Source: a virus. Taken from it: a stretch of 64,000 bases of DNA. Positions 1-64,000 of the stretch are shown here, one piece after another (position 1 is the first letter of the stretch; the number at the start of each line of letters is the position of its first letter). Location: positions 38,064 to 102,063 of the IMG/VR virus record IMGVR_UViG_3300042889_001540. One strand, 5' to 3'. The notes beneath the pieces were generated by a model, which saw nothing but the letters and a program-made list of their open reading frames with translations, did no database searches and was not told where the DNA came from. The translations under genes and the position numbers were made by a program.

Positions 1-1153
1 TTGTTGGTGTTGGTGTTGGTGTTTGAGTTTGAGTTTGAGTTTGAGTAGGAGTTGGCGGGATAATACAAGGTTGAACTGTAAATACCCCTGTTAATAAATT
101 ATACCCATATAAACCAACGCACTGGGTACCGGTACATGTATTATTAAAAAGTGTTATGTCTACATCAGGGAAATCATAATTACCCAATAAGATTCCTCCA
201 ACATTATTAAATCCGTAATCACCATTACTAACCATTGTACCTCCCGAATAAGCAAACATTTGTAATCCAATCATACCATCACCTACTGTACTAAACCAAT
301 TAGCCTCGCAATTAATTTGAATACTATCAACAAGTCCGTTAATCCTTAAAGTTTCAACGTCAACATAAACACTTTCTGTCCCATATCCTCTATTATCTCC
401 CCCCCACCATAAATTAGGGCCTACCCACACACCGGAATTTAAAACACCATTAACACAATAACCCACAGGATTACTATTATTTGAATATGGCGTCGTATTT
501 CCATTTACATATAATGTTGTTAAAGTATCTAAATCCGTCCCTGATGTTATTTCAAAATTATATTTAAAAACAAGATAATCCACGTCATTTATTATTGGTA
601 CATTAGTTGGTGTTGGTGTTTGTGTTGGTGTTTGTGTTGGAGTTCCTGTTTGACTTGGGGTATTTGTTGGTGTTTGGGTAGGAGTCGCTGTTTGACTTGG
701 AGTATTTGTCGGTGTTTGGGTTGGGGTTTGGGTTGGTGTTTGTGTTGGTGTATTTGTTGGCGTTTGACTTGAAGTATTTGTTGGTGTTTGTGTTGGTGTA
801 TTTGTTGGTGTTTGACTTGAAGTATTTGTTGGTGTTTGTGTTTGTGTTGGTGTATTTGTTGGCGTTTGACTTGAAGTATTTGTTGGTGTTTGTGTTGGAG
901 TTCCTGTTTGTGTTGGTGTATTTGTTGGTGTATTTGTTGGTGTTTGAGTATTTGTGGGTGTCGTTGTATTTGTTGGAGTATTTGTGGGTGTTTGTGTGTT
1001 AGTCGGTGTTTGTGTGTTAGTCGGTGTTGCCGTTGGTGTTGGAGCTGGTAATAAAACACCATTAATTCTAATGGTGTTCGATATAAGATTGTTGTTAACC
1101 CTTTTCATAGAGGTTAACAACACATCATCAAATTTTTTAAGTAATTGTGTCAT
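1..1153 (-). CDS. Tail-fibre-like structural protein with Thr/Pro linkers (C-terminus off the left edge)
   Basis: I do not recognise a named family. The frame opens with ATG at 1153 ([10 protein letters not shown]) and stays open to the window edge, so at least 384 residues are present and the C-terminus is missing. Layout: a 33-residue head; a linker of about 150 residues made of TPTQTPT/TPTNTPT units (about 601-1060); a globular part of about 180 residues with aromatic and Cys residues ([17 protein letters not shown]); then a second Thr/Pro/Gln linker at the edge (1-55). Such linkers join beads in extracellular or fibre proteins. It follows the 1459-aa solenoid protein by 10 bases and shares its linker style with the gene at 7242-8216, which fits a fibre/adhesin operon. 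Competing frames here (592-1062 minus, 697-1002 plus) are repeat shadows. The role in fibres is inference. Confidence 0.8.
601..1060 (-). repeat. Long tandem Thr/Pro-linker repeat
   Basis: About 450 bases of 6-, 12- and 24-base imperfect units encoding [11 protein letters not shown] on the minus strand. Larger blocks recur nearly unchanged, for example around 765-800, 820-850 and 865-890. The repeat also produces long false reading frames on both strands. Confidence 0.85.
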
Positions 1154-1163
1154 TTATTTAAAT

Positions 1164-4100
1164 TTACAGTACTTCAACCCAACTATTATCCGGACAGAAA
1201 TAGAGTATATCATTTATCGCGTCGGTACAATAACCAATGATTCTAACATTATTACCGGATGCCGGTGGAGATGTTGAGCTAAACCCTCCCGCAGTTGTTG
1301 ACACATATTGTATAGAACCTAAAGTCATACTAGTAAATGACGTTGTACTAAATTTAGCATAACCTCGTAGTAATATTCCATCAGCAACTGTAGTGCCTAA
1401 AGCAATACCTAATAATCCTGTCGACCCAGAAACAGTAGTTGCATTTGCTGCTGTCCAAATACCTCCTGAACTGTAATAATAAACCGAACCAGCAACTAAT
1501 GTGCCAGAACCGAAGTAAATGACCTCTCCCGCACCACCATTAGTAGTTGGAACTGTAAATATTTTATTTTTATCAATATTAAGATTATTAACAAATGTTG
1601 TACAACTTCTGTTTGCCGTAAGATTATTACCTATAATATGACTATTATTAAATGATGAAGGGATTGTATTGCACATACCTCCAAGTATTGATGAATTTGT
1701 TGAATAAATGTTATTTTGAAATCCACCTCCGATAGTCGAATAGCAGGAAATTATATCAATTTTGTTACCATATCCACCCCCAATTGTTGACCCATTACCA
1801 AAAGACCTGTTGATACTACCACCTCCAACAAATGATTGGCAACCGGAAGCGGTATTACATTTACCTCCACCAATTGTTGAGAAGTACCCTGTTGCACAGT
1901 TTCTAAATCCACCTCCAATTGTCGATAGTCTACCGGCATTACAACAAACAATTGCCCCTGATAATATACCTGTAGTTACATTAAATGTTCCACCCGAAGT
2001 ATTGTGTCCAATACCACCACCAATTGTTGCGCCTAATGAACAACATTCATTAGGCGTTGATTGAATTATATTTCTTTGTCCACCACCAATTTGTGAGAAC
2101 CTTGCTCCCACACTATTACGACAACCACCGACAATAGTTGAGTAAACTCCTCGTGATGTGTTAAAACTACCTCCGCCAATAAAAGTATAACCAGCTGTTG
2201 CACAGTTTCTAAATCCACCTCCAATTGTCGATAGTTTACCGGCGTTACAACAATTAATTGACCCAGTTAAATCTCCCGTAGTCGCATCAAATGTTCCACC
2301 TGAAGTATTATGTCCAATACCTCCACCAATTGTCGCCCCTAATGAACAACATTCATTAGGCGTTGATTGAATTATATTTCTTTGTCCACCACCAATTTGT
2401 GAGAATTTAGCGTTTGTAATATTACAATATCCGCCTCCGATAAACGATGTTAACCCTAATGATGAGTTACATCGACCACCACCAATGAATGAATTTTGTC
2501 CGGATGAAAGATTACAATAACCACCACCAATTGTTGATTGGTAACCTAATGATGAGTTACATTTACCTCCACCAATTGTTGAATAATACCCTGTTGTACC
2601 GTTTTCTCCACCACCACCAATTGTTGAGAAATCACCGAAAGTTTGATTACATCGTCCCCCACCAATGGTTGTGAAACCAATATTAGGGGTTGAAGTATTA
2701 CAGTAACCTCCAGATATTGTATTACCACCAGTACTTGCTGCGACACTATTATAAACATTAGTATTAATAGTATTCCTATTCCCACCATTAATAACATCAC
2801 CTACTCTTGGGTAAGAGTAATTAAAATTTTGAGATGGAAAAATTCTGTTTGAATAACCACCACCGATAAATGATGTGGTACCTGATGATGAGTTACATCG
2901 ACCACCACTGATTGTTGAGGTAGACCCTGAAACAAGATTATTAAAACCTCCTCCGATTGTTGAACAAAATCCGTTAGAAATATTTTGACGACCACCACCA
3001 ACGGTTGAATGAGTACAACAAGCCTTGTTATAAAACCCTCCACTAACTGTTGAACGGATACCATAAGCGGTGTTTTCCTGGCCACCCCCAACTGTCGAAT
3101 AACAATTATTTGCAATATTATAATTACCTCCAGCAATTGTTGAATAAGTACCACAAGCAGTGTTACAAGAACCACCACCAATTGTTGAATAATTATTTGA
3201 AGAAGTATTACCACAACCGCCACCGATAAACGATGTTAACCCTGATGATGAGTTACATTGACCACCACCAATGAATGAATTTTGTCCGGATGAAAGATTA
3301 CAATAACCACCACCAATTGTTGATTGGTAACCTGATGATGAGTTACATTTACCTCCACCAATTGTTGAATAATTATTTGAAGAAGTATTATACGAACCAC
3401 CACCGATTGTAGAACTAAGTCCAGTAGCATCATTACTATATCCACCACTAATCGTAGAATTAAGATTTGACGCAATATTATTAAATCCCCCCCCAACTGT
3501 TGAATAAGTATTTGAAGCACAGTTTTGATAACCACCACCAATTGTTGACCAATTTCCAAGTGATGAATTACATCTTCCTCCACCAATTGTTGACGCACAT
3601 CCAATAGTATTATTGAAAACCCCACCAGCAATTGTTGAACCATCACCAGACGCACCATTTGTTACACCCCCACCAATTGTTGAATATGCAGTTGATACGG
3701 TATTATTTCGGCCACCTCCAATTGTTGAACAAGCTCCTGTTGCACAGTTTTGATAACCACCCCCAATTGTAGAATTAACCCCATAAGCAAGATTAGAACT
3801 ACCCCCACCAATTGTTGAGTAAGTACAAGAAGCGGTATTACCACGACCTCCACCAATTGTTGAAGTATAACCATACGCACAATTTGTTACACCCCCACCA
3901 ATTGTTGAATAATTATTTGAAGAAGTATTATACGAGCCACCACCAATTGTTGACCAATTCCCAAGTGATGAGTTACATTGACCACCACCAATGAATGAAT
4001 TTTGTCCGGATGAAAGATTACAATAACCACCACCAATTGTTGATTGGTAACCTGATGATGAGTTACATTTACCTCCACCAATTGTTGAATAATTATTTGA

Positions 4101-5543
4101 AGAAGTATTATACGAACCACCACCGATTGTAGAACTAAGTCCAGTAGCATCATTACTATATCCACCACTAATCGTAGAATTAAGATTTGACGCAATATTA
4201 TTAAATCCCCCCCCAACTGTTGAATAAGTATTTGAAACACAGTTTAGATAACCACCACCAATTGTTGATTGGTAACCTGATGATGAGTTACATTTACCTC
4301 CACCAATTGTTGAACAAGCTCCTGTTGCACAGTTTCTAAATCCACCCCCAATAGTTGATAATCTACCAGCATCACAACAAGTAATTACACCAGTTAAATT
4401 TCCAGTAGTAGTATTAAATGTTCCTCCATTAGTATTATGACCAATACCGCCACCAATTGTTACCCCTAAAGAGCAATAAGGATTTGTAGGGGATTGAATT
4501 ATGTTTCTTTGTCCTCCAGCAATAACTGAAAATCTTGAATTTGTTATGTTGCAACAACCAGCTCCAATTGTTGAATAAGTAGCAGAAGCGGTATTATTTG
4601 TTCCCCCTCCAATTGTTGAAAAACCATCAGAAGTAAAATTACAAACACCACCTCCAACTGTTGAATTTGTTCCAGAAGCATAATTACATCTACCACCACC
4701 TACTGTTGAATACGCACCAGTAGCATCATTGGAATAACCACCAGCAATTGTTGAACGACAACCAGAAGCAATATTTAATACACCACCACCAATTGATGAA
4801 TGGTTCGAAGTAGCGTTATTAGAACTACCACCTCCTATTGTTGCCTGACAACCAGAAGCAGTATTAAAAGAACCACCTCCAATTGTTGCATTACTTCCAC
4901 TTGCAGAATTGTTATTACCACCTGATATTGTTGAAATATATCCTGTTGCACAGTTTCTTAAACCACCACTTATCGTTGATAATTTTCCAGCATTACAACA
5001 AGTAATTACTCCTGATAAAATACCTGTGGTCGCATTAAATGTTCCACCTGAAGTATTGTGTCCAATACCACCACCTATTGTCGTACCCAAAGAACAACAT
5101 TCATTTATTGGTGATTGAATTACGTTTCTATTACCACCACCAATAAATGACATTCTAGCGTTTGTTGTGTTTCCACTTCCACCTAAAGACGCAGAATAAG
5201 CACCTGACGCGATATTACTAACGCCACATCTAACTGATGAGTTAGTGCCAGTTCCTGATATAATAACCGCGGATGGACGGGTATCAGCACTAACTTTCAT
5301 AACTAAATCCGTATTTGTAATACCTGTATAATACCAATATTCTAATATTCCTGTATTAGAGGTTACATATCTACCTCCATTATATGTTGTTGTTCCGGTT
5401 ATAATACCAACAGATAAACCAATATACCTATTTGCAATAATAATACTATTATTAGCTTCAGTGGTACTAGTCCACGGTCCGTATCGAGTGTCTAATGATT
5501 TAGGTGAAAATGTTTCTAAATTGTCATTAATTATAATTGCCAT
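1164..5543 (-). CDS. Giant beta-solenoid tail fibre/adhesin with Hep_Hag (YadA-head-like) GGG repeats
   Basis: 1459 aa. After about 120 N-terminal residues nearly all of the protein is a run of short repeats of the form STIGGGxxNxASGxx, about 14-16 residues each, the pattern of Hep_Hag/YadA-head left-handed beta-rolls in trimeric adhesins. A longer insert unit (RNIIQS...CCSLGxTIGGGIGHN...RNCATG) occurs four times. Many repeats place Cys before Asn (KCNSSSG, YCNLSSG), giving a periodic cysteine ladder that is unusual for the family. The last 120 or so residues leave the repeat and form a globular C-terminal module (LLGIALG, LLRGYAKF, PDNSWVEVL) of a kind seen at phage fibre tips. It lies 4 bases after the 556-aa gene. 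A trimeric host-binding fibre is the likely role; the receptor is unknown. DNA copies inside it are nearly identical, suggesting recent duplication. Confidence 0.85.
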   Translation of the reverse strand: MAIIINDNLETFSPKSLDTRYGPWTSTTEANNSIIIANRYIGLSVGIITGTTTYNGGRYVTSNTGILEYWYYTGITNTDLVMKVSADTRPSAVIISGTGTNSSVRCGVSNIASGAYSASLGGSGNTTNARMSFIGGGNRNVIQSPINECCSLGTTIGGGIGHNTSGGTFNATTGILSGVITCCNAGKLSTISGGLRNCATGYISTISGGNNNSASGSNATIGGGSFNTASGCQATIGGGSSNNATSNHSSIGGGVLNIASGCRSTIAGGYSNDATGAYSTVGGGRCNYASGTNSTVGGGVCNFTSDGFSTIGGGTNNTASATYSTIGAGCCNITNSRFSVIAGGQRNIIQSPTNPYCSLGVTIGGGIGHNTNGGTFNTTTGNLTGVITCCDAGRLSTIGGGFRNCATGACSTIGGGKCNSSSGYQSTIGGGYLNCVSNTYSTVGGGFNNIASNLNSTISGGYSNDATGLSSTIGGGSYNTSSNNYSTIGGGKCNSSSGYQSTIGGGYCNLSSGQNSFIGGGQCNSSLGNWSTIGGGSYNTSSNNYSTIGGGVTNCAYGYTSTIGGGRGNTASCTYSTIGGGSSNLAYGVNSTIGGGYQNCATGACSTIGGGRNNTVSTAYSTIGGGVTNGASGDGSTIAGGVFNNTIGCASTIGGGRCNSSLGNWSTIGGGYQNCASNTYSTVGGGFNNIASNLNSTISGGYSNDATGLSSTIGGGSYNTSSNNYSTIGGGKCNSSSGYQSTIGGGYCNLSSGQNSFIGGGQCNSSSGLTSFIGGGCGNTSSNNYSTIGGGSCNTACGTYSTIAGGNYNIANNCYSTVGGGQENTAYGIRSTVSGGFYNKACCTHSTVGGGRQNISNGFCSTIGGGFNNLVSGSTSTISGGRCNSSSGTTSFIGGGYSNRIFPSQNFNYSYPRVGDVINGGNRNTINTNVYNSVAASTGGNTISGGYCNTSTPNIGFTTIGGGRCNQTFGDFSTIGGGGENGTTGYYSTIGGGKCNSSLGYQSTIGGGYCNLSSGQNSFIGGGRCNSSLGLTSFIGGGYCNITNAKFSQIGGGQRNIIQSTPNECCSLGATIGGGIGHNTSGGTFDATTGDLTGSINCCNAGKLSTIGGGFRNCATAGYTFIGGGSFNTSRGVYSTIVGGCRNSVGARFSQIGGGQRNIIQSTPNECCSLGATIGGGIGHNTSGGTFNVTTGILSGAIVCCNAGRLSTIGGGFRNCATGYFSTIGGGKCNTASGCQSFVGGGSINRSFGNGSTIGGGYGNKIDIISCYSTIGGGFQNNIYSTNSSILGGMCNTIPSSFNNSHIIGNNLTANRSCTTFVNNLNIDKNKIFTVPTTNGGAGEVIYFGSGTLVAGSVYYYSSGGIWTAANATTVSGSTGLLGIALGTTVADGILLRGYAKFSTTSFTSMTLGSIQYVSTTAGGFSSTSPPASGNNVRIIGYCTDAINDILYFCPDNSWVEVL
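3246..3546 (-). repeat. Near-perfect direct repeat, copy 1 (partner 3966-4266, offset 720 bp)
   Basis: About 300 bases here match 3966-4266 with only a few mismatches visible near the far end. The offset is exactly 720 bp, or 240 codons, so the reading frame is kept. A shorter third copy lies at about 2465-2580. The near-identity of the DNA, not only of the protein, points to recent duplication or ongoing gene conversion. Confidence 0.85.
3966..4266 (-). repeat. Near-perfect direct repeat, copy 2 (partner 3246-3546)
   Basis: Second copy of the repeat described at 3246-3546. The run from about 4021 to 4200 is identical to 3301-3480 by eye. Confidence 0.85.
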
Positions 5544-5547
5544 ATTA

Positions 5548-7218
5548 TTATAAGTTTCTTAATTGCATTGATGTGTTAGTTGTTTGATAATTACTAATAT
5601 ATATATCAAAATTTATTCCTGACCAATACCCATCAGGACTATTTACTGATTGTAAAACCGGTGATTGAAATAAATTTGTTAACCCCCCTATATTCCCGTT
5701 ATTTAACGCATCTACATACCATTTAGTTTTATCCGGGTAATTATCAAATGTTGCAAACCACAAATATTTCGAAACCGCAGCAAATGGTATTATTATCGTT
5801 CCCGCAGCACTTAATAAAATTTTATTAGCACTCCCACTTGAAATAAGTGACGCAATACTTGAAGTTGTCGGTTGTGTTGTGGATACCCCCCAAAAAAATG
5901 GGTATATATTATTATAAGTAAATGTTGTACTATCGTAATTAGTTGATGCGGATTGTGGTGCATTAACACTTCTAACTTGTGAAGCTCTGACATCAGTTGA
6001 GCCTTTATTATTTTGTTTAGCCAATCCAGTAAAATAATTACCATCAGATTTATATACAGTTAAGGTTGTTGTATTTAATCCTGTAGGCGCCGGTAGTGTA
6101 TACACTTCAGAATAAGGTGTTGGACTTATAGTATATGATATATTTGGATTATTGGGGTCTGTATATCCGAATTGACTAGGTATATTAGTTGTAAACCCAC
6201 TAGTTAAAGTTGTGTCAGTGAAAATCGGATTACCGTCTCTTAATAATCGTAATTGAGTGTATCGTCCTGCATCATTTTTAACACCTGTTGCCGTCAATGA
6301 TAACGAGATAGTTGAACCCACCTCAGCAAGAGTATTAGAAACCCCCCCTATTGAAATTGTCGGTATTGTATATGTTGGTAGTACTGTTGGAAATAATAAG
6401 TCATTAAATAAACTGACAAAAGTATTCCCACTTAAACTACTAACTGTGGTTCCGGAGGGAATTCCCCCTACATCAGTTGGCATCACTAATGTTGGTGATA
6501 ATAAAGTATTATAGGTTGTATATAATATAGTTCCCTCACTAATACCTAACCCAGTATTTGCAGAAACACTTATCTCACCACTTGTAAATCCTGTAACAGG
6601 TACTGTTCCTCCCGTAACATTATATAATTCTAATGTTGAGGTTGCGGAAAAATAAGTCGCACCTGAGACTTGAGCTCCTCCCGCATAAAATATTTTCCAA
6701 CGAGCATCATTTCTTGACACACCATTGACATTTTCAATTGTTGATGCGGTCCAAGCATTGACAAACGCAGTTCCTTCCGTGGTATTACTTCTAACAATAG
6801 TCGAATAATTTGATTCAGTTACTGTTACAGGTGTTTGTCCGCTAACCGCAGCCCATAAAGATTCATAATTCGGTATATTATATTGGTAAACAGTATTTGT
6901 TTCTTGAACAAACACTAACATACCAAGTCTTCTTCTTCCTGAGGAAATATTATCTGAGTTTAAAGTAATAAAATCAGGTGAGGATAAAGGGTTAGACCCT
7001 TTTGTGAAATTTATTGGAATTGTATTTGCAGATAATTGAATATTTGATGGATATGTCGATGCAGTTAATATTAAATTAAGGTCATTTAAATTGTAAACTT
7101 CCATATACCCCCCAGTACTTAATACTGAAAAATTTGTACCAAAAGTACTGGTTCTATCAGCACTTTGAGTACCGGATAATTGGGCTGAGGTTAAAGGGTT
7201 TTTATAAGGGAATGACAT
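5548..7218 (-). CDS. Putative tail fibre/structural protein
   Basis: 556 aa, not assigned to a named family. It is rich in Ser, Thr, Asn and Gly with very few charged residues and no Cys-based motif, typical of beta-rich fibre proteins. A central segment (LFPTVLPTYTIPTISIGG) followed by an alternating hydrophobic stretch recalls Ig-like fibre segments in phages of Bacteroidota; that comparison is from memory. The C-terminal part has many aromatic residues (KYLWFATFDNYPDKTKWYV), suggesting a folded tip. It ends 4 bases before the solenoid gene start and follows the gene at 7242-8216 by 23 bases, so it is almost certainly co-transcribed with them. No signal peptide or membrane segment is seen. 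Confidence 0.7.
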   Translation of the reverse strand: MSFPYKNPLTSAQLSGTQSADRTSTFGTNFSVLSTGGYMEVYNLNDLNLILTASTYPSNIQLSANTIPINFTKGSNPLSSPDFITLNSDNISSGRRRLGMLVFVQETNTVYQYNIPNYESLWAAVSGQTPVTVTESNYSTIVRSNTTEGTAFVNAWTASTIENVNGVSRNDARWKIFYAGGAQVSGATYFSATSTLELYNVTGGTVPVTGFTSGEISVSANTGLGISEGTILYTTYNTLLSPTLVMPTDVGGIPSGTTVSSLSGNTFVSLFNDLLFPTVLPTYTIPTISIGGVSNTLAEVGSTISLSLTATGVKNDAGRYTQLRLLRDGNPIFTDTTLTSGFTTNIPSQFGYTDPNNPNISYTISPTPYSEVYTLPAPTGLNTTTLTVYKSDGNYFTGLAKQNNKGSTDVRASQVRSVNAPQSASTNYDSTTFTYNNIYPFFWGVSTTQPTTSSIASLISSGSANKILLSAAGTIIIPFAAVSKYLWFATFDNYPDKTKWYVDALNNGNIGGLTNLFQSPVLQSVNSPDGYWSGINFDIYISNYQTTNTSMQLRNL

Positions 7219-7241
7219 ATTTTTATTTTATTATTTAATTA

Positions 7242-8216
7242 TTATGATTTAATATCCCCTTTAATCCATAGGGTATTTGTTAATGGTGGCGACGATGGTT
7301 GTGAACATAATTCAATCATCCATAATATTCGATATACCCCTGAAGGAATAACACAACCTGACGGTACTATAACATTGACAGATGCATTTACCGCATCAGG
7401 AATTCCGTCATTAATTATCGAAGTTGAACAAGCACTTCCAATACCAACATCTAAAGTCATATTATTAAGAGCACCACCAACTCCATTAAGCGGAATCCAA
7501 ACGGTATAGGTGTATTGTATTGACGAATTTATTTGTGATGGTAAAATTGGTACACTACCTAAAGTGTATTGATTTTGAGGACACCCGTATGAATCAGTTC
7601 CACCTCCTGATGATTGCATAATAGTCCCCGAAAATGTGGATATATTTGTAACAAAATTACCCGATGAACCAGTCCATCCCGAATATTGTACGTATAAAGC
7701 CATATCGTCAGCATAACTGGAACCTGCCGGTGTACCACTGTTACCCCACCCAAAGAATGCAGTTGCACCAGTATTGTACATGTATGACCCTAAATCATTC
7801 AATGAAGTACTATCTTGTGGTTCAGGGAATATATAACCTAAAAACGCAGCCCCACTTGGTGTTGGTGTTTGAGTTGGAGTATTTGTTTGAGTTGGAGTAT
7901 TTGTTTGAGTTGGAGTATTTGTCGGAGTATTTGTCGGAGTTTGAGTAGGGGTAGGAGTTTGAGTAGGGGTTTGAGTAGGAGTAGTTGTCGGAGTCACACA
8001 TTGAAGCTCAATAACTACTCCAATTAACATTTCTTCTAATGTTACACCGGAATAATAAAGTATATCATTAACGTAAATGTCAAAAGGGCCTAACGCCGGA
8101 GAATCCGGACTAACCTTAATAAGATAAGAAGAACATGAAGTTACTGCCAACGCTTGTACTATTTCATTATCACAACCGGACGCGGTATTAATTACGGTAA
8201 TTGAATATATGGCCAC
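7242..8216 (-). CDS. Structural protein with central Thr/Pro linker (GTG start)
   Basis: 324 aa. No ATG is available near the 5' end; the best start is GTG at 8216, in frame with the strongly coding sequence. A TATTTAT element lies 16-22 bases upstream. Residues about 1-75 form a small domain with two Cys (SGCDNE, TSCSSY) resembling the 106-aa product of the neighbouring gene in size and composition. Residues about 76-118 are a TPTQTPT/TPTNTPT linker. The remaining 200 residues are a Gly/Ser-rich domain with several Cys (GIGSACSTS, PSGCVIPSG). The domain-linker-domain plan matches the partial gene at the left window edge. A tail tip or fibre component is likely by context; the exact role is unknown. 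Confidence 0.75.
   Translation of the reverse strand: MAIYSITVINTASGCDNEIVQALAVTSCSSYLIKVSPDSPALGPFDIYVNDILYYSGVTLEEMLIGVVIELQCVTPTTTPTQTPTQTPTPTQTPTNTPTNTPTQTNTPTQTNTPTQTPTPSGAAFLGYIFPEPQDSTSLNDLGSYMYNTGATAFFGWGNSGTPAGSSYADDMALYVQYSGWTGSSGNFVTNISTFSGTIMQSSGGGTDSYGCPQNQYTLGSVPILPSQINSSIQYTYTVWIPLNGVGGALNNMTLDVGIGSACSTSIINDGIPDAVNASVNVIVPSGCVIPSGVYRILWMIELCSQPSSPPLTNTLWIKGDIKS
7857..7995 (-). repeat. Tandem Thr/Pro-linker repeat
   Basis: Short tandem units reading TPTQ/TPTN on the minus strand (plus strand: repeats of gttggagtatttgtttga). Imperfect unit copies make this stretch prone to length change in steps of whole codons. Confidence 0.8.
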
Positions 8217-8231
8217 TATTAATATTTTATA

Positions 8232-8238
8232 ATAAATA
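8232..8238 (-). promoter_or_regulatory. TATTTAT element upstream of the GTG-start tail gene
   Basis: Coding strand GGTATTTATTATAAAATATT lies 16-22 bases before the GTG start at 8216, in the 72-base gap after the 106-aa gene. Confidence 0.5.
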
Positions 8239-8288
8239 CCTCAAAAGTTTTAATTTAGCAACTAAAAATTGAATTTAAAAATTTAGTT

Positions 8289-8609
8289 TCACGGATTTAA
8301 CTTAGAGATAGTCACATTCATTTCACAATCCGCCAATATTATAGTAATTTCAAATGCACATCCCTCACTACAATTTAGAATTTTGAAAACTTCACATCCG
8401 ACAGAATCAACCATTAATAACATAACTTCGGGCGCCGTATCGAAAATAGAAGGAATCACAGTATTATAAGATACTGTCGGAGGGACTGGTCCTGAAAGAA
8501 TAGCACCAATTAAAGATTTATTATTACCATAAACATCCGCAATGAAAATGTCAACAGGATATGTACCCCCCGAAATTTCATTTATTCTTACTTGTGTCAT
8601 GTCAAACAA
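8289..8609 (-). CDS. Small hypothetical structural-cluster protein
   Basis: 106 aa, function unknown. The sequence is beta-rich, has Cys residues near the C-terminus (VGCEVFKILNCSEGC), and its composition resembles the N-terminal domain of the neighbouring 324-aa protein, so the two may be related small domains. The start at 8609 overlaps the end of the SprB-repeat gene by 13 bases, implying translational coupling. It is followed by a 72-base gap that holds a TATTTAT element before the next gene. It is probably an accessory tail or adhesin component, by context only. Confidence 0.65.
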   Translation of the reverse strand: MFDMTQVRINEISGGTYPVDIFIADVYGNNKSLIGAILSGPVPPTVSYNTVIPSIFDTAPEVMLLMVDSVGCEVFKILNCSEGCAFEITIILADCEMNVTISKLNP

Positions 8610-10732
8610 ATTATATCATATTCAATTATCAAATCAATTACAATTTCTTGACCTTGCAATGTATTATCACCTCTTGTAGTCTCAATTGTAATTAAATTTT
8701 CAGTTGGGTTAGTTTCCACCTTTCCAACTCCGGGTATACTCAACAGTAATTGAGTTATCGTATCATAATAAAGGTTATCTTGAGGAGCGTCGATTAATGA
8801 CGTTGAAGTGTAAAATTCTTCACTTGTGGTTAAATTTAATGGTGTTACTGAGACTTTAGCAGTGAAAGTCGCCCCATTTAATTCACATCCAGTGTTATCC
8901 AATGTTAAATCATAAAAACCTTCATTTAACATTTGTAATAAACCGAATTTAGTTGGTGATGTAATATTAAAAATTTCTGACCCCATAACATATGTTTGAT
9001 ATGATGTTAAATTTTCATAACAACTAATTGTTGTTGTACGAGATAGTGAACACCCATTTCCACCGACAAGAATTAAACTATAAGTTCCCCCTGTTAATCC
9101 AGAAACTTGGATTTGTTGCGGGTTGCCAGGGACATTGTCTGACCAATCAAAATTAAATGGGGGAACACCTTGATTAATAAACGCAGTAATTTTACCTGAA
9201 CTCCCTGTTCCACAAGATGTGCTATAAAGTGAGAAATCTAATGGAACACTCCCATTTATTAAAACATTACTTGTTTGAATACAATTAGTTGCGTCAGAAA
9301 CAGTAACAACATGATTACCAGCAACTAAATTATTAAATGTCACTGATGTTAAACTAGTATCAATAATATCATATAAACCATTGTCAATTGAGTAATCAAT
9401 TGGTAATGTAGCACCTGAAGTCGTACTTATAGTAATTGAGCCGTTCGATTGTCCACAAGTTGTTCCCGTAACTTGAGTTGAGATGGTGTATTTATTTTCC
9501 GCAATAATCGTTACTTCTTCAACATAAGAACACCCTAAACTATCACTAACTGCAACACTATAAGTTCCGGAAATTAAATTAGTATATATTTGAGTTGTTT
9601 GATTAGTACTAACATTAATAGTACTTCCACCAGGATTAATTAAAGTATACGTAAATGGTGATGAACCTCCAACAACAGATACCGTAATTTGTCCATTACT
9701 ACTTGAACAAGTTGAATTAACCCCATTAATAGTAACTGATTGGATACCTGATGGAGACACTAATGTCGTTGTCGCAAAGGTCTGGCATAACCCTGCGTCG
9801 GTAACTTGAAATGAATAAGGTCCTGCAGATAAACCACTAATACTAAATGTGTTAGAATATGAAATTGATACATCCCCTGTCGATGCCGAATAATAATATG
9901 GTGAGGTTCCCCCTGTAATGGTTAAACTTAACACACCATCGCTAGAAAAACAACCCGGTGGGGTCGCAGTAAAAACACCAAACCCAATTGGGTTAATATT
10001 AGTTATCGTACCGTCTTTAGTCACCACACACCCATAGGAATCACTAACACTAACAGAGTAAATACCCTCCGTTAACCCTGTGATTGTTGACCCTGTTTGC
10101 CCGTTATTCCATAAATAACTATAAGGGGGAGAACCTGTTGTTCCTGTAATAGTTATTTTACCTATAGGTGTTCCACCACAGCTTGAATTTGGGACAACAT
10201 ATAAACCATAATTTAAAGGTATTGACTCCTCAATTATAAAACTCGGACTTCTACCTAAACACCCTCCTAAATCCAATGAAGTTAAATAATAAGTGCCCGC
10301 ACTTAAGTTACCAAAAACAATGTTTGAAACATTTGTGTTGGCGGACATTACAAAAGTATCTGTTGACGTGTAAACACTAAATATAGTAGAAGAGAAGTTA
10401 GAAGTTGAAGTTCCCGTAACCATTCCATCATCTCCACTACAAGTAGTATTTTTAACCCCTAATATTGAACAACAAACCCCATTAGATATTGGTATATTGA
10501 TATATTCTTGGTAATTTGAGGGGAGAGTACTATCGTTTACTAATAAAACATACGTTTCCGCGCTTAAGTTTGTTTGGATATATGAGTTATTAGTTAATAC
10601 AGGTCCACTAACATATGGGCTAATAATTTGCACGGTATATGGAGGTGTAGCTCCAGATAAAGATAAATTAAACGACCCTGTTTGATTATTAGTGCAATCA
10701 CCCGTTACATTTATATTATAATTAAAATTCAT
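8597..10732 (-). CDS. Tail adhesin with SprB-type repeats
   Basis: 711 aa. From about residue 8 to 570 it contains roughly seven repeats of 70-85 residues with the SprB signature: Cys, a G-x-(I/V)-T-(I/V) strand, GGxxPYxYxW, GLxxGxYSVxVSDxxGC (for example GLTEGIYSVSVSDSYGC). SprB repeats are best known from the giant gliding-motility adhesin of Flavobacterium and other secreted Bacteroidota proteins; finding them in a phage tail cluster is notable. The last 140 residues are a different domain without the repeat. No signal peptide is present, as expected for a virion protein rather than a secreted one. It overlaps the next gene by 13 bases and shares one base with the upstream gene. Role as a host-attachment fibre is inferred. 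Confidence 0.85.
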   Translation of the reverse strand: MNFNYNINVTGDCTNNQTGSFNLSLSGATPPYTVQIISPYVSGPVLTNNSYIQTNLSAETYVLLVNDSTLPSNYQEYINIPISNGVCCSILGVKNTTCSGDDGMVTGTSTSNFSSTIFSVYTSTDTFVMSANTNVSNIVFGNLSAGTYYLTSLDLGGCLGRSPSFIIEESIPLNYGLYVVPNSSCGGTPIGKITITGTTGSPPYSYLWNNGQTGSTITGLTEGIYSVSVSDSYGCVVTKDGTITNINPIGFGVFTATPPGCFSSDGVLSLTITGGTSPYYYSASTGDVSISYSNTFSISGLSAGPYSFQVTDAGLCQTFATTTLVSPSGIQSVTINGVNSTCSSSNGQITVSVVGGSSPFTYTLINPGGSTINVSTNQTTQIYTNLISGTYSVAVSDSLGCSYVEEVTIIAENKYTISTQVTGTTCGQSNGSITISTTSGATLPIDYSIDNGLYDIIDTSLTSVTFNNLVAGNHVVTVSDATNCIQTSNVLINGSVPLDFSLYSTSCGTGSSGKITAFINQGVPPFNFDWSDNVPGNPQQIQVSGLTGGTYSLILVGGNGCSLSRTTTISCYENLTSYQTYVMGSEIFNITSPTKFGLLQMLNEGFYDLTLDNTGCELNGATFTAKVSVTPLNLTTSEEFYTSTSLIDAPQDNLYYDTITQLLLSIPGVGKVETNPTENLITIETTRGDNTLQGQEIVIDLIIEYDIICLT

Positions 10733-13719
10733 TAAATACTATCACAATTTATGTTTATTTGTATACCTACATTTAATGTAAGTATTTCATTAATATTTCT
10801 TTGAGTACAAGTTAGACTTGTGACAGTTAAAATGTTTCCATTTAAAAAATATGTAAACCCATAGTCGTATAACAATGGAAGATATTCAATTAAAGCATTT
10901 CTCCACATGATATTTGTTGGGGCATCAGTATATCCATACCCAACATAAAATGGCTCCTTAATTAACAAATCATCATTAATTCTTAAATCCACGTACCATT
11001 CAGTTTGAACCGAATTTTGAATACAATCGTTTAAAGTATACCCACTTTCAGCAATCATATTATTAACTCTATTCGCCAAAATACTATTAAAGTTTCCAAC
11101 ATTAACATCCCCATTTGACCAAGCATATATATTATAATCAACATATTCTGTTGTACAAGTATAATCGAATATGTTTGAAATTATATAACAAGGGTCAACA
11201 GGAACCGGAATAAATTGACAACCTCGTTGTCTTCTATAAACAAATTTTTGTTTATGTAAGATAGAGTTCTCCATTTTAACACCTGAATTCCAAATTGTTG
11301 TGGCAGGAATCATTTGTTCCGCTAACTTCATCCAGTAAGGACCAATACCATTTACATAATCAATTAATTTTTGATAAGTATATTTGTTATTTGGTAATCC
11401 AACAGTTTGTTCAGATTCTATGTATTTCCACCAAATTGATTGGAGTACCGGATATCCGCCTGTTTTACCGTCAGTAATATATTGTCGATTTCTAACATTA
11501 ATCATATTTTCCCAAAATGTTTGTGAGAATTCAAAGAATGTTTTCTTTTTTGGTTCAGGATTAATATATGTCCAATCCACTCCGCCAGGAACCGGATAAC
11601 CAACAGTTAATCCCGATTCAGGAAACGGATAATCATATTCAACAGACTCTTTCCAAACATCGTATAATAAACCTTGTGATGGATTTAAAAATAAATCAAC
11701 ATTCTTAACATTTAAGACTAATTTCTCATTATCAACATAATAATAAGCATTGTAATCACCATTAACTGAAACTCTTATTTTATTATCTTCTTCTAACCAC
11801 GACTTATTATTATCAATTACTTTTTGTAATTTAAAACCTTCTGTCATATATGGGAAATCCCTAAATCGGTCTAAGTAAGGTTGTCCGTAAGTGAATGGTT
11901 GTAATTGTGTTTGAATATTATAATTTTGACCGGTATAAACGGCGCCCGTAATAACCACCTCATCAGGACTTCTATGTTGTGGAGTTGATTCATACCAACC
12001 GGCACCAATTTGGAAGTAATAATTTTCAGTATTAACAGGGGCCTTTGGATATCCAAAAATATCAATAGGATAATCAGATAATCTAATTGAGACATCCTCA
12101 TATGTCGCATTTGAGGTATAACCTGAATATATGTGACCACGAATTTTGTAAGTATCACCAGGTAAATAAGACGGAACTTTATTAACATAAGTCCCCCCCG
12201 AAATTGACGCCCACTGAGTCTCAAATTGCGTTAAATTAATTTTTTGGTCAGCCAAATAAATATGTTCATTAAATTCAATTAATGAATCAGGTGCACCAAT
12301 TAATCTCAACATAAATTCAACAGACCTCCTAGTTCCTTTTGATTTAAAAAGATAAGAGGCATTAAGAATTAAATTACGATAAAACGAATAGTTTATCTCA
12401 GTTGGTGTAAGAGCCCTAGCGTAACCCGGATATGTTGGTGTTGCTGTATTCCCAAAAACAGAACTTAAGAAATCTTCATCTGTTATTGGAGAAAAATTAG
12501 AACTCCACCCTAATGTTTGAGCCAAATTAACAAGTAATTGAGATGGTATATCATTGGATGGGTTATAATTAACCGAATTCATGTAAGCTAAAGCATCTAT
12601 AAATTGTTTTATTTGGTCGAAACTTCTACCATAAATTTGAAATATTTTCTCAACTTTTTGACCCATAGTATCAAACTCTTTTAAAGAGTCCGTTACCAAA
12701 AATCTTGAAATTAAATTTGTTTTGAATGAATCTAAATTAACCGCAATCTCATCAAGTTGGGTTAGATAATCGTCAAATAAAAATGAACGAATATCAAGAT
12801 TCCACACACCGTCTTTAGGCCAAGTAACCTGTTGGTAATTCGTGTAAAATTCACCACTTTCTGTTTGAGCAGGTACTTGAAAAACCGCAGTATATTCAGG
12901 TCTAATTAAACGATTTAATAAGAATTTTTCAACTTCATCAAAACTTTCTGCAAAAATCTTATCAGCAATTAAATCATTTGGCCTAATTTGATAATCCTCA
13001 TTTATTGTTGTGGCCGTTATTCCAAAAGGAGCTCCTGAAACATAAAACGAAATATAACCATCACTTAATGTTTGAGACGGTTGGAATGACACAATTTTAA
13101 AAATATTGTCATTTATACTTACGCAATAATCTAAATAAGTATTGTATAAATTTCGATAAGGAGATGTTACTATTTCTCGTAAATTTAAATTTGTTGAGGC
13201 ACTAACCGAATAATCAATATCAAAAGGATTGTTAATTCTGTCGACATTAACTTCAAAATAAGTTTCATCATTAACTGAATCGTAAGATATGTTTATTGCG
13301 GTTGACCCTGTAACAAATTCCAAGTTACTAAACATAACATCTAACGATGCTGGAAAATAATGAATTACCTTAGTTGCAGATACTTGTAACCTTTTACGTA
13401 ATGAACCGTACATAGAAAAGTTAAGGACTTGTGAAACATCATAATTAGGATAAACCCTAAATTGTGTTGCCATAATCCTCCTACTCTCATTAACATCATC
13501 TATATTTAACGATTGTAAACTTAAGGGTTCCGAAAATGCCCCTACATTAAAAGTTCTATTAACCTTCTCTGTAACCGAAGTAGTAAATTCAAAATTACCT
13601 TGCGTTAGACCTCCCCCTTCAACCGTTTGTAAACCTACAATGTTGTCGGAAAAAGTCGCAGCCCCACTTCCGGGTCTTGGCGGATAAAAATATTTTGTCG
13701 TATTTACAGTTACTGCCAT
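10732..13719 (-). CDS. Large baseplate/tail protein with a P2 gpI-like segment
   Basis: 995 aa. A segment around residues 440-470 (YLFKSKGTRRSVEFMLRLIG) resembles the 'F-xx-KGT-xx-(S/A)-(V/I)-xx-LL-x-LIG' motif of P2 gpI-like baseplate proteins, which link the wedge to the fibres. The N-terminus is beta-rich; the middle is acidic and aromatic; the C-terminus carries several Cys residues (CTTEYVDYN, LTCTQRN). It lies between the 302-aa gene and the SprB adhesin with one-base junctions on both sides. Position downstream of gp25- and gp6-like genes fits a baseplate periphery or fibre-connector role. The assignment is from motif resemblance and context, so moderately sure of 'tail', less of the family. 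Confidence 0.7.
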   Translation of the reverse strand: MAVTVNTTKYFYPPRPGSGAATFSDNIVGLQTVEGGGLTQGNFEFTTSVTEKVNRTFNVGAFSEPLSLQSLNIDDVNESRRIMATQFRVYPNYDVSQVLNFSMYGSLRKRLQVSATKVIHYFPASLDVMFSNLEFVTGSTAINISYDSVNDETYFEVNVDRINNPFDIDYSVSASTNLNLREIVTSPYRNLYNTYLDYCVSINDNIFKIVSFQPSQTLSDGYISFYVSGAPFGITATTINEDYQIRPNDLIADKIFAESFDEVEKFLLNRLIRPEYTAVFQVPAQTESGEFYTNYQQVTWPKDGVWNLDIRSFLFDDYLTQLDEIAVNLDSFKTNLISRFLVTDSLKEFDTMGQKVEKIFQIYGRSFDQIKQFIDALAYMNSVNYNPSNDIPSQLLVNLAQTLGWSSNFSPITDEDFLSSVFGNTATPTYPGYARALTPTEINYSFYRNLILNASYLFKSKGTRRSVEFMLRLIGAPDSLIEFNEHIYLADQKINLTQFETQWASISGGTYVNKVPSYLPGDTYKIRGHIYSGYTSNATYEDVSIRLSDYPIDIFGYPKAPVNTENYYFQIGAGWYESTPQHRSPDEVVITGAVYTGQNYNIQTQLQPFTYGQPYLDRFRDFPYMTEGFKLQKVIDNNKSWLEEDNKIRVSVNGDYNAYYYVDNEKLVLNVKNVDLFLNPSQGLLYDVWKESVEYDYPFPESGLTVGYPVPGGVDWTYINPEPKKKTFFEFSQTFWENMINVRNRQYITDGKTGGYPVLQSIWWKYIESEQTVGLPNNKYTYQKLIDYVNGIGPYWMKLAEQMIPATTIWNSGVKMENSILHKQKFVYRRQRGCQFIPVPVDPCYIISNIFDYTCTTEYVDYNIYAWSNGDVNVGNFNSILANRVNNMIAESGYTLNDCIQNSVQTEWYVDLRINDDLLIKEPFYVGYGYTDAPTNIMWRNALIEYLPLLYDYGFTYFLNGNILTVTSLTCTQRNINEILTLNVGIQININCDSI

Positions 13720-14627
13720 TAAGTTGTTATATTTGTGAAGTTTTTACTAAAATCAATATTATTATTTCTATTCTGTCTAACTTCATATAACAACGCATTA
13801 AATTGGTCTCTAACCTCATATAAATTATATTGTCTAAAAATGTTATTTGCGGAATCATAGATTGTGTAAATCCCGTCGTCGATTGATTTACTTTGGTTTC
13901 CATAAAGAGCAATCGCAAGAGATGAAATATCATATTCAACCATTTCTATTTCAACAGTAACCGGGTTAAAGAACGTATTAGTAATAATAATATCTTGACT
14001 TGGTTGTCCAATAAACGGTGTTGCGTTTGGTTTGTTAGTCGGTGATGATGATGGTGATAAAGTTAAAAACAATAAGTTTGAAGACCCGTCAACATATCTA
14101 TATCTAATCGCCTTTTGTTGTGTATTAACTTCATTTGTTACGACAGGTTCACAATAAAAACTTGAGGTAATTACTCTAAAGAAATTTGGTATTTTTGAAC
14201 CGTCCGGATTTAAATATTCAATACGAAATCCAACCAATCCTTGGGGTACAAATTTATTTTGATACTGAGTTGGGACATTAGCCAAATCAATAACTAAACC
14301 TTTGACGTTGGGTAACGAACTCAAAACACCGCAATCAGTAATTGTTGTTCTAATTTGTGCTGGTCTCAAATAAAGGGTGTAAAACCCTAAAGCGTTAAAC
14401 TGACTTGCAGGTAAAGTTAAATTATATAACCCTCCTAAAACTTCAACACCGGCATTCCCACCCGTTTCTGAGTTTTCAAAGTAAGGTCGTAAAATAGTTT
14501 GAGCATCCAACTTCGTTAAAACGAATTGGTCTGTCACATCCCTACTTGGAGTGTAATTTAGTATAATTTCGACATCTGCAGGTGAGACATCGGAACCTCT
14601 GACGGTCCCATACGACGATATTGCCAT
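13719..14627 (-). CDS. Hypothetical tail/baseplate protein
   Basis: 302 aa, not recognised. The sequence is beta-rich with clear repeats of hydrophobic strands (GLYNLTLPAS, GFYTLYLRPAQI, VKGLVIDLANVP) and a C-terminal helical part rich in Asn, Gln and Arg (YEVRDQFNALLYEVRQNRNN). It shares its last base with the start of the 995-aa gene. The HNH endonuclease gene lies immediately upstream, separated by three bases, so the endonuclease appears to have inserted between this gene and the PKD-domain gene. Structural role is by context. Confidence 0.65.
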   Translation of the reverse strand: MAISSYGTVRGSDVSPADVEIILNYTPSRDVTDQFVLTKLDAQTILRPYFENSETGGNAGVEVLGGLYNLTLPASQFNALGFYTLYLRPAQIRTTITDCGVLSSLPNVKGLVIDLANVPTQYQNKFVPQGLVGFRIEYLNPDGSKIPNFFRVITSSFYCEPVVTNEVNTQQKAIRYRYVDGSSNLLFLTLSPSSSPTNKPNATPFIGQPSQDIIITNTFFNPVTVEIEMVEYDISSLAIALYGNQSKSIDDGIYTIYDSANNIFRQYNLYEVRDQFNALLYEVRQNRNNNIDFSKNFTNITT

Positions 14628-14630
14628 TTT

Positions 14631-15398
14631 TTATATTGTCTTTAATATTTTATTTCCTTTTTTTAAATTATCTTCAGCCCATAATGGTTGAAGATTCGTA
14701 TAGTAACTAAGTTGGTAAATTTCTTCTTCAGTTTTAGATGAAGATAATGGTATTATGTGGTCTATATGCCACCCATATAATCCATAATTTTCCCAAGACA
14801 TACCCTCCTTAAATTGTTTTTCCAAATGTTCTTTAAGAAATTCCGGAGTACATCCTACAATTTCAAAGGTTTTATTTTTTTTAGTTATAATGTTAAGTTT
14901 CAAATATTGACTTAATCTTCGTCTAATATTACTTGACATTTTTCTTTTTGGTTTTTGATTACTTTTCTTAAGGGTTTCTTTTATTTTTTCAGGATTGTTT
15001 TCTCGATATTTTTTGTGAGATTCCATTATTTTTTCAATATTATTTTCTCTATATTGTTTACTATATTCCTTTATCTTTTCAATATTATTTTTTTTCCAAA
15101 TTGATGAATTTTCAATAGATTTTTTAGAATTATTTTCATACCATTTTTGACTATAATCTTTTACCTTATCAGGGTTATTTTTTTTCCATTCTCTACTTCT
15201 TTGGATTTCTTTTTCAGAGTTTATTTTATACCAATTTTGACTTGTCTCTTTTTTCTTCTCTGAATTAAGTTCCATCCATTTTGAAACACGTTTTATATTA
15301 CACGTTTTACATTCACTCCTCCTATAAAGTTTTTTCTCTAAATAAAAATCATCCAATGATTTTTCAATTAAACATTTAGTACAAACTTTTGTTTCCAT
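14631..15398 (-). CDS. HNH homing endonuclease (free-standing), copy 1
   Basis: 255 aa with start at 15398 (METKVCTKC). An ATG six bases earlier (15404) is possible; a longer start at 15470 would overlap the upstream gene by 41 bases and is not supported, because the paralogue at 33951-34682 begins exactly at METKVC. Layout: N-terminal four-Cys zinc-finger-like part (CTKC ... C..C), a highly charged middle of about 16-residue repeats (EKIKE..KKYRENN), then an HNH domain with WHIDHIIPLSS as the catalytic His block and NLQPLWAEDNLKK as the following N/H region. Such enzymes cut intronless alleles and spread themselves. It sits between two tail genes without an intron and is codon-wise as AT-rich as or richer than its neighbours. 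Confidence 0.88.
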   Translation of the reverse strand: METKVCTKCLIEKSLDDFYLEKKLYRRSECKTCNIKRVSKWMELNSEKKKETSQNWYKINSEKEIQRSREWKKNNPDKVKDYSQKWYENNSKKSIENSSIWKKNNIEKIKEYSKQYRENNIEKIMESHKKYRENNPEKIKETLKKSNQKPKRKMSSNIRRRLSQYLKLNIITKKNKTFEIVGCTPEFLKEHLEKQFKEGMSWENYGLYGWHIDHIIPLSSSKTEEEIYQLSYYTNLQPLWAEDNLKKGNKILKTI

Positions 15399-15429
15399 AT
15401 TCATAAATACCTTATCTCTTTTTTTTCTG

Positions 15430-16521
15430 TTAATTTTCTTTATTAATGACATTGAAGAACCCAAACCCATAGTTAATCATGTCACCAAGGTTATCTACCT
15501 CACCTAATCTTTGTATTCTCTCATACGCGGAGTTTTTACCTCTTTCAACAAAAACATTAGTTTGAACCTGTGCTTGGTCAATAACTTTGAGTAATACCTC
15601 ATCTTTAGTTATTGGAACCGCAGTTATATTATTTTCCGTAAGTCCTGATGATTGTACGAAATAAATTGTGGTACCATCAATGTAATCATAGTAATTAATT
15701 TCAGTAATTGTATAAGCAGTATAAATTGAAGTAACATCTGTTATTGCTCCCCATATTTGACCATTACTAATCACAGGAACCCCAATTCGTTCATTAATTG
15801 TTGGATTACCATACATTTTTAACTCATTAATTCTCGACTTAGTAATTCCTGATACGGTAAACGGTATTGAAACATAATTGTTAGAGGTTTGAGCAGATAC
15901 TTCATTAATCGCATCCCCAGAAAATATATAATCATAAGATACCGAAGTCCCAACCCAATTCCCTGAAGAAGGAGCAAAAAATGCTTCACCCTGTGGGTTG
16001 TAAATTACAACATCACTAAATGGAACCGTTATTGTTTTTGAAACACTGGTAATGCCCCAAGGATTTGTTTGTTCTAATTTAATCGTATATTCTTTATTCT
16101 CAACAGGGTATGTGTGATTAATTGAATTAGGTGCGTAATTAGTGATAGTTTGTTTTGGGGAACCGTCACCCCAATCAATCTTATATGAAGATAAATCTAA
16201 AAATTTTTGGAACTCATCCGACGTATTATAAACATTGTAAAGGTAAGGGGATGATGTTGTTGAAGAAAATATAAAATTTGCAACAACATTTTTTTGTAAT
16301 ACCGCACCATCAAATGGACTATAATACCCGGTATCAACCGCACTTTGTCTAATCAAAATAGGTATAGTCAATCCGGTTAATAAGGAACTACCATTAACAC
16401 CCGAACTAACAACTTGGGTCATTGCAGAATAAACACCAACGGGTGTCCCTTCATAATCAACAACGAATAAATCCCCAAGAATCGTTTCCGGTGATATTTT
16501 AATATTATAAAAATCTTCCAT
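15430..16521 (-). CDS. Tail protein with a PKD-like domain
   Basis: 363 aa. Residues about 80-168 form a PKD-like beta-sandwich: IDWGDGSP at 115-122, a NHTYP strand at 135-139 and a closing VSKTITVPF strand at 160-168. PKD domains mediate protein-protein or carbohydrate contacts in extracellular proteins. The N-terminal 60 residues and the C-terminal part (YERIQRLGEVDNLGDM) are not assigned. It shares one base with the upstream 276-aa gene and is followed by the HNH insertion. Likely a baseplate or fibre component; the domain call is firm, the specific role is inferred. Confidence 0.75.
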   Translation of the reverse strand: MEDFYNIKISPETILGDLFVVDYEGTPVGVYSAMTQVVSSGVNGSSLLTGLTIPILIRQSAVDTGYYSPFDGAVLQKNVVANFIFSSTTSSPYLYNVYNTSDEFQKFLDLSSYKIDWGDGSPKQTITNYAPNSINHTYPVENKEYTIKLEQTNPWGITSVSKTITVPFSDVVIYNPQGEAFFAPSSGNWVGTSVSYDYIFSGDAINEVSAQTSNNYVSIPFTVSGITKSRINELKMYGNPTINERIGVPVISNGQIWGAITDVTSIYTAYTITEINYYDYIDGTTIYFVQSSGLTENNITAVPITKDEVLLKVIDQAQVQTNVFVERGKNSAYERIQRLGEVDNLGDMINYGFGFFNVINKEN

Positions 16522-17351
16522 TATACAGGTGGGTTAATATATTCAAACCATTTTATGGGAATTGTTGTCCCGAGTCTTTGTCCATTAGTATTAACTACTT
16601 GATATGTTTGATTTTTATAGTCTAAATTTACGGTATAGTAAAAAAATGTGTTATTATCAAAAAAATATGGATTAGCCCCTGTAGCAAAATTTGCTTGTGG
16701 ACCTTCAGTAGTGTCTAATGGGTCTGTACCATTACCTGTCATCATTTTAGTGAATTGTCCGGTTTTAGCATTATAAAATTTAGCGGACATATAAAATGTA
16801 TTAATATCTAAAAACTCTCTCTTTTTTAACCAATAAATAAAAAACCCTTCTTTATCTCCAACATAATCTAAAATAAATTTTGGTTTCCTAACATCTACCA
16901 CAGTCCTCTGCATTTGAGTGGACATTTTTAATCCTTGTTGTGTTGGTATAATGACGGTTAAATAATTTGTTTGTTTTTTCTCATCCGTATTATCGTAAAA
17001 ATCCAATTTAAAAAATGAATTTGTAAAATTATTAGTATAATAATATAAATCTTGGGGAGTAAATCCCTCACCTATATAATTTATTTTCCAATTATTAATA
17101 TTATTAATCGAACCTCCCGAATAAAAATAAAACTCATAATTAATTTCAGTGTTATTTGTTGTAGTATCAGGTGCATGACTAAATCGACTAATCTCAAAAT
17201 CACGACCTACTCCAATAACTTCAGTAATAACATCAGACTCATATTCATCAATTGCCATATCTAAACCCAAATAGTCCCAAGTTAGTCTAACCGGAATATT
17301 TATTTGTTTATCAATACCATTTGGTACTATAGTGACTTTATTCACACTCAT
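16521..17351 (-). CDS. Hypothetical tail/baseplate protein
   Basis: 276 aa, no recognised domain. Rich in Asn, Tyr and Phe with predicted beta structure (INYEFYFYSGG, FFYYTVNLDYKN). It overlaps the preceding 565-aa gene by 14 bases and abuts the PKD gene with one shared base, so it belongs to the same tightly packed structural operon. No Cys-rich, catalytic or membrane features are visible. A structural role is inferred from the cluster. Confidence 0.65.
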   Translation of the reverse strand: MSVNKVTIVPNGIDKQINIPVRLTWDYLGLDMAIDEYESDVITEVIGVGRDFEISRFSHAPDTTTNNTEINYEFYFYSGGSINNINNWKINYIGEGFTPQDLYYYTNNFTNSFFKLDFYDNTDEKKQTNYLTVIIPTQQGLKMSTQMQRTVVDVRKPKFILDYVGDKEGFFIYWLKKREFLDINTFYMSAKFYNAKTGQFTKMMTGNGTDPLDTTEGPQANFATGANPYFFDNNTFFYYTVNLDYKNQTYQVVNTNGQRLGTTIPIKWFEYINPPV

Positions 17352-19035
17352 CTATTAATGGTTTAATTGTAACATCGGAACCATATAGGCTTTCGTTGTA
17401 GTTTATTCCTTCGGGTATTAATCTAAAAGTAATATCAGTAAAAGGATAATGAGATGTATTTAAAAACGGGTAATCAACCCCTCTTTCTAAATTATCCGTA
17501 AAACCATAAGTATATATATCCCTCCATCTAAACTCTTGGTCGGCGCTTGAATAAAAAGAATAATTAGGGATTTGGTCAATAATATTAACATCTCCCGTTT
17601 CAACATAATCAGAAAAAACCCTTAATGTCATTTTATTATGTGGTTGATAATAATAACCTAATGAATTTGTGTCCGGTAAATTTGATGTTTGAAATATAGT
17701 TTGGTTATACTTTATTTTATGGTAATAAGGTGAAATTACTCTTTCAATTTGTTCATAATCATTCCACTCACAAAAATCACCGTCCATTACATCTCCTTTC
17801 ACTAAATTACTATTATAATAAAACGTCTTAGTCGCGCCACTAGTTTGAGTATATGAAGATAATGGAATTGTTGTGTTGGAGTCAGTATTAGTTAAATCCC
17901 AATATTGATTTACTGTTTTGGTTAAGTTAAACCCCCAACCTTGTTTTAAACCGACCCCAGATGACGGCTCATTAAAATAACCTGAATATCCTTTATTAAC
18001 AATTGTTAAAAAAATCTCACTTAATGGTCGTTTTTGATTATCAATGTACCCCGCAAAATCTAAATCATACGCCGAAGTCATATTATATGCATTACTACTT
18101 GTTTTTTGAGAAATTCTTGAAATATGATTTGGTGTGATAGAACTGTATTCGAATTTCATAGTCTCTTTAAATACATTTTTTTCAAACCCAATTTTAGTAA
18201 CAATTAAATCATCTAAATTTGTAATCACTTTGTGTTCTCTCACATAATATTTTGATTTAGTCTCCGTTAAATTATCCGGGTTTATGACTCTTTTAAAAGT
18301 ACCATTCACATTATCACCAAATGTAGTTCCGGTATACCCAATATTTAAAACATTAAAAACATACTCTTCACTACCAAATAATCCATTACCTAATGAGTAA
18401 ACTTGGAAAATGTTTGAATTTCGATAAGTTAATGATAATTCAACATATTCATTTGTTGTTAACCCATGAGACCCAATACATTTAAAAGAAATTAATCCAT
18501 TCCCATTAATTTCAATATTTTCAATACTAAAGGGAATACCTTGCTCCGCAACCCAATTAATAGTACCTAAAGTATCTGAATAGTAGTTTAATTTTTTTGT
18601 GTTATTATTTTCATGAGCATATGTTAAATAATACATCCAATTATAGGTATAAGCACTTTTGGATTTATAAACAAAGTGTTGATTATCAGTAATCGGTCTA
18701 AAAAAATCAAATTCATAAAACTGAGGGAATCCCTTCCAAGTACCACTATTAAATGATGTTTGAGGGTCAACATAATACAAATTATATTGAAATGGTAAGT
18801 AAGTAGTTGTGCCTGTATATGTGTTATCGTATAAATATTTAACTTTAAATGTTGGTCTAAAAATAGTACATAACTGTCTTTCGTCATCATAAACTTGAGC
18901 CAAACTTATAGTTGTACTTCTATCGTATTCCGTTATTTGTTGACTTGTTTGGTCTAATGAGATAGAAACATTTTCATTAACAGAAGGCGCCCCCTTATAT
19001 TTAAGGTTACTTGGTATTATAGTGTAATTATTCAT
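17338..19035 (-). CDS. Hypothetical large tail protein
   Basis: 565 aa, not recognised. Very rich in Tyr, Asn, Thr and Phe (FYSSADQEFRWRDIYTYGF, TGTTTYLPFQYNLYYV), with no obvious repeat and no catalytic motif. It overlaps the 1581-aa gene by 8 bases at its start and the 276-aa gene by 14 bases at its end, which suggests coupled translation and a shared assembly. The composition is that of a surface-exposed beta-rich baseplate or fibre subunit; this is inference from composition and position. Confidence 0.65.
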   Translation of the reverse strand: MNNYTIIPSNLKYKGAPSVNENVSISLDQTSQQITEYDRSTTISLAQVYDDERQLCTIFRPTFKVKYLYDNTYTGTTTYLPFQYNLYYVDPQTSFNSGTWKGFPQFYEFDFFRPITDNQHFVYKSKSAYTYNWMYYLTYAHENNNTKKLNYYSDTLGTINWVAEQGIPFSIENIEINGNGLISFKCIGSHGLTTNEYVELSLTYRNSNIFQVYSLGNGLFGSEEYVFNVLNIGYTGTTFGDNVNGTFKRVINPDNLTETKSKYYVREHKVITNLDDLIVTKIGFEKNVFKETMKFEYSSITPNHISRISQKTSSNAYNMTSAYDLDFAGYIDNQKRPLSEIFLTIVNKGYSGYFNEPSSGVGLKQGWGFNLTKTVNQYWDLTNTDSNTTIPLSSYTQTSGATKTFYYNSNLVKGDVMDGDFCEWNDYEQIERVISPYYHKIKYNQTIFQTSNLPDTNSLGYYYQPHNKMTLRVFSDYVETGDVNIIDQIPNYSFYSSADQEFRWRDIYTYGFTDNLERGVDYPFLNTSHYPFTDITFRLIPEGINYNESLYGSDVTIKPLIDECE

Positions 19036-22000
19036 TTACTGAATATTTTGTTTTAAATTTATCTAAAGCACTCTCTCCTTTAACCGGACCAAAATAAAAT
19101 TGATATGGCGCGCCGACTAAAAATTTAGGATTTCTAACTAATGAAGCATTACTTGAATAATTACCATTATCATCCATCCCAAAAATATATCCTCGAGCCA
19201 TTAAATCTTCACTACTAACGTCGACATTAGATGCCAAAAAATATTTAGTTGTTAAACTAGCTCTGTCTAATCCTTGGTAAGGGGTATTTTGGATTATGTC
19301 TTCGGTGTCTGTTGCCCAATTATTATATTGACCTCCAAATAAATTTGACGAGGAATTGTTGACAGGAATATCAAGTTCCCATTGATAAAATGGTACAACT
19401 TGGGATTTAATCCCATAAGGGTAGGGGTAAAACCCAATATTGTCGTTACCTCTAAAATTAATCCTACCGGGAGTTAAATAATCCTTAGTTTGTAAATTTT
19501 CAGTTGTTGATGAAAACCATACTGCAATTGTTGGATTTTCTGAATTACCCAATATTGTTGTTGGTGGACCTCCTGTCGTTTCATAATATTCAGGTGAAAA
19601 ATTAATATTACCAATTTCACAATTAATTGACATTAATTGAGCTAAATCCCCATCAATTCTACGGCGCCTACCTAAAATGTCATTGGTTTCATTACGAGAA
19701 AATAACTGTTGTAATGAGTTATCTCCCAATGGTATTATTTGAGCCAAAAAACCTTCATCGGTAATCCGTGAAATAACAAATAAATTAATTAAATCAGAGG
19801 TATCCCCATAACTAGTTGAATTAATATTAGGTAATATATACCCCTTAGTTGATGGGTCAAAAGTTATCTCAGAATAAAAATAATCTTTCATACCTAAATT
19901 AATAATTGTTGTTGGGAACATTAAATTAACTACGTTAACTCCATAATCATTATTAGTCTTATTACCTACAAATCTATTACTAATGTAGTTGTATGGACTA
20001 CTTCTATAATAAAAATTATTAGTATCCTCATCAAAATAAGATAAATCCTTACAAAATTTTGGTGGTAAAGCTTTATTTTGACTATTATAAAAAGTGTCCA
20101 CTTGAATCGGAAATGCGTAAAGAGAACCATTAATCCAATTATTCATAAACGATTGTGATAACACTCCTCGACATATTCCATAGAAAAATCTAAAACGAAA
20201 CCCCCATTCAGCAAAACTTCCAATATCTTTTAACATATCAATTAAAGGTCGTCTCATAAACATATAACACCCATTTTCAACAGCATCATTATTTTCACAA
20301 GATTCGTTAATATCAAAATCGTCACCAAATCCTTTATAACAATTTAAACTAACCATACCTTCACAATCAAAACTTCGTAAAACAGTACTGTCATTAGGTA
20401 ATCCTGTTAAATCCGCAGTTACTTGGTCGGCACCTGTTGTATTACTTTGTGATGAAATAACACCTGATTCGGTATTAATTGAATAGATTCCAAAATTATT
20501 ATTTTGTTGTAATAAAGAAGGGTTATTATCCCACGAACCACCATCTAAAAAGTCAGAACTAGGTAGCCTATCCGTCCTTAACACATTTTGTTGCGAAGAA
20601 TTAATAGTCATTATATTTGTTTGGGTAAAAGTTTTTGTATAGTAAAAATAATTAAAAGACCCATATGAAAAAGAAAGACTATTTCCTAATTGGTCATTAT
20701 AATCATTGGATGACATTGCGGCAACTCCAGATACATTTTCAGTATTATCATATTTTGAACTATCGGGTAGTGACAACCAAAACCCATTTGAGGTTGTTGA
20801 TATCACTTTATTACCCGAAATTTGAAATTTTAATGGGGGTGTTAAGCTACTATCCAACGAACTATAATATCTTGTCGCTGTTGTTGTAAATCCCGAATAT
20901 TTATTTCCCGGATTAAAAAAATATGATTGGTAAAACATACCGCTTTGGGTATAAGGTTGCACTGACAATGAAACATTGTCCAACTTTTGAATTGGAATAT
21001 TAAGTCGTGTCGACGCAGTTACTGACCAATTTGAGTCATTTTCATTTGTCCCAAATAAACCTCCTAATTTGTATTCATTTAAATATAACGGGGAATAAGG
21101 GTCAACACCTCTTTGTAAAACTAAAATGTACTGAGATTCATAATCCTCCAAATAGTCAGTGGCGGTCATTGATACCACTGATTGAACCACACCAATGTTA
21201 CCAGAAACTTTTTTATATTCAGTAATAACTGTTGGTGTTGATAATATATTTGGAAAAGATTGTGTTGTACCTGAATTCCATATCAATATCGCCTGAGAAA
21301 CCGTAATTGCGGTTATAACTTGGTAATATTCAATATCAGAAGGAAATTTATAATTTGTTTCAGTTGAACCATAAGGTAAGATATAAGAGGTACTTAAATT
21401 ACTATTTTGGCTGCCGTCATTAGGGTTAGCATAAGATATGTTCACAATTGTTTGTCCACTACCATTATATGAACTACCACTAATCCCTGTAGTTATACCA
21501 GATATAGTATTAGCAGTATATAAATAATTTTTATCCTCCGAATTACTAAAATTAACAAAACTTAATAAATCCCCGGGATTATATTGTTCTTGAGATAAAA
21601 CGGTAATTGAATTATCGTAATGATATTTTCCAACATTTTCATTCTTAGAAACAGTAACTTTAATCTTATTGACCCCCGTAAAATAATTTGACCTTTGATT
21701 AAACAAGTTAATCCTTTCTCCAATTGGTAAATTTTTACTTGCCAAAATACGCTCCCCATTAAGACTATACACGTTTGAAATTGGTAACTTATATCGTTGA
21801 TTATTTGAAACCGTACTAACACTACCATAACCCGCCAAAACTTGTGAATAAACATCACTTAATTGTTCCGCGGTATCAGTATCTCCCGAAAATCTAATAG
21901 ATTCCAACATCGCGGTATAGTTTTCTTGCAAAGACACATAAGTTAGAATTCCGGTACCATTTGGATTTCCTTCATTATACGTATTATTACTTTGAACTCC

Positions 22001-23773
22001 GGTCTCTTGTTTACAATCACAAGCCTGACAATCAGGGTATGTTATCATAGGTATCCTAAAAGTATAATCTCTTTTATCACATTTAATCCCTAAACTACGA
22101 CAAATCCAACTAAACCACCTTTTTCTAAATATTCGAATATTACAGATAGAACAAAGAGCACTAATCACTATATTATATAAAAATAAGACAATATGCATCG
22201 CAATTAAAATACCAATAAATGCCGGTTGTATTATTGTAAAAATAATTGAAAATAAGAAAAATAGTAAATCGAAATTTCTAAACCCGTCATTAACCGGAAA
22301 TTTATTAACACTATTAGCACAATCATTATTATCAATTTCCTTAATCCCAATAAATTGACCTTTATTTCCTTTTTTGTATTGGTCAATTAATGATGAAACC
22401 GTATAAACTTTATTGAATTGGAATTCATAAAATGTGTCCTCACAATTAATAGACTCATTAAGTTTGTCGATTTTTTCTTGAGAAGTGAAACCATTAGTGT
22501 ATCCACTCCAATCTAACCCAAAATAATATGAACTAGCCAGTTTTTCTCTATCAGCGGTTGTCCCCGAAAAATATGGGTCATTATTCTCGTTAATCCACCC
22601 ATATTCTTTAACATTCGGAACTAAATAATATGGTCGTCTTGTTTGTAATGTTAAATCATTTGGTTGTTGCCATTTAATTTTAAATCGATATTTCCCTTTA
22701 GTTGGAATACCTACGCTTGGGTCGTTGGATATAACTTTTTCCCCAAATTCATTAGTAATGAAATAATCCAAATTCATTGGCATTTCAGTTAACCACACCC
22801 CATTACCGTCAATTATATTACCTGATTGTTCAAATTGATATTGTTCTAAAATAGGATTACCATCTGAATCTTGTTGTATTGTTTGTCTAATTCCTAAAAT
22901 TTGCCCCGGGCCTGTAGTTAAATCACATAAGTTACCTAAATTATCTTTTGGTTTACAATTTTTCCTAACCCTAAAAGTATCAGGTGATGAAAACATAGAA
23001 CCCATAAAAACTGATGTCGGTTGTATATCAACATTTGCATCATTCCTAAGGTCAAAATCAACTCGATTAACTGCTATTTGACAAATATCAGGGTCACCCC
23101 ATAATGGAGCAACTGATAAAGTTTTAGTTAATGTTATTATTTGAGGTAATGATGATAAATCAGTTGAAGTTTTAAATCGATTACCAGAAACTTGTGATTC
23201 GGTTGCTAATCCAGTTCTAATTAAATCTTGAGGTGTTAATGAGAACTCCCCAATATCAGATAAATCAACATCCATTACTAAAGTTTGGGAACCTAATGGT
23301 ACTCCCATTATCATATAATCACCACTATCATTAGTTTTTGTGGTATACTTATAATATTTGTCGTAAATTTCAACAACAGTACTATCAATTAATACATCAC
23401 TTCTTGTTGGTAAAGTACCTGTCGCTGCGTGAACAGAATATGATTTTTCGTAAGGTAATAAATTATATCGATACCCATCAGAATTTTTATCTGTTGGAGA
23501 TTTATAAGGATATATACTTGAAATGATTGGATTAGACTCATCAATTGGCTCAACGGGAAGAAACACAGACACACGAGCATTTGGAATACCAAATCCATTA
23601 TTTGCTGTGACTCTTCCAACAACAACACCGTATTCCGAACAACTCCTACTATAAACGTCAGTTTGTTGTATTTTTAACGATAAGATTTCTAAAAACTCAA
23701 AATCTTGGTCTAACTGAACATTGATTGTTTTGTTTACTCCTAATTCGGTTCTAATTCTATATGACTGACCCAT
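19028..23773 (-). CDS. Giant tail protein with N-terminal CarboxypepD_reg-like domain and two membrane-like segments
   Basis: 1581 aa. Around residues 45-160 a carboxypeptidase-regulatory-like fold is suggested by VVGRVTANNGFGIPNARVSV and later NDSGDYMIMGVPLGSQTLVM. Near residues 500-550 a strongly hydrophobic stretch (FFLFSIIFTIIQPAFIGILI and following) reads as two transmembrane helices, followed by a Cys-rich patch (about 545-600, including CQACDCK). The rest is beta-rich. Membrane-type helices are rare in baseplate proteins and could insert into the host envelope during infection. The gene follows gp6 after a 95-base gap holding a TATTTAT element and overlaps the next gene by 8 bases. Baseplate periphery is likely; membrane penetration is inference. 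Confidence 0.75.
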   Translation of the reverse strand: MGQSYRIRTELGVNKTINVQLDQDFEFLEILSLKIQQTDVYSRSCSEYGVVVGRVTANNGFGIPNARVSVFLPVEPIDESNPIISSIYPYKSPTDKNSDGYRYNLLPYEKSYSVHAATGTLPTRSDVLIDSTVVEIYDKYYKYTTKTNDSGDYMIMGVPLGSQTLVMDVDLSDIGEFSLTPQDLIRTGLATESQVSGNRFKTSTDLSSLPQIITLTKTLSVAPLWGDPDICQIAVNRVDFDLRNDANVDIQPTSVFMGSMFSSPDTFRVRKNCKPKDNLGNLCDLTTGPGQILGIRQTIQQDSDGNPILEQYQFEQSGNIIDGNGVWLTEMPMNLDYFITNEFGEKVISNDPSVGIPTKGKYRFKIKWQQPNDLTLQTRRPYYLVPNVKEYGWINENNDPYFSGTTADREKLASSYYFGLDWSGYTNGFTSQEKIDKLNESINCEDTFYEFQFNKVYTVSSLIDQYKKGNKGQFIGIKEIDNNDCANSVNKFPVNDGFRNFDLLFFLFSIIFTIIQPAFIGILIAMHIVLFLYNIVISALCSICNIRIFRKRWFSWICRSLGIKCDKRDYTFRIPMITYPDCQACDCKQETGVQSNNTYNEGNPNGTGILTYVSLQENYTAMLESIRFSGDTDTAEQLSDVYSQVLAGYGSVSTVSNNQRYKLPISNVYSLNGERILASKNLPIGERINLFNQRSNYFTGVNKIKVTVSKNENVGKYHYDNSITVLSQEQYNPGDLLSFVNFSNSEDKNYLYTANTISGITTGISGSSYNGSGQTIVNISYANPNDGSQNSNLSTSYILPYGSTETNYKFPSDIEYYQVITAITVSQAILIWNSGTTQSFPNILSTPTVITEYKKVSGNIGVVQSVVSMTATDYLEDYESQYILVLQRGVDPYSPLYLNEYKLGGLFGTNENDSNWSVTASTRLNIPIQKLDNVSLSVQPYTQSGMFYQSYFFNPGNKYSGFTTTATRYYSSLDSSLTPPLKFQISGNKVISTTSNGFWLSLPDSSKYDNTENVSGVAAMSSNDYNDQLGNSLSFSYGSFNYFYYTKTFTQTNIMTINSSQQNVLRTDRLPSSDFLDGGSWDNNPSLLQQNNNFGIYSINTESGVISSQSNTTGADQVTADLTGLPNDSTVLRSFDCEGMVSLNCYKGFGDDFDINESCENNDAVENGCYMFMRRPLIDMLKDIGSFAEWGFRFRFFYGICRGVLSQSFMNNWINGSLYAFPIQVDTFYNSQNKALPPKFCKDLSYFDEDTNNFYYRSSPYNYISNRFVGNKTNNDYGVNVVNLMFPTTIINLGMKDYFYSEITFDPSTKGYILPNINSTSYGDTSDLINLFVISRITDEGFLAQIIPLGDNSLQQLFSRNETNDILGRRRRIDGDLAQLMSINCEIGNINFSPEYYETTGGPPTTILGNSENPTIAVWFSSTTENLQTKDYLTPGRINFRGNDNIGFYPYPYGIKSQVVPFYQWELDIPVNNSSSNLFGGQYNNWATDTEDIIQNTPYQGLDRASLTTKYFLASNVDVSSEDLMARGYIFGMDDNGNYSSNASLVRNPKFLVGAPYQFYFGPVKGESALDKFKTKYSVNE

Positions 23774-23789
23774 TCAATTCTTTTAATTT

Positions 23790-23796
23790 ATAAATA
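23790..23796 (-). promoter_or_regulatory. TATTTAT element upstream of the 1581-aa tail gene
   Basis: Coding-strand TATTTATAAATTAAAA ends shortly before the ATG at 23773. It is one of about eleven similar sites in short gaps of this window. The remaining 95-base gap holds no gene. Confidence 0.45.
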
Positions 23797-23868
23797 GTTT
23801 ATGAGTGATTTTTCAAAGAAATACACACCATATTTAATTATAAACTAGTTGTCACAGAAATAAACCTG

Positions 23869-25707
23869 TTAAGAGAATGTAACTGATTGGAAATTTTTAA
23901 CGGACACTTTAATATCTTTATTAGGGTATCTAACTTGGTACACTTGTGATGGTTGAGCAAAAATAGTATCATCAACAGTTGAAATTTCTTTTGTCTCAGC
24001 GTCAACATATTCCATGGATGTTTCCGCGGAAGAATATTGACCCCCAACATTATTAAATACATTTACCCCAACTACTGTTAATACACCATTTTGATTTTGG
24101 ATAATACTTTTCAATTCAGATAAATAAACATTTTGACCTAATTCCCGTGTTTGAGGATTGAAATATGTTGAAATTCTATCAACGACATCCGCAATAACTT
24201 GACCGGAATTTTGAGCAGAATCTAAAACAATTTGAACATTAATACTTAAATCAATAACCTGAGCAGTTAAAATTGAAATATAATCGTTTATCATTCTATA
24301 ATTCGACAAATAATTAGCAACATTTTGTCTTAATGTATCTGAAACAATACTTGTTAGTTTTCCTGAAGTATCGTAGGATAATAACTGAATCAATATCTTA
24401 TTGTTATTTTCAGTAATTGAAACTTTTGCAGGCGCCCCAAATTCTGCCGGCATATTTCGAATAATTGACTCGTAATCCTGTACTGTAACCGCTCTTTTTT
24501 GAGCCGAAAAGTTAAACGATACATAATTCCTAATTTCTTCTAATGATGGTACACCAGCACCTCCAATGGCTGCAGTAACATTGGTACATCTTAATGAATT
24601 CACAACAGATGAGTTAGTTAATTCAGATGGTCCATTAACAAAGAAATTTACTGTACCAATTTGATTAATAACATTTGTTCCCAAGTTTGTCGCCAAACCA
24701 CCACCCACTCTATATTGAATGAACAAGGTCGAGTTTGGAGTTAAAGCAGAACCCAATGAAAAGTTATTTGAATATCTTTGTAAATCAATTGTTGCACCAA
24801 CCGTGGTAAATTGGTCTAAAGAATCTTGTGCTGTATTTGTACCACCACCAAATGTCATCTTTTTAAAACCTTCCGGAGTGTATTCCGTTATAAATCTATT
24901 AGATGTCTGAATATATTTTCCAACCTTAATACCCGGTTGGTCTGACACTTTTGTTGGGTCTTCAATGAATACTCGGTCTTCCGCAAGTGCATCGACTTCA
25001 TACCATTTATTTGATACCCCCAAAAATTCAGCAGTTGATGGGACATTTGTATATTCAGTACCACTTTTTAATAATACATTAGTAATCCCTAATACATTTT
25101 TCTCAGGTAAGAATAATTCGAAGAATGGTTTAACATCATTTGGTGTGATGACTCTTTTAAACACTTTTGTTATACCATTAACAACTAATTCTCTTTTTGT
25201 AATCGTATAATTAATTAAGACATTATTTGCATTAAAATTTGGTATTTTTAAACGATTTGGGAATCCTTGGGCGTTATATGGTGAAGTAAAATCAACATCA
25301 TATATATTTTCAAATACTATTCCAGCCCCAACAACTTGGGAACCTCTCGTTAAAGTACCTAAGTATCTTTCATCCTCTTTATCCCCGAATGCGGGAACTG
25401 TTATTGAAAAATCAACTAAGGACACTGATGGTCTTTGTCCCGGTAATTTTAACCCATAGGTTCTAGCAATATTATAAATTGAAGACCTTTGTTGAGCATA
25501 TTGTAAAACAGTTTCCTGAATACTTCTATCAATATGATAATGTAAATTGTCTGCAACCGCAGCATTCAAGTCTAAGAATACTGAAAACACAGACGCATCG
25601 TTAAAATCCTGTATTAATTCAGGATAATAAGTTCTTACATAGTTTAATAATTCAGTTCTTATTCCTTGATAATCTCTTGTAGTATAAGATATATTACGAT
25701 TTGCCAT
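23869..25707 (-). CDS. Baseplate wedge protein, gp6/gpJ-like
   Basis: 612 aa, close to T4 gp6 length (660). The N-terminus carries the family hallmark: YTTRDYQGIRTELLNYV, then PELIQDFNDASVFSVFLDLN and a helix of early Tyr/His residues, then the GLKLPGQRPS turn. The C-terminal half has the baseplate J-like arrangement (RNYVSFNFSAQKRAVTVQDY, later IINDYISILTAQVIDLSINV-like strands). gp6 forms the inner baseplate ring and triggers sheath contraction. It lies 6 bases after the gp25-like gene, the order usual for contractile tails. Confident at the family level. Confidence 0.92.
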   Translation of the reverse strand: MANRNISYTTRDYQGIRTELLNYVRTYYPELIQDFNDASVFSVFLDLNAAVADNLHYHIDRSIQETVLQYAQQRSSIYNIARTYGLKLPGQRPSVSLVDFSITVPAFGDKEDERYLGTLTRGSQVVGAGIVFENIYDVDFTSPYNAQGFPNRLKIPNFNANNVLINYTITKRELVVNGITKVFKRVITPNDVKPFFELFLPEKNVLGITNVLLKSGTEYTNVPSTAEFLGVSNKWYEVDALAEDRVFIEDPTKVSDQPGIKVGKYIQTSNRFITEYTPEGFKKMTFGGGTNTAQDSLDQFTTVGATIDLQRYSNNFSLGSALTPNSTLFIQYRVGGGLATNLGTNVINQIGTVNFFVNGPSELTNSSVVNSLRCTNVTAAIGGAGVPSLEEIRNYVSFNFSAQKRAVTVQDYESIIRNMPAEFGAPAKVSITENNNKILIQLLSYDTSGKLTSIVSDTLRQNVANYLSNYRMINDYISILTAQVIDLSINVQIVLDSAQNSGQVIADVVDRISTYFNPQTRELGQNVYLSELKSIIQNQNGVLTVVGVNVFNNVGGQYSSAETSMEYVDAETKEISTVDDTIFAQPSQVYQVRYPNKDIKVSVKNFQSVTFS

Positions 25708-25713
25708 ACGATA

Positions 25714-26184
25714 TTAAATATTAATTATAACAAAATCACTCGGACCAAAAGTTGTATTATTGGTTGAGTAATCTATTTTTATTTTTGCGGTATATTCCGA
25801 AGTTCCCTTACCCGGGAGTCTGTAAATTGATGATTCACTAGAACCCACGGTTGCCGTTCCTGTCGCTAAATCAACTTCTTCCATTGGGTCGGCCGGACTT
25901 ATAGTTATTTGATTTAATAATAAATTAGGCATAAAAGTACCGACAGCATCTCTAATGTCCGATTCAATAGCGTCGAATGTTAATCCATCGAACGGTTCAA
26001 ATAAAAACTCATAAAGTCTTGTCCCAAAAGTGGGTAAATAATATCTTGAACCTTTTCGAGTTAAAAGTAAGTGAATTAAATCCGCTTTAATTTCCTGTGA
26101 CTCATACTCAGTAAGTTGTAGATAATCCCCCTTTACAGAATCTCTGAAAGGAAAATTAATACCATATGTTGTTCCATCTGCCAT
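25714..26184 (-). CDS. Baseplate wedge protein gp25 (lysozyme-like fold)
   Basis: 156 aa, the usual size for gp25-like wedge subunits (T4 132). INFPFRDSVKGDYLQLT is followed by the conserved helix and loop ADLIHLLLTRKGSRYYLPTF and GTRLYEFLFEPFDGLT. gp25 anchors the sheath initiation complex to gp6 in the inner baseplate. A TATTTAT element lies 32-38 bases upstream, after the nrdA terminator, so this gene probably starts a new transcript for the baseplate/fibre genes. Confidence 0.92.
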   Translation of the reverse strand: MADGTTYGINFPFRDSVKGDYLQLTEYESQEIKADLIHLLLTRKGSRYYLPTFGTRLYEFLFEPFDGLTFDAIESDIRDAVGTFMPNLLLNQITISPADPMEEVDLATGTATVGSSESSIYRLPGKGTSEYTAKIKIDYSTNNTTFGPSDFVIINI

Positions 26185-26215
26185 ATTTATAATTATAGTC
26201 TTGTGATTATTTCTT

Positions 26216-26222
26216 ATAAATA
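26216..26222 (-). promoter_or_regulatory. TATTTAT element upstream of the gp25-like gene
   Basis: Coding strand GGTATTTATAAGAAATAA lies just downstream of the nrdA terminator and upstream of the gp25 start at 26184, a fitting place for a promoter that restarts transcription. Confidence 0.5.
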
Positions 26223-26231
26223 CCTAAAAAT

Positions 26232-26256
26232 AAAAAATCCCAACAATGTCGGGATT
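26232..26256 (-). terminator. Rho-independent terminator after nrdA
   Basis: On the minus strand a 9-bp stem (AATCCCGAC / GTTGGGATT, one G-T pair) with a 3-base loop is followed by TTTTTATTTTT. It lies 20 bases after the nrdA stop. Confidence 0.85.
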
Positions 26257-26275
26257 ATTATTAATATTGTTTCGG

Positions 26276-28702
26276 TTATGAACCACATCCAAAACATTCA
26301 AATTCAGAATCAATTGGTTTAATAACTTCTTCAATTAAATTTATTTTTGGTTTATCAACTTTAATTGTTGGTTGTTGTACTTTTGAAATATCAACTGCCA
26401 AGTGTTTAGCTCCAGTTGAAATCGCCTTAGTTCTAACATAATAACAAAGAGTTTTTAATCCTTTATTCCAAGAATGGAAGTGAGATGATGAAATCTTTGA
26501 TAAGGTTGGTTCAGACATATAGATATTCATCGACTGTGATTGGTCGATAAATGGTGCTCTGTCAGCCGACATATCAATTAATTCTCTTTGTGAGATTTCC
26601 CAAATTGTTTTATATTTTGGTATTAAATGTTCAATTCTTTTAACTTTCTTATTGTAATTCTTATCCTCAGTATCCAAATAATGATTAAAGTTAATATTTT
26701 GAATGGAGCCTTCGTTCATGATAATTTCATTTTTTAAATCTTCACACCAAACACCTAATTTTTCAAAATCACTAATTAAATATTTATTAACAATTAGAAT
26801 TTCTCCACCAACAACTCGACGATTAAATAACGCTGAGTGAGCTGGTTCTGTCATTTCAAATGAACCTGTAATCTTAGCGGAAGACGCCACAGGCATCTGT
26901 GCAGTAAATAATGAATTACACACACCATATTCCAAAACATTATCTTTTAATCCATTCCAATCCCAACGACCTGACAAATTATCTTCATTCATTCCCCACA
27001 TATCAAATTGGAATACACCCTTAGACATTGGAGAGCCTTTGAAGAATTTATATGGTTGGAATAACCCCTCTTTACATAAGAAATTACTTTCGGTAATTGC
27101 AGCAAAATAAATTGTTTCAAAAATATCTTTATTAAGTTTTTTAGCCTCTTCAGAAGTGAAAATATAATCCATTAAATAGAATACATCTGCAAGACCTTGC
27201 GTTCCAATAGCAATTGCTCTTTGTTCCAACCCACCTTTTCTTCCTTGTTCAGTTGAATAACTATTGATATCGACAACTTTATTAAGTGCTCTTACAACTT
27301 TTCTTACTTCACTGTAAAGTAAATTGAAATCGAACTCTCCTTTAATAATAAAATTCTTTAATACCATAGAAGACAATGTGCAGATTGCTGTAGTATTCTC
27401 ATCCGTAAATTGGTATATTTCATTACATAGGTTAGATTGTTTAATCACCCCAATGTTTTGATGGTTTGTTTTTCTGTTAGCACTATCTTTAGAACATAAG
27501 TAAGGAACCCCTGTTTCAACTTGAGATTCAATAATTTTATTCCATATTGTCTGAGCTTTAACTTTTTTACCTAAACCAAGTTCAACTGCTTTGTTATAAT
27601 TTGATTCATACTCATCACCATAAGCTTCTTGTAATGGTTTAATACCCGCTTTAACAATATCATTAGGACAAAACAAATACCAATCACTATTGTTTTTAAC
27701 CGCATTCATAAAGTTGTCCGGTAACCAAATCGCTGTGAATAAATCTTTAGCCCTTAACTCCTCGGCACCTGTATTCTTTTTAATTTCGAGTAAGTCAATA
27801 ATGTCTTTATGCCAAGGTTCAATATAAATGGCGGCACTACCCGGTCTTCTACCTTGTTGATTAAAGAATCTCAACCCTTCATTAACAATTTTCAAATATT
27901 TTAATAATCCACCCGCAAATCCTCCTGACGAATTAATACGACTTTCTTTACTACGAATGTTAGACATTGATAATCCAATTCCTGCCGCGTCTGACGAATA
28001 AGTCGAAATATCATTGAATGTTTGTAATAACCCTTCTCTCGAATCCCCATTATTATATTTCAACACGCAAGACGCCAATTGAGGTGTTTTAGTACCCGCA
28101 TTAATCATGATTGGAGTCGCAGGAGAAATAAGTTGGTTTGATAATGAATTGTAATATTCAACCGCCTCTTCAAAAGATTTAGTAACCCATAATGCAACCC
28201 TCATATACATATGTTGCGGTCTTTCAATTACAACACCTTTCGGAGTCTTCAACAAATACATTTCCTGTAATGATTTCCACGCAAAATAATCAAAATTATA
28301 ATCATTATCGTGATTTATTACAGAATCAATATCTCCCCACCCATATTCGTTAATTGTATCAATTAATATGTCATTAATAACACCATCCTCGTGTAAACGT
28401 TTCATAGTATTACAAAAACTACTATCGGTGTCTTTATGATATGCCGAAATAGCAACTGAAGAAGCCAATCTTGAGTAATCGTGATGACTACCAGTGTAAG
28501 CTGCCGCAATCTCATAAACCAATTTATCTAACTCTTTGGTCGTAATAAATCCTTCAGTCGGAACCGAGGTAATTACCTTAATAAAAATTTCATCTGAATT
28601 AACATTTAAACCTTTTGCCGCTCGTTTAACCCTATTATAAATTTTTTGAGGGTTAAATGAAACTTCATCTCCCCCTCTTTTTTTAATCTTTAATGACATC
28701 AT
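26276..28702 (-). CDS. nrdA: Class I ribonucleotide reductase, large subunit
   Basis: 808 aa. It reduces ribonucleoside diphosphates to deoxyribonucleotides in the cytoplasm, using the radical supplied by NrdB. Visible features: N-terminal ATP-cone (IKKRGGDEVSFNPQKIYNRV), the first redox Cys in PQLASCVLKY (about residue 210), the catalytic NLCNEI block (about 425) and second redox Cys in AICTLSS (about 441), and a C-terminal thiol pair CFGCGS at the end. Other family blocks present are GIGLSMSNIRS, RPGSAAIYIEPWH and QTPMP-like MPVASSAKITG. It follows nrdB by 12 bases and is closed by a strong terminator. Full length, no interruption. Phages use it to raise dNTP supply for replication. Confidence 0.97.
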   Translation of the reverse strand: MMSLKIKKRGGDEVSFNPQKIYNRVKRAAKGLNVNSDEIFIKVITSVPTEGFITTKELDKLVYEIAAAYTGSHHDYSRLASSVAISAYHKDTDSSFCNTMKRLHEDGVINDILIDTINEYGWGDIDSVINHDNDYNFDYFAWKSLQEMYLLKTPKGVVIERPQHMYMRVALWVTKSFEEAVEYYNSLSNQLISPATPIMINAGTKTPQLASCVLKYNNGDSREGLLQTFNDISTYSSDAAGIGLSMSNIRSKESRINSSGGFAGGLLKYLKIVNEGLRFFNQQGRRPGSAAIYIEPWHKDIIDLLEIKKNTGAEELRAKDLFTAIWLPDNFMNAVKNNSDWYLFCPNDIVKAGIKPLQEAYGDEYESNYNKAVELGLGKKVKAQTIWNKIIESQVETGVPYLCSKDSANRKTNHQNIGVIKQSNLCNEIYQFTDENTTAICTLSSMVLKNFIIKGEFDFNLLYSEVRKVVRALNKVVDINSYSTEQGRKGGLEQRAIAIGTQGLADVFYLMDYIFTSEEAKKLNKDIFETIYFAAITESNFLCKEGLFQPYKFFKGSPMSKGVFQFDMWGMNEDNLSGRWDWNGLKDNVLEYGVCNSLFTAQMPVASSAKITGSFEMTEPAHSALFNRRVVGGEILIVNKYLISDFEKLGVWCEDLKNEIIMNEGSIQNINFNHYLDTEDKNYNKKVKRIEHLIPKYKTIWEISQRELIDMSADRAPFIDQSQSMNIYMSEPTLSKISSSHFHSWNKGLKTLCYYVRTKAISTGAKHLAVDISKVQQPTIKVDKPKINLIEEVIKPIDSEFECFGCGS

Positions 28703-28714
28703 ATTGTTTTTATT

Positions 28715-29665
28715 TTAGAAATCCTCCGTAAATGTTAATGATTCCCCTAATTTAGCTTTTTGATATTCCATTGTTCTTGATTCAAAGAAATTACCTTTTG
28801 TTTCAACAGCAATTTGTTCCATAAATTTAAATGGTTGTTCAACATTAAAATGTTTTTTACATCCAAATTTAACTAACAATCCATCAGTAACGAATTCAAG
28901 GTATTGTTTCATTAAGTTCGAATTCATACCAATTAAAGATACTGGTAATGATTCAGTAATAAACTCTTTTTCAATTTCTAACGCAGATAATAAGATTTCT
29001 TTAATTCTTTTTTCAGTTGGTTTGTTCTCCACATGATTGTTAATTAAGTGAATCGCAAAATCACAATGTAAGTTCTCATCTTTAAAGATAAGACTATTAG
29101 CATTACATAATCCCTGCATAATTCCTCTCGATTTCATCCAAAAGATAGAACAAAACGAACCGGAAAAGAATATACCCTCAACAGCCGCAAATGCAACTAA
29201 TCTTTCTTGGAATGAAGCATTCTCAATCCAATCAAGCGCCCATTTAGCTTTCTTTTGAACTGCCGGTAGTCTATCAATTGCATGGAAGCATTCATCTTTT
29301 TCTTTGTCGTCAGACACATAAGTATCTATCAATAAAGAATACATTAATGAGTGAATATTCTCCATCATAATTTGGAATCCGTAGAAGAATTTCGCCTCAG
29401 CATATTGAACTTCTTTTAAGAAATTTTCTGCCAAGTTTTCATTTACGATACCATCAGAGGCAGCAAAGAACGCTAATATATTTTTAAGGAAATATCTTTC
29501 ATTATCCGATAGATTTTCCCAATCTCTAATATCGTTAGATAAATCCACTTCTTCTGCCGTCCAAAACGCGGCTTGGTGTTGTTTATAATATTCCCAAATA
29601 TCATTATGTTCTATTGGGAAAATGACAAATCGGTCATTATTTGGTTCTAATATTTTTTCTTTCAT
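28715..29665 (-). CDS. nrdB: Class I ribonucleotide reductase, small (radical) subunit
   Basis: 316 aa, short but complete for an R2 protein. It houses the diiron centre and tyrosyl radical used by NrdA. All metal ligands are visible: D71 (ASDGIV), E102 and H105 (MENIHS), E163 (AAVEGIFF), E197 and H200 (DENLH), and the likely radical Tyr is Y109 in HSLMYS. The [12 protein letters not shown] entry and [15 protein letters not shown] layout resemble the eukaryote/phage type; the residue after HS is Leu here, where many relatives have Glu. It lies 7 bases after the helicase gene and 12 before nrdA, in one transcription unit. Confidence 0.97.
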
Positions 29666-29672
29666 TTTTTTT

Positions 29673-32111
29673 TTAATTTTGTTGTGATTCTCTTTGTTTT
29701 CTTTTTTCTAAAAGTTCTTTAACTCTATCTCTTTTTCTATCTTCTTGTTGTTCTTCAAACCCTAAGAAAGTGACTGAACTTTCTGTATCAATTTCAAGTA
29801 ATTCATTATTAAATTTACAATTTTCAAATACTACCCCATCTTTTCCAAGACGAGATTTAGTGATTGCAATTGTCGCTAAATTCATTTCTTTTTGTGTCAA
29901 TGTTTTTGCAACCGATATAATAACGTGTCCTACTTGAGCCTTTTTGATTGACCCCCCCATTTGGTCAGTTGTTACTACCTCAGCAGATATTGAAGACCTA
30001 TTACCTTGTGTTGCCGTCCACCCGACTAAATCAAGTTCGTGACACATCGCCTCAAATCCTCTCATTACTGAACCTTCCGCTTTCCACTCATCTTTACTAC
30101 TTGATTCCGGTAAAATACAATCAATGTAATCCACTAAAACTAAATCAATTTTAATACCGTCAGCAATCATTTTTCTAACTTGAGTTTTGATTTGATTCAT
30201 TGTCATAGTGTCTGAAGCCAATTTCTTCAATATTAAACGATTTTGCATCGTTTCTTTAATTTCAGTAATTTTAGACATTACATCTTCTTTATGTAATACT
30301 AAATTATCCGGTTCAATACCTGTCCACATCGTAAAATGTTTTCTTTGGATAATTTTTGGGTTATCCTCGAAGAATATTTGTAAAACATTGTAACCTAAAT
30401 TAAAAGCAGTGTTTGCAATTTTTGATAAAATGGTTGTGTTATGTGTTAAAACATAATCTCTAGTCACGTATAACTCGTCCGGATTAGAAACTTTAATACA
30501 AGTCGCCTCCTCATCATGAGAATAAGTTATCGACTTGACATATTTCTGTTCAACATATTTCTCCCTCTTATAATATCTACCAACTTTTCTTAGTAATTTG
30601 AACGGAACAACGTCATTTGCGAAGGACATTGTTATCGTGTAAGCCAACTGACCCTCTTTCTTCTCTCCGTCATAAGTATAAGTCGGTATTTTAGTGTTAA
30701 TTCGAACAGTTCCACCCAAAGATAAAACTAATTCCCTAACATTATTACACAATTGTTCCGATATCGTCGTAAATTGAACCGTCCCTTTTTTATCAACATG
30801 CCCATCAGTATCCATTAAACCTTGTAATAATGAAACTCTTACATCTAATGAATTATAAAGATAATCTTTTGGTATAAATTTATTGTTAGACTTTTTATTT
30901 AACAAATCATAAACTTTTAGTCGTTCTTTTATTTTACCCTTTAAGTTTATTGATTTTATACTTTTAGTTTCAGTTCTATAATATTCATTAAACGATGAAT
31001 GTTCACCAAGACATTCAATGGAATCAAATAACTCATCGTCCTTAGTACTTATACGGACACCACTATCACAAATACTACCATCTCCCAACAATAACCCAAG
31101 TAAATATGGGTCTATCGACACTTCTCTTTTTTCAAAATCGACCGGACTTACCACAGGTAATCTATAGTTATATCGACCTCTCTTCTTAATATCTTTCATC
31201 ATATCAGAGGTTTTAACAACCTTATACCCATAGTTCGGTTTATAAACACCCTTACCATTAACCCTTGTTTTAGCGGTTCTCATGTTCAATGTATTAACAC
31301 TCCAAAGATGTTCTTCATCACAATTCACAAAAGTATCATCACTAAACTCTACTTTATAAATTGGTCTAACACCTTGTGGGTAAACACCTATCACATATTG
31401 TTCTTTCCCATCACTACCAATAACCTTATCCCCAAGTTTTACTTCACCCATTTTTACCCATCCTTGAGGTGTTAAAACCGGTTCAGAGTTTGGACAGCTC
31501 TTGCCAACACCTGTTGGTGCTAATATAACCCCAATTTCCCCTTTTGCCAAACCACCTTTCAATAATTTGTCAATTCCCGGAATACCCATTGGGATTGGGT
31601 GTCGGTAGTCTTCGTCTAAGACAGTATCTAAATTTTCAAATATATCTGTCTGACCTTTATCAACCTCTCCGACCTGCAATGCGTCTCTCATCAAACCTTC
31701 AACTTTATCATATGATTCAAAGTCTCCTTGGGTAATAATTTTCTGAGCCTTATCCATCGCCTTCTGTAGTTCTTGTTGTTTACAAAATTTCAACGCCTTC
31801 TCTTGAACGAACATTGTTCCTTCAATTGGAGCGTCCTGAATTTGTTTGATTGTATCTAAAACAATCTTAGCGACCATTTCCTGTGAGATTTCGGACCTAA
31901 CAATTTGCCCTAAAGTATCAAAATTTGGTGTTGATTCATATTTTTTGTAGTACTCTTTTGTCATCTGTAAAATGATTTTAAAATACTTATTATCAAAATA
32001 CACTGACTCAATAACATCCATTATAGATGATGAAAAATCTTTATCTACTATTATCTGATTTAGTAATTGTATTTGAAATGTGTTACCTAAGTAATCGAAA
32101 TTTTTATTCAT
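29673..32111 (-). CDS. DnaB-type replicative helicase (T4 gp41-like) containing an intein
   Basis: 812 aa precursor; about 459 aa after splicing, matching T4 gp41 (475). It unwinds DNA ahead of the phage fork and works with primase and polymerase. N-extein residues 1-205 hold the N-terminal helical domain and the start of the RecA-like core ([20 protein letters not shown], then Walker A APTGVGKS at 198-205). The intein (206-558) splits the P-loop; the C-extein resumes at T559 ([12 protein letters not shown]) with [10 protein letters not shown] (Walker B), [10 protein letters not shown] and the MGGSIKKAQ arginine-finger region. The helicase is therefore only active after splicing. It follows the 150-aa gene by 36 bases and leads into nrdB. 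Confidence 0.95.
30438..31496 (-). other. Intein with LAGLIDADG endonuclease in the DnaB-type helicase P-loop
   Basis: 353 residues (C206-N558). It begins with Cys1 ([13 protein letters not shown]) and ends with VLTHN before extein Thr+1. Block A/B features ([16 protein letters not shown]) and the two dodecapeptides [12 protein letters not shown] and [12 protein letters not shown] mark a LAGLIDADG homing endonuclease inside. All splice residues are present, so splicing is expected. The insertion point, just after GK-Ser in Walker A, is a classic highly conserved homing target. Confidence 0.95.
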
Positions 32112-32147
32112 AATTTATTTTAAAGTTATCCTTGTATTATTAAATAC

Positions 32148-32600
32148 TTACCTAGCCAAGTCAAGTTCCAAATAATTGTAACTTAATTTTTTGTCTGAAA
32201 AAATGTCAGTCAATCCTCGAAGAGTTTCCTTCAAGAAAGGTCTTACATCGACAGTATACCTAACTTTCGGTGGATAAAATTTTCCATCAAAAACTCTATG
32301 ACAAATTGTCTGTTCACCTAATTTAATATAAATGTTAAACACTTCAGGGCCATCAGTAAACGATGTGTCCATAATTGTTGGGTCATTCATGATGGAATCT
32401 TGATTGTCCATCATATACGCCAATGTTTTCATTTTCAAATACTCTTGAAGTTCGTCCTTGAATTCCGCAATGAACTCATACAGCTCAATCGAGTTCTTCG
32501 CCTTTGGAATATACCCCCTTACATTAAAGAATCTTTGAACTACAATATTATCATTTAATGATAATAAGAACTCCATCTTGGTACTTTCTTGTTCTTTCAT
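32148..32600 (-). CDS. Hypothetical protein in the replication block
   Basis: 150 aa, not recognised. The first eight residues (MKEQESTK) precede a second Met (MEFLLSLNDN) that could be the real start at 32576. The sequence is acidic and helical in the first half (YEFIAEFKDELQEYLKMKTLAYMM) and ends in a basic/beta part (KVRYTVDVRPFLKETLRGLTDIF). It sits between the Acb2-like gene and the helicase, 36 bases before the helicase start. A role in replication or host takeover is only suggested by position. Confidence 0.65.
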   Translation of the reverse strand: MKEQESTKMEFLLSLNDNIVVQRFFNVRGYIPKAKNSIELYEFIAEFKDELQEYLKMKTLAYMMDNQDSIMNDPTIMDTSFTDGPEVFNIYIKLGEQTICHRVFDGKFYPPKVRYTVDVRPFLKETLRGLTDIFSDKKLSYNYLELDLAR

Positions 32601-32624
32601 AATTTTAAGTTTGTTTGTTTTTAA

Positions 32625-32939
32625 TTATACTATTTGTTTTCCCTCAACATTTCTTTTTATTCTGTCGGAGGTTCTTTTGTTTAACCATAAAAGAGCTTCG
32701 TCTAATTTGGTAATAGCAATTGCGTTTTCGCGACAAGGGAATTTACTTTGTAAGTAATTCATTCTGTTTAACAACATTTCAATTAATTCCTCATTTGTTG
32801 TGCCATCGGCGATTGTTTTTAATTCTGTAGAACCTTCAGTTATTGGTTCTTTTTGAATAAATTGTAATGCCTGTCCTTGTTCCTCTTTGTTTTCAAAGTT
32901 TGATAACTCGTACTTGTGTCCTTCTACTAATACTTTCAT
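32625..32939 (-). CDS. Probable Acb2/Vs.4-type anti-CBASS cyclic-nucleotide sponge
   Basis: 104 aa with start at 32939 (MKVLVEGHKYELSNFEN); a start at 33002 would run 67 bases into the exonuclease gene and is rejected. The chosen start overlaps the exonuclease stop as ATGA, a normal coupled junction. The C-terminal half carries the Acb2/Tad1-hairpin hallmark: a helix NEELIEMLLNRMNYLQSKF, then PCRENAIAITKLDEALLWLN and KRTSDRIKRNVEG. Acb2 proteins (T4 Vs.4 among them) bind the cyclic di- and trinucleotides made by CBASS immunity and so block abortive infection. The N-terminal EGHKYELxNFEN part is as in T4-like members. Recognition is from memory of the family, not a search; position among early-type genes fits. 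Confidence 0.75.
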   Translation of the reverse strand: MKVLVEGHKYELSNFENKEEQGQALQFIQKEPITEGSTELKTIADGTTNEELIEMLLNRMNYLQSKFPCRENAIAITKLDEALLWLNKRTSDRIKRNVEGKQIV

Positions 32940-33934
32940 TTGTTTGTGTTTCGTTTTTCTTTTCTTGTTAATTTCATAAATGGTCTTAGGAAATTCACCC
33001 AAGCCTCATCGTTTTTTGGAAGATATTTAAAGAGACCATCTTCCATCATAAGTCTCATTAGATTTTTGTATCCCCTATCGGTGGGGTCAATCGTGTCAGT
33101 AATAATTTGGTTTACTAATTCTTTCGCATTTTCTGTAATTAAGGGGTTAGATAAATCGACTATTTTTTTGTTTGTAGTGTAAAACTCTTCACCAAGTATA
33201 CCATTTTTTGTTTTACCAATCAAAATATTTTCCAATACTTTTGATTTTTTTTCTTGCACGATATTTCCTGCATTAACTCGTATTTCTTCCATAGTGCATG
33301 GTTTAACCTGCATATCAGGGAATAATTTAACTAAAGTTTTTTCACCTAAACCCTCAATACCATTAATATTATCAGAATTATCTCCTGTAAGAATTTTACA
33401 AGTTAAGACATTATAGTGGGGAATTTGAACTTTATTGATGGTAATCATATCACCCTGTTTAAAGTATTGTTTTGAGTTTGGTGAGTAAACGGATACTTTA
33501 TCCGAGATAAGCTGTGTAAGGTCCTTATCTGATGAAAATATGGTAATGTCTTCGTTGGTTGACATTTTACAATAATACGCAATAAGGTCGTCTCCTTCGT
33601 TATGAGGCGTTTCAACTTGCCTAACAAAGACCTCCTCAAGATATTCTTTAATACGAGCGTTTTGAGTTAGATATGATTCAAGTTCATATTCATTAATATT
33701 TTGTTTTCTATTTGTCTTATATTGAGGATAAAGTTCTTTCCGAGTGGACGAACTATGTTCGGCATCCCACATAACAACTACCTTATCGTAATTATGTTCC
33801 TCAAGGAATTTTCTAATGGTGTTGATAAAGTGGTAGATAGCACCCGAATGATTTTTATCACTATAAAGTTCTTTAACTCCGTGATACCCAATCTTCATTA
33901 AGTTGGCACCGTCAATTAATAATGTTTTTTTCAA
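32936..33934 (-). CDS. 5'-3' exonuclease / flap endonuclease (T4 RNase H-like)
   Basis: 332 aa. It removes RNA primers and 5' flaps during lagging-strand synthesis. The PIN/FEN layout is clear: LLIDGANLM near the N-terminus (first metal-binding Asp), VVVMWDAEHSSSTRKELYP with the arch region QYKTNRKQN, ETPHNEGDDLIAYYC, FSSDKDLTQLI, and the GDNSDNINGIEGLGEKT helix-hairpin-helix DNA-binding block. T4 RNase H is 305 aa. It overlaps the Acb2-like gene by 4 bases and follows the HNH endonuclease by 16 bases. All acidic metal ligands appear conserved, so it should be active. Confidence 0.93.
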   Translation of the reverse strand: MKKTLLIDGANLMKIGYHGVKELYSDKNHSGAIYHFINTIRKFLEEHNYDKVVVMWDAEHSSSTRKELYPQYKTNRKQNINEYELESYLTQNARIKEYLEEVFVRQVETPHNEGDDLIAYYCKMSTNEDITIFSSDKDLTQLISDKVSVYSPNSKQYFKQGDMITINKVQIPHYNVLTCKILTGDNSDNINGIEGLGEKTLVKLFPDMQVKPCTMEEIRVNAGNIVQEKKSKVLENILIGKTKNGILGEEFYTTNKKIVDLSNPLITENAKELVNQIITDTIDPTDRGYKNLMRLMMEDGLFKYLPKNDEAWVNFLRPFMKLTRKEKRNTNK

Positions 33935-33950
33935 TTAAACCTATTTAAGG

Positions 33951-34682
33951 TTATACAATAATTTTGTTACTCTTTTTTAAATTATCTTCAGCCCATAATG
34001 GTTGAAGATTTTCATAATGACATAACTTATAAAGTTCGTCTTCTGTTTTTGCCGATGATAATGGAATGATGTGGTCAATATGCCACTCACCCCTGTTATC
34101 CCAACTCATACCATCGCTAAATTGGGTTTCTAAATGTTCTTTAAGAAATTCCGGTGAACACCCTACAATATCGAAAGTTTTATTAGTTTTACTAATGTTT
34201 CGGGTTTTAAGAAATGATAAAAGTCTAGACCTCATAATACATTTTAATCGAAAAATAACATCATTTTTTAATCTTAAAGAATGATAAAGATTTCTTTTTA
34301 CTTTAACTTTTTCTTTATTTTTTTCTGACCACTCTTTTTTATAAGTTAAAATAGTTTCTTTATTATTTTCATAATATATTTTATACCGATTTGGGTCTTT
34401 TTGGTATCTTTTTTTTGACCTATCATTATCTTTTACCCTAATTACATCAATATTTTCTTCTCGGTAATTTTTAACTTTTAATAATATTTTTTCCCGGTTA
34501 TCAATGTATTCTTTTCTTTTTTGAGCCTTTATTTTTTCATCGTTATTATCCCTATATTTTTTCCAAACCATATAAGAACATTGTTTACATTCAGTTCTAA
34601 ACCCATCTTTAGAATCTTTTCTTTTTCTAAAATTAGGTAATTCTTTTTCAAGATTACACTTACTACAAACTTTAGTTTCCAT
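33951..34682 (-). CDS. HNH homing endonuclease (free-standing), copy 2
   Basis: 243 aa beginning METKVCSKC. Same plan as copy 1 at 14631-15398: N-terminal Cys pairs (CSKC ... CKQC), a charged helical middle (NREKILLKVKNYREEN), and a C-terminal HNH block with GEWHIDHIIPLSSAKTEDEL and NLQPLWAEDNLKKSNK. The GCSPEFLKEHLETQF and DGMSWDN segments are nearly the same in both copies. It lies between uvsX and the exonuclease gene, sites that homing endonucleases often invade. Its start codon lies inside the end of the small ribbon-helix-helix gene (11-base overlap), suggesting translational coupling. Confidence 0.9.
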   Translation of the reverse strand: METKVCSKCNLEKELPNFRKRKDSKDGFRTECKQCSYMVWKKYRDNNDEKIKAQKRKEYIDNREKILLKVKNYREENIDVIRVKDNDRSKKRYQKDPNRYKIYYENNKETILTYKKEWSEKNKEKVKVKRNLYHSLRLKNDVIFRLKCIMRSRLLSFLKTRNISKTNKTFDIVGCSPEFLKEHLETQFSDGMSWDNRGEWHIDHIIPLSSAKTEDELYKLCHYENLQPLWAEDNLKKSNKIIV

Positions 34683-34824
34683 TTCTAATATATTCTTTTA
34701 ATAATTTATTAACAAGGGAAGATAAATTTATAGATTTATCCTTAAAGTACTGTGGAAGTTCGGGGTCTATTGAGACTCCAATCTTAACTTTCTTTTCAAT
34801 TTCTTCTTTTTTCTTTCTTCCCAT
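34672..34824 (-). CDS. Small ribbon-helix-helix-like protein coupled to the HNH gene
   Basis: 50 aa, starting at ATG 34824 (MGRKKKEEIEKKVKIGVSID) and ending at TAA 34672-34674, inside the HNH gene's first codons. The basic start, the strand KVKIGVSIDPE and the two short helices (LPQYFKD, LSSLVNKLLKEYI) fit a MetJ/Arc/CopG-type DNA-binding fold. Such proteins act as small repressors. The overlap with the HNH start suggests it controls or is co-expressed with the endonuclease. A TATTTAT element ends 4 bases before the start. The protein is too short for a confident family call. Confidence 0.65.
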   Translation of the reverse strand: MGRKKKEEIEKKVKIGVSIDPELPQYFKDKSINLSSLVNKLLKEYIRNGN

Positions 34825-34828
34825 ATTA

Positions 34829-34835
34829 ATAAATA
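34829..34835 (-). promoter_or_regulatory. TATTTAT element upstream of the ribbon-helix-helix gene
   Basis: Coding strand GATATTTATTAATATG ends in the start codon. If the element is a -10-like site, transcription would begin inside the gene, so here it may be a chance match or serve another role. Confidence 0.25.
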
Positions 34836-34875
34836 TCTACAAATGTAATAAAAGTAGAATAATTATAACTTTTTT

Positions 34876-35868
34876 TTATTCTTCTTCAAAACTTTCTTTT
34901 TCTGATTCATCAAGTATAATCTCCCCCGTACCACTAAGTATTGCGTTCCAATATCCAGAATATTCTTTTTTATATTTATCTAAAGACTCTTTTGTGTCCG
35001 CAATATATCCTTGAGGCACTACAATAATTTTACTATCCTTATATTGTATTCCATTCACGTGATTTTTTAATATAGAGATTTTTGTTCTAGTTGCGTAGGA
35101 AATTGTTCTACCATTTTTAGTTGCCGTAATATGATTCACACCCGCCTTTTTTTGATTACCAAATAAAAATACCAAACTACTTGCTAACCATATCGCCTCA
35201 CCACCCTTACTCTTAATTTCCGCTTGGCCAAACGGGTTATCAGGAAGGAGTACCCATGGTTGATTTAAAAAAACCACGGTATTATAATATGGATAATCTT
35301 CTTTTTTAGATTTAGATATTCTTGAATGTATACCCATACCAACTTTATCAGCAAGTACTTTAGCGGTGTGCATTCCCCCACCTTTTCCGTCAAATGTCAT
35401 TTGACAGGGAATTGACCCAATTGAGTCCCATAAAAATAATAGACTATAAGGTATTTCACCTCTTTCTTGAGCATCTAACACATCATTAATAAAATCAGTT
35501 GCTTGTTCAACAACGTCAAATGAATCGTTAAATATAAAATGACCGTCCCAAACACCATCCTCATTTTGTTCTGCCTGTAATCCAAGTTCTACCGAGTGTT
35601 CCCAAGACCATTTTTTTTCCGTAATAATAAACACCGGTAAATGTCCTTTTTTTTGGGCATCAACCGCTGCCAATATCATTGCTGTTGATTTTGATGTGTT
35701 TGAGTGACCCAAGAACATATTAATTCCTCCCATCACCGGACCTGGTAATCCAACCGTATCCATAAACGCCTCACCACAATTATAAAAACTCTCAGGTTTA
35801 TATTTTGTTTTTGTTGAGAATTTACCTTTAATATCCTCTAATGAGAATGTTTTCTTCTTAATTGCCAT
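34876..35868 (-). CDS. uvsX: UvsX/RecA-like recombinase
   Basis: 330 aa, shorter than T4 UvsX (391). It forms filaments on SSB-coated DNA and drives strand exchange for recombination-dependent replication. Walker A is GHSNTSKST at 54-62, an unusual P-loop close to the GPSKSFKS type of UvsX rather than RecA GPESSGKT. Walker B lies in SLLFLWDSIGS. Later blocks GIHSRISKSKK and NHITATKNGRTISYATRTK are present, and the C-terminus is acidic (ESEKESFEEE), like RecA/UvsX tails. It overlaps the 98-aa gene by 11 bases and stands two genes downstream of the SSB gene. Confidence 0.9.
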   Translation of the reverse strand: MAIKKKTFSLEDIKGKFSTKTKYKPESFYNCGEAFMDTVGLPGPVMGGINMFLGHSNTSKSTAMILAAVDAQKKGHLPVFIITEKKWSWEHSVELGLQAEQNEDGVWDGHFIFNDSFDVVEQATDFINDVLDAQERGEIPYSLLFLWDSIGSIPCQMTFDGKGGGMHTAKVLADKVGMGIHSRISKSKKEDYPYYNTVVFLNQPWVLLPDNPFGQAEIKSKGGEAIWLASSLVFLFGNQKKAGVNHITATKNGRTISYATRTKISILKNHVNGIQYKDSKIIVVPQGYIADTKESLDKYKKEYSGYWNAILSGTGEIILDESEKESFEEE

Positions 35869-36154
35869 TTTCTATTTTTTTAATGTGTGGTAATTTGTTT
35901 GTTTTATTTCTATTGTATTTTGAAGGGTCCTCTTCATATAGTACATCAACTTCTTCTTCATGAAAAGTGATTAATCGAATACTGTTCACACCTTCTTCAT
36001 TAACCCCCTCATCTAACATCCCAAATAAAACGCTATCACCAATTTGTTTACTCCTACCTGAAAAGTAAGTTTTATCTTTTAGTTGACTTAAAATTTCATA
36101 AGACAACATTTTATTGTCCCTCAATTGTAAATCAATTTCTTCTTTAAATGTCAT
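35858..36154 (-). CDS. Hypothetical protein between ssb and uvsX
   Basis: 98 aa, not recognised. Acidic and helical at the start (MTFKEEIDLQLRDNK), with a possible fold core (DSVLFGMLDEGVNEEGVNSI) and a basic C-terminus (RNKTNKLPHIKKIENG). It overlaps the uvsX start by 11 bases, so translation is coupled. In T4 the mediator UvsY acts with UvsX and gp32; this protein is in the right neighbourhood but shows no UvsY motif, so the link is only a suggestion. Confidence 0.6.
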   Translation of the reverse strand: MTFKEEIDLQLRDNKMLSYEILSQLKDKTYFSGRSKQIGDSVLFGMLDEGVNEEGVNSIRLITFHEEEVDVLYEEDPSKYNRNKTNKLPHIKKIENGN

Positions 36155-36171
36155 ATAATAATATTATTAAT

Positions 36172-36204
36172 ACTTGGACAATAAGTATGTCTTACGGTCC
36201 AAGT
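36172..36204. other. Strong hairpin between ssb and the 98-aa gene
   Basis: ACTTGGAC (36172-36179) pairs with GTCCAAGT (36197-36204), with an inner TAAG/CTTA stem and 5-base loop. A T-rich run follows on the plus strand and only a weak one on the minus strand, so it may be a partial terminator or a 5' leader structure for the downstream gene. Confidence 0.55.
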
Positions 36205-36218
36205 TTTATTATTTTATT

Positions 36219-37070
36219 TTAGAATGGAAGCTCTTCATCAGGTAAATCATTCATTTGTGGGTCAATAGGACTTTCATTTGATTTAGCACCACCAAAAGAC
36301 TCTGTACCGACTGAATCACTTTCGTAAGAATATCCACCTTTATCTGAATCCCATCTTGGAGTTTCCCCACGAGCAATTGCTTCAAGATATTCAACCGGTT
36401 TTTTAGAATAAACATCTAACCAAGTTAACTCATCATTAATCCAAGCATCTGCCTGTGCTTGGTCTGTATGTACAGGACCTTTGTCTTCATACATAATTGT
36501 AGATACAGTCGTGTATTCTTTTCCTTTTGGTGTTTTAGCCTTAGATAATTCAATGATTAAATCTCTACCTTCTTGAGCGTTGGTAATATCACCTTTGTTT
36601 CTCCAAATTGGGATAATTTTATCTAAGATACCATCGTTTTTGTAGTTATGTTTGAATCTCCAAAATTTAGGTCCGTGGTCTTCATTATCTCTATCGATAA
36701 CTTTTACGATATAGAATTTACGAGAACGGTACTGAGTAGCTAATTGTTTGTCAGATTCTTTTCCGGTTGAAATTAACTCTTCGTAAACCTCATTTAAAGG
36801 TGAACGCTCGTTATCATTCTTTCCCGGGTCGTAGAATTTTTGCCATTGTCCCCCAACTTGAATCTCATGATACCAAGCCTCTTTGAATGGTGAAGAACCA
36901 TCACTCGTAGGTAGGATTCTAACTCTTCTTTGTCCTGATTGCTCCTTATCACCTAAGATAAGTGCAAAATATTTTTTCATTCTTTCGTCTTGCGACATTT
37001 TTCCTTGGGCCCCGCCCCCTGATTGTTTTGAATTTTCGTACTGTGCCAATACGGCGTCTAATGAACTCAT
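36219..37070 (-). CDS. ssb: Single-stranded DNA-binding protein, T4 gp32-like
   Basis: 283 aa (T4 gp32 is 301). It coats ssDNA and organises replication and recombination proteins. It has the gp32 outline: a basic, Lys-rich N-terminal region (MSQDERMKKYFALIL), an OB-fold core (VRILPTSDG, YIVKVIDRDNEDHGPKFWRF), a Gly/Ser-rich hinge and an acidic C-terminal tail ending DLPDEELPF, the type of tail that recruits partners. The Cys/His zinc site of T4 gp32 is absent. Upstream lies a Bacteroidota-type promoter candidate and the terminator of the previous gene; downstream is a strong hairpin. Family call is from overall pattern. Confidence 0.82.
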   Translation of the reverse strand: MSSLDAVLAQYENSKQSGGGAQGKMSQDERMKKYFALILGDKEQSGQRRVRILPTSDGSSPFKEAWYHEIQVGGQWQKFYDPGKNDNERSPLNEVYEELISTGKESDKQLATQYRSRKFYIVKVIDRDNEDHGPKFWRFKHNYKNDGILDKIIPIWRNKGDITNAQEGRDLIIELSKAKTPKGKEYTTVSTIMYEDKGPVHTDQAQADAWINDELTWLDVYSKKPVEYLEAIARGETPRWDSDKGGYSYESDSVGTESFGGAKSNESPIDPQMNDLPDEELPF

Positions 37071-37102
37071 GTGTTAAATAATTAAATTGTTAAATTGTTA
37101 AA

Positions 37103-37133
37103 TAAACATAAGTGATAAATCGGGAAAAGTCAA
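37103..37133 (-). promoter_or_regulatory. Bacteroidota-type promoter candidate for ssb
   Basis: On the minus strand TTG (37133-37131), 20 bases, then TATGTTTA (37110-37103). This fits the TTG-N17-23-TAnnTTTG pattern used by the Bacteroidota housekeeping sigma factor except for the last base. It lies 33 bases before the ssb start, after the upstream terminator. Confidence 0.55.
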
Positions 37134-37139
37134 ATTAAA

Positions 37140-37163
37140 AAAGGTGTCCGTTAAGACACCTTT
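37140..37163 (-). terminator. Rho-independent terminator after gene 37174-37875
   Basis: A 9-bp perfect stem (AAAGGTGTC / GACACCTTT) with a 6-base loop is followed on the minus strand by further T residues (TTTTTT in total with the stem end). It is 10 bases after the stop codon. Confidence 0.88.
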
Positions 37164-37173
37164 GAAGTTTTTA

Positions 37174-37875
37174 TTATCGTTTGAATGAGGTTTTGTAGTC
37201 GTCTCGTTGAGAACCTGGTTGGAAGGAATTTTTAATATCGCTTGAATTAATGTCTTCAACTTCATCGGAAGTTAAAACATATTCATTTTTTCCGGTCATT
37301 TCCATTTCGTCTTGTTTGTCATCAAAAAATTGAGATAATTTTTGATTGAAAGGGTATGAATCGTAACTTCTCAATTCTAATTTCTCTTGAGGTGTTTTTT
37401 CTCGATATTTTTCAATTTTACTTTCAAGTGAATTTAATTTGTTCATTACATTATCCATCTCTCCTAATTTGGATTCTAAGTTAGATAGTTGACTGAATAA
37501 GTTTTCAAAATACTCATCTTGTTTAGTTTCAATATTTTTTTGAGAATTAACCAAATCAGTAATTTCAAGTTCTTCACTTCCACTACCATCATCAGTTGAT
37601 TCTTCAGAACTACCCTCATCATCGATTTTTTCTACATCAGGGTCAGTTGCAACATCAATTGCTTGTGGTATATCTCCAGGTGCCGGTGGTGGTACTGCCT
37701 CAGATGGTGCTGGAGCCGGTGGAGTTTCTTCTCCCGGTGGGGCCATTGGTGGTGTCAAAGCACCTAATTCATCTTCAATGGGTGTTTCAGGTTCAACCGC
37801 AGCTTGTTCCATAATATAATTGTTAATATTATGATACCTTGTAATTTCTTGTATTAATTTTCTATCTAATGCCAT
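37174..37875 (-). CDS. Acidic Pro-rich, coiled-coil protein, function unknown
   Basis: 233 aa. The first 25 residues (MALDRKLIQEITRYHNINNY and IMEQ) are helical and contain LIQE and IME sequences of the (L/I)xE kind cut by T4-type prohead protease. Residues about 30-70 are Pro/Ala-rich (PPMAPPGEETPPAPAPSEAV), about 75-105 very acidic (DEGSSEESTDDGSGSEE), and 110-165 a predicted coiled coil (FENLFSQLSNLESKLGEMDN). The charge pattern recalls scaffold or core proteins. It is 6 bases after the 74-aa gene and ends at a terminator. The function is not known; a head-core role is speculation. Confidence 0.65.
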   Translation of the reverse strand: MALDRKLIQEITRYHNINNYIMEQAAVEPETPIEDELGALTPPMAPPGEETPPAPAPSEAVPPPAPGDIPQAIDVATDPDVEKIDDEGSSEESTDDGSGSEELEITDLVNSQKNIETKQDEYFENLFSQLSNLESKLGEMDNVMNKLNSLESKIEKYREKTPQEKLELRSYDSYPFNQKLSQFFDDKQDEMEMTGKNEYVLTSDEVEDINSSDIKNSFQPGSQRDDYKTSFKR

Positions 37876-37881
37876 TTTTAA

Positions 37882-38106
37882 TTATCCGTTTAATAATTGT
37901 TTAATTCCTCCTGCTGTCTCAACTCTAACTTTTCTGTTAATCGTTGTTTGATGTCCAGCTCTTTCAATAAGCCCATCTCTTTCTCTGATTGTATAACAAT
38001 CACCTGTATCTAAATCACAAACTTGTTGTGTTCCATCACCGTTATCTGTTTGAGAAACTCTTGTTGATTTTCCAAGATAGTTGTCTAATGCTGATTTTAT
38101 GTTCAT
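37882..38106 (-). CDS. Small hypothetical protein
   Basis: 74 aa, not recognised. A short N-terminal helix (MNIKSALDNYLGKST) is followed by a beta-rich core with two Cys in VCDLDTGDCYTIRERDGLI and a C-terminal VETAGGIKQLLNG. It starts 32 bases downstream of the giant hub gene, with a TATTTAT element 16-22 bases before the start, and leads into the 233-aa gene after 6 bases. Confidence 0.6.
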   Translation of the reverse strand: MNIKSALDNYLGKSTRVSQTDNGDGTQQVCDLDTGDCYTIRERDGLIERAGHQTTINRKVRVETAGGIKQLLNG

Positions 38107-38121
38107 AAAATTGTTTTTATT

Positions 38122-38128
38122 ATAAATA
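38122..38128 (-). promoter_or_regulatory. TATTTAT element upstream of the 74-aa gene
   Basis: Coding strand ATATTTATAATAAAAACA precedes the ATG at 38106 by about 15 bases, in the gap after the hub gene. Confidence 0.45.
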
Positions 38129-38138
38129 TATCATTATG

Positions 38139-41100
38139 TTATAAAGTGAAAACATCACTTATTATTGTTTGTACCAATATTTCACCTCCAATTGGTGAGG
38201 TAGTCCCGTATGGTCGATATTCAACTTGTAATCTGAAAGACCCTAATTTGTTAAGGGTTATTTCATTTGTATAATTTGTTGTTATCCCCCCAATCCCACT
38301 ATAATTAACTATTTCATATGTGGTAGCGTTTAAAATTTTAGTACTAACGACATTTTGAGTAGTAAAAGGTTTTTCAGTAATAAAATTATATGTAATATAA
38401 CCACCCGCGGGTTTTTTAATATTATAGTAACTCCACCCTTCCCCTTGTAAATTTGGGGAATCAAAAAGTTTAATTAACGATAGTTTTTGTTGAGGAAACG
38501 TTGGTAAAGTTTGACTTGTTGGCACATTCTCAACCGGTACTTGGGTTTGCCCAGGAGCGGTATACCATACCTTAAATGGAAATTGTTGTACCACAGGTTG
38601 CTCTACCCCTTTATATGCTTTTAATATAAACACAAGGTCTATTTGCGTTTTACCTTCAATTTTTGGAATACTATCAATAAAGTAAGATTCTACTTCAGTT
38701 AATGTCACATTAAATTCGTTATTTAAAACTTGTCCTCCAACACTTATTTCACTTTGTGAAATATATTTTCGACTAACTTTACCATTAACTTCTACCAACT
38801 CATAAACAGTATACCTCATGTCAGGATTAGGAGATAAAACATATCCCGTTGATTGAGGATTTATCTTGACATTTAAAGATTGGGTTTTACTCTCATTTAA
38901 TTGTATCTCAGTACCAATCATAGTCAAAGGTCCGACAGTTTGAGGATTAGTATTTGATGATTGTAATTGTTCCGAAGTTGACGGATTTGTCGTTTGATTT
39001 TGAGGGTTTTGATAACCTCCCGGTGATGATGCAGATGATGCAACTATTGATGGGTCAAACGTATAGTCCCCAACACTTGTAAAGACCCCATTTGGTGTTG
39101 TAATAACAATCTTACCTTTACTAATAACCTTACCAGTTCCAATTATTGGAGTATTAAATCTTAAGGTAGTACCATTAAACACGGTAAATTCAGTAGATGG
39201 TACATTAACCCCGTTAACCTTAATTGAACTTGTTCCATTAAAATCAGTACCATTAACTTGAACTATTGTACCTGTATTTCCAGATAGTGGTGAGAATGAT
39301 GTTATTATTGGTGGTGGACAAGATAGTTGTGATACAACCGCAGTAGTTGTCGGCACCCCATTACTTGAACCCTTACTTTCAACTTCATTTATCGTGTTTT
39401 TTAAATCTTCAACAATCGCCTTTGTCGCTATTTTAACACCAAGTGCCGAAGTTAAGGCACGGTCAAAAGTATTTTTTAATGTCTCATAATCCTTAATATG
39501 TGTATCATAATATGATTCAGATAAAACTTTAACCGGCCAAAAACAAGCATAATATTTAACAAGTCCAAGATTCGATATTTGTGGAATTCTTTCTCGTATT
39601 CTTGCGGACATAAATGCAATAAAATTATCTATTGTACTAAAATTTGCAATAGGTAATGATTCTTTTGTTGCAGGGGTTTGATTAAGATTAAGGCAAGAAT
39701 AAGTACTTAAAAATGTCCCGTCAATTTCCCCATAATCAATATCTAATGTCACAGTTGCAAAATTATGATTCCATCCGTTAAATTTACCTATTTTACTATT
39801 ACTCGCCTTTTGAAATGTTCTAACATATGAAATACAATAAATAATTGTTGCTAACTCAAGATTATTTGGCATGATTCTTTTAAGTGCCTCAGCAAATTGT
39901 GATTCAGTTATCCCTGTAAGAACCGCGTTAGTTGATTGAAACTTTTTATTAAGATAAATCGGTAATACTTTACTTTCACATTGATTAGTAGTTCCTTTAG
40001 TACTATTCGCCGATTGTACGATATTATTTGATTTAGTACTTTCAGTTGAAGCGCTTAAAACATTAATTGTATCTTTCTTAATTTTAAGAAGTTCCTCAAC
40101 TTTGGTTAGTAAATTTTGATTAATACTTTGAATAAAATTATCAATTGCTGGTAAATCATAAACCCCTTGTCTAACTCCTTGAAATGTTGTTTGGAATTGA
40201 CCCGGTTGAATAGAATGTTCAACTTGTTGTATCATATATGGGCCATTAAACATTGGTACATGTCTTAAATTAAAATACATGGTCGGTTGTAATAACGCAT
40301 TACCTAAACAAACGACCGAACATTTATAACTTCTTTGTTTGTATAAATTATATAAACTGGCATTTTGAGTTGCAACATTTTTACCTGACGCTTGGTCAAC
40401 CATATTTAATTGAGTTGCAATTGTTTCTGATGTTGCAACCCCATTATCTTGTGACACACTAAAAGAATAAAAAACATTTTGATTTCTAATTCCAATATCA
40501 ACACTAAACCCTACGCATTTATTTGAAACACCCCAATCTTTTTTACCAACTTGGTTTTCAATTAAAGGGTTTTCAGATGCCCTACCCATATCAAACGCAT
40601 CATCTCGGAATCTAAAATTACCTTTTGGTAAATTTAAATATTGTGATGGTTTACCAACATAGAAACAAACCATTTTTGAACTTGATTTTCTATAATCAAC
40701 ATCTAAAAATGTACCCCATAAGTTATTAGCAAATTCCAACGAACCTTCCGCTCTATTCGGAATTGTGGTACCATCTACATCTTGAACATTGTAAAAATTA
40801 ATATATGCAGGTAAATTCATTACCGTAAAATTATTTTTAATTAATAATCCACTAATAAAAGTATAAACACTCATTGACTCATTTATTGATTTTTGACTGA
40901 ACATATTTCTCATTTCAAAAATATCTAATAAGATAGTATCACCAATATTTCTTGACGCCCTATCTAAAAATAAAATATCTTCAAATAATGTCTTACTTTT
41001 ATAATCTCCACCAGCAATCCATTTATCGTTTAACGCTTTGAAAACTTCATAATTTTCAACCTTACTCTGTTGACTGTCAATAGCACTTTGAATTGTTTTT

Positions 41101-44100
41101 TCCGGTAATTGTTCTTGGTCAGGTAAATTTTTTCTAACCCCTTCCAGTACAAGATTTAAAAAATTATCTTGTAAAACACTTTCATTTGTAAGGTATTGGT
41201 TAATTTGTGCTTGAAATTGTGCAACAGTGATATTTGGGTTTTTTAATTTTTGAGTGGCATACATTTTAATAATTGGTGCCAATAAAACAACATTATCAAC
41301 AGTAAATTGAATATTATTATCAATGAAAAAATCAGTGATGTATGAACCGGTACTGCTGTATACAACATTATTTATAGTTGAAAACCCCACTTCAGTTTCA
41401 AGAGTAATCCAAGCGTTTGGATTTAACAATTGAGACTGACTAAGACTTAATGAACTTGTTTTTGTTGGTAAAGTATTTTTTACATACGGTTGAAACTTAA
41501 TTGGGTCAATGACTTTTTGAACATTATTATGGGACAAATAAGAATCGAAAATTCTTCTATTATAATTTGACGGATTACCGTATCTAAATAAGATATCATA
41601 ATTCATAAAATCTTTAATACCTGTTTGAAAAACATTATATTGGTTTCCAATTGTATTAGAAAAATAATTGAGGTCTGAAACCTCTTTTCCTTGAATTGGG
41701 ACTGTCATTAAATTTCTAAATAATGACTGAAAATTTCTAAAATTATCATTAGTATCGACAGGTGAAGTATCAAATTGGGATACTTGCGCGTTTGTCGCAC
41801 TATTTGTAATAGGTTTACTAAAGTTTAAAAATTCTTGTTCAAATAAATCTAATATTTTTTTCTCAAAAACTGAAAATATCTCCTCAATTTCTGTATAATT
41901 ATCACCGTTCAAAAAATATAATGGTGATTGTGTCTCCCCGCTATTAATTCGAGTAATATAAGAATCCGGTTGTGGATACGTAATTTGATTACTATCAAAA
42001 TAACCATAGTTTGGTGCCGACCATAAAGTCCTAACAGAACCATTATAAACACTTGGGTTTGATGTTAAATTAACCTTAGTATTATTTCCCGTGGTTAAAT
42101 TATCAACACAGGCAATTTTTGACTGATTTAGAGGATTACCAAATGAAGGTACAACATAGTAATCTGTACCTTTAGTATTACTTACCGGGTTACAATTAAC
42201 ATCAGGATAATAATTACTACTACTAAGTAATACAGAATATGTAATAACATTTAATGTTTTACCATTTTGATTTGCGGATATAATATTTGAATCTGAGAAA
42301 TTATACAATTTCATACCACCTTTAACACTATTTTCAATCTCAAGATTAGTATATTCATCATATAATTCAAACCCATTATAAAACACATTAAAATCATTAA
42401 TTACTTTAGGATAAAACCCTACATTCATTTTAGCAGTTGTTGGGGTTTCTTCTTGTAGTGTAATTGAAATTGGTGATTCATTATAATTAAATTGGTATGT
42501 TTGAGTATTTGAACTTAGTATAGGACTATAATTTGTTGTGTAGTCGAAATTAGTCCAAGCACTTGATAAAATATCAACATTAGATTCTTTGTATTTTTTA
42601 TAACGATGCCATATAGACCCATACTTTAATATCCAAGCATATGGTAGTTTATGTATTGCTCCAAATTTTTTGAAACAAGATGAAATATAATCTAACTCAT
42701 CAGGAACGGTATTAGTGTTGGTCTTATACCGTTCTCTTAAAGTCGCCAAAGGCAATGAATTTAAAAAGAGATACGCGGATTGTACATAAGGATAAGGGTC
42801 ACTTGTTCTATTATTTTGAACACCATTCATAATTGAATTAACAAAATATGGAGTATTCAACATAGAAGTTGTCGTTTTAAACGGTAATACATCTGTTGGA
42901 GTCGTAGCGTCATAATATCCTTCAGTTGCAACGAAATTTTTAGGTTCTCTTTCTAAATAAAAATCTTTTAAACCATATGGATTTAATAAATTAAATTGTA
43001 ATGCGACTAATGATGGATTTTGGTTTTGATAAAATGAAAAATTAGTAACCGGTCTATTTGTTGTAAAATTATATACATCATTAAAATTTGATATGATTTT
43101 TCTTGGTTCAAATATCTTTAAAGTTTTTTTAGTATTATACACTTCATTACCAACTGACTTTTTACTTGAACTTAGGTTATTTAAACACCAAGTGGGGTTA
43201 GTGTATGGTAAGGTATCTACAATCAAAGGTTCGTTTGATGCATTTTTTAATAATACATCTAAAGCAAATGATTTAGTACTAACTTGTGGTATTTTACCAA
43301 TATCAGATGTAGATAAAATACTATAAGAATTATTAACTAAATTTTTAATATATGGTGTAACAAAGAAATCACGAATATAATCTTGGTAAGCTCGACCGGT
43401 ACCGTCATTTGATATGGTACTTAAAAATTGCGGATATGAATTTGCCTTTAAATTATAATTTTTAAGTTTTAATGTTAGATATGGTGAACTTATACCAAGT
43501 CCTTTAACAATGTTGTTAACTTCCGATTCAACATTTAACTTAATTAATTCATCAATTTGATTAGAATTTGCTCTAATTAATCCGGAATAATGTGATGTTA
43601 AAAATTGTCGTTCCCAAATTTCATAAAAGAATTTAACCTCTTCTTTATTGACATATGGTAATCCCGCAGATGGAAACTCAATTGCATTTATATTAATTCG
43701 ATTAGTATCTCTTTCATTATCTAATGGTGGCGGGGCAATCGGAATTGTAAATTTTTGAGTTAGTCCCTTCATATACTCTTCGACAAATTCAACTTCAGGC
43801 CATTTATCAAAAAGATAACCTTGTGTTAAGTTAACAACTGTTGGGTCAGCAATATATTTTAATTGAAATCTTCCTTTTTTATCTTCGGGTGTTTCAACAA
43901 AAAATAATGGCCATGGATATACCGGTTCTTCCGAATTCGATAAACCTTGATTAGATTCTTTGGCACTAACAGATATTGGGACTTTCTGTCTCGTCTCAGA
44001 ACTTTGAGCAGAAGACGGATTATCCATAATGGCTTGTTTTCTAACAGGGTCATATTTTACATTCCAAGCATTAGTATGAACATCATCTAATAATCTAATA

Positions 44101-45818
44101 AACGCCTCTGCAGATGCCATAACAACTGCAATCATATTTCTAACTGTTGGTTTAAATCCAAGACCACTGTCAGTGTCTTCAATTTTTCTTAACAATTCCG
44201 CAGAAATTGATGATTCATATTCTGATAATTTTTTATTTGCATCAGTCTCTAATAAAGATATCTGACCATCAAATCTATTCGTCCCTTCAAAGATAAAAAA
44301 ACTTGGTGCCAATACTTCTGATTTTGAAATTACAGGAAGTTTTGTTTGATATAATTGTTCTTTAAAAGCATTTATGTCATCTTCTGTCGGTAATACTTTA
44401 CCTGTTTGTAACCTTACTGTTTCTTTCCAATTGATAGCACCATCAACTGGTGGGTCAATTTTAAGAGTGTTAAATTTAATAGGATTTGGAATTGGGGATT
44501 CCCCATTTTTACCTAAAGTTTCATTTTCAGATAAAGCTTTGTTAAATTTATCAACATAACTTTCCAATAATTTACCGGCAGTTTCTTTTTCCCCCAAGGT
44601 TAATTTTTTATAAACATAAACTTTTTCATTTGTATTATTTAACACAATTGGTTTTGGGTCAATATAGGTATTAAACCATGAAATGTTTGTTCCCCTAATC
44701 GCAGAAAAATATTGTTTTAATATTTCTTTATAATTACGAATATTAGTAAGAGGCATAACCTTCGCTTTAGGAAATTTATCCATAATACGATTCTCAAATG
44801 TACTCAACTTAGTCATCAATTGGAATAATGTTAATTCCGGTAAATCAGCCGGAATTAATCCTTTTGCCTTATATTCACTATAAACCTCAACAATTTTTTG
44901 ATAACCCTTTTCCGAAACTATTTGAGTAACAACAGAGTTATCACTTTGAGAATTATTCTGTGAAATAACTCCTTGAGCCTTTGATTGTGATTCTGCCGTC
45001 TTATTAGATTCCTGTGTTCCTGTAGGAGATGTCGAAATATTAAATGTTTGACCATACATGTGTGGTACTGCCATTAAATGTCCCATTGATATTTCATTTA
45101 AGACATTAAACTTGTATCCTTTAAATTGTAAATCCACTTGATAGTTACCACTAAATGTATTAAATGTTGCATGAAATTTTTCCAAATTTAATTGATATCT
45201 AATTGCCTGTCCATAATACCCTTTTAATGTTAAATAAAAGGGTGGGTAAGGAAGATTAAAAAAAGCGGCATAAGGCGAATTATTACCCAACGAAAACAAT
45301 GCTTTACCTTGAACATCCTCCAACCTCATACTAACTGAAGGTACAAAAGACGAATTAGTTGTTATATTAATTGATGTAATCCCAAGTAATCCATTATCAA
45401 ACACATTTGTTAAATTGGCCGGAGAACTGATTGAATATGCCTGATTACCGTCATTAGTCGGAACTGTCTTTTCCATCATTTGATTATCACCATTAAACTT
45501 AGTTGAATTATTACCTGTCAATTCATCGTAATACCCAACCCCTAAAAAACTATCTTTGGTTGGTTTTAAAAAATTCATCTTGGCAACTGATATAGTTCTA
45601 ATTCTATCTTCAGGACTTGCACCAACTGCAAGTTTAGTTCTTGGAAGAACTTCCGCCTCCAAATTTGCAAACATTACTAAACTCTCATGGTCTATTAATC
45701 TTTCTTGTATTTTCCCTTGTGAATCTATTGTTTTATTAGGGTCAACTACAATAATGTTATTGTAATCAAACTCAACTAATATATCTCCGCTGTTGTCCGC
45801 TCTTAAGTTACCTGCCAT
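38139..45818 (-). CDS. Giant baseplate hub/spike protein with IPT/TIG domain
   Basis: 2559 aa, the largest gene here. It follows the gp53-like wedge gene with an 11-base overlap. Residues about 1805-1890 contain TMYFNLRHVPMFNGPYMIQQ and VEHSIQPGQFQTTFQGVRQG, a pattern of gp27/gpD-type hub proteins. Residues about 1960-2110 (ATIIYCISYVRTFQ ... FNGWNHNFATVTLD) might be a cell-wall-hydrolase-like domain; no catalytic residues can be assigned with confidence. Residues about 2170-2260 are an IPT/TIG domain (ITSFSPLSGNTGTIVQVNG, GTDFNGTSSIKVNG). The first 350 residues (PPFYLTLKGYYGQAIRYQLN) also look hub-like. A fused hub with host-envelope-binding additions is the best reading. Confidence 0.8.
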   Translation of the reverse strand: MAGNLRADNSGDILVEFDYNNIIVVDPNKTIDSQGKIQERLIDHESLVMFANLEAEVLPRTKLAVGASPEDRIRTISVAKMNFLKPTKDSFLGVGYYDELTGNNSTKFNGDNQMMEKTVPTNDGNQAYSISSPANLTNVFDNGLLGITSINITTNSSFVPSVSMRLEDVQGKALFSLGNNSPYAAFFNLPYPPFYLTLKGYYGQAIRYQLNLEKFHATFNTFSGNYQVDLQFKGYKFNVLNEISMGHLMAVPHMYGQTFNISTSPTGTQESNKTAESQSKAQGVISQNNSQSDNSVVTQIVSEKGYQKIVEVYSEYKAKGLIPADLPELTLFQLMTKLSTFENRIMDKFPKAKVMPLTNIRNYKEILKQYFSAIRGTNISWFNTYIDPKPIVLNNTNEKVYVYKKLTLGEKETAGKLLESYVDKFNKALSENETLGKNGESPIPNPIKFNTLKIDPPVDGAINWKETVRLQTGKVLPTEDDINAFKEQLYQTKLPVISKSEVLAPSFFIFEGTNRFDGQISLLETDANKKLSEYESSISAELLRKIEDTDSGLGFKPTVRNMIAVVMASAEAFIRLLDDVHTNAWNVKYDPVRKQAIMDNPSSAQSSETRQKVPISVSAKESNQGLSNSEEPVYPWPLFFVETPEDKKGRFQLKYIADPTVVNLTQGYLFDKWPEVEFVEEYMKGLTQKFTIPIAPPPLDNERDTNRININAIEFPSAGLPYVNKEEVKFFYEIWERQFLTSHYSGLIRANSNQIDELIKLNVESEVNNIVKGLGISSPYLTLKLKNYNLKANSYPQFLSTISNDGTGRAYQDYIRDFFVTPYIKNLVNNSYSILSTSDIGKIPQVSTKSFALDVLLKNASNEPLIVDTLPYTNPTWCLNNLSSSKKSVGNEVYNTKKTLKIFEPRKIISNFNDVYNFTTNRPVTNFSFYQNQNPSLVALQFNLLNPYGLKDFYLEREPKNFVATEGYYDATTPTDVLPFKTTTSMLNTPYFVNSIMNGVQNNRTSDPYPYVQSAYLFLNSLPLATLRERYKTNTNTVPDELDYISSCFKKFGAIHKLPYAWILKYGSIWHRYKKYKESNVDILSSAWTNFDYTTNYSPILSSNTQTYQFNYNESPISITLQEETPTTAKMNVGFYPKVINDFNVFYNGFELYDEYTNLEIENSVKGGMKLYNFSDSNIISANQNGKTLNVITYSVLLSSSNYYPDVNCNPVSNTKGTDYYVVPSFGNPLNQSKIACVDNLTTGNNTKVNLTSNPSVYNGSVRTLWSAPNYGYFDSNQITYPQPDSYITRINSGETQSPLYFLNGDNYTEIEEIFSVFEKKILDLFEQEFLNFSKPITNSATNAQVSQFDTSPVDTNDNFRNFQSLFRNLMTVPIQGKEVSDLNYFSNTIGNQYNVFQTGIKDFMNYDILFRYGNPSNYNRRIFDSYLSHNNVQKVIDPIKFQPYVKNTLPTKTSSLSLSQSQLLNPNAWITLETEVGFSTINNVVYSSTGSYITDFFIDNNIQFTVDNVVLLAPIIKMYATQKLKNPNITVAQFQAQINQYLTNESVLQDNFLNLVLEGVRKNLPDQEQLPEKTIQSAIDSQQSKVENYEVFKALNDKWIAGGDYKSKTLFEDILFLDRASRNIGDTILLDIFEMRNMFSQKSINESMSVYTFISGLLIKNNFTVMNLPAYINFYNVQDVDGTTIPNRAEGSLEFANNLWGTFLDVDYRKSSSKMVCFYVGKPSQYLNLPKGNFRFRDDAFDMGRASENPLIENQVGKKDWGVSNKCVGFSVDIGIRNQNVFYSFSVSQDNGVATSETIATQLNMVDQASGKNVATQNASLYNLYKQRSYKCSVVCLGNALLQPTMYFNLRHVPMFNGPYMIQQVEHSIQPGQFQTTFQGVRQGVYDLPAIDNFIQSINQNLLTKVEELLKIKKDTINVLSASTESTKSNNIVQSANSTKGTTNQCESKVLPIYLNKKFQSTNAVLTGITESQFAEALKRIMPNNLELATIIYCISYVRTFQKASNSKIGKFNGWNHNFATVTLDIDYGEIDGTFLSTYSCLNLNQTPATKESLPIANFSTIDNFIAFMSARIRERIPQISNLGLVKYYACFWPVKVLSESYYDTHIKDYETLKNTFDRALTSALGVKIATKAIVEDLKNTINEVESKGSSNGVPTTTAVVSQLSCPPPIITSFSPLSGNTGTIVQVNGTDFNGTSSIKVNGVNVPSTEFTVFNGTTLRFNTPIIGTGKVISKGKIVITTPNGVFTSVGDYTFDPSIVASSASSPGGYQNPQNQTTNPSTSEQLQSSNTNPQTVGPLTMIGTEIQLNESKTQSLNVKINPQSTGYVLSPNPDMRYTVYELVEVNGKVSRKYISQSEISVGGQVLNNEFNVTLTEVESYFIDSIPKIEGKTQIDLVFILKAYKGVEQPVVQQFPFKVWYTAPGQTQVPVENVPTSQTLPTFPQQKLSLIKLFDSPNLQGEGWSYYNIKKPAGGYITYNFITEKPFTTQNVVSTKILNATTYEIVNYSGIGGITTNYTNEITLNKLGSFRLQVEYRPYGTTSPIGGEILVQTIISDVFTL

Positions 45819-46131
45819 AATAATAAAAATGATTTTCTAATGCCCCCTTATAGTCCTGTAATGAAGGTAGTAAAGGAAAAGGAATTATCAATATACTACC
45901 ATCCGGTATAGTATTCTCTAAACCACCATATTGAGGATTAGCTTGGAGAACTAACCATCCGAAATAAGGTGAGTTATAATAATCCTGAGATACTTTATCC
46001 AATCTACTTCTACCAACTTTATATATAAATGCCTTATCGGTTGGTTTTTGAGGTAATTGCACGTAAGGTACAACGGTTTGTTCACCGTTAATTAAAAATT
46101 CACTATATCTGTTCCAATATTGAAATGCCAT
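45808..46131 (-). CDS. Baseplate wedge protein gp53-like (LysM-like fold)
   Basis: 107 aa. The N-terminal FQYWNRYSEFLINGEQTVVP and the KVGRSRLDKVSQDYYNSPYF block, then GWLVLQANPQYGG and DGSILIIPFPL, are the gp53/LysM-like pattern in which a short helical motif is followed by a 'W-LI--AN' strand. gp53 clamps the inner baseplate wedge in T4. It overlaps the hub gene by 11 bases and shares one base with the 1684-aa gene, so the three are tightly coupled. Shorter than T4 gp53 (196) but complete. Confidence 0.82.
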   Translation of the reverse strand: MAFQYWNRYSEFLINGEQTVVPYVQLPQKPTDKAFIYKVGRSRLDKVSQDYYNSPYFGWLVLQANPQYGGLENTIPDGSILIIPFPLLPSLQDYKGALENHFYYYGR

Positions 46132-49100
46132 TAATTAAGTTTTATTTTTGATATGTATGCTCCCGCAGAAACTCCGTCTTCAGAATTCCATTTATTATTG
46201 TCGGTATTTCTATTTGTTGTGTCTGATAATGTTGAAATCATAGTTTTTTGCGATTTTTTAATATCATCACTTCCATTTGTTTCTGTTGAATAATTAAAAA
46301 CTCTATCTTTTTTATCAAATGGAGTGTAAATTATATAATTTTTCAATTTGTTTTTTTCAACATAATTAATAAACTCTTTAGTAATATTATTTTCACTAAC
46401 GAATAAAGGTCTAGTTTGAGTCACCCAATAGTTATCGAATTTAGATTCTACATCATCAAAACCACCTTTTAATAAATCACTATTATTAATTATATTACCA
46501 ATCATAGCGGTTTTAAATGTTTCATATTTTTTAATATCCACAACATCATCAGACATTATCATATAAACTCTTCTGAAGATTTTATTTTCAAATTGGGTGT
46601 TTTTACTAAAAGGAAAAAATACTTCTTCGACTGTCGGACCTTTCATACTTTTTCCTTTATCATTTGTTTCAAATACTAAAACACCTTTATATGTTAAACC
46701 ATCAGAAGGATTAACAAATTCCGATTCACTCCATATAAGTCCATTAAATTCTTTAATACCGTCATATATTTTTCGAATGTCATTAGCCAACTCAATTAAT
46801 GTATTTGACGCTCCATTTGAGGTTGGGCTGACATTAGTTGTTCCACTTGTTACATAAATTTTAACCGGCCCTGATTTTACTTGATATCCGTCAGTACCAC
46901 TAACATAGGTCATTGCACCATCGAATATTGTAATGTTAGCTCTTCCTATTGTTTGGATATAATTTTGTTCCGTTGTTGTAATATCTTGAGTTATTTTTGT
47001 AATTGCGTTCTGATATGACGCTCTTTTATTTTTAATTAAATTTTTATAATTTTCTTTTAATTGACGAATCACTTTTGGTGAAAAATTACAAGTATCGGAT
47101 GACATGAATTTAATAAATCCTTCATCCCCACTTTGAATATTTGTTTGTAATTCCGCAAAAATATCATCGAATCTTTTTTCAACATTATTTGGTTTGCCAA
47201 ATAAAACTGATTTCTCAGTACTAACACCAAAATTACCTTGAGTGTATGAACGTTCTACCATCCATTGTTGTCTCACAGCATTATTATATTGATTAACACT
47301 TTCTTTTGTTTTATTTACAACTGTTTGAAAATACGTCTGAGTTTCATTCATAAATTTAACCATAAAATCAGAATAACTAATAGTACCTGTTTCACTGGTT
47401 TCCGTTACAACATTTGTAACTGTCACACCTATAGTACTATTATTACTTTGTCCATTCTCAACCGCCGCTTGATTAATTGCCGGTGCTTGAGGAGGTGATG
47501 TCATCGCTAAAAATTCTTTATCTAAAACTTTTAAGAAATCTTCTTGAGCCGTCACATCTGCTCTGTCATCCCAAATTTCAGTATTGGCATAATAGTTGAA
47601 TGTTAATGCGTTTTGTAACTTATCAATAGATTCTTTTAACCCACTCCCACCAACAAATTTAAATGATAAAGTTACATTTGCTATCATTGGTTGAATACCA
47701 ATCCCTTCAGGGTTAATATCTAACGATTCATAAGCAAGACTTAAACCCTCAGGTATAATTTTAGTGTTATAAAAATCCCCGATTCGTAACACTAATACCG
47801 GTGGCGAACCAAATGAGGTATTAGTTGCGTTATTATATTGTAATTGTTGTTTACCCGCAATATCTTTAACCGTTGGGATTGTGTCTCCCGGTCTCATACA
47901 TTGTTGTAAGAATGTTAAACGAGAGTTTAACCCTTCAGGTGTTGTCGAATGGAATGCAGGTTGAAAGAATTTTAACTTGTCTCTAAGATTATCATAAACC
48001 ATAGGTGTTTCAGCCTTGATAGTTTCAAAGTAGTCACATTCAGATAATAACGCTCTTAAAACTCGTTTAGTAATATTATCCCTTGGTTTCCACTCTTGAG
48101 TAATAACTTCTTCTTTAACCGTTGAGGTAATTGTGTTCTCGGTTACTTTTGTAACATATTTAGGTGGTGGTGGGGTGTCCGGAGATGTTAAAGTTGAAAC
48201 AATATTTGAAATATATGACCTTCTACATGCCATTGCACCATATGTGAAAATATCTTTACTACCAACTTGAACTTGTAATTCCGTATCACCTCCAATCACA
48301 TTATTATCTTTATCAGTACAATTAATTGTTTTACCAGGACTTAACCCATCAACAGTATATGGACTTATGTTAGATGTCATTGGTTGTGTGTTTACTGTTT
48401 CTCCACTAGCAACCCCCGGTTTAATTATTAATCTTTTAGGAGAACTTGTTATAAATTTTTTAAGTGATTCGTTTTCATTAAAAAATTTAATTGTTGACTC
48501 TATTCTTCTAGCAGATAATTGCTCGTTGTATTCAATACTTGCCGGTGCAGAACAACTTGAGTCAACACTAATAGTAACAGTACCTGTGGTATTTTGGGTT
48601 AATTGTTTGGCCAAATCAGTTACAAATTGTTTCATCACTTCATAATTTGGTGTCACAACCGTTGAAAACACTTGGCTTGTTTGTGCTGAATTTGGTTGAG
48701 TTTTGTAATAATTCTTATTTTGTTCACTAGTATATCTATCATATTCAACAGTATAATTTGGAACCGGTTGATTCTTTTTTGGATAATCATTCCCAAAATA
48801 AAACCCTAAATTTTTATATTTGTTAAAATAGTCTTTAGAATTTCCCCCTCCCCCTGATTGAGAGGTGTCATTTGGGACTTTTACCGTTTCTTTAATATAT
48901 TGTGTTTGCTCCTTTGTAGTTTCTTTTGATGATATAGCTTCTTGTAATTGATACAAATCATTTGGATTAACCGTATAATATTTTTTAGCTAATTCATATA
49001 AATCATATTTTCTACATCCAGCAAAGAATGATTCTAAAATACTATCAATTCTAACTTTATTAGTTTCATTACCCAATATTTTATCCACAACAACATTTAA

Positions 49101-51185
49101 TGCGGATGGATGGTCAACAACTATTTTCCACGTTAAATTACCCGAACGAGATGTACTTTTATATGTATAGATAGGTTCCGGTCTACCAAGGAATTCAGTT
49201 GGGTTCCAATTTGCTTGGGTTTGTTCTGTAAAAGTTAGACCATATGGTGCAAACCACATAACTCTTCCTCCATTAGGCCCTCTTTCACATATTGGTAAAT
49301 CCGCAACTGAAAAACCAGGAGTACTTGATGTTCTCCATGCTAGATTTTCTAATGAAAACATATACTTTTTAGCGTATCCATTATTCATCCCACCAATAAG
49401 GTTTGTCGAATCTTGTCCCCCTTCTTGTTTGTTTGGTGCGATATTAAGGTTATAGGTATTATCAAACACAGAATCTGAAAATCGTCTTCCTGATGTTGTT
49501 ATACCATCTGTTTTTTGTAAATCATTATATTGTAGGTACGGTAAATCTTTTGCAAAAATACGGCAATATTCAGTTCCAACTTCTTGTCCAACAGCTCCAA
49601 CGTATCGGTATACTTTAGAACCTTTAGTTATTTCTTTATAACCATCATGGAAAACTTTACTAACTTGGTCTATCGCATTACCTACATGTTGTAATCTTCT
49701 TCCTCCTTGAGGTTGACTATTAATTAATCTCTGAGTATCATCTAAGATAGAACCCCCTTTAAAAGTTCTATTTGTTGATTCCGTTGTATTAAATGATGAT
49801 GGTTTAAAATCTTCATCTTCATTAGTAATTACTCCGCCTAAACCAACTTTTTTACCAGCATTGTCTTTATATTTTGGGGAAGTCCAAGTGAATCCACCCT
49901 CAATACCACCTCCATTTGAATATGTTGGCCCGTTAGCACCTAATCGAATATCTTTGCTTGGTCCCTCATAAAGTTGTGATAACTCTTGAGGTCCATATAC
50001 CGGTGATTGTTGTTCTTTACCAAATTGGTCAACAGGTAAATCACCACCAGGTGAGAATACTCTTGAAGGGTCAGAATTTCTTGACCCAACATAAAAATCG
50101 CTATTATTTGATAATGTTCCGGTTAAGGCGCCAGCAACTCTATCGAACACACCTCTATCATAATTTGGTTTGTATCTATTATAATCAATGTTTTTAAACA
50201 AACGTGATTTTTGACCAGCACCTGTATTATTATAAAAAATTTGTGACCCGGTTTGTCCGGCACCCAATAATTGATTAAAAAAGTTTCCAACTGTTGTTCC
50301 AGCAATTGCGTTTGTAACTTGTTGAATTGTTGTAGGTTGTCCCGGATTAATCTTTGGGTCAAAATAGGACCCCGGAATTAAACTCACGGGTAAAATACTA
50401 CCACCTAAACGAAGTGCAAAATCAGCAGCGGCCGTTATTGGATTTGACGGAACTGAAATTTGCCAATTTGGTTCTAATATTGGAACTTGTCCTGATAAAA
50501 TATTAACCAAGTCCGTTCCACTAGTTACATTTAAAATATTAGCTCTTCCTATTGTTTCTAACCTTATTCGAGCAGCAATTCTTTCTTGAAACTCGTTTCT
50601 AAGTGTTTGAGCACCTAAACGAGCAATATATGAATCTTGACTCATAGAACCATTACTACCATTAGGATTGTTAGATAATAATATTGATAATGGTGAATAA
50701 GTCGACACAACAATTGAACCAGGATATGGTTGTCCATTACCTTGTCTATCTTGGTCAGGTCTAACCGTTTCTAAACTTGAGAATGATTCTGCTGAGTCAA
50801 ACACATTTAATCCGTCAGCATAGGCATTTAAAGGTCTCCATAACCTAACTGCATCGTAACCTTCATCAACAATATGAGCATCTTGTTGTCCCGGTCCATA
50901 TGACCCTTGATTTGAAACTGAATTAGTTAATCTATTTGGGTCTGGAACTTGCTCATACCCACCCTCATTACCATATCTATTTAAAGGGTATAGTTGATTG
51001 GCTAATGAAGGAACATCAATAAGTTGGTCAGGACTATCAATAACTGATAAATCTGATTGAATATGCTCATACGGAACTTGAACAGAAGGTCTGTTTGGAG
51101 ATTTAGTATAAGGAACTAAATTTCTTGTTATTAATTTCTTTCTGAAACCATCCGAATTTACGTAATCTAATGGACTGTTTGACAT
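46131..51185 (-). CDS. Giant tail structural protein with OmpA-like domain
   Basis: 1684 aa. Not assigned as a whole. Around residues 860-1010 an OmpA-C-like peptidoglycan-binding pattern is visible: TVTISVDSSCSAPASIEYNE, then LSARRIESTIKFF and later CRRSYISNIV, with an insert between the halves. The N-terminal 250 residues are Asn/Gln/Gly-rich; about residues 1430-1600 hold long charged helices (YKNLIKNKRASYQNAITKI). A TATTTAT element lies 17-23 bases before the start. It stands between the tape measure and the gp53-like gene, so it is a tail-tube tip or baseplate component; a peptidoglycan contact at infection is inferred from the OmpA-like part. Confidence 0.75.
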   Translation of the reverse strand: MSNSPLDYVNSDGFRKKLITRNLVPYTKSPNRPSVQVPYEHIQSDLSVIDSPDQLIDVPSLANQLYPLNRYGNEGGYEQVPDPNRLTNSVSNQGSYGPGQQDAHIVDEGYDAVRLWRPLNAYADGLNVFDSAESFSSLETVRPDQDRQGNGQPYPGSIVVSTYSPLSILLSNNPNGSNGSMSQDSYIARLGAQTLRNEFQERIAARIRLETIGRANILNVTSGTDLVNILSGQVPILEPNWQISVPSNPITAAADFALRLGGSILPVSLIPGSYFDPKINPGQPTTIQQVTNAIAGTTVGNFFNQLLGAGQTGSQIFYNNTGAGQKSRLFKNIDYNRYKPNYDRGVFDRVAGALTGTLSNNSDFYVGSRNSDPSRVFSPGGDLPVDQFGKEQQSPVYGPQELSQLYEGPSKDIRLGANGPTYSNGGGIEGGFTWTSPKYKDNAGKKVGLGGVITNEDEDFKPSSFNTTESTNRTFKGGSILDDTQRLINSQPQGGRRLQHVGNAIDQVSKVFHDGYKEITKGSKVYRYVGAVGQEVGTEYCRIFAKDLPYLQYNDLQKTDGITTSGRRFSDSVFDNTYNLNIAPNKQEGGQDSTNLIGGMNNGYAKKYMFSLENLAWRTSSTPGFSVADLPICERGPNGGRVMWFAPYGLTFTEQTQANWNPTEFLGRPEPIYTYKSTSRSGNLTWKIVVDHPSALNVVVDKILGNETNKVRIDSILESFFAGCRKYDLYELAKKYYTVNPNDLYQLQEAISSKETTKEQTQYIKETVKVPNDTSQSGGGGNSKDYFNKYKNLGFYFGNDYPKKNQPVPNYTVEYDRYTSEQNKNYYKTQPNSAQTSQVFSTVVTPNYEVMKQFVTDLAKQLTQNTTGTVTISVDSSCSAPASIEYNEQLSARRIESTIKFFNENESLKKFITSSPKRLIIKPGVASGETVNTQPMTSNISPYTVDGLSPGKTINCTDKDNNVIGGDTELQVQVGSKDIFTYGAMACRRSYISNIVSTLTSPDTPPPPKYVTKVTENTITSTVKEEVITQEWKPRDNITKRVLRALLSECDYFETIKAETPMVYDNLRDKLKFFQPAFHSTTPEGLNSRLTFLQQCMRPGDTIPTVKDIAGKQQLQYNNATNTSFGSPPVLVLRIGDFYNTKIIPEGLSLAYESLDINPEGIGIQPMIANVTLSFKFVGGSGLKESIDKLQNALTFNYYANTEIWDDRADVTAQEDFLKVLDKEFLAMTSPPQAPAINQAAVENGQSNNSTIGVTVTNVVTETSETGTISYSDFMVKFMNETQTYFQTVVNKTKESVNQYNNAVRQQWMVERSYTQGNFGVSTEKSVLFGKPNNVEKRFDDIFAELQTNIQSGDEGFIKFMSSDTCNFSPKVIRQLKENYKNLIKNKRASYQNAITKITQDITTTEQNYIQTIGRANITIFDGAMTYVSGTDGYQVKSGPVKIYVTSGTTNVSPTSNGASNTLIELANDIRKIYDGIKEFNGLIWSESEFVNPSDGLTYKGVLVFETNDKGKSMKGPTVEEVFFPFSKNTQFENKIFRRVYMIMSDDVVDIKKYETFKTAMIGNIINNSDLLKGGFDDVESKFDNYWVTQTRPLFVSENNITKEFINYVEKNKLKNYIIYTPFDKKDRVFNYSTETNGSDDIKKSQKTMISTLSDTTNRNTDNNKWNSEDGVSAGAYISKIKLN

Positions 51186-51201
51186 CTATGACTTTTTATT
51201 T

Positions 51202-51208
51202 ATAAATA
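51202..51208 (-). promoter_or_regulatory. TATTTAT element upstream of the 1684-aa tail gene
   Basis: Coding strand CTATTTATAAATAAAAAG lies 17-23 bases before the ATG at 51185, in the 51-base gap after the tape-measure gene. Confidence 0.5.
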
Positions 51209-51236
51209 GATTAAGGATGAGTTTTTATATTAAAAC

Positions 51237-53042
51237 TTAAGCGGAATAAGTTTTTGAAATAGGTTCTCTATTAGAGTCGGTTGGAGATGCTACTCTGGCA
51301 ATATAATCTTTAAATGAATTACTATTAAACGCGGTATCAAAAGATTGTTTTAATTGCTCAGTTGAAATCCCTAAAGGTGCCGTAACATTAATTTCAAGTT
51401 TTCCTCCTATATCTATTTTTGAATTTGTTGTTTGAGATGCAACATTGTTTTGGTTATTCTGTAACATTTCAACCTTATTTCCAACAGATGAGGTTAATGG
51501 AGACACAGAAGTTGACACCTTACCTCCATAAGATTCAACAACTTTATCGACAGTGCTTTTTGCTGTACTATCAATCACATTTTGATTTGTTAACTTTTTA
51601 GAGATGTTTTCACCAATTCCTTTGAAAATTTCCGTGAAATTTTTTTGTGAGACATCCAAAGTATCACCAAATCTATTTAACCCATTTGCAAGAACATCAG
51701 TAAGTGGTTTATTACCTTCTTTAAAATCTGTTACAACACCACCTAACGCTGTTAAAAATCCTTCACTTACATCTCTAAAATCTTTAGTTTTAATTGCGCC
51801 CGAGGTTTCACCAAGAACTGTTTTAGTAACTCTTTGAACTCCTGCAATACCTTGTCGAATTTGTTTTGGACTTGTTATCCCTTGTACTACAGACTCTCTA
51901 ATTGCAGCAACATTTGATAATATTGTTTTATCAATTGTTAATTGAGACATGGTCATTTCCTCAAGAGTTTTAGGACCTGTTTTTTGTTGTTCAAGTAATT
52001 TATTAAATTCATCTTGTTTTAAGTCAGATAATTCTTTTTTAGTTCCATCTTCAAGAGTTACTTTATATGTCCCACCTTCCATATTTGCAATATTAGAAAG
52101 ATATTGTTTGTCTTCCTCATTTATAAATGTTAATCCCGCTAAATTAACTGCGGATAATCTTTGGTCCATTTCAGCAGCAGCAAGACCCATTTTACTCATC
52201 TCCGCAGCGCTAACACCTGTTTGTTTTTCCATCTCTCTAAGTGTTAGAACACCCTGAGGATTAATTTTAAAAGTCTTAGTTTTATCATCAAAATAAGTAA
52301 ATTGTTTTGCAACATCGGCCAAACTATTTTGTAATCCTGAAGGGTCATTAATCGATTGATTCATTAATTGGAATGGGTCTGCCAAATCTCCGGCAGAAAC
52401 ACCTAATCTTTGAAACGCTGCCGCAACCTCAACAGCTCTTTCAGGGTCTAAAACATCATTAGCCAATTTAAATGTTTCGTTCATGTTAAATCGTAACATA
52501 GATGCTTGTGCCGCCATTTTTGTTAACCCCTGAACACCACCTTCAAATTGGTATCGATTCATCTGGTCCATGTTAGTAGTAACATCTTTCATTACCGCTT
52601 TGGTATTTCCACCAATACTTCTGATATAATTAATTGAAGATTCTAATTGTGTTCCAATTTGACCAACCCCAACTCCAATGTCTAAGAAAGCATTACTTAA
52701 AGTTTCCGCACTTCCATCAATAAGTTGTGTGGCAGCATAAAGTTTTTCAACATCTTCTGTATTTGCAATAACATTTCGTCTTGAAGCTTCAGCAATTCCA
52801 CTAATTGATTCCTGAACATCTTTAACCGAACCACCTAAACGAGTAACTCTCGGTATTGCATCTGACACCGCACCCATCATTTCAGATAATCTTTCCTGGC
52901 CTTGACCAAAAGTTCTGTTAATTTCAACTGAAGTGTTGTATGCGTCCTGAATAGCCCTAGATAATGTTGTCCAATCTATCGTGGCTTCTTTTGCCAATTT
53001 CTGAGCAAAACTTAAATCCGGAGTAGTATCGCCTGTTGCCAT
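51237..53042 (-). CDS. Tail length tape-measure protein
   Basis: 601 aa, close to T4 gp29 (590), which fits a tail of about T4 length. Almost all helical and free of Cys, with long amphipathic stretches (DWTTLSRAIQDAYNTSVEIN, GSAETLSNAFLDIGVGVGQI, VVESYGGKVSTSVSPLTSS) and a small-residue-rich middle. It fills the tube and sets its length. It follows the chaperone gene and its frameshift extension, the standard order chaperone, tape measure. A TATTTAT element lies 21-27 bases upstream and a terminator just before that, so it starts a separate transcript. Confidence 0.82.
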   Translation of the reverse strand: MATGDTTPDLSFAQKLAKEATIDWTTLSRAIQDAYNTSVEINRTFGQGQERLSEMMGAVSDAIPRVTRLGGSVKDVQESISGIAEASRRNVIANTEDVEKLYAATQLIDGSAETLSNAFLDIGVGVGQIGTQLESSINYIRSIGGNTKAVMKDVTTNMDQMNRYQFEGGVQGLTKMAAQASMLRFNMNETFKLANDVLDPERAVEVAAAFQRLGVSAGDLADPFQLMNQSINDPSGLQNSLADVAKQFTYFDDKTKTFKINPQGVLTLREMEKQTGVSAAEMSKMGLAAAEMDQRLSAVNLAGLTFINEEDKQYLSNIANMEGGTYKVTLEDGTKKELSDLKQDEFNKLLEQQKTGPKTLEEMTMSQLTIDKTILSNVAAIRESVVQGITSPKQIRQGIAGVQRVTKTVLGETSGAIKTKDFRDVSEGFLTALGGVVTDFKEGNKPLTDVLANGLNRFGDTLDVSQKNFTEIFKGIGENISKKLTNQNVIDSTAKSTVDKVVESYGGKVSTSVSPLTSSVGNKVEMLQNNQNNVASQTTNSKIDIGGKLEINVTAPLGISTEQLKQSFDTAFNSNSFKDYIARVASPTDSNREPISKTYSA

Positions 53043-53062
53043 AATTTAAATAGTATTTTAAT

Positions 53063-53069
53063 ATAAATA
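53063..53069 (-). promoter_or_regulatory. TATTTAT element upstream of the tape-measure gene
   Basis: Coding strand TGTATTTATATTAAAATA directly follows the chaperone terminator and precedes the tape-measure start at 53042 by about 21 bases. Confidence 0.5.
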
Positions 53070-53071
53070 CA

Positions 53072-53095
53072 AAAGGACTGAGTTTTCAGTCCTTT
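53072..53095 (-). terminator. Terminator after the tail chaperone frameshift extension
   Basis: A perfect 10-bp stem (AAAGGACTGA / TCAGTCCTTT) with a 4-base loop. Its upstream arm overlaps the TGA of the +1-frame extension. The T run after it is short (TTTTG), so termination may be partial, allowing read-through to the tape measure. Confidence 0.75.
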
Positions 53096-53238
53096 GTGTT
53101 ATCTTCTAACCACTTATCTAATAAATATTTTCTAACGAATAGTGGCATTCCTTGAAAATCTTGATAGGTTATGTTCATTAATTTGTTCAAATAGTAGAAT
53201 TCGTCTATTTGTCCTTTTCTATAATCAGAAGAAAGGAC
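53086..53238 (-). CDS. +1-frame extension of the tail assembly chaperone (probable programmed frameshift)
   Basis: This 50-codon frame (VLSSDYRKGQIDEFYYLNKL and on to WLEDNTKD) has no start codon at its upstream end: the frame is closed by TAG at 53250-53248, just before the shift site. The main gene reads GAG TTT TTT CGT and stops at 53227-53225; a +1 slip of the Phe tRNA from TTT to TTC at 53241-53239 continues as GTC CTT TCT. The segment NITYQDFQGMPLFVRKYLLD resembles the C-terminal 'MP-x-(F/Y)-x-R-x-(Y/W)' helix of T4-type hub/tail assembly chaperones. The paired short and long products resemble lambda gpG/gpGT. An internal ATG (MNITYQ) would be the alternative start for a separate 30-aa peptide. 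Confidence 0.6.
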   Translation of the reverse strand, partial: VLSSDYRKGQIDEFYYLNKLMNITYQDFQGMPLFVRKYLLDKWLEDNTKD

Positions 53239-53968
53239 GAAAAAACTCTACCCCAAATCCGACATTAACTGTCATCTTTTCTCCTGATGGGGTGATTAAA
53301 ACTCTACTTAAATCTAATCTTGGTTCATTTTCATTCATAAATTTTCTTATGAATTTTGAATCCATGATTGGCATTTGTTCAACAAACTTGGCAATCTCTG
53401 ATTTATCGGTACTTCCGTTCACCTCTACAATTTCTTTTTGAAGTCTCCAAGTAATTTTTGGAACTACTCTACCAACAGGGTAAGAATCTTCTAATTTACT
53501 TATCTCTAAAATTTCACCATAACTCAAAGGTTTTAATTTAATAGTCGCCTGTGATTTTGGTAAATTAGTTATAAAGGTACCATCTTCATTAGGTGTCTGT
53601 CCATTAATAACTGATAATGTATCAAGTGTTACTGTCGCTTGAAATGGTTTTCGTGTTGATGGGTCAACTAAATTTAAATTAATTTCAGGACCAAATCCTG
53701 TATTTCTCAAAAATATTAGAACTGCCTCAACGTCTCCCTCTAACATATCCTCAACCTTAAGGTCCGGTTCATAGATTTTACTTCTTAATAGTGTTGTGGT
53801 CATATCATTACCACCAGCCATTAAAATGTTTTCATCATTTGCCGTTAGATAACCTACCTTGATAGATTTCTTTTTATTTTTGTAAAACACTCCTCCCGAT
53901 GGTAGTGGTACTACATCATGTGGTAACGTAAAGTTTTGTTGTCCGTATTCGATTGCCTGATTTTCCAT
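53225..53968 (-). CDS. Tail/baseplate assembly chaperone (T4 gp26/gp51-like), short form
   Basis: 247 aa. The N-terminal LPHDVVPLPSGGVFYKNKKK, followed by VGYLTANDENILMA and EDMLEGDVEAVLIFLRNTGF, is the pattern of T4 gp26/gp51-type hub assembly factors ('LPS-G-FY', then a strand and a GD-xx-L-x-x-LR helix). The protein is required for hub assembly but probably not retained in quantity. It lies between the tail tube and tape-measure genes, as chaperones do in lambda, P2 and Mu. Its 3' end overlaps a +1 frame encoding a likely frameshift extension. Its start is preceded by the two tail-tube hairpins. Confidence 0.75.
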   Translation of the reverse strand: MENQAIEYGQQNFTLPHDVVPLPSGGVFYKNKKKSIKVGYLTANDENILMAGGNDMTTTLLRSKIYEPDLKVEDMLEGDVEAVLIFLRNTGFGPEINLNLVDPSTRKPFQATVTLDTLSVINGQTPNEDGTFITNLPKSQATIKLKPLSYGEILEISKLEDSYPVGRVVPKITWRLQKEIVEVNGSTDKSEIAKFVEQMPIMDSKFIRKFMNENEPRLDLSRVLITPSGEKMTVNVGFGVEFFRPFF

Positions 53969-53978
53969 ATAAAAAAAT

Positions 53979-54005
53979 AACCGTAAAGTTTATGTCTTTA
54001 CGGTT
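53979..54005 (-). terminator. Second hairpin after the tail-tube gene (terminator)
   Basis: A 10-bp stem (AACCGTAAAG / CTTTACGGTT) with a 7-base loop, followed on the minus strand by ATTTTTTTAT, which runs up to the chaperone start. Well formed. Confidence 0.85.
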
Positions 54006-54017
54006 AAATATAATTAG

Positions 54018-54068
54018 TATTGATTTTTTATCAACACATATGTTTTTATTAGTATTAAAAAATCAATA
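54018..54068 (-). terminator. First hairpin after the tail-tube gene
   Basis: A 13-bp inverted repeat (TATTGATTTTTTA / TAAAAAATCAATA) with a 25-base loop, overlapping the tail-tube stop codon. AT-rich, so weaker than its neighbour; it may protect the 3' end of the abundant tail-tube mRNA. Confidence 0.6.
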
Positions 54069-54551
54069 AACTAATACACATCTATCCATTCTTAACGATA
54101 CACTAATATCTGCAAGAGCGTCAGTACTATACGCCAATGAACCAAAGTCAACACTAGTTAAGAATGTACCATACAAAATCCATTTCTCAACAACAACTCC
54201 TGTTGGGTCTAACATCTCAAGGTCAATATCTTTCTTATAACCCGCAGCATATCCCATACGACCTGTAACAGATTCAGCATGTAAACGAACCCACTCCATA
54301 AGAGCTTGTGATGCAGATGGACCAATTGGGTCTCTAAATTTAACAGGTATCTCATCCCAATTAAATCTACCCGCAACATACGTTGAGGTATTTAGAAATT
54401 GAATTTCTGTAGGTTGAATTTTAATTTTAGGTCTTGCAGCACTTTCTACAAACCATTCGTTAATCCCTAAGCTTGATGGAAACCTTAGTATGAATCGATT
54501 CTGTCTTTTCGGTTCGTAAGGAATCGGCATTTTCATCAATAAATCAGCCAT
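54063..54551 (-). CDS. Tail tube protein, gp19-like
   Basis: 162 aa, nearly the length of T4 gp19 (163). The hallmark sequence is present: MKMPIPYEPKRQNRFILRFP, then GINEWFVESAARPKIKI and the tube-interface segment WDEIPVKFRDPIGPSASQAL, ending SVSLRMDRCVLVY. It polymerises as hexameric rings into the inner tail tube. Two hairpins follow it, as expected for a very highly expressed structural gene. The next upstream gene is the HAD protein, then the sheath. Confidence 0.95.
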   Translation of the reverse strand: MADLLMKMPIPYEPKRQNRFILRFPSSLGINEWFVESAARPKIKIQPTEIQFLNTSTYVAGRFNWDEIPVKFRDPIGPSASQALMEWVRLHAESVTGRMGYAAGYKKDIDLEMLDPTGVVVEKWILYGTFLTSVDFGSLAYSTDALADISVSLRMDRCVLVY

Positions 54552-54585
54552 ATTATTTTAAATTAGTTTTTCTTTGTTTATTATC

Positions 54586-54592
54586 ATAAATA
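54586..54592 (-). promoter_or_regulatory. TATTTAT element upstream of the tail-tube gene
   Basis: Coding strand ATATATTTATGATAATAAAC lies 35-41 bases before the ATG at 54551, inside the 175-base gap between the HAD gene and the tail-tube gene. Confidence 0.5.
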
Positions 54593-54654
54593 TATCCTTT
54601 TGGAAAATATTTTTATTGACTTTCTGAATTTAATTTATTATCATTATAATCCAG

Positions 54655-54728
54655 ACTAGTTTATTTAATTCTAGTTAATTTAACTAGTTTTTAATTAATT
54701 ATTTAATACTAGTTCTTTATAACTAGTT
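54655..54728. repeat. Cluster of five (A/T)CTAGTT repeats
   Basis: ACTAGTT occurs at 54655-54661, 54683-54689, 54708-54714 and 54722-54728, and TCTAGTT at 54670-54676. The core ACTAGT is palindromic. The last copy overlaps the HAD gene's stop. The spacing is irregular, so it could be a protein-binding array or a hairpin-forming 3' region. Confidence 0.6.
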
Positions 54729-55557
54729 AATATTCTTTTTTTATTCCTCCTGCTGTTGAATAAGTTTTAACAATATTGCCAGGCTTATCTTTGAAGTGTT
54801 TTTTCATAACTTCTACATTTCGTATATCGTCGTCAGAAAAACCAATTGTTGGTTTTGTTGGAACAAAATTATTACTCACATCTTTTTTTAGGAACGCTTT
54901 TTTGTCTAAATTAGACGACATTTCTTTAATGTAATCCACAAATTTATCCATAGCACGAACTTTAGCTTCTTCAGGATTTGCCGCACCCTCCTCATCATTG
55001 TAAGATACAGGATGGAATTTACACATATCCAAGTAAGCTTTGATTAATTCGTCATCACCCATTTCATCATCACCGGAAATACTTCTATATTTTTTAAGAT
55101 TCTTAATCAACTCTTCTTTGTCTATCCCGTTGAATCCTTCTATGATATAATTGTATACGGCTTGTTTTAACGTATTAGGATTGTGTCCACGAGCGGTTAT
55201 GATAGAAAAGATAGAACCTTCGTTAATAGCCTCTCTAAAGTCGTCAAATGCCGGTCCAATCTTGGCTCTCATTGCATCAATTAAAAAGTTTTTATCTCCG
55301 GGTGTTTGAAAATTTTTAAAAGGTTCGTTTCCATATCCTACAACAGTCTCACCATTATATTCAAAAGGTTCTTTACCTAATTGATGTCTGTATTCAGCAA
55401 AATCATCAGTACTCATCCCAATTTCGTCACCGTCCTCAGTTTTAACCATAATCTTGGTTGGCATATGAACAATATTATCGTCCCAATCGAATGCGTAATA
55501 TTTCATATCAGGAGTACCCTGTTCACTAATTCCTTCTTTTAATGTATTTTTTTTCAT
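54727..55557 (-). CDS. HAD-superfamily phosphatase-like protein
   Basis: 276 aa. HAD motifs in order: FDWDDNIV with D24 and D26 (nucleophile and acid/base), IITARGHN with T121 (motif II), a Lys-rich helix (motif III region near 205), and GFSDDD with D242-D244 (motif IV). These fit a phosphate-transfer enzyme with a long insert between motifs I and II (about 90 residues). The N-terminus MKKNTLKEGISEQG precedes the domain and could be an added leader. It is unusual to find such an enzyme between the sheath and tail-tube genes. It starts 43 bases after the sheath gene; its substrate is unknown. Confidence 0.75.
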   Translation of the reverse strand: MKKNTLKEGISEQGTPDMKYYAFDWDDNIVHMPTKIMVKTEDGDEIGMSTDDFAEYRHQLGKEPFEYNGETVVGYGNEPFKNFQTPGDKNFLIDAMRAKIGPAFDDFREAINEGSIFSIITARGHNPNTLKQAVYNYIIEGFNGIDKEELIKNLKKYRSISGDDEMGDDELIKAYLDMCKFHPVSYNDEEGAANPEEAKVRAMDKFVDYIKEMSSNLDKKAFLKKDVSNNFVPTKPTIGFSDDDIRNVEVMKKHFKDKPGNIVKTYSTAGGIKKEY

Positions 55558-55568
55558 AATTGGCTAAA

Positions 55569-55590
55569 AAGTGGGGACGAATCCCCACTT
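55569..55590 (-). terminator. Terminator after the tail sheath gene
   Basis: A 9-bp stem (AAGTGGGGA / TCCCCACTT) closed by a TTCG tetraloop on the minus strand, followed by TTT. It lies 11 bases after the sheath stop and upstream of the HAD gene. Confidence 0.88.
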
Positions 55591-55600
55591 ATGGTTTTTA

Positions 55601-58600
55601 TTAAATATTCTCGAACGAAGCTCCTGTTGGAGTAATGAAGAATTCAATATCGATGAACTCTAATGCTTTCGTCGGTTTTAAGTAAATTTTACCTGTTAAA
55701 GTATTTCTATCTAAATCCTCAGGTGAAGATGAAACAGTTACACGGAAATCGTATAAACCTCTATCTCTTCTAATTGAGTCTAAGATTGGGTTAACACTAT
55801 CTAAGAATTGTTGTCTAACAATTTGGTCGTTTTGTTCAAACAATAATCTTACAGCCACCGCTGAAATCAACTTACGAGCTTGAAGTAATAATCTTCTTAC
55901 ATTCAATCTATTAAGTGCCGTATCGGCAATTTGTAATGTTTTATTACCCCAAATTACTGTACCAACATCAGAGAAAGTTGCGATAGGGTTAATTCTACCT
56001 TGGTACAATGTATCTCTATCTTCTTGAGTTAATTTAACTCTCGCCTTAACTGAGTTTACAAGACCTCTAGTATAACCCGCAGATGCGAACCATGGGAAAG
56101 CGATGTTATCAGTTAACGCTAAGTTTCTACAAACCTCACCTGTTGCCGGTAAATAAATTTGTGTATTATTTACAGTATCTCTTGTTAAAACCCAAGGATA
56201 ATAAGTTGCGGTATAGTTAGAGTCAATTCCGGTATTATCTAAATTATCTACTGATTCTTGAGGATAAATAATATCCTGTGGATTAGTTGAGTCCGGAGTA
56301 TACATATTGTAATCCGGAGTTGTTGCAATATAAACTGAATCCGCTCTTTGGTATTGAATCATGTCAATAGTTTCTTCAACTAAGTTAGAGTTATTGATGT
56401 AGTCAATACTTGATGTTGCAAATACATTAATGTTTGTAGCTTCAGGGTTTCTAAATGTTAGAATACCCAGTAAGTAAGCATAATAGTCGGTATTAGCAAA
56501 ATCTTGAGTGTTATCAGCAACAGTAATTCTTTTAAATAAACCACTTCCGGTTGCGTTAGGGTATCGAGTTGAAGATGATGCTCCCGCTAAAAATCCTGAT
56601 TGACCTAATTGGAATCTATCTTGATTTGTTCTAAATTCTCTATAGATGTCCCAACCGTCGAATCCACCAGCAAAACATACAGTATATTTTCTTGAGTAGA
56701 TGAAATAGTATGGATTTTCTTGAGTTTCAGGGTCTGTTCTAAATTCTGCAGTACCACATTCAAATGCAGTTTGACCACTAGTTAATGAACTATTTGAAAT
56801 TGTGACTACGGTTGCACCGGAATCCATGTGGAAACCTTTACTTACATAATTCCAAGACGCCCCTTCAATTGGTTGTGGGGCAATAACCCAAGATTCTGGG
56901 GTTTGTTTACCTTTGTAAGATAAAAATGATTCGTCAATACCATATTGAGTTGAGAAACCTAAATAAGTTCTTCTAACAATATCACCCGGAGATTCTACTG
57001 TGTTTGGACCACCGGTTGGTGTACCGAATGGTGGATTAGCAATGGTTTCACCAGGGAAAAAATATTTTGTTTTAAATTTAGGGGTCGGTGATGGATTTAA
57101 AACTGAATCGTATTCTCTTTGAGTATATCCTTCAAACCCACAAGGAATTGCATCAATTGGGGCCTCATCCGCCATTTCAATCATTACGTATTTTGAAAGT
57201 AACGCGTATTCTCCGTTAGTGGAACCAAGTTTCTTAGCAACAAAGTTGTTAGAATTAGGGTCCATATTACAGTTAGTAAATTTTTCAATAACAACTGGGT
57301 TTGAATCAGTGTCAAAGAAATTTCTAACTAACACATCAAATGTCATATTATTAAATGATAGGTTAGCAATTGAAACTTTAACTTCAGTATTTGCAGCATC
57401 TCCATCTGAGATTGAAACAAATTTAAATAATTTGTAAACTTTATTACCTCTTAATTCTGACACCAAATAAGGTGTACTTGGTGATTGATATTGACCTACA
57501 TTATACGCTATTGATGACGGATTTTCACTTTTAGCATCCGGTAATGCAACTAATTCAGGATTAATACCTTTTATATATCCTTGATTATAAGCGTATGCCA
57601 ATGAACCAGGGTAAATCTCTTCAACAAATAAAGGAACCTCATTTCTTGATTTTCCAAAATTATCAACACCTAATACTTTAGTAATAAATTTTGAAGAAGC
57701 AGCAGATAAGTTAGTTTCAAATGTAAAATTATCCCCATCTTTAGTGACACCTGATAAACCAAATGAGGCATAAGGGTTTTTATCAATATCTGCGTATTGG
57801 TCAGTAGATAATAATGTAACATTAGTTAAACCACTTACCTCATAAATTGGTCCATGATTATCACTAGTTGAACTATTAGTATATAATGAAATACCTCTTG
57901 AACGAAGAGTTGCAACAACCATGTCATTGTATTCAGTATAAGCCGTTCCGGTAAAACTGTAATAATCTCCCGATATAGTTCCCGAAAAACTATCGGTTAA
58001 TCCGGTAGTGATGGAATCAAACGCATAGTTAAATGAATAACCTGAATAAGAGTTACCCGCATAATTATTAAAATTCGCATAGTACCATGAATCATTTTGA
58101 CCGGCAGATAAATCATTATTTGTTAAATTAAGAGAGTCAACACCATATGAATTCACAACAGTACCATATTGACCTATTAAAACATAATAATCACTTTCAG
58201 GGATTGAACCGTAAGCGATTGCCGTTGTTGCAGACAATGTAGGATTACCAACTAATGTTATTATAGTATTTGTAATGTCGTTATTATATGTTGATGTACT
58301 TCCATCTGAAAGTCTGTATTGTGTATTAAAGTTAGCCTGAACCACAGTTGGAAATGAACCACTAATAAAATTAACAGTTTCAGCACTGGTTGAACCTGTA
58401 AAAGATACAGACCAAGATGTTGCACCTGTTGGACTTTGATTTATTGTAGTAGGGTCAACATTTGCAGTAACTCTAATACTCCAAGATGGTCCTGCATCAT
58501 ATCCTGATAAACCTAAGATTCTTGTAACAAACAATTGGTTTGATTGTTGCAAGTAAGATTTAGCAATATATGCCGCTTCATATTTAGGGATTTGTGTGTT

Positions 58601-58813
58601 AACAAATTTGGTTGGTTCTGTTCCTCCGAAAAAGGCTTGGAATTCGTCATAGTTTGTTATAAATACCGGTTCAAATGCGGGACCTTTTAAAGTCTCACCA
58701 ACTAAACCTAAGGTAGTAACACCTACACTTTGTGCTACGAATGATAAGTCAGTTTCTGAAGTGTATACTCCCGGTGAAACGAAAACTTTTTGATTTGCTT
58801 GTGCTGTTGCCAT
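55601..58813 (-). CDS. Tail sheath protein, gp18-like (large)
   Basis: 1070 aa, much longer than T4 gp18 (659). The N-terminus has the sheath signature KVFVSPGVYTSETDLSFVAQ and GLVGETLKGPAFEPVFITNY; the C-terminal contractile core is clear (RNLALTDNIAFPWFASAGYT, GLVNSVKARVKLTQEDRDTL, RINPIATFSDVGTVIWGNKT, VRRLLLQARKLISAVAVRLL). The extra 400 or so residues sit between these as exposed insertion domains (about 150-450), probably decorating the tail surface. It contracts to drive the tube through the host envelope. A TATTTAT element lies 36-42 bases upstream and a strong terminator follows. Confidence 0.95.
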   Translation of the reverse strand: MATAQANQKVFVSPGVYTSETDLSFVAQSVGVTTLGLVGETLKGPAFEPVFITNYDEFQAFFGGTEPTKFVNTQIPKYEAAYIAKSYLQQSNQLFVTRILGLSGYDAGPSWSIRVTANVDPTTINQSPTGATSWSVSFTGSTSAETVNFISGSFPTVVQANFNTQYRLSDGSTSTYNNDITNTIITLVGNPTLSATTAIAYGSIPESDYYVLIGQYGTVVNSYGVDSLNLTNNDLSAGQNDSWYYANFNNYAGNSYSGYSFNYAFDSITTGLTDSFSGTISGDYYSFTGTAYTEYNDMVVATLRSRGISLYTNSSTSDNHGPIYEVSGLTNVTLLSTDQYADIDKNPYASFGLSGVTKDGDNFTFETNLSAASSKFITKVLGVDNFGKSRNEVPLFVEEIYPGSLAYAYNQGYIKGINPELVALPDAKSENPSSIAYNVGQYQSPSTPYLVSELRGNKVYKLFKFVSISDGDAANTEVKVSIANLSFNNMTFDVLVRNFFDTDSNPVVIEKFTNCNMDPNSNNFVAKKLGSTNGEYALLSKYVMIEMADEAPIDAIPCGFEGYTQREYDSVLNPSPTPKFKTKYFFPGETIANPPFGTPTGGPNTVESPGDIVRRTYLGFSTQYGIDESFLSYKGKQTPESWVIAPQPIEGASWNYVSKGFHMDSGATVVTISNSSLTSGQTAFECGTAEFRTDPETQENPYYFIYSRKYTVCFAGGFDGWDIYREFRTNQDRFQLGQSGFLAGASSSTRYPNATGSGLFKRITVADNTQDFANTDYYAYLLGILTFRNPEATNINVFATSSIDYINNSNLVEETIDMIQYQRADSVYIATTPDYNMYTPDSTNPQDIIYPQESVDNLDNTGIDSNYTATYYPWVLTRDTVNNTQIYLPATGEVCRNLALTDNIAFPWFASAGYTRGLVNSVKARVKLTQEDRDTLYQGRINPIATFSDVGTVIWGNKTLQIADTALNRLNVRRLLLQARKLISAVAVRLLFEQNDQIVRQQFLDSVNPILDSIRRDRGLYDFRVTVSSSPEDLDRNTLTGKIYLKPTKALEFIDIEFFITPTGASFENI

Positions 58814-58848
58814 TATTTAATTATTCTATTGTAGATTTATTTTATAGA

Positions 58849-58855
58849 TAAATAT
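58849..58855 (-). promoter_or_regulatory. TATTTAT element upstream of the tail sheath gene
   Basis: Coding strand GAATATTTATCTATAAAATA lies 36-42 bases before the sheath ATG at 58813, in a 120-base gap between the sheath and a plus-strand gene. A good candidate for the strong late promoter of the tail genes. Confidence 0.5.
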
Positions 58856-58933
58856 TCAATAGAATATCAAAAAACTTTACTTTTAAATATCTATTAGTAA
58901 AGAGTATGAATAAATTCTACCTTTTTTCTACCT

Positions 58934-59095
58934 ATGAAACAGACAAAAGAAATCAAGAACATTAAAATAGACCCCGCCGTCCACGAGATACTCAAAAAGT
59001 ACTGTGAAAAACGAGGATTAAAAATTTATAAGTTTTTAGAAAAATTAATTACAGAAACCTGTAAAGAGAAAAAAGATATATATGGTGAGGATTAA
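58934..59095 (+). CDS. Small ribbon-helix-helix-like protein on the opposite strand
   Basis: 53 aa (MKQTKEIKNIKIDPAVHEIL, ending DIYGED). The strand KNIKIDPAVHE followed by two helices (ILKKYCEKRG, IYKFLEKLITETC) fits the MetJ/Arc/CopG ribbon-helix-helix fold of small DNA-binding repressors. It is one of only two plus-strand genes in the window. It is convergent with the minus-strand gene at 59092-60132, overlapping its stop by 4 bases, and divergent from the sheath gene. Upstream ATG at 58904 opens a different, short frame and is less likely. Its position opposite the main transcript suggests an early regulator of late gene expression; this is inference. Confidence 0.65.
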   Translation: MKQTKEIKNIKIDPAVHEILKKYCEKRGLKIYKFLEKLITETCKEKKDIYGED

Positions 59096-60132
59096 ACCAA
59101 TAAGTTTTCAAACTGAATTGTGGATTCCAAATTGTCATCAGTTTTAACAACATCTATTCGTAAAATATCGTTAGTTGTTATTTGAATATTTTGGACATCT
59201 GTACCAAAATAATCTCCATTAATATAGACATCGTATGTCTCAACATTAGACCAAGTACCGAAAGAAAGATTTGCGGTGTAAGATACCATATCACTTAGGG
59301 TATCATTCCCAACAACAAACAAATAATTCTCTAAAAATTCGTTAGGGTTCTTAGGGTATTTATCTCTTTTTTTGTTATTTTCGGTTCCACTTAATTCCAT
59401 AAGTTGGGTTACTCTTGCAATTGCCGGTTTAACCTCAAACTCTTCTTCGTCAATCAAATAACCTAACATTGTGAAGTCATAAGATTGAACATAATACTTT
59501 CTAGAATCTAAACTCATTTGTGATTCGTCTGAAACATTATTCATAACAATTGGAACATATTGACCTTTGATAAATGTATAGGCTTGTCTTGATGAGAATT
59601 TCTGCATAATCACTTTATTCAATTGATTAAGTTCTCTCATTCTATTACAAATAATTTTTACACTGTAATTAATATCTACAGGAACCGGTTGAGGTATTGT
59701 GTAAATGTCCATACCTTGAACATTTCCATTCCAAGTCGGAACGGATGCGTAATAAAATTGTTTTCTATCCGGAATCGTATATTTCAAAGCAGGGTTGGTT
59801 CCAAATTTAACTTCGGGACTTCTAACCACTGTGATGAAGGGCGGGGATGGATTATAATCTAAATCCACAAATAAAGCAGTTTCAACATATTGAGACCAAT
59901 TTTGTGATGTGATTATAATATCAACCATTGGAACTGTTTTTCCTGCGGTAATGACCTCTAAATCAGTTTTAACAAAATCTAACATTCCTCTATCCAAATC
60001 TGCATGCAACACTGATTTAGGAAGATATGTTCCATCCTCATTAATATATTCCAATAGTTGTTCCCTACGAGCTGACAAGGTCTTCTGTGGAACTAAAGGT
60101 AATGTTGGTATAACTTTTTTTGGTAATGGCAT
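59092..60132 (-). CDS. Putative neck/tail-completion protein (gp15-like)
   Basis: 346 aa. The N-terminus is basic and Pro-rich (MPLPKKVIPTLPLVPQK). The middle has a beta-rich block with PQPVPVDINYSVKIICNRMR and ELNQLNKVIMQKFSSRQAYT, resembling the 'VDxxYxVxxxxxxxxxxNQLxxxIM' pattern of T4 gp15-type sheath-terminator proteins; the C-terminus ends NDILRIDVVKTDDNLESTIQ. It lies just upstream of the sheath in the reading order, where neck proteins are usual. It overlaps the 3' end of the convergent ribbon-helix-helix gene by 4 bases. The gp15 link is tentative. Confidence 0.6.
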   Translation of the reverse strand: MPLPKKVIPTLPLVPQKTLSARREQLLEYINEDGTYLPKSVLHADLDRGMLDFVKTDLEVITAGKTVPMVDIIITSQNWSQYVETALFVDLDYNPSPPFITVVRSPEVKFGTNPALKYTIPDRKQFYYASVPTWNGNVQGMDIYTIPQPVPVDINYSVKIICNRMRELNQLNKVIMQKFSSRQAYTFIKGQYVPIVMNNVSDESQMSLDSRKYYVQSYDFTMLGYLIDEEEFEVKPAIARVTQLMELSGTENNKKRDKYPKNPNEFLENYLFVVGNDTLSDMVSYTANLSFGTWSNVETYDVYINGDYFGTDVQNIQITTNDILRIDVVKTDDNLESTIQFENLLV

Positions 60133-60133
60133 A

Positions 60134-60577
60134 TTATTTAGTTATATATATTTTGTCTTTTAAATTTATCATTTCTACTTCACCCGCACTATAAACTGGT
60201 TCATCAGTTCCTTTATAAACAAACGAATCATATTTATATGGATTATAAGTCGCCACCACATCAGATGGTGGAATTGGCATATCCTCACACGGGTATTCAC
60301 AAAAATCAATTAAATCTCCAATAACAAACGCATGGACATTTTTTTGTTTTTCAGAACGAACTCTTTCTTTTCCTCCCGGTCTAACTCTAAATTCAACATT
60401 CTCTAACTTGACGTAATCGGCATGTAAAATTATTTTATTATTATATCTAACTGAAAATGTATGTTTGTGTAAATTATAGTACGCCATAACTCGTTTACCA
60501 ATAAAGTCATCTTCTTCTTTATTGATAACAATTTCATATATCCTTCTTAACTGTGATTCTTTTACTAATACTTTCAT
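60134..60577 (-). CDS. Hypothetical protein with (V)KE leader
   Basis: 147 aa. The first residues MKVLVKESQLRRIYEIV match the leader shared with the two genes upstream (MK-x-x-(I/V)-(T/K)-E-S-x-L). The body is basic with beta strands (RVMAYYNLHKHTFSVRYNNK, GGKERVRSEKQKNVHAFVIG) and a Cys pair (DFCEYPCEDMP). No family recognised. It shares one base with the next upstream gene and lies 2 bases before the gp15-like gene's start, in a run of small, tightly spaced genes. Confidence 0.65.
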   Translation of the reverse strand: MKVLVKESQLRRIYEIVINKEEDDFIGKRVMAYYNLHKHTFSVRYNNKIILHADYVKLENVEFRVRPGGKERVRSEKQKNVHAFVIGDLIDFCEYPCEDMPIPPSDVVATYNPYKYDSFVYKGTDEPVYSAGEVEMINLKDKIYITK

Positions 60578-60972
60578 TATTCGTAATATGTTGACACCGT
60601 ATTAACCGGTAAATTAAAATTATCTTCAAACCATTTTTTCATAGGTTCTTCCCAATGTTTATTAAACATACTGTCTAAATGTTCTCCATATTCACCCATA
60701 ACTTCTAAAATTGGAGCTTCGTCTTTGTAGCTTCCGGGGGTATCTTCATAATAATCTACCATAAAGTAATTAAAAACTATATCACTATAATCTTCTCCCG
60801 TCCAAGTACCTCCTTTATAAAAGACTAAAGAGTCTTCATTATCAGGATACTCGTCATTATCTTCATCCCCATCTCTACCATAAACCCAATTAATTTCGTT
60901 TGAGTTTAAATAACTATCAATATACTGATAGATGGCGTTAAATAATTTACTTTCTGTTATTAATACTTTCAT
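60577..60972 (-). CDS. Hypothetical acidic protein with ITE leader
   Basis: 131 aa. Starts MKVLITESKLFNAIYQYIDS, the leader shared with its neighbours, followed by a strongly acidic body (YGRDGDEDNDEYPDNEDSLV, YYEDTPGSYKDEAPILEVMG) ending in an aromatic stretch (WFEDNFNLPVNTVSTYYE). It overlaps the 101-aa gene by 4 bases and shares a base with the 147-aa gene. Unknown function; the leader is discussed as a possible targeting signal. Confidence 0.65.
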   Translation of the reverse strand: MKVLITESKLFNAIYQYIDSYLNSNEINWVYGRDGDEDNDEYPDNEDSLVFYKGGTWTGEDYSDIVFNYFMVDYYEDTPGSYKDEAPILEVMGEYGEHLDSMFNKHWEEPMKKWFEDNFNLPVNTVSTYYE

Positions 60973-61274
60973 ATTTCATCTACCTTAGCAAGGTTTTTTA
61001 TCCTAAACCCAAATTTATTACTACACCAATTTAATAGAATTTTTTCCGTCTCATCATAATCTAATCCAAACATATCTGTAATAAAATTCCATACCTCACT
61101 AAGAATATATAATCGTTTTGCCTTTATATTATACATAAATTTAAACCTCCCATTTTTGGATAAATAAATTTCTCTAAATTCAGTACGATTAAATTTTTCT
61201 AAGTCACCATAGTTTTCATTTAACCAATTTTCAATAATTGAATTTAACCTACTTTCTGTTATTATGTATTTCAT
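60969..61274 (-). CDS. Hypothetical protein with ITE leader
   Basis: 101 aa. Starts MKYIITESRLNSIIENWLNE, again the shared leader, then a basic helix-rich body (TEFREIYLSKNGRFKFMYNI, KILLNWCSNKFGFRIKNLAK). Overlaps the next gene by 4 bases and shares one base with the 170-aa gene. Function unknown. The leader plus helical body resembles the layout of T4 internal proteins, by analogy only. Confidence 0.65.
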   Translation of the reverse strand: MKYIITESRLNSIIENWLNENYGDLEKFNRTEFREIYLSKNGRFKFMYNIKAKRLYILSEVWNFITDMFGLDYDETEKILLNWCSNKFGFRIKNLAKVDEI

Positions 61275-61786
61275 TATATCCCTCTAAATTCGTTTTCACT
61301 AACATATGTCGCTATGATAGTCCTGTAAAAAGGTTTGTAACCCGCGTACGAATGGCGGTTATCTGACCTAACATATCCATCATCACTCACAACATAATAT
61401 CTAACTCGGTCTTCAGTTTCATAATACCCAAGATAATCTCCCAAAAATACCTCAACACCTAATTCATCAAGTGTTTTTTGATACACCGAAAATTTCATAT
61501 TACCAGGTTCCTGACTCTCAAGTTTAGAACTGGCAATTAGTTTAGAGGTTGGAGCCATTACTTGAACCAAACCTTGTAATTCAACCGGTGCCATGAATTG
61601 GATTCCATCTTCGGTCACCTCACCATAAACATCATCAGTTTTAGTTTTATATCTATCAACTCTATAAAGAATAACGGTAAAGTTCATATCTCCCAATAAC
61701 CATTCCTCACCCATACCTATGTCGAGAGAATAATCTTCGGCTCCGAAGAACTTACCTAATCTTGTTATTGGAACTAATTTTTGCAT
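61274..61786 (-). CDS. Hypothetical structural protein
   Basis: 170 aa, not recognised. It starts MQKLVPITRLGKFFGAEDYS and continues beta-rich with clear strands (MNFTVILYRVDRYKTKTDDV, GNMKFSVYQKTLDELGVEVF, YETEDRVRYYVVSDDGYVRS). The charged, evenly mixed composition and lack of repeats suggest a compact folded subunit, perhaps of the head-tail connector, given the neighbouring sheath and neck genes. It lies 4 bases before the 105-aa gene's end and overlaps the next gene by one base. Confidence 0.6.
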   Translation of the reverse strand: MQKLVPITRLGKFFGAEDYSLDIGMGEEWLLGDMNFTVILYRVDRYKTKTDDVYGEVTEDGIQFMAPVELQGLVQVMAPTSKLIASSKLESQEPGNMKFSVYQKTLDELGVEVFLGDYLGYYETEDRVRYYVVSDDGYVRSDNRHSYAGYKPFYRTIIATYVSENEFRGI

Positions 61787-61790
61787 ATTA

Positions 61791-62108
61791 TCACTGTTTT
61801 AATCTATTATGATATGACTCAGATTCAATAGACGATGAACTAATAACAACATTAACATTAAAATAATTTTTAATTGTATTTTTAATCTCACGATTCCATT
61901 GGTCTCTATAAACATCAGTTTTTTTCATGTTGTCTCTTTTTAAAAATTCACTTCCATCAGGGACAACATATGTAACCATCATATAGTATTCATCCTTATA
62001 AGTTTCCATTGGTTTTAAATTAAAACCCATATCGGATACACCATTAGGTTTAATGACATTCATCATTTTACCTATCATTTTTTCTAATTGTGTTTGATTC
62101 ATACTCAT
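61791..62108 (-). CDS. Small hypothetical protein at the divergent junction
   Basis: 105 aa (MSMNQTQLEKMIGKMMNVIK). A second ATG two codons in (62102, MNQTQL) is equally possible and would leave more room for the upstream TATTTAT element at 62115-62121. The N-terminal helix is followed by beta strands (EYYMMVTYVVPDGSEF) and a basic part (YRDQWNREIKNTIKNYFN) ending in a Ser-rich tail (ISSSSIESESYHNRLK). No family recognised. It is the first gene of the long leftward gene set, divergent from the SNF2 helicase. Confidence 0.6.
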   Translation of the reverse strand: MSMNQTQLEKMIGKMMNVIKPNGVSDMGFNLKPMETYKDEYYMMVTYVVPDGSEFLKRDNMKKTDVYRDQWNREIKNTIKNYFNVNVVISSSSIESESYHNRLKQ

Positions 62109-62114
62109 ATCTTG

Positions 62115-62121
62115 ATAAATA
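62115..62121 (-). promoter_or_regulatory. TATTTAT element in the divergent intergenic region
   Basis: Coding strand GTATTTATCAAGATATG lies just before the leftward start. The 55-base gap must also hold the start signals of the rightward helicase gene. Confidence 0.4.
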
Positions 62122-62163
62122 CTTCAATATCAACTATATTTAATTAAAATATTTTTTGTATAA

Positions 62164-64000
62164 ATGGATGTAAGTCTCGAGTCAAAAGCATTGTCCTTAT
62201 TGGAAACCTATGAAGGTGGTAATAACTACCTTATTGAATTAAAACGAAAGTCACAATTAAATAGAAAGTTTTACCCAACAAGGAGTCAATCAGAATACAT
62301 AATTAACAATCACGATAAACAACCCAAAGTTGCCAAGAAATGGGTAATTCTTGATACCTACTTCGCACAGAAACTTGCGGATGATAAATTGTATACTGAA
62401 ATACCACAAAAGGTATGGGTTGAGAAATTATTATCGGATAAAGAAAAAGCGTATCATATTTGGGGTAGAGTATTTGAAACCGAAGAGTTCCATCATTTTT
62501 GGTTACCTAAAGCGGCAATCATTAAAGATAACACCGTTAAAAACGTTGTAATTGATTATTCAAAATACTCTAATCGTCCTCCTCTTGAACATCAAAAAGA
62601 AGCCGTCCAAAAATTAGTTGAGAATAAGAAGTTTATTCTTGCTGACGATATGGGGTTGGGTAAAGCTGAATTTGTTGAGAATAAAGTATTTACCCCATAT
62701 GGTAGAAAAAGAATTGGAGATTTAGAAATTGGTGATGAAGTTATTGGTAGTGATGGTAAGAAATGTAATGTTCAAGGTGTTTATCCTCAAGGAATTAAAG
62801 ATTTATATAGAGTAACATTTAACGATGGAGTTTCTGTCTTAGTCTGTAAAGAACATTTATTTTCTGTTAGGGCGCGAAGTTTTGGTCATAATACTAAAAA
62901 TTCTCGTAATAAAAAAAACATTGTTTTATCTATTGGTCAAATGATTGATGAAGAATTATTTTTAGAAGTCTCAGGTGAGAAAAATAATATTAATAGAAAT
63001 TATAAATTTAAAACTTATTTTAAGGAAAAAGGAGGTAATAGTAAGTGGCAAATACCTATTGTTAAACCAATTGAATTTGTTGATAATGAAATCCCGGTAA
63101 ATCCTTATTTACTTGGGTTAATTTTAGGTGATGGAGGTATCAGTCAAAAAAGTATTATGTTTAGTTCCGCAGATGATGAAATCATAGAATATATTAAAGA
63201 ATTATTACCTGAAAATACTCAAATAATTAAAAAGAAAAATACTAAATATGATTATTCCATTACAAAAAAAAATGGTCACAATAATCCTATCACACAAATT
63301 CTTAAAAATTTAAATTTAATGGGTTGTACTTCTCATAATAAATTTGTCCCGGATTGTTTTAAATATACCTCAATTGAAAATAGATTAGAAATTTTAAAAG
63401 GTTTAATGGATACTGATGGAACTTGTTGCCTCAATAAAAAAGGAAATTTTGAAGGGACTGAATTTTCAACTGTATCGGAAAGATTATGTGATGATGTTAT
63501 TGAAATCGTACATAGTTTAGGTGGTATTGCCAGAAAAAAAAGTAGAACAACTAACTATACATACAAGGGTGAAAAAAAAGAAGGTAAAAAATCTTATAGA
63601 GTTAACATAAAATTACCATCAGGGATGAATCCATTTAAACTTAAAAGAAAATACGATTTATACAATACTCCCGAAAAATATAAGGTTGGTAGATATATTA
63701 AAGATATTAAATTTGAGGGTAATGGTGAGGCTATTTGTATTTCAGTAGATTCTCCTGATAAATTATATGTAACTGAACACGCAATTGTTACTCATAACAC
63801 AACTTCTACCATTATTGCCGCTTTAGAAACGGGAGCGAAGAAAATTTTAATTATTTGTCCCGCAACTCTTAAAATTAACTGGAAAAGAGAAATTGAAAAT
63901 TATTCGGATAGAAGTATCTATATCTCAGAAGGAAAACAATTTAGTACCGAAGATGATTTTGTTATCGTTAATTACGATATTATGAAGAATTTTCACGACC
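62164..64000 (+). CDS. SNF2-type helicase containing an intein (C-terminus off the right edge)
   Basis: At least 612 codons in the window; about 234 belong to the mature protein seen so far. The N-terminal 140 residues include a RIBOS-like region (KAYHIWGRVFETEEFHHFW); the ATPase begins at RPPLEHQKEAVQKLVENKKF, with motif I FILADDMGLGK split by the intein and resuming TTSTIIAALE, and motif Ia KILIICPATLKINWKREIE, the SNF2 pattern (SMARCAL1-like rather than UvsW). Motif II lies beyond the edge. Such helicases remodel forks or DNA-protein complexes. It reads rightward, divergent from the tail cluster, with its own start 55 bases from the neighbouring start. Confidence 0.9.
   Translation, partial: MDVSLESKALSLLETYEGGNNYLIELKRKSQLNRKFYPTRSQSEYIINNHDKQPKVAKKWVILDTYFAQKLADDKLYTEIPQKVWVEKLLSDKEKAYHIWGRVFETEEFHHFWLPKAAIIKDNTVKNVVIDYSKYSNRPPLEHQKEAVQKLVENKKFILADDMGLGKAEFVENKVFTPYGRKRIGDLEIGDEVIGSDGKKCNVQGVYPQGIKDLYRVTFNDGVSVLVCKEHLFSVRARSFGHNTKNSRNKKNIVLSIGQMIDEELFLEVSGEKNNINRNYKFKTYFKEKGGNSKWQIPIVKPIEFVDNEIPVNPYLLGLILGDGGISQKSIMFSSADDEIIEYIKELLPENTQIIKKKNTKYDYSITKKNGHNNPITQILKNLNLMGCTSHNKFVPDCFKYTSIENRLEILKGLMDTDGTCCLNKKGNFEGTEFSTVSERLCDDVIEIVHSLGGIARKKSRTTNYTYKGEKKEGKKSYRVNIKLPSGMNPFKLKRKYDLYNTPEKYKVGRYIKDIKFEGNGEAICISVDSPDKLYVTEHAIVTHNTTSTIIAALETGAKKILIICPATLKINWKREIENYSDRSIYISEGKQFSTEDDFVIVNYDIMKNFHD
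62665..63798 (+). other. Intein in the SNF2 helicase P-loop, with Ala at position 1
   Basis: 378 residues between GLGK and TTSTI. It starts AEFVENKVFTPYGRK, so residue 1 is Ala (GCT at 62665-62667), and ends AIVTHN before Thr+1. Hallmarks are present: RIGDLEIGDEVIGSDGK, CKEHLFSV, LAGLIDADG dodecapeptides YLLGLILGDGGI and ILKGLMDTDGTC, and the C-terminal CISVDSPDKLYVT block. It is clearly paralogous to the intein in the DnaB-type helicase, which has Cys1. With Ala1 the usual first step is impossible, so splicing would need direct attack by Thr+1 or be impaired. Confidence 0.93.

Follow-up and report, generated by a model that had tools for sequence, protein, structure and literature searches.

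The tad1 gene was first discovered in phage SBSphiJ7, and Tad1 consists of a beta-sheet and two helices, whereas Acb2 consists of a short helix and two helices (PMC12043709). The C-terminal tail of Tad1 lines the pocket for gcADPR and CDNs, and Tad1 homologues vary in their CDN range while the binding of gcADPR and CTN is kept (PMC12043709). A Tad1 that is injected has been reported for phage phiKZ (PMC13282480), and in a CBASS-resistant phage the Tad1 protein has been named as an orf184 (PMC12043709).

The window, that is, the whole stretch of 64,000 nucleotides of viral DNA analysed here (IMG/VR record IMGVR_UViG_3300042889_001540), contains a 104-aa open reading frame whose boundaries lie exactly at 32625 and 32939 on the minus strand. 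The features of the locus are the following.

32625–32939, minus strand: tad1-like gene of the short Tad1 subfamily, 104 aa
32808–32939, minus strand: codons of residues 1–44, predicted N-terminal beta strands, a Tad1-type segment without Acb2 counterpart (AlphaFold2 model and alignment)
32655–32795, minus strand: codons of residues 49–95, predicted hairpin of α1 (49–66) and α2 (70–95) (AlphaFold2 model; PF24729 match at residues 52–88)
32751–32753, minus strand: codon of Leu63, at the position of CbTad1 F82 (helix register and residue count)
32637–32654, minus strand: codons of residues 96–101 (RNVEGK), conserved C-terminal tail (alignment of relatives)
32936–33934, minus strand: 5'-3' (flap-type) exonuclease gene, upstream neighbour of tad1 (PF02739, E = 3e-32)
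32148–32600, minus strand: gene for a 150-aa protein of unknown function, downstream neighbour of tad1

Proteins identical or 92–95% identical to the 104-aa product are encoded on 13 other viral contigs, and more distant relatives number in the hundreds. Purifying selection on the tad1 reading frame is strong: dN/dS is 0.03–0.08 against six of seven close relatives and 0.15 against the seventh. This selection, together with the relatives in viral contigs, implies that the gene is real and not a chance open reading frame. Its start codon overlaps the stop codon of the exonuclease gene at positions 32936–32939 (ATG and TGA within ATGA). Scans of the operon for promoters and terminators returned about as many matches as scans of shuffled sequence.

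The window protein is very probably a Tad1 protein and, as such, a nucleotide sponge. It matches the Pfam model Acb2_Tad1_hairpin (PF24729) with 27.9 bits and only just passes the gathering threshold of 27; this model is common to Tad1 and Acb2 and cannot split the two sister families. A search of NCBIfam with the protein gave no match. By contrast with the Acb2-specific profile discussed below, a Tad1 profile from which the window's own subfamily was left out scores 94 bits. A phmmer search of the PDB found CmTad1 (2.5e-13) and CbTad1 (6e-11), only Tad1 being significant, and a family profile of 53 relatives retrieved CmTad1 (8e-30), CbTad1 (2e-27) and the phage protein gp184 (6e-13). The best matches among isolated phages include the annotated Tad1 proteins of two Bacillus phages: 90% of the query aligns with that of SPG24 (47%) and 70% with that of SBSphiJ7 (54%). 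The best phage-family match is PHROG phrog_2428 (1.3e-24, residues 6–102), which is listed as being of unknown function; the present results suggest that it should be annotated as Tad1, and an uncharacterized phage family would thereby gain a likely function.

The AlphaFold2 monomer model (pLDDT 92, pTM 0.77), in which the pLDDT is mostly above 90 over residues 1–44, displays five N-terminal strands (residues 2–5, 9–12, 23–27, 29–32 and 40–44) followed by two long helices. In a Foldseek search with this model, ranks 1 through 20 are all Tad1 chains, with TM values to the query of 0.61–0.71 and root mean square deviations of 3.7–4.9 Å, and the next match is unrelated (E = 1.3). The predicted strands and two-helix hairpin fit the published contrast between Tad1 and Acb2 and place the protein on the Tad1 side.

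The known Tad1 proteins (SBSphiJ7, SPG24, CmTad1, PDB code 8kbb, and CbTad1, PDB codes 7uav and 8smd) are homologous to the window protein over most of its length and share with it the layout of a beta-sheet and a helical hairpin, with the REN and VEG motifs kept. The differences are found in the length, which is 104 aa against about 124–142 aa, with a shorter N-terminal region; in the sequence DGTTNEE, where known Tad1 proteins have NGxxxE; and in the Leu at the F82 position and a hairpin loop that is one residue shorter. The likeness to Acb2 (T4 Vs.4) is limited to the two-helix hairpin, assigned to the same Pfam family, and to a sponge function alike in kind, whereas Acb2 has neither the N-terminal sheet nor the R-x-VEG tail. 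The phage protein gp184 (PDB code 8y6v, chain I), presumably from phiKZ, matches the Tad1-family profile through its C-terminal part, residues 145–226; at 230 aa it is extended by an additional N-terminal portion, whereas the window protein is small and free-standing. The latter is a well-supported new addition to the known Tad1 family.

N72 and R89 of the window protein, equivalent by residue count to N92 and R109 of CbTad1, are invariant in 53 relatives; N92 and R109 are pocket residues of CbTad1, and their numbering matches the sequence in the PDB. Both the REN motif and the C-terminal RNVEG are likewise kept. Because these elements are retained, the protein is best explained as a sponge for the signals of Thoeris and/or CBASS and, by homology, most likely sequesters gcADPR (Thoeris) and/or CBASS cyclic nucleotides. 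As in the studied homologues, the layout of an N-terminal antiparallel beta-sheet and a two-helix hairpin would assemble into a hexamer, a trimer of dimers, that binds the alarm nucleotides of the infected host tightly and does not degrade them. The ligands would include gcADPR produced by the TIR proteins of Thoeris, and CBASS cyclic nucleotides, in part in other pockets. Removal of the signal would leave the death effector switched off during phage replication, and the position of the gene suggests expression together with the replication genes. The same homologues suggest an anti-Thoeris or anti-CBASS activity in vivo. The earlier note, made from the sequence alone, had predicted an anti-defence protein that acts as a nucleotide sponge and falls within the Acb2/Tad1 hairpin group, and in this respect its reading is supported. 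The correction of the family from Acb2 to Tad1 changes the predicted target, since a Tad1 is expected to bind gcADPR of Thoeris in addition to CBASS nucleotides.

Relatives of both flanking genes, those for the exonuclease and the 150-aa protein, were collected from viral contigs. The tad1 gene is absent from 126 loci with both flanks (some contigs counted twice), in all but two of which the flanks lie 2–16 nt apart, and it fills the junction in 24 loci on 13 contigs. An exonuclease 99% identical to that of the window is found beside an empty junction (contig L087). When the flanks are reduced to 60 distinct exonuclease and 150-aa pairs, tad1 occupies the junction in five, and in nearly all of the remaining pairs the flanks adjoin directly. 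The five carriers need five gains or losses on the tree of these pairs, all of them forced by well-supported branches. A search for a second Tad1/Acb2 gene elsewhere on six tad1-less contigs of 89–326 kb, none known to be complete, found none. Relatives with a Tad1 60–83% identical to that of the window sit in unrelated phage backbones, beside unrelated genes. In the filled junctions, an A-rich stretch of the ACAAACAA type flanks the insert on both sides. The tad1 gene is thus optional cargo at this junction, by repeated gain, repeated loss or exchange through recombination, and the empty and filled junctions constitute natural near-isogenic pairs for assessing the value of a sponge to a large phage. 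In two other contigs (L139 and L154) the same junction holds a 2OG-Fe(II) oxygenase gene of about 240 aa, which suggests an insertion hot spot; the L139 copy matches PF13640 at 2e-18.

The ATGA overlap is confined to the window's near-identical contigs and L013. L009, L011 and L025 encode an exonuclease with one additional residue, and their tad1 start codon lies a few bases past the exonuclease stop codon; the exonuclease of the window ends one residue before that of empty-junction relatives. The overlap looks like a local by-product. The overlap with the exonuclease gene, read in the earlier note as translational coupling, is present in the window, though not conserved among relatives. The location in the replication operon likewise stands, while the idea of the counter-defence as an integral product of that operon is weakened by the optional presence of tad1.

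The short Tad1 subfamily, to which the window protein belongs, comprises proteins of about 102–108 aa from Bacteroidota genomes and viral contigs, 48 of 57 of which have DGTTNEE before helix 1. At the position of CbTad1 F82, all 52 scored members have Leu (Leu63 in the window protein), against Phe or Tyr in 32 of 36 scored other Tad1s. F82 is a pocket residue of CbTad1; an aromatic is common there in tested Tad1s, though it is not known to be family-defining. The hairpin loop has four residues in all 52 scored members and five or eight in 34 of the 36 others. The neighbouring position (Y62) is Tyr or Phe in 44 of 52 members, and this aromatic may replace the one missing at the F82 position.

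Several other readings of the protein were weighed. The one proposed in the earlier note, an Acb2/Vs.4-type anti-CBASS protein that forms a hexamer of short helices and helical hairpins and binds CBASS cyclic nucleotides only, draws on the Pfam hairpin domain common to Acb2 and the window protein, and its likely function overlaps with that of Tad1. It is nevertheless highly improbable. With an Acb2/Vs.4 profile of 19 sequences, T4 Vs.4 and its relatives, the protein scores 4.3 bits and an E-value of 64 (Z = 20000), against the 94 bits of the Tad1 profile, and on this result the Acb2 identity was rejected; the proposed comparison with the hairpin family is positive for PF24729 and negative for the Acb2-specific profile. 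No Acb2 was found in the PDB by phmmer with the protein or with the profile of 53 relatives, nor is an Acb2 chain present among the 50 Foldseek matches listed. The AlphaFold2 monomer model likewise points to Tad1, with strands at the N-terminus, where Acb2 has a short helix (PMC12043709). The motifs that had been taken as the Acb2 core, EGHKYELSNFEN, PCRENAIAITKLDEALLWLN and KRNVEG, are all present in the window protein and turn out to be Tad1 motifs: T4 Vs.4 has none of the three, and the EGHxYxLxNFE and RNVEG segments are absent from it. Even less credible is a replication-accessory protein that was co-opted from the Tad1 fold and acts with the flap exonuclease. The gene does sit between those for the exonuclease and a helicase, with the ATGA overlap, but most close relatives lack tad1 at the junction, including the one with the 99% identical exonuclease, the same subfamily adjoins unrelated genes in unrelated phage backbones, and the overlap is not conserved. 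A fixed role of tad1 in the replication operon was rejected on the synteny and the tree, which show its optional presence.

The remaining alternative retains the Tad1 fold and assumes a subfamily with shifted specificity, in which the binding of gcADPR and CDNs is lost or altered through the replacement of F82 by Leu and the short loop, while the cyclic-trinucleotide site at the trimer interface is kept. The ligand range may indeed differ from that of tested Tad1s because of the Leu and the loop, both of which separate the subfamily so consistently from other members of the family. The equivalents of N92 and R109 and the VEG tail are nonetheless retained, Y62 could stand in for the aromatic, and homologues that differ in CDN range still bind gcADPR and CTN (PMC12043709), so that we consider such a shift possible but rather unlikely. 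Slightly more doubtful again is a broader proposal, namely that the Bacteroidota-associated short subfamily has re-tuned the gcADPR/CDN pocket, through the invariant Leu at the F82 position and the loss of one loop residue, to suit another nucleotide signal. In this proposal it would also enter and leave a single fixed replication-operon slot in a jumbo-phage lineage, near-identical phages with and without tad1 coexisting in nature. Since the Leu is fixed at a pocket position that is known, it allows for a clean mutagenesis test. A Tad1 sponge for Thoeris and/or CBASS signals remains the preferred reading.

The nine close matches to the short subfamily among bacterial genome assemblies are all labelled Bacteroidota, with carriers that include Arcicella, Emticicia, Flavobacterium, Runella and Tenacibaculum; a tenth, weaker match, from a Thermodesulfovibrionales bin, falls in the long Tad1 group. 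The NrdB of the window is 68% identical to the NrdB of Tenacibaculum phages. The 12 kb around the gene had no nucleotide match among isolated phages, and searches with the exonuclease and the tail sheath returned only distant relatives that indicate no host. On the basis of the Bacteroidota carriers and the NrdB similarity, the phage likely infects Bacteroidota, as the earlier note had supposed. The extension of the family's range to Bacteroidota phages that it anticipated is, however, not new with this gene, because a divergent and unlabelled Tad1 relative occurs in Cellulophaga phages.

Seven bacterial genomes that carry the short subfamily were searched for the presumed target systems; CD-NTase (SMODS) was matched in five and ThsB_TIR in three. 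Plausible targets thus appear to be encoded in the carrier genomes, as judged from matches to individual proteins. The genome of Runella limosa DSM 17973 (L227) has four ThsB_TIR matches within 4 kb (G004:C4:2094–6025), possibly a multi-sensor Thoeris locus; a tad1 gene of the short subfamily is present in this genome as well, within a set of phage-like genes.

The tail-sheath protein of the window (55601–58813, minus strand) is unusually long, with 1070 aa, and its best sheath profile stretches lie in the C-terminal part. The same operon as in the window is held by a 309-kb contig (L001). The long sheath and this contig point to a jumbo phage with a contractile tail.

The DnaB-type helicase gene (29673–32111, minus strand) contains an intein, with LAGLIDADG and Hint-type matches, at the Walker A motif, whose counterpart in L009 and L013 is shorter and apparently free of the intein. 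An HNH endonuclease-like gene (33951–34682, minus strand), possibly a free-standing homing endonuclease, is positioned between the exonuclease gene and a UvsX/RecA-like gene and is overlapped by an open reading frame for a 50-aa CcdA-like protein (34672–34824, minus strand); neither of the two was detected in the relatives L009, L013 and L025. A second HNH-like open reading frame, in the tail-gene region (14631–15470, minus strand), contains METKVCTKCLIEKSLD, which resembles the beginning of the first HNH gene (33951–34682).
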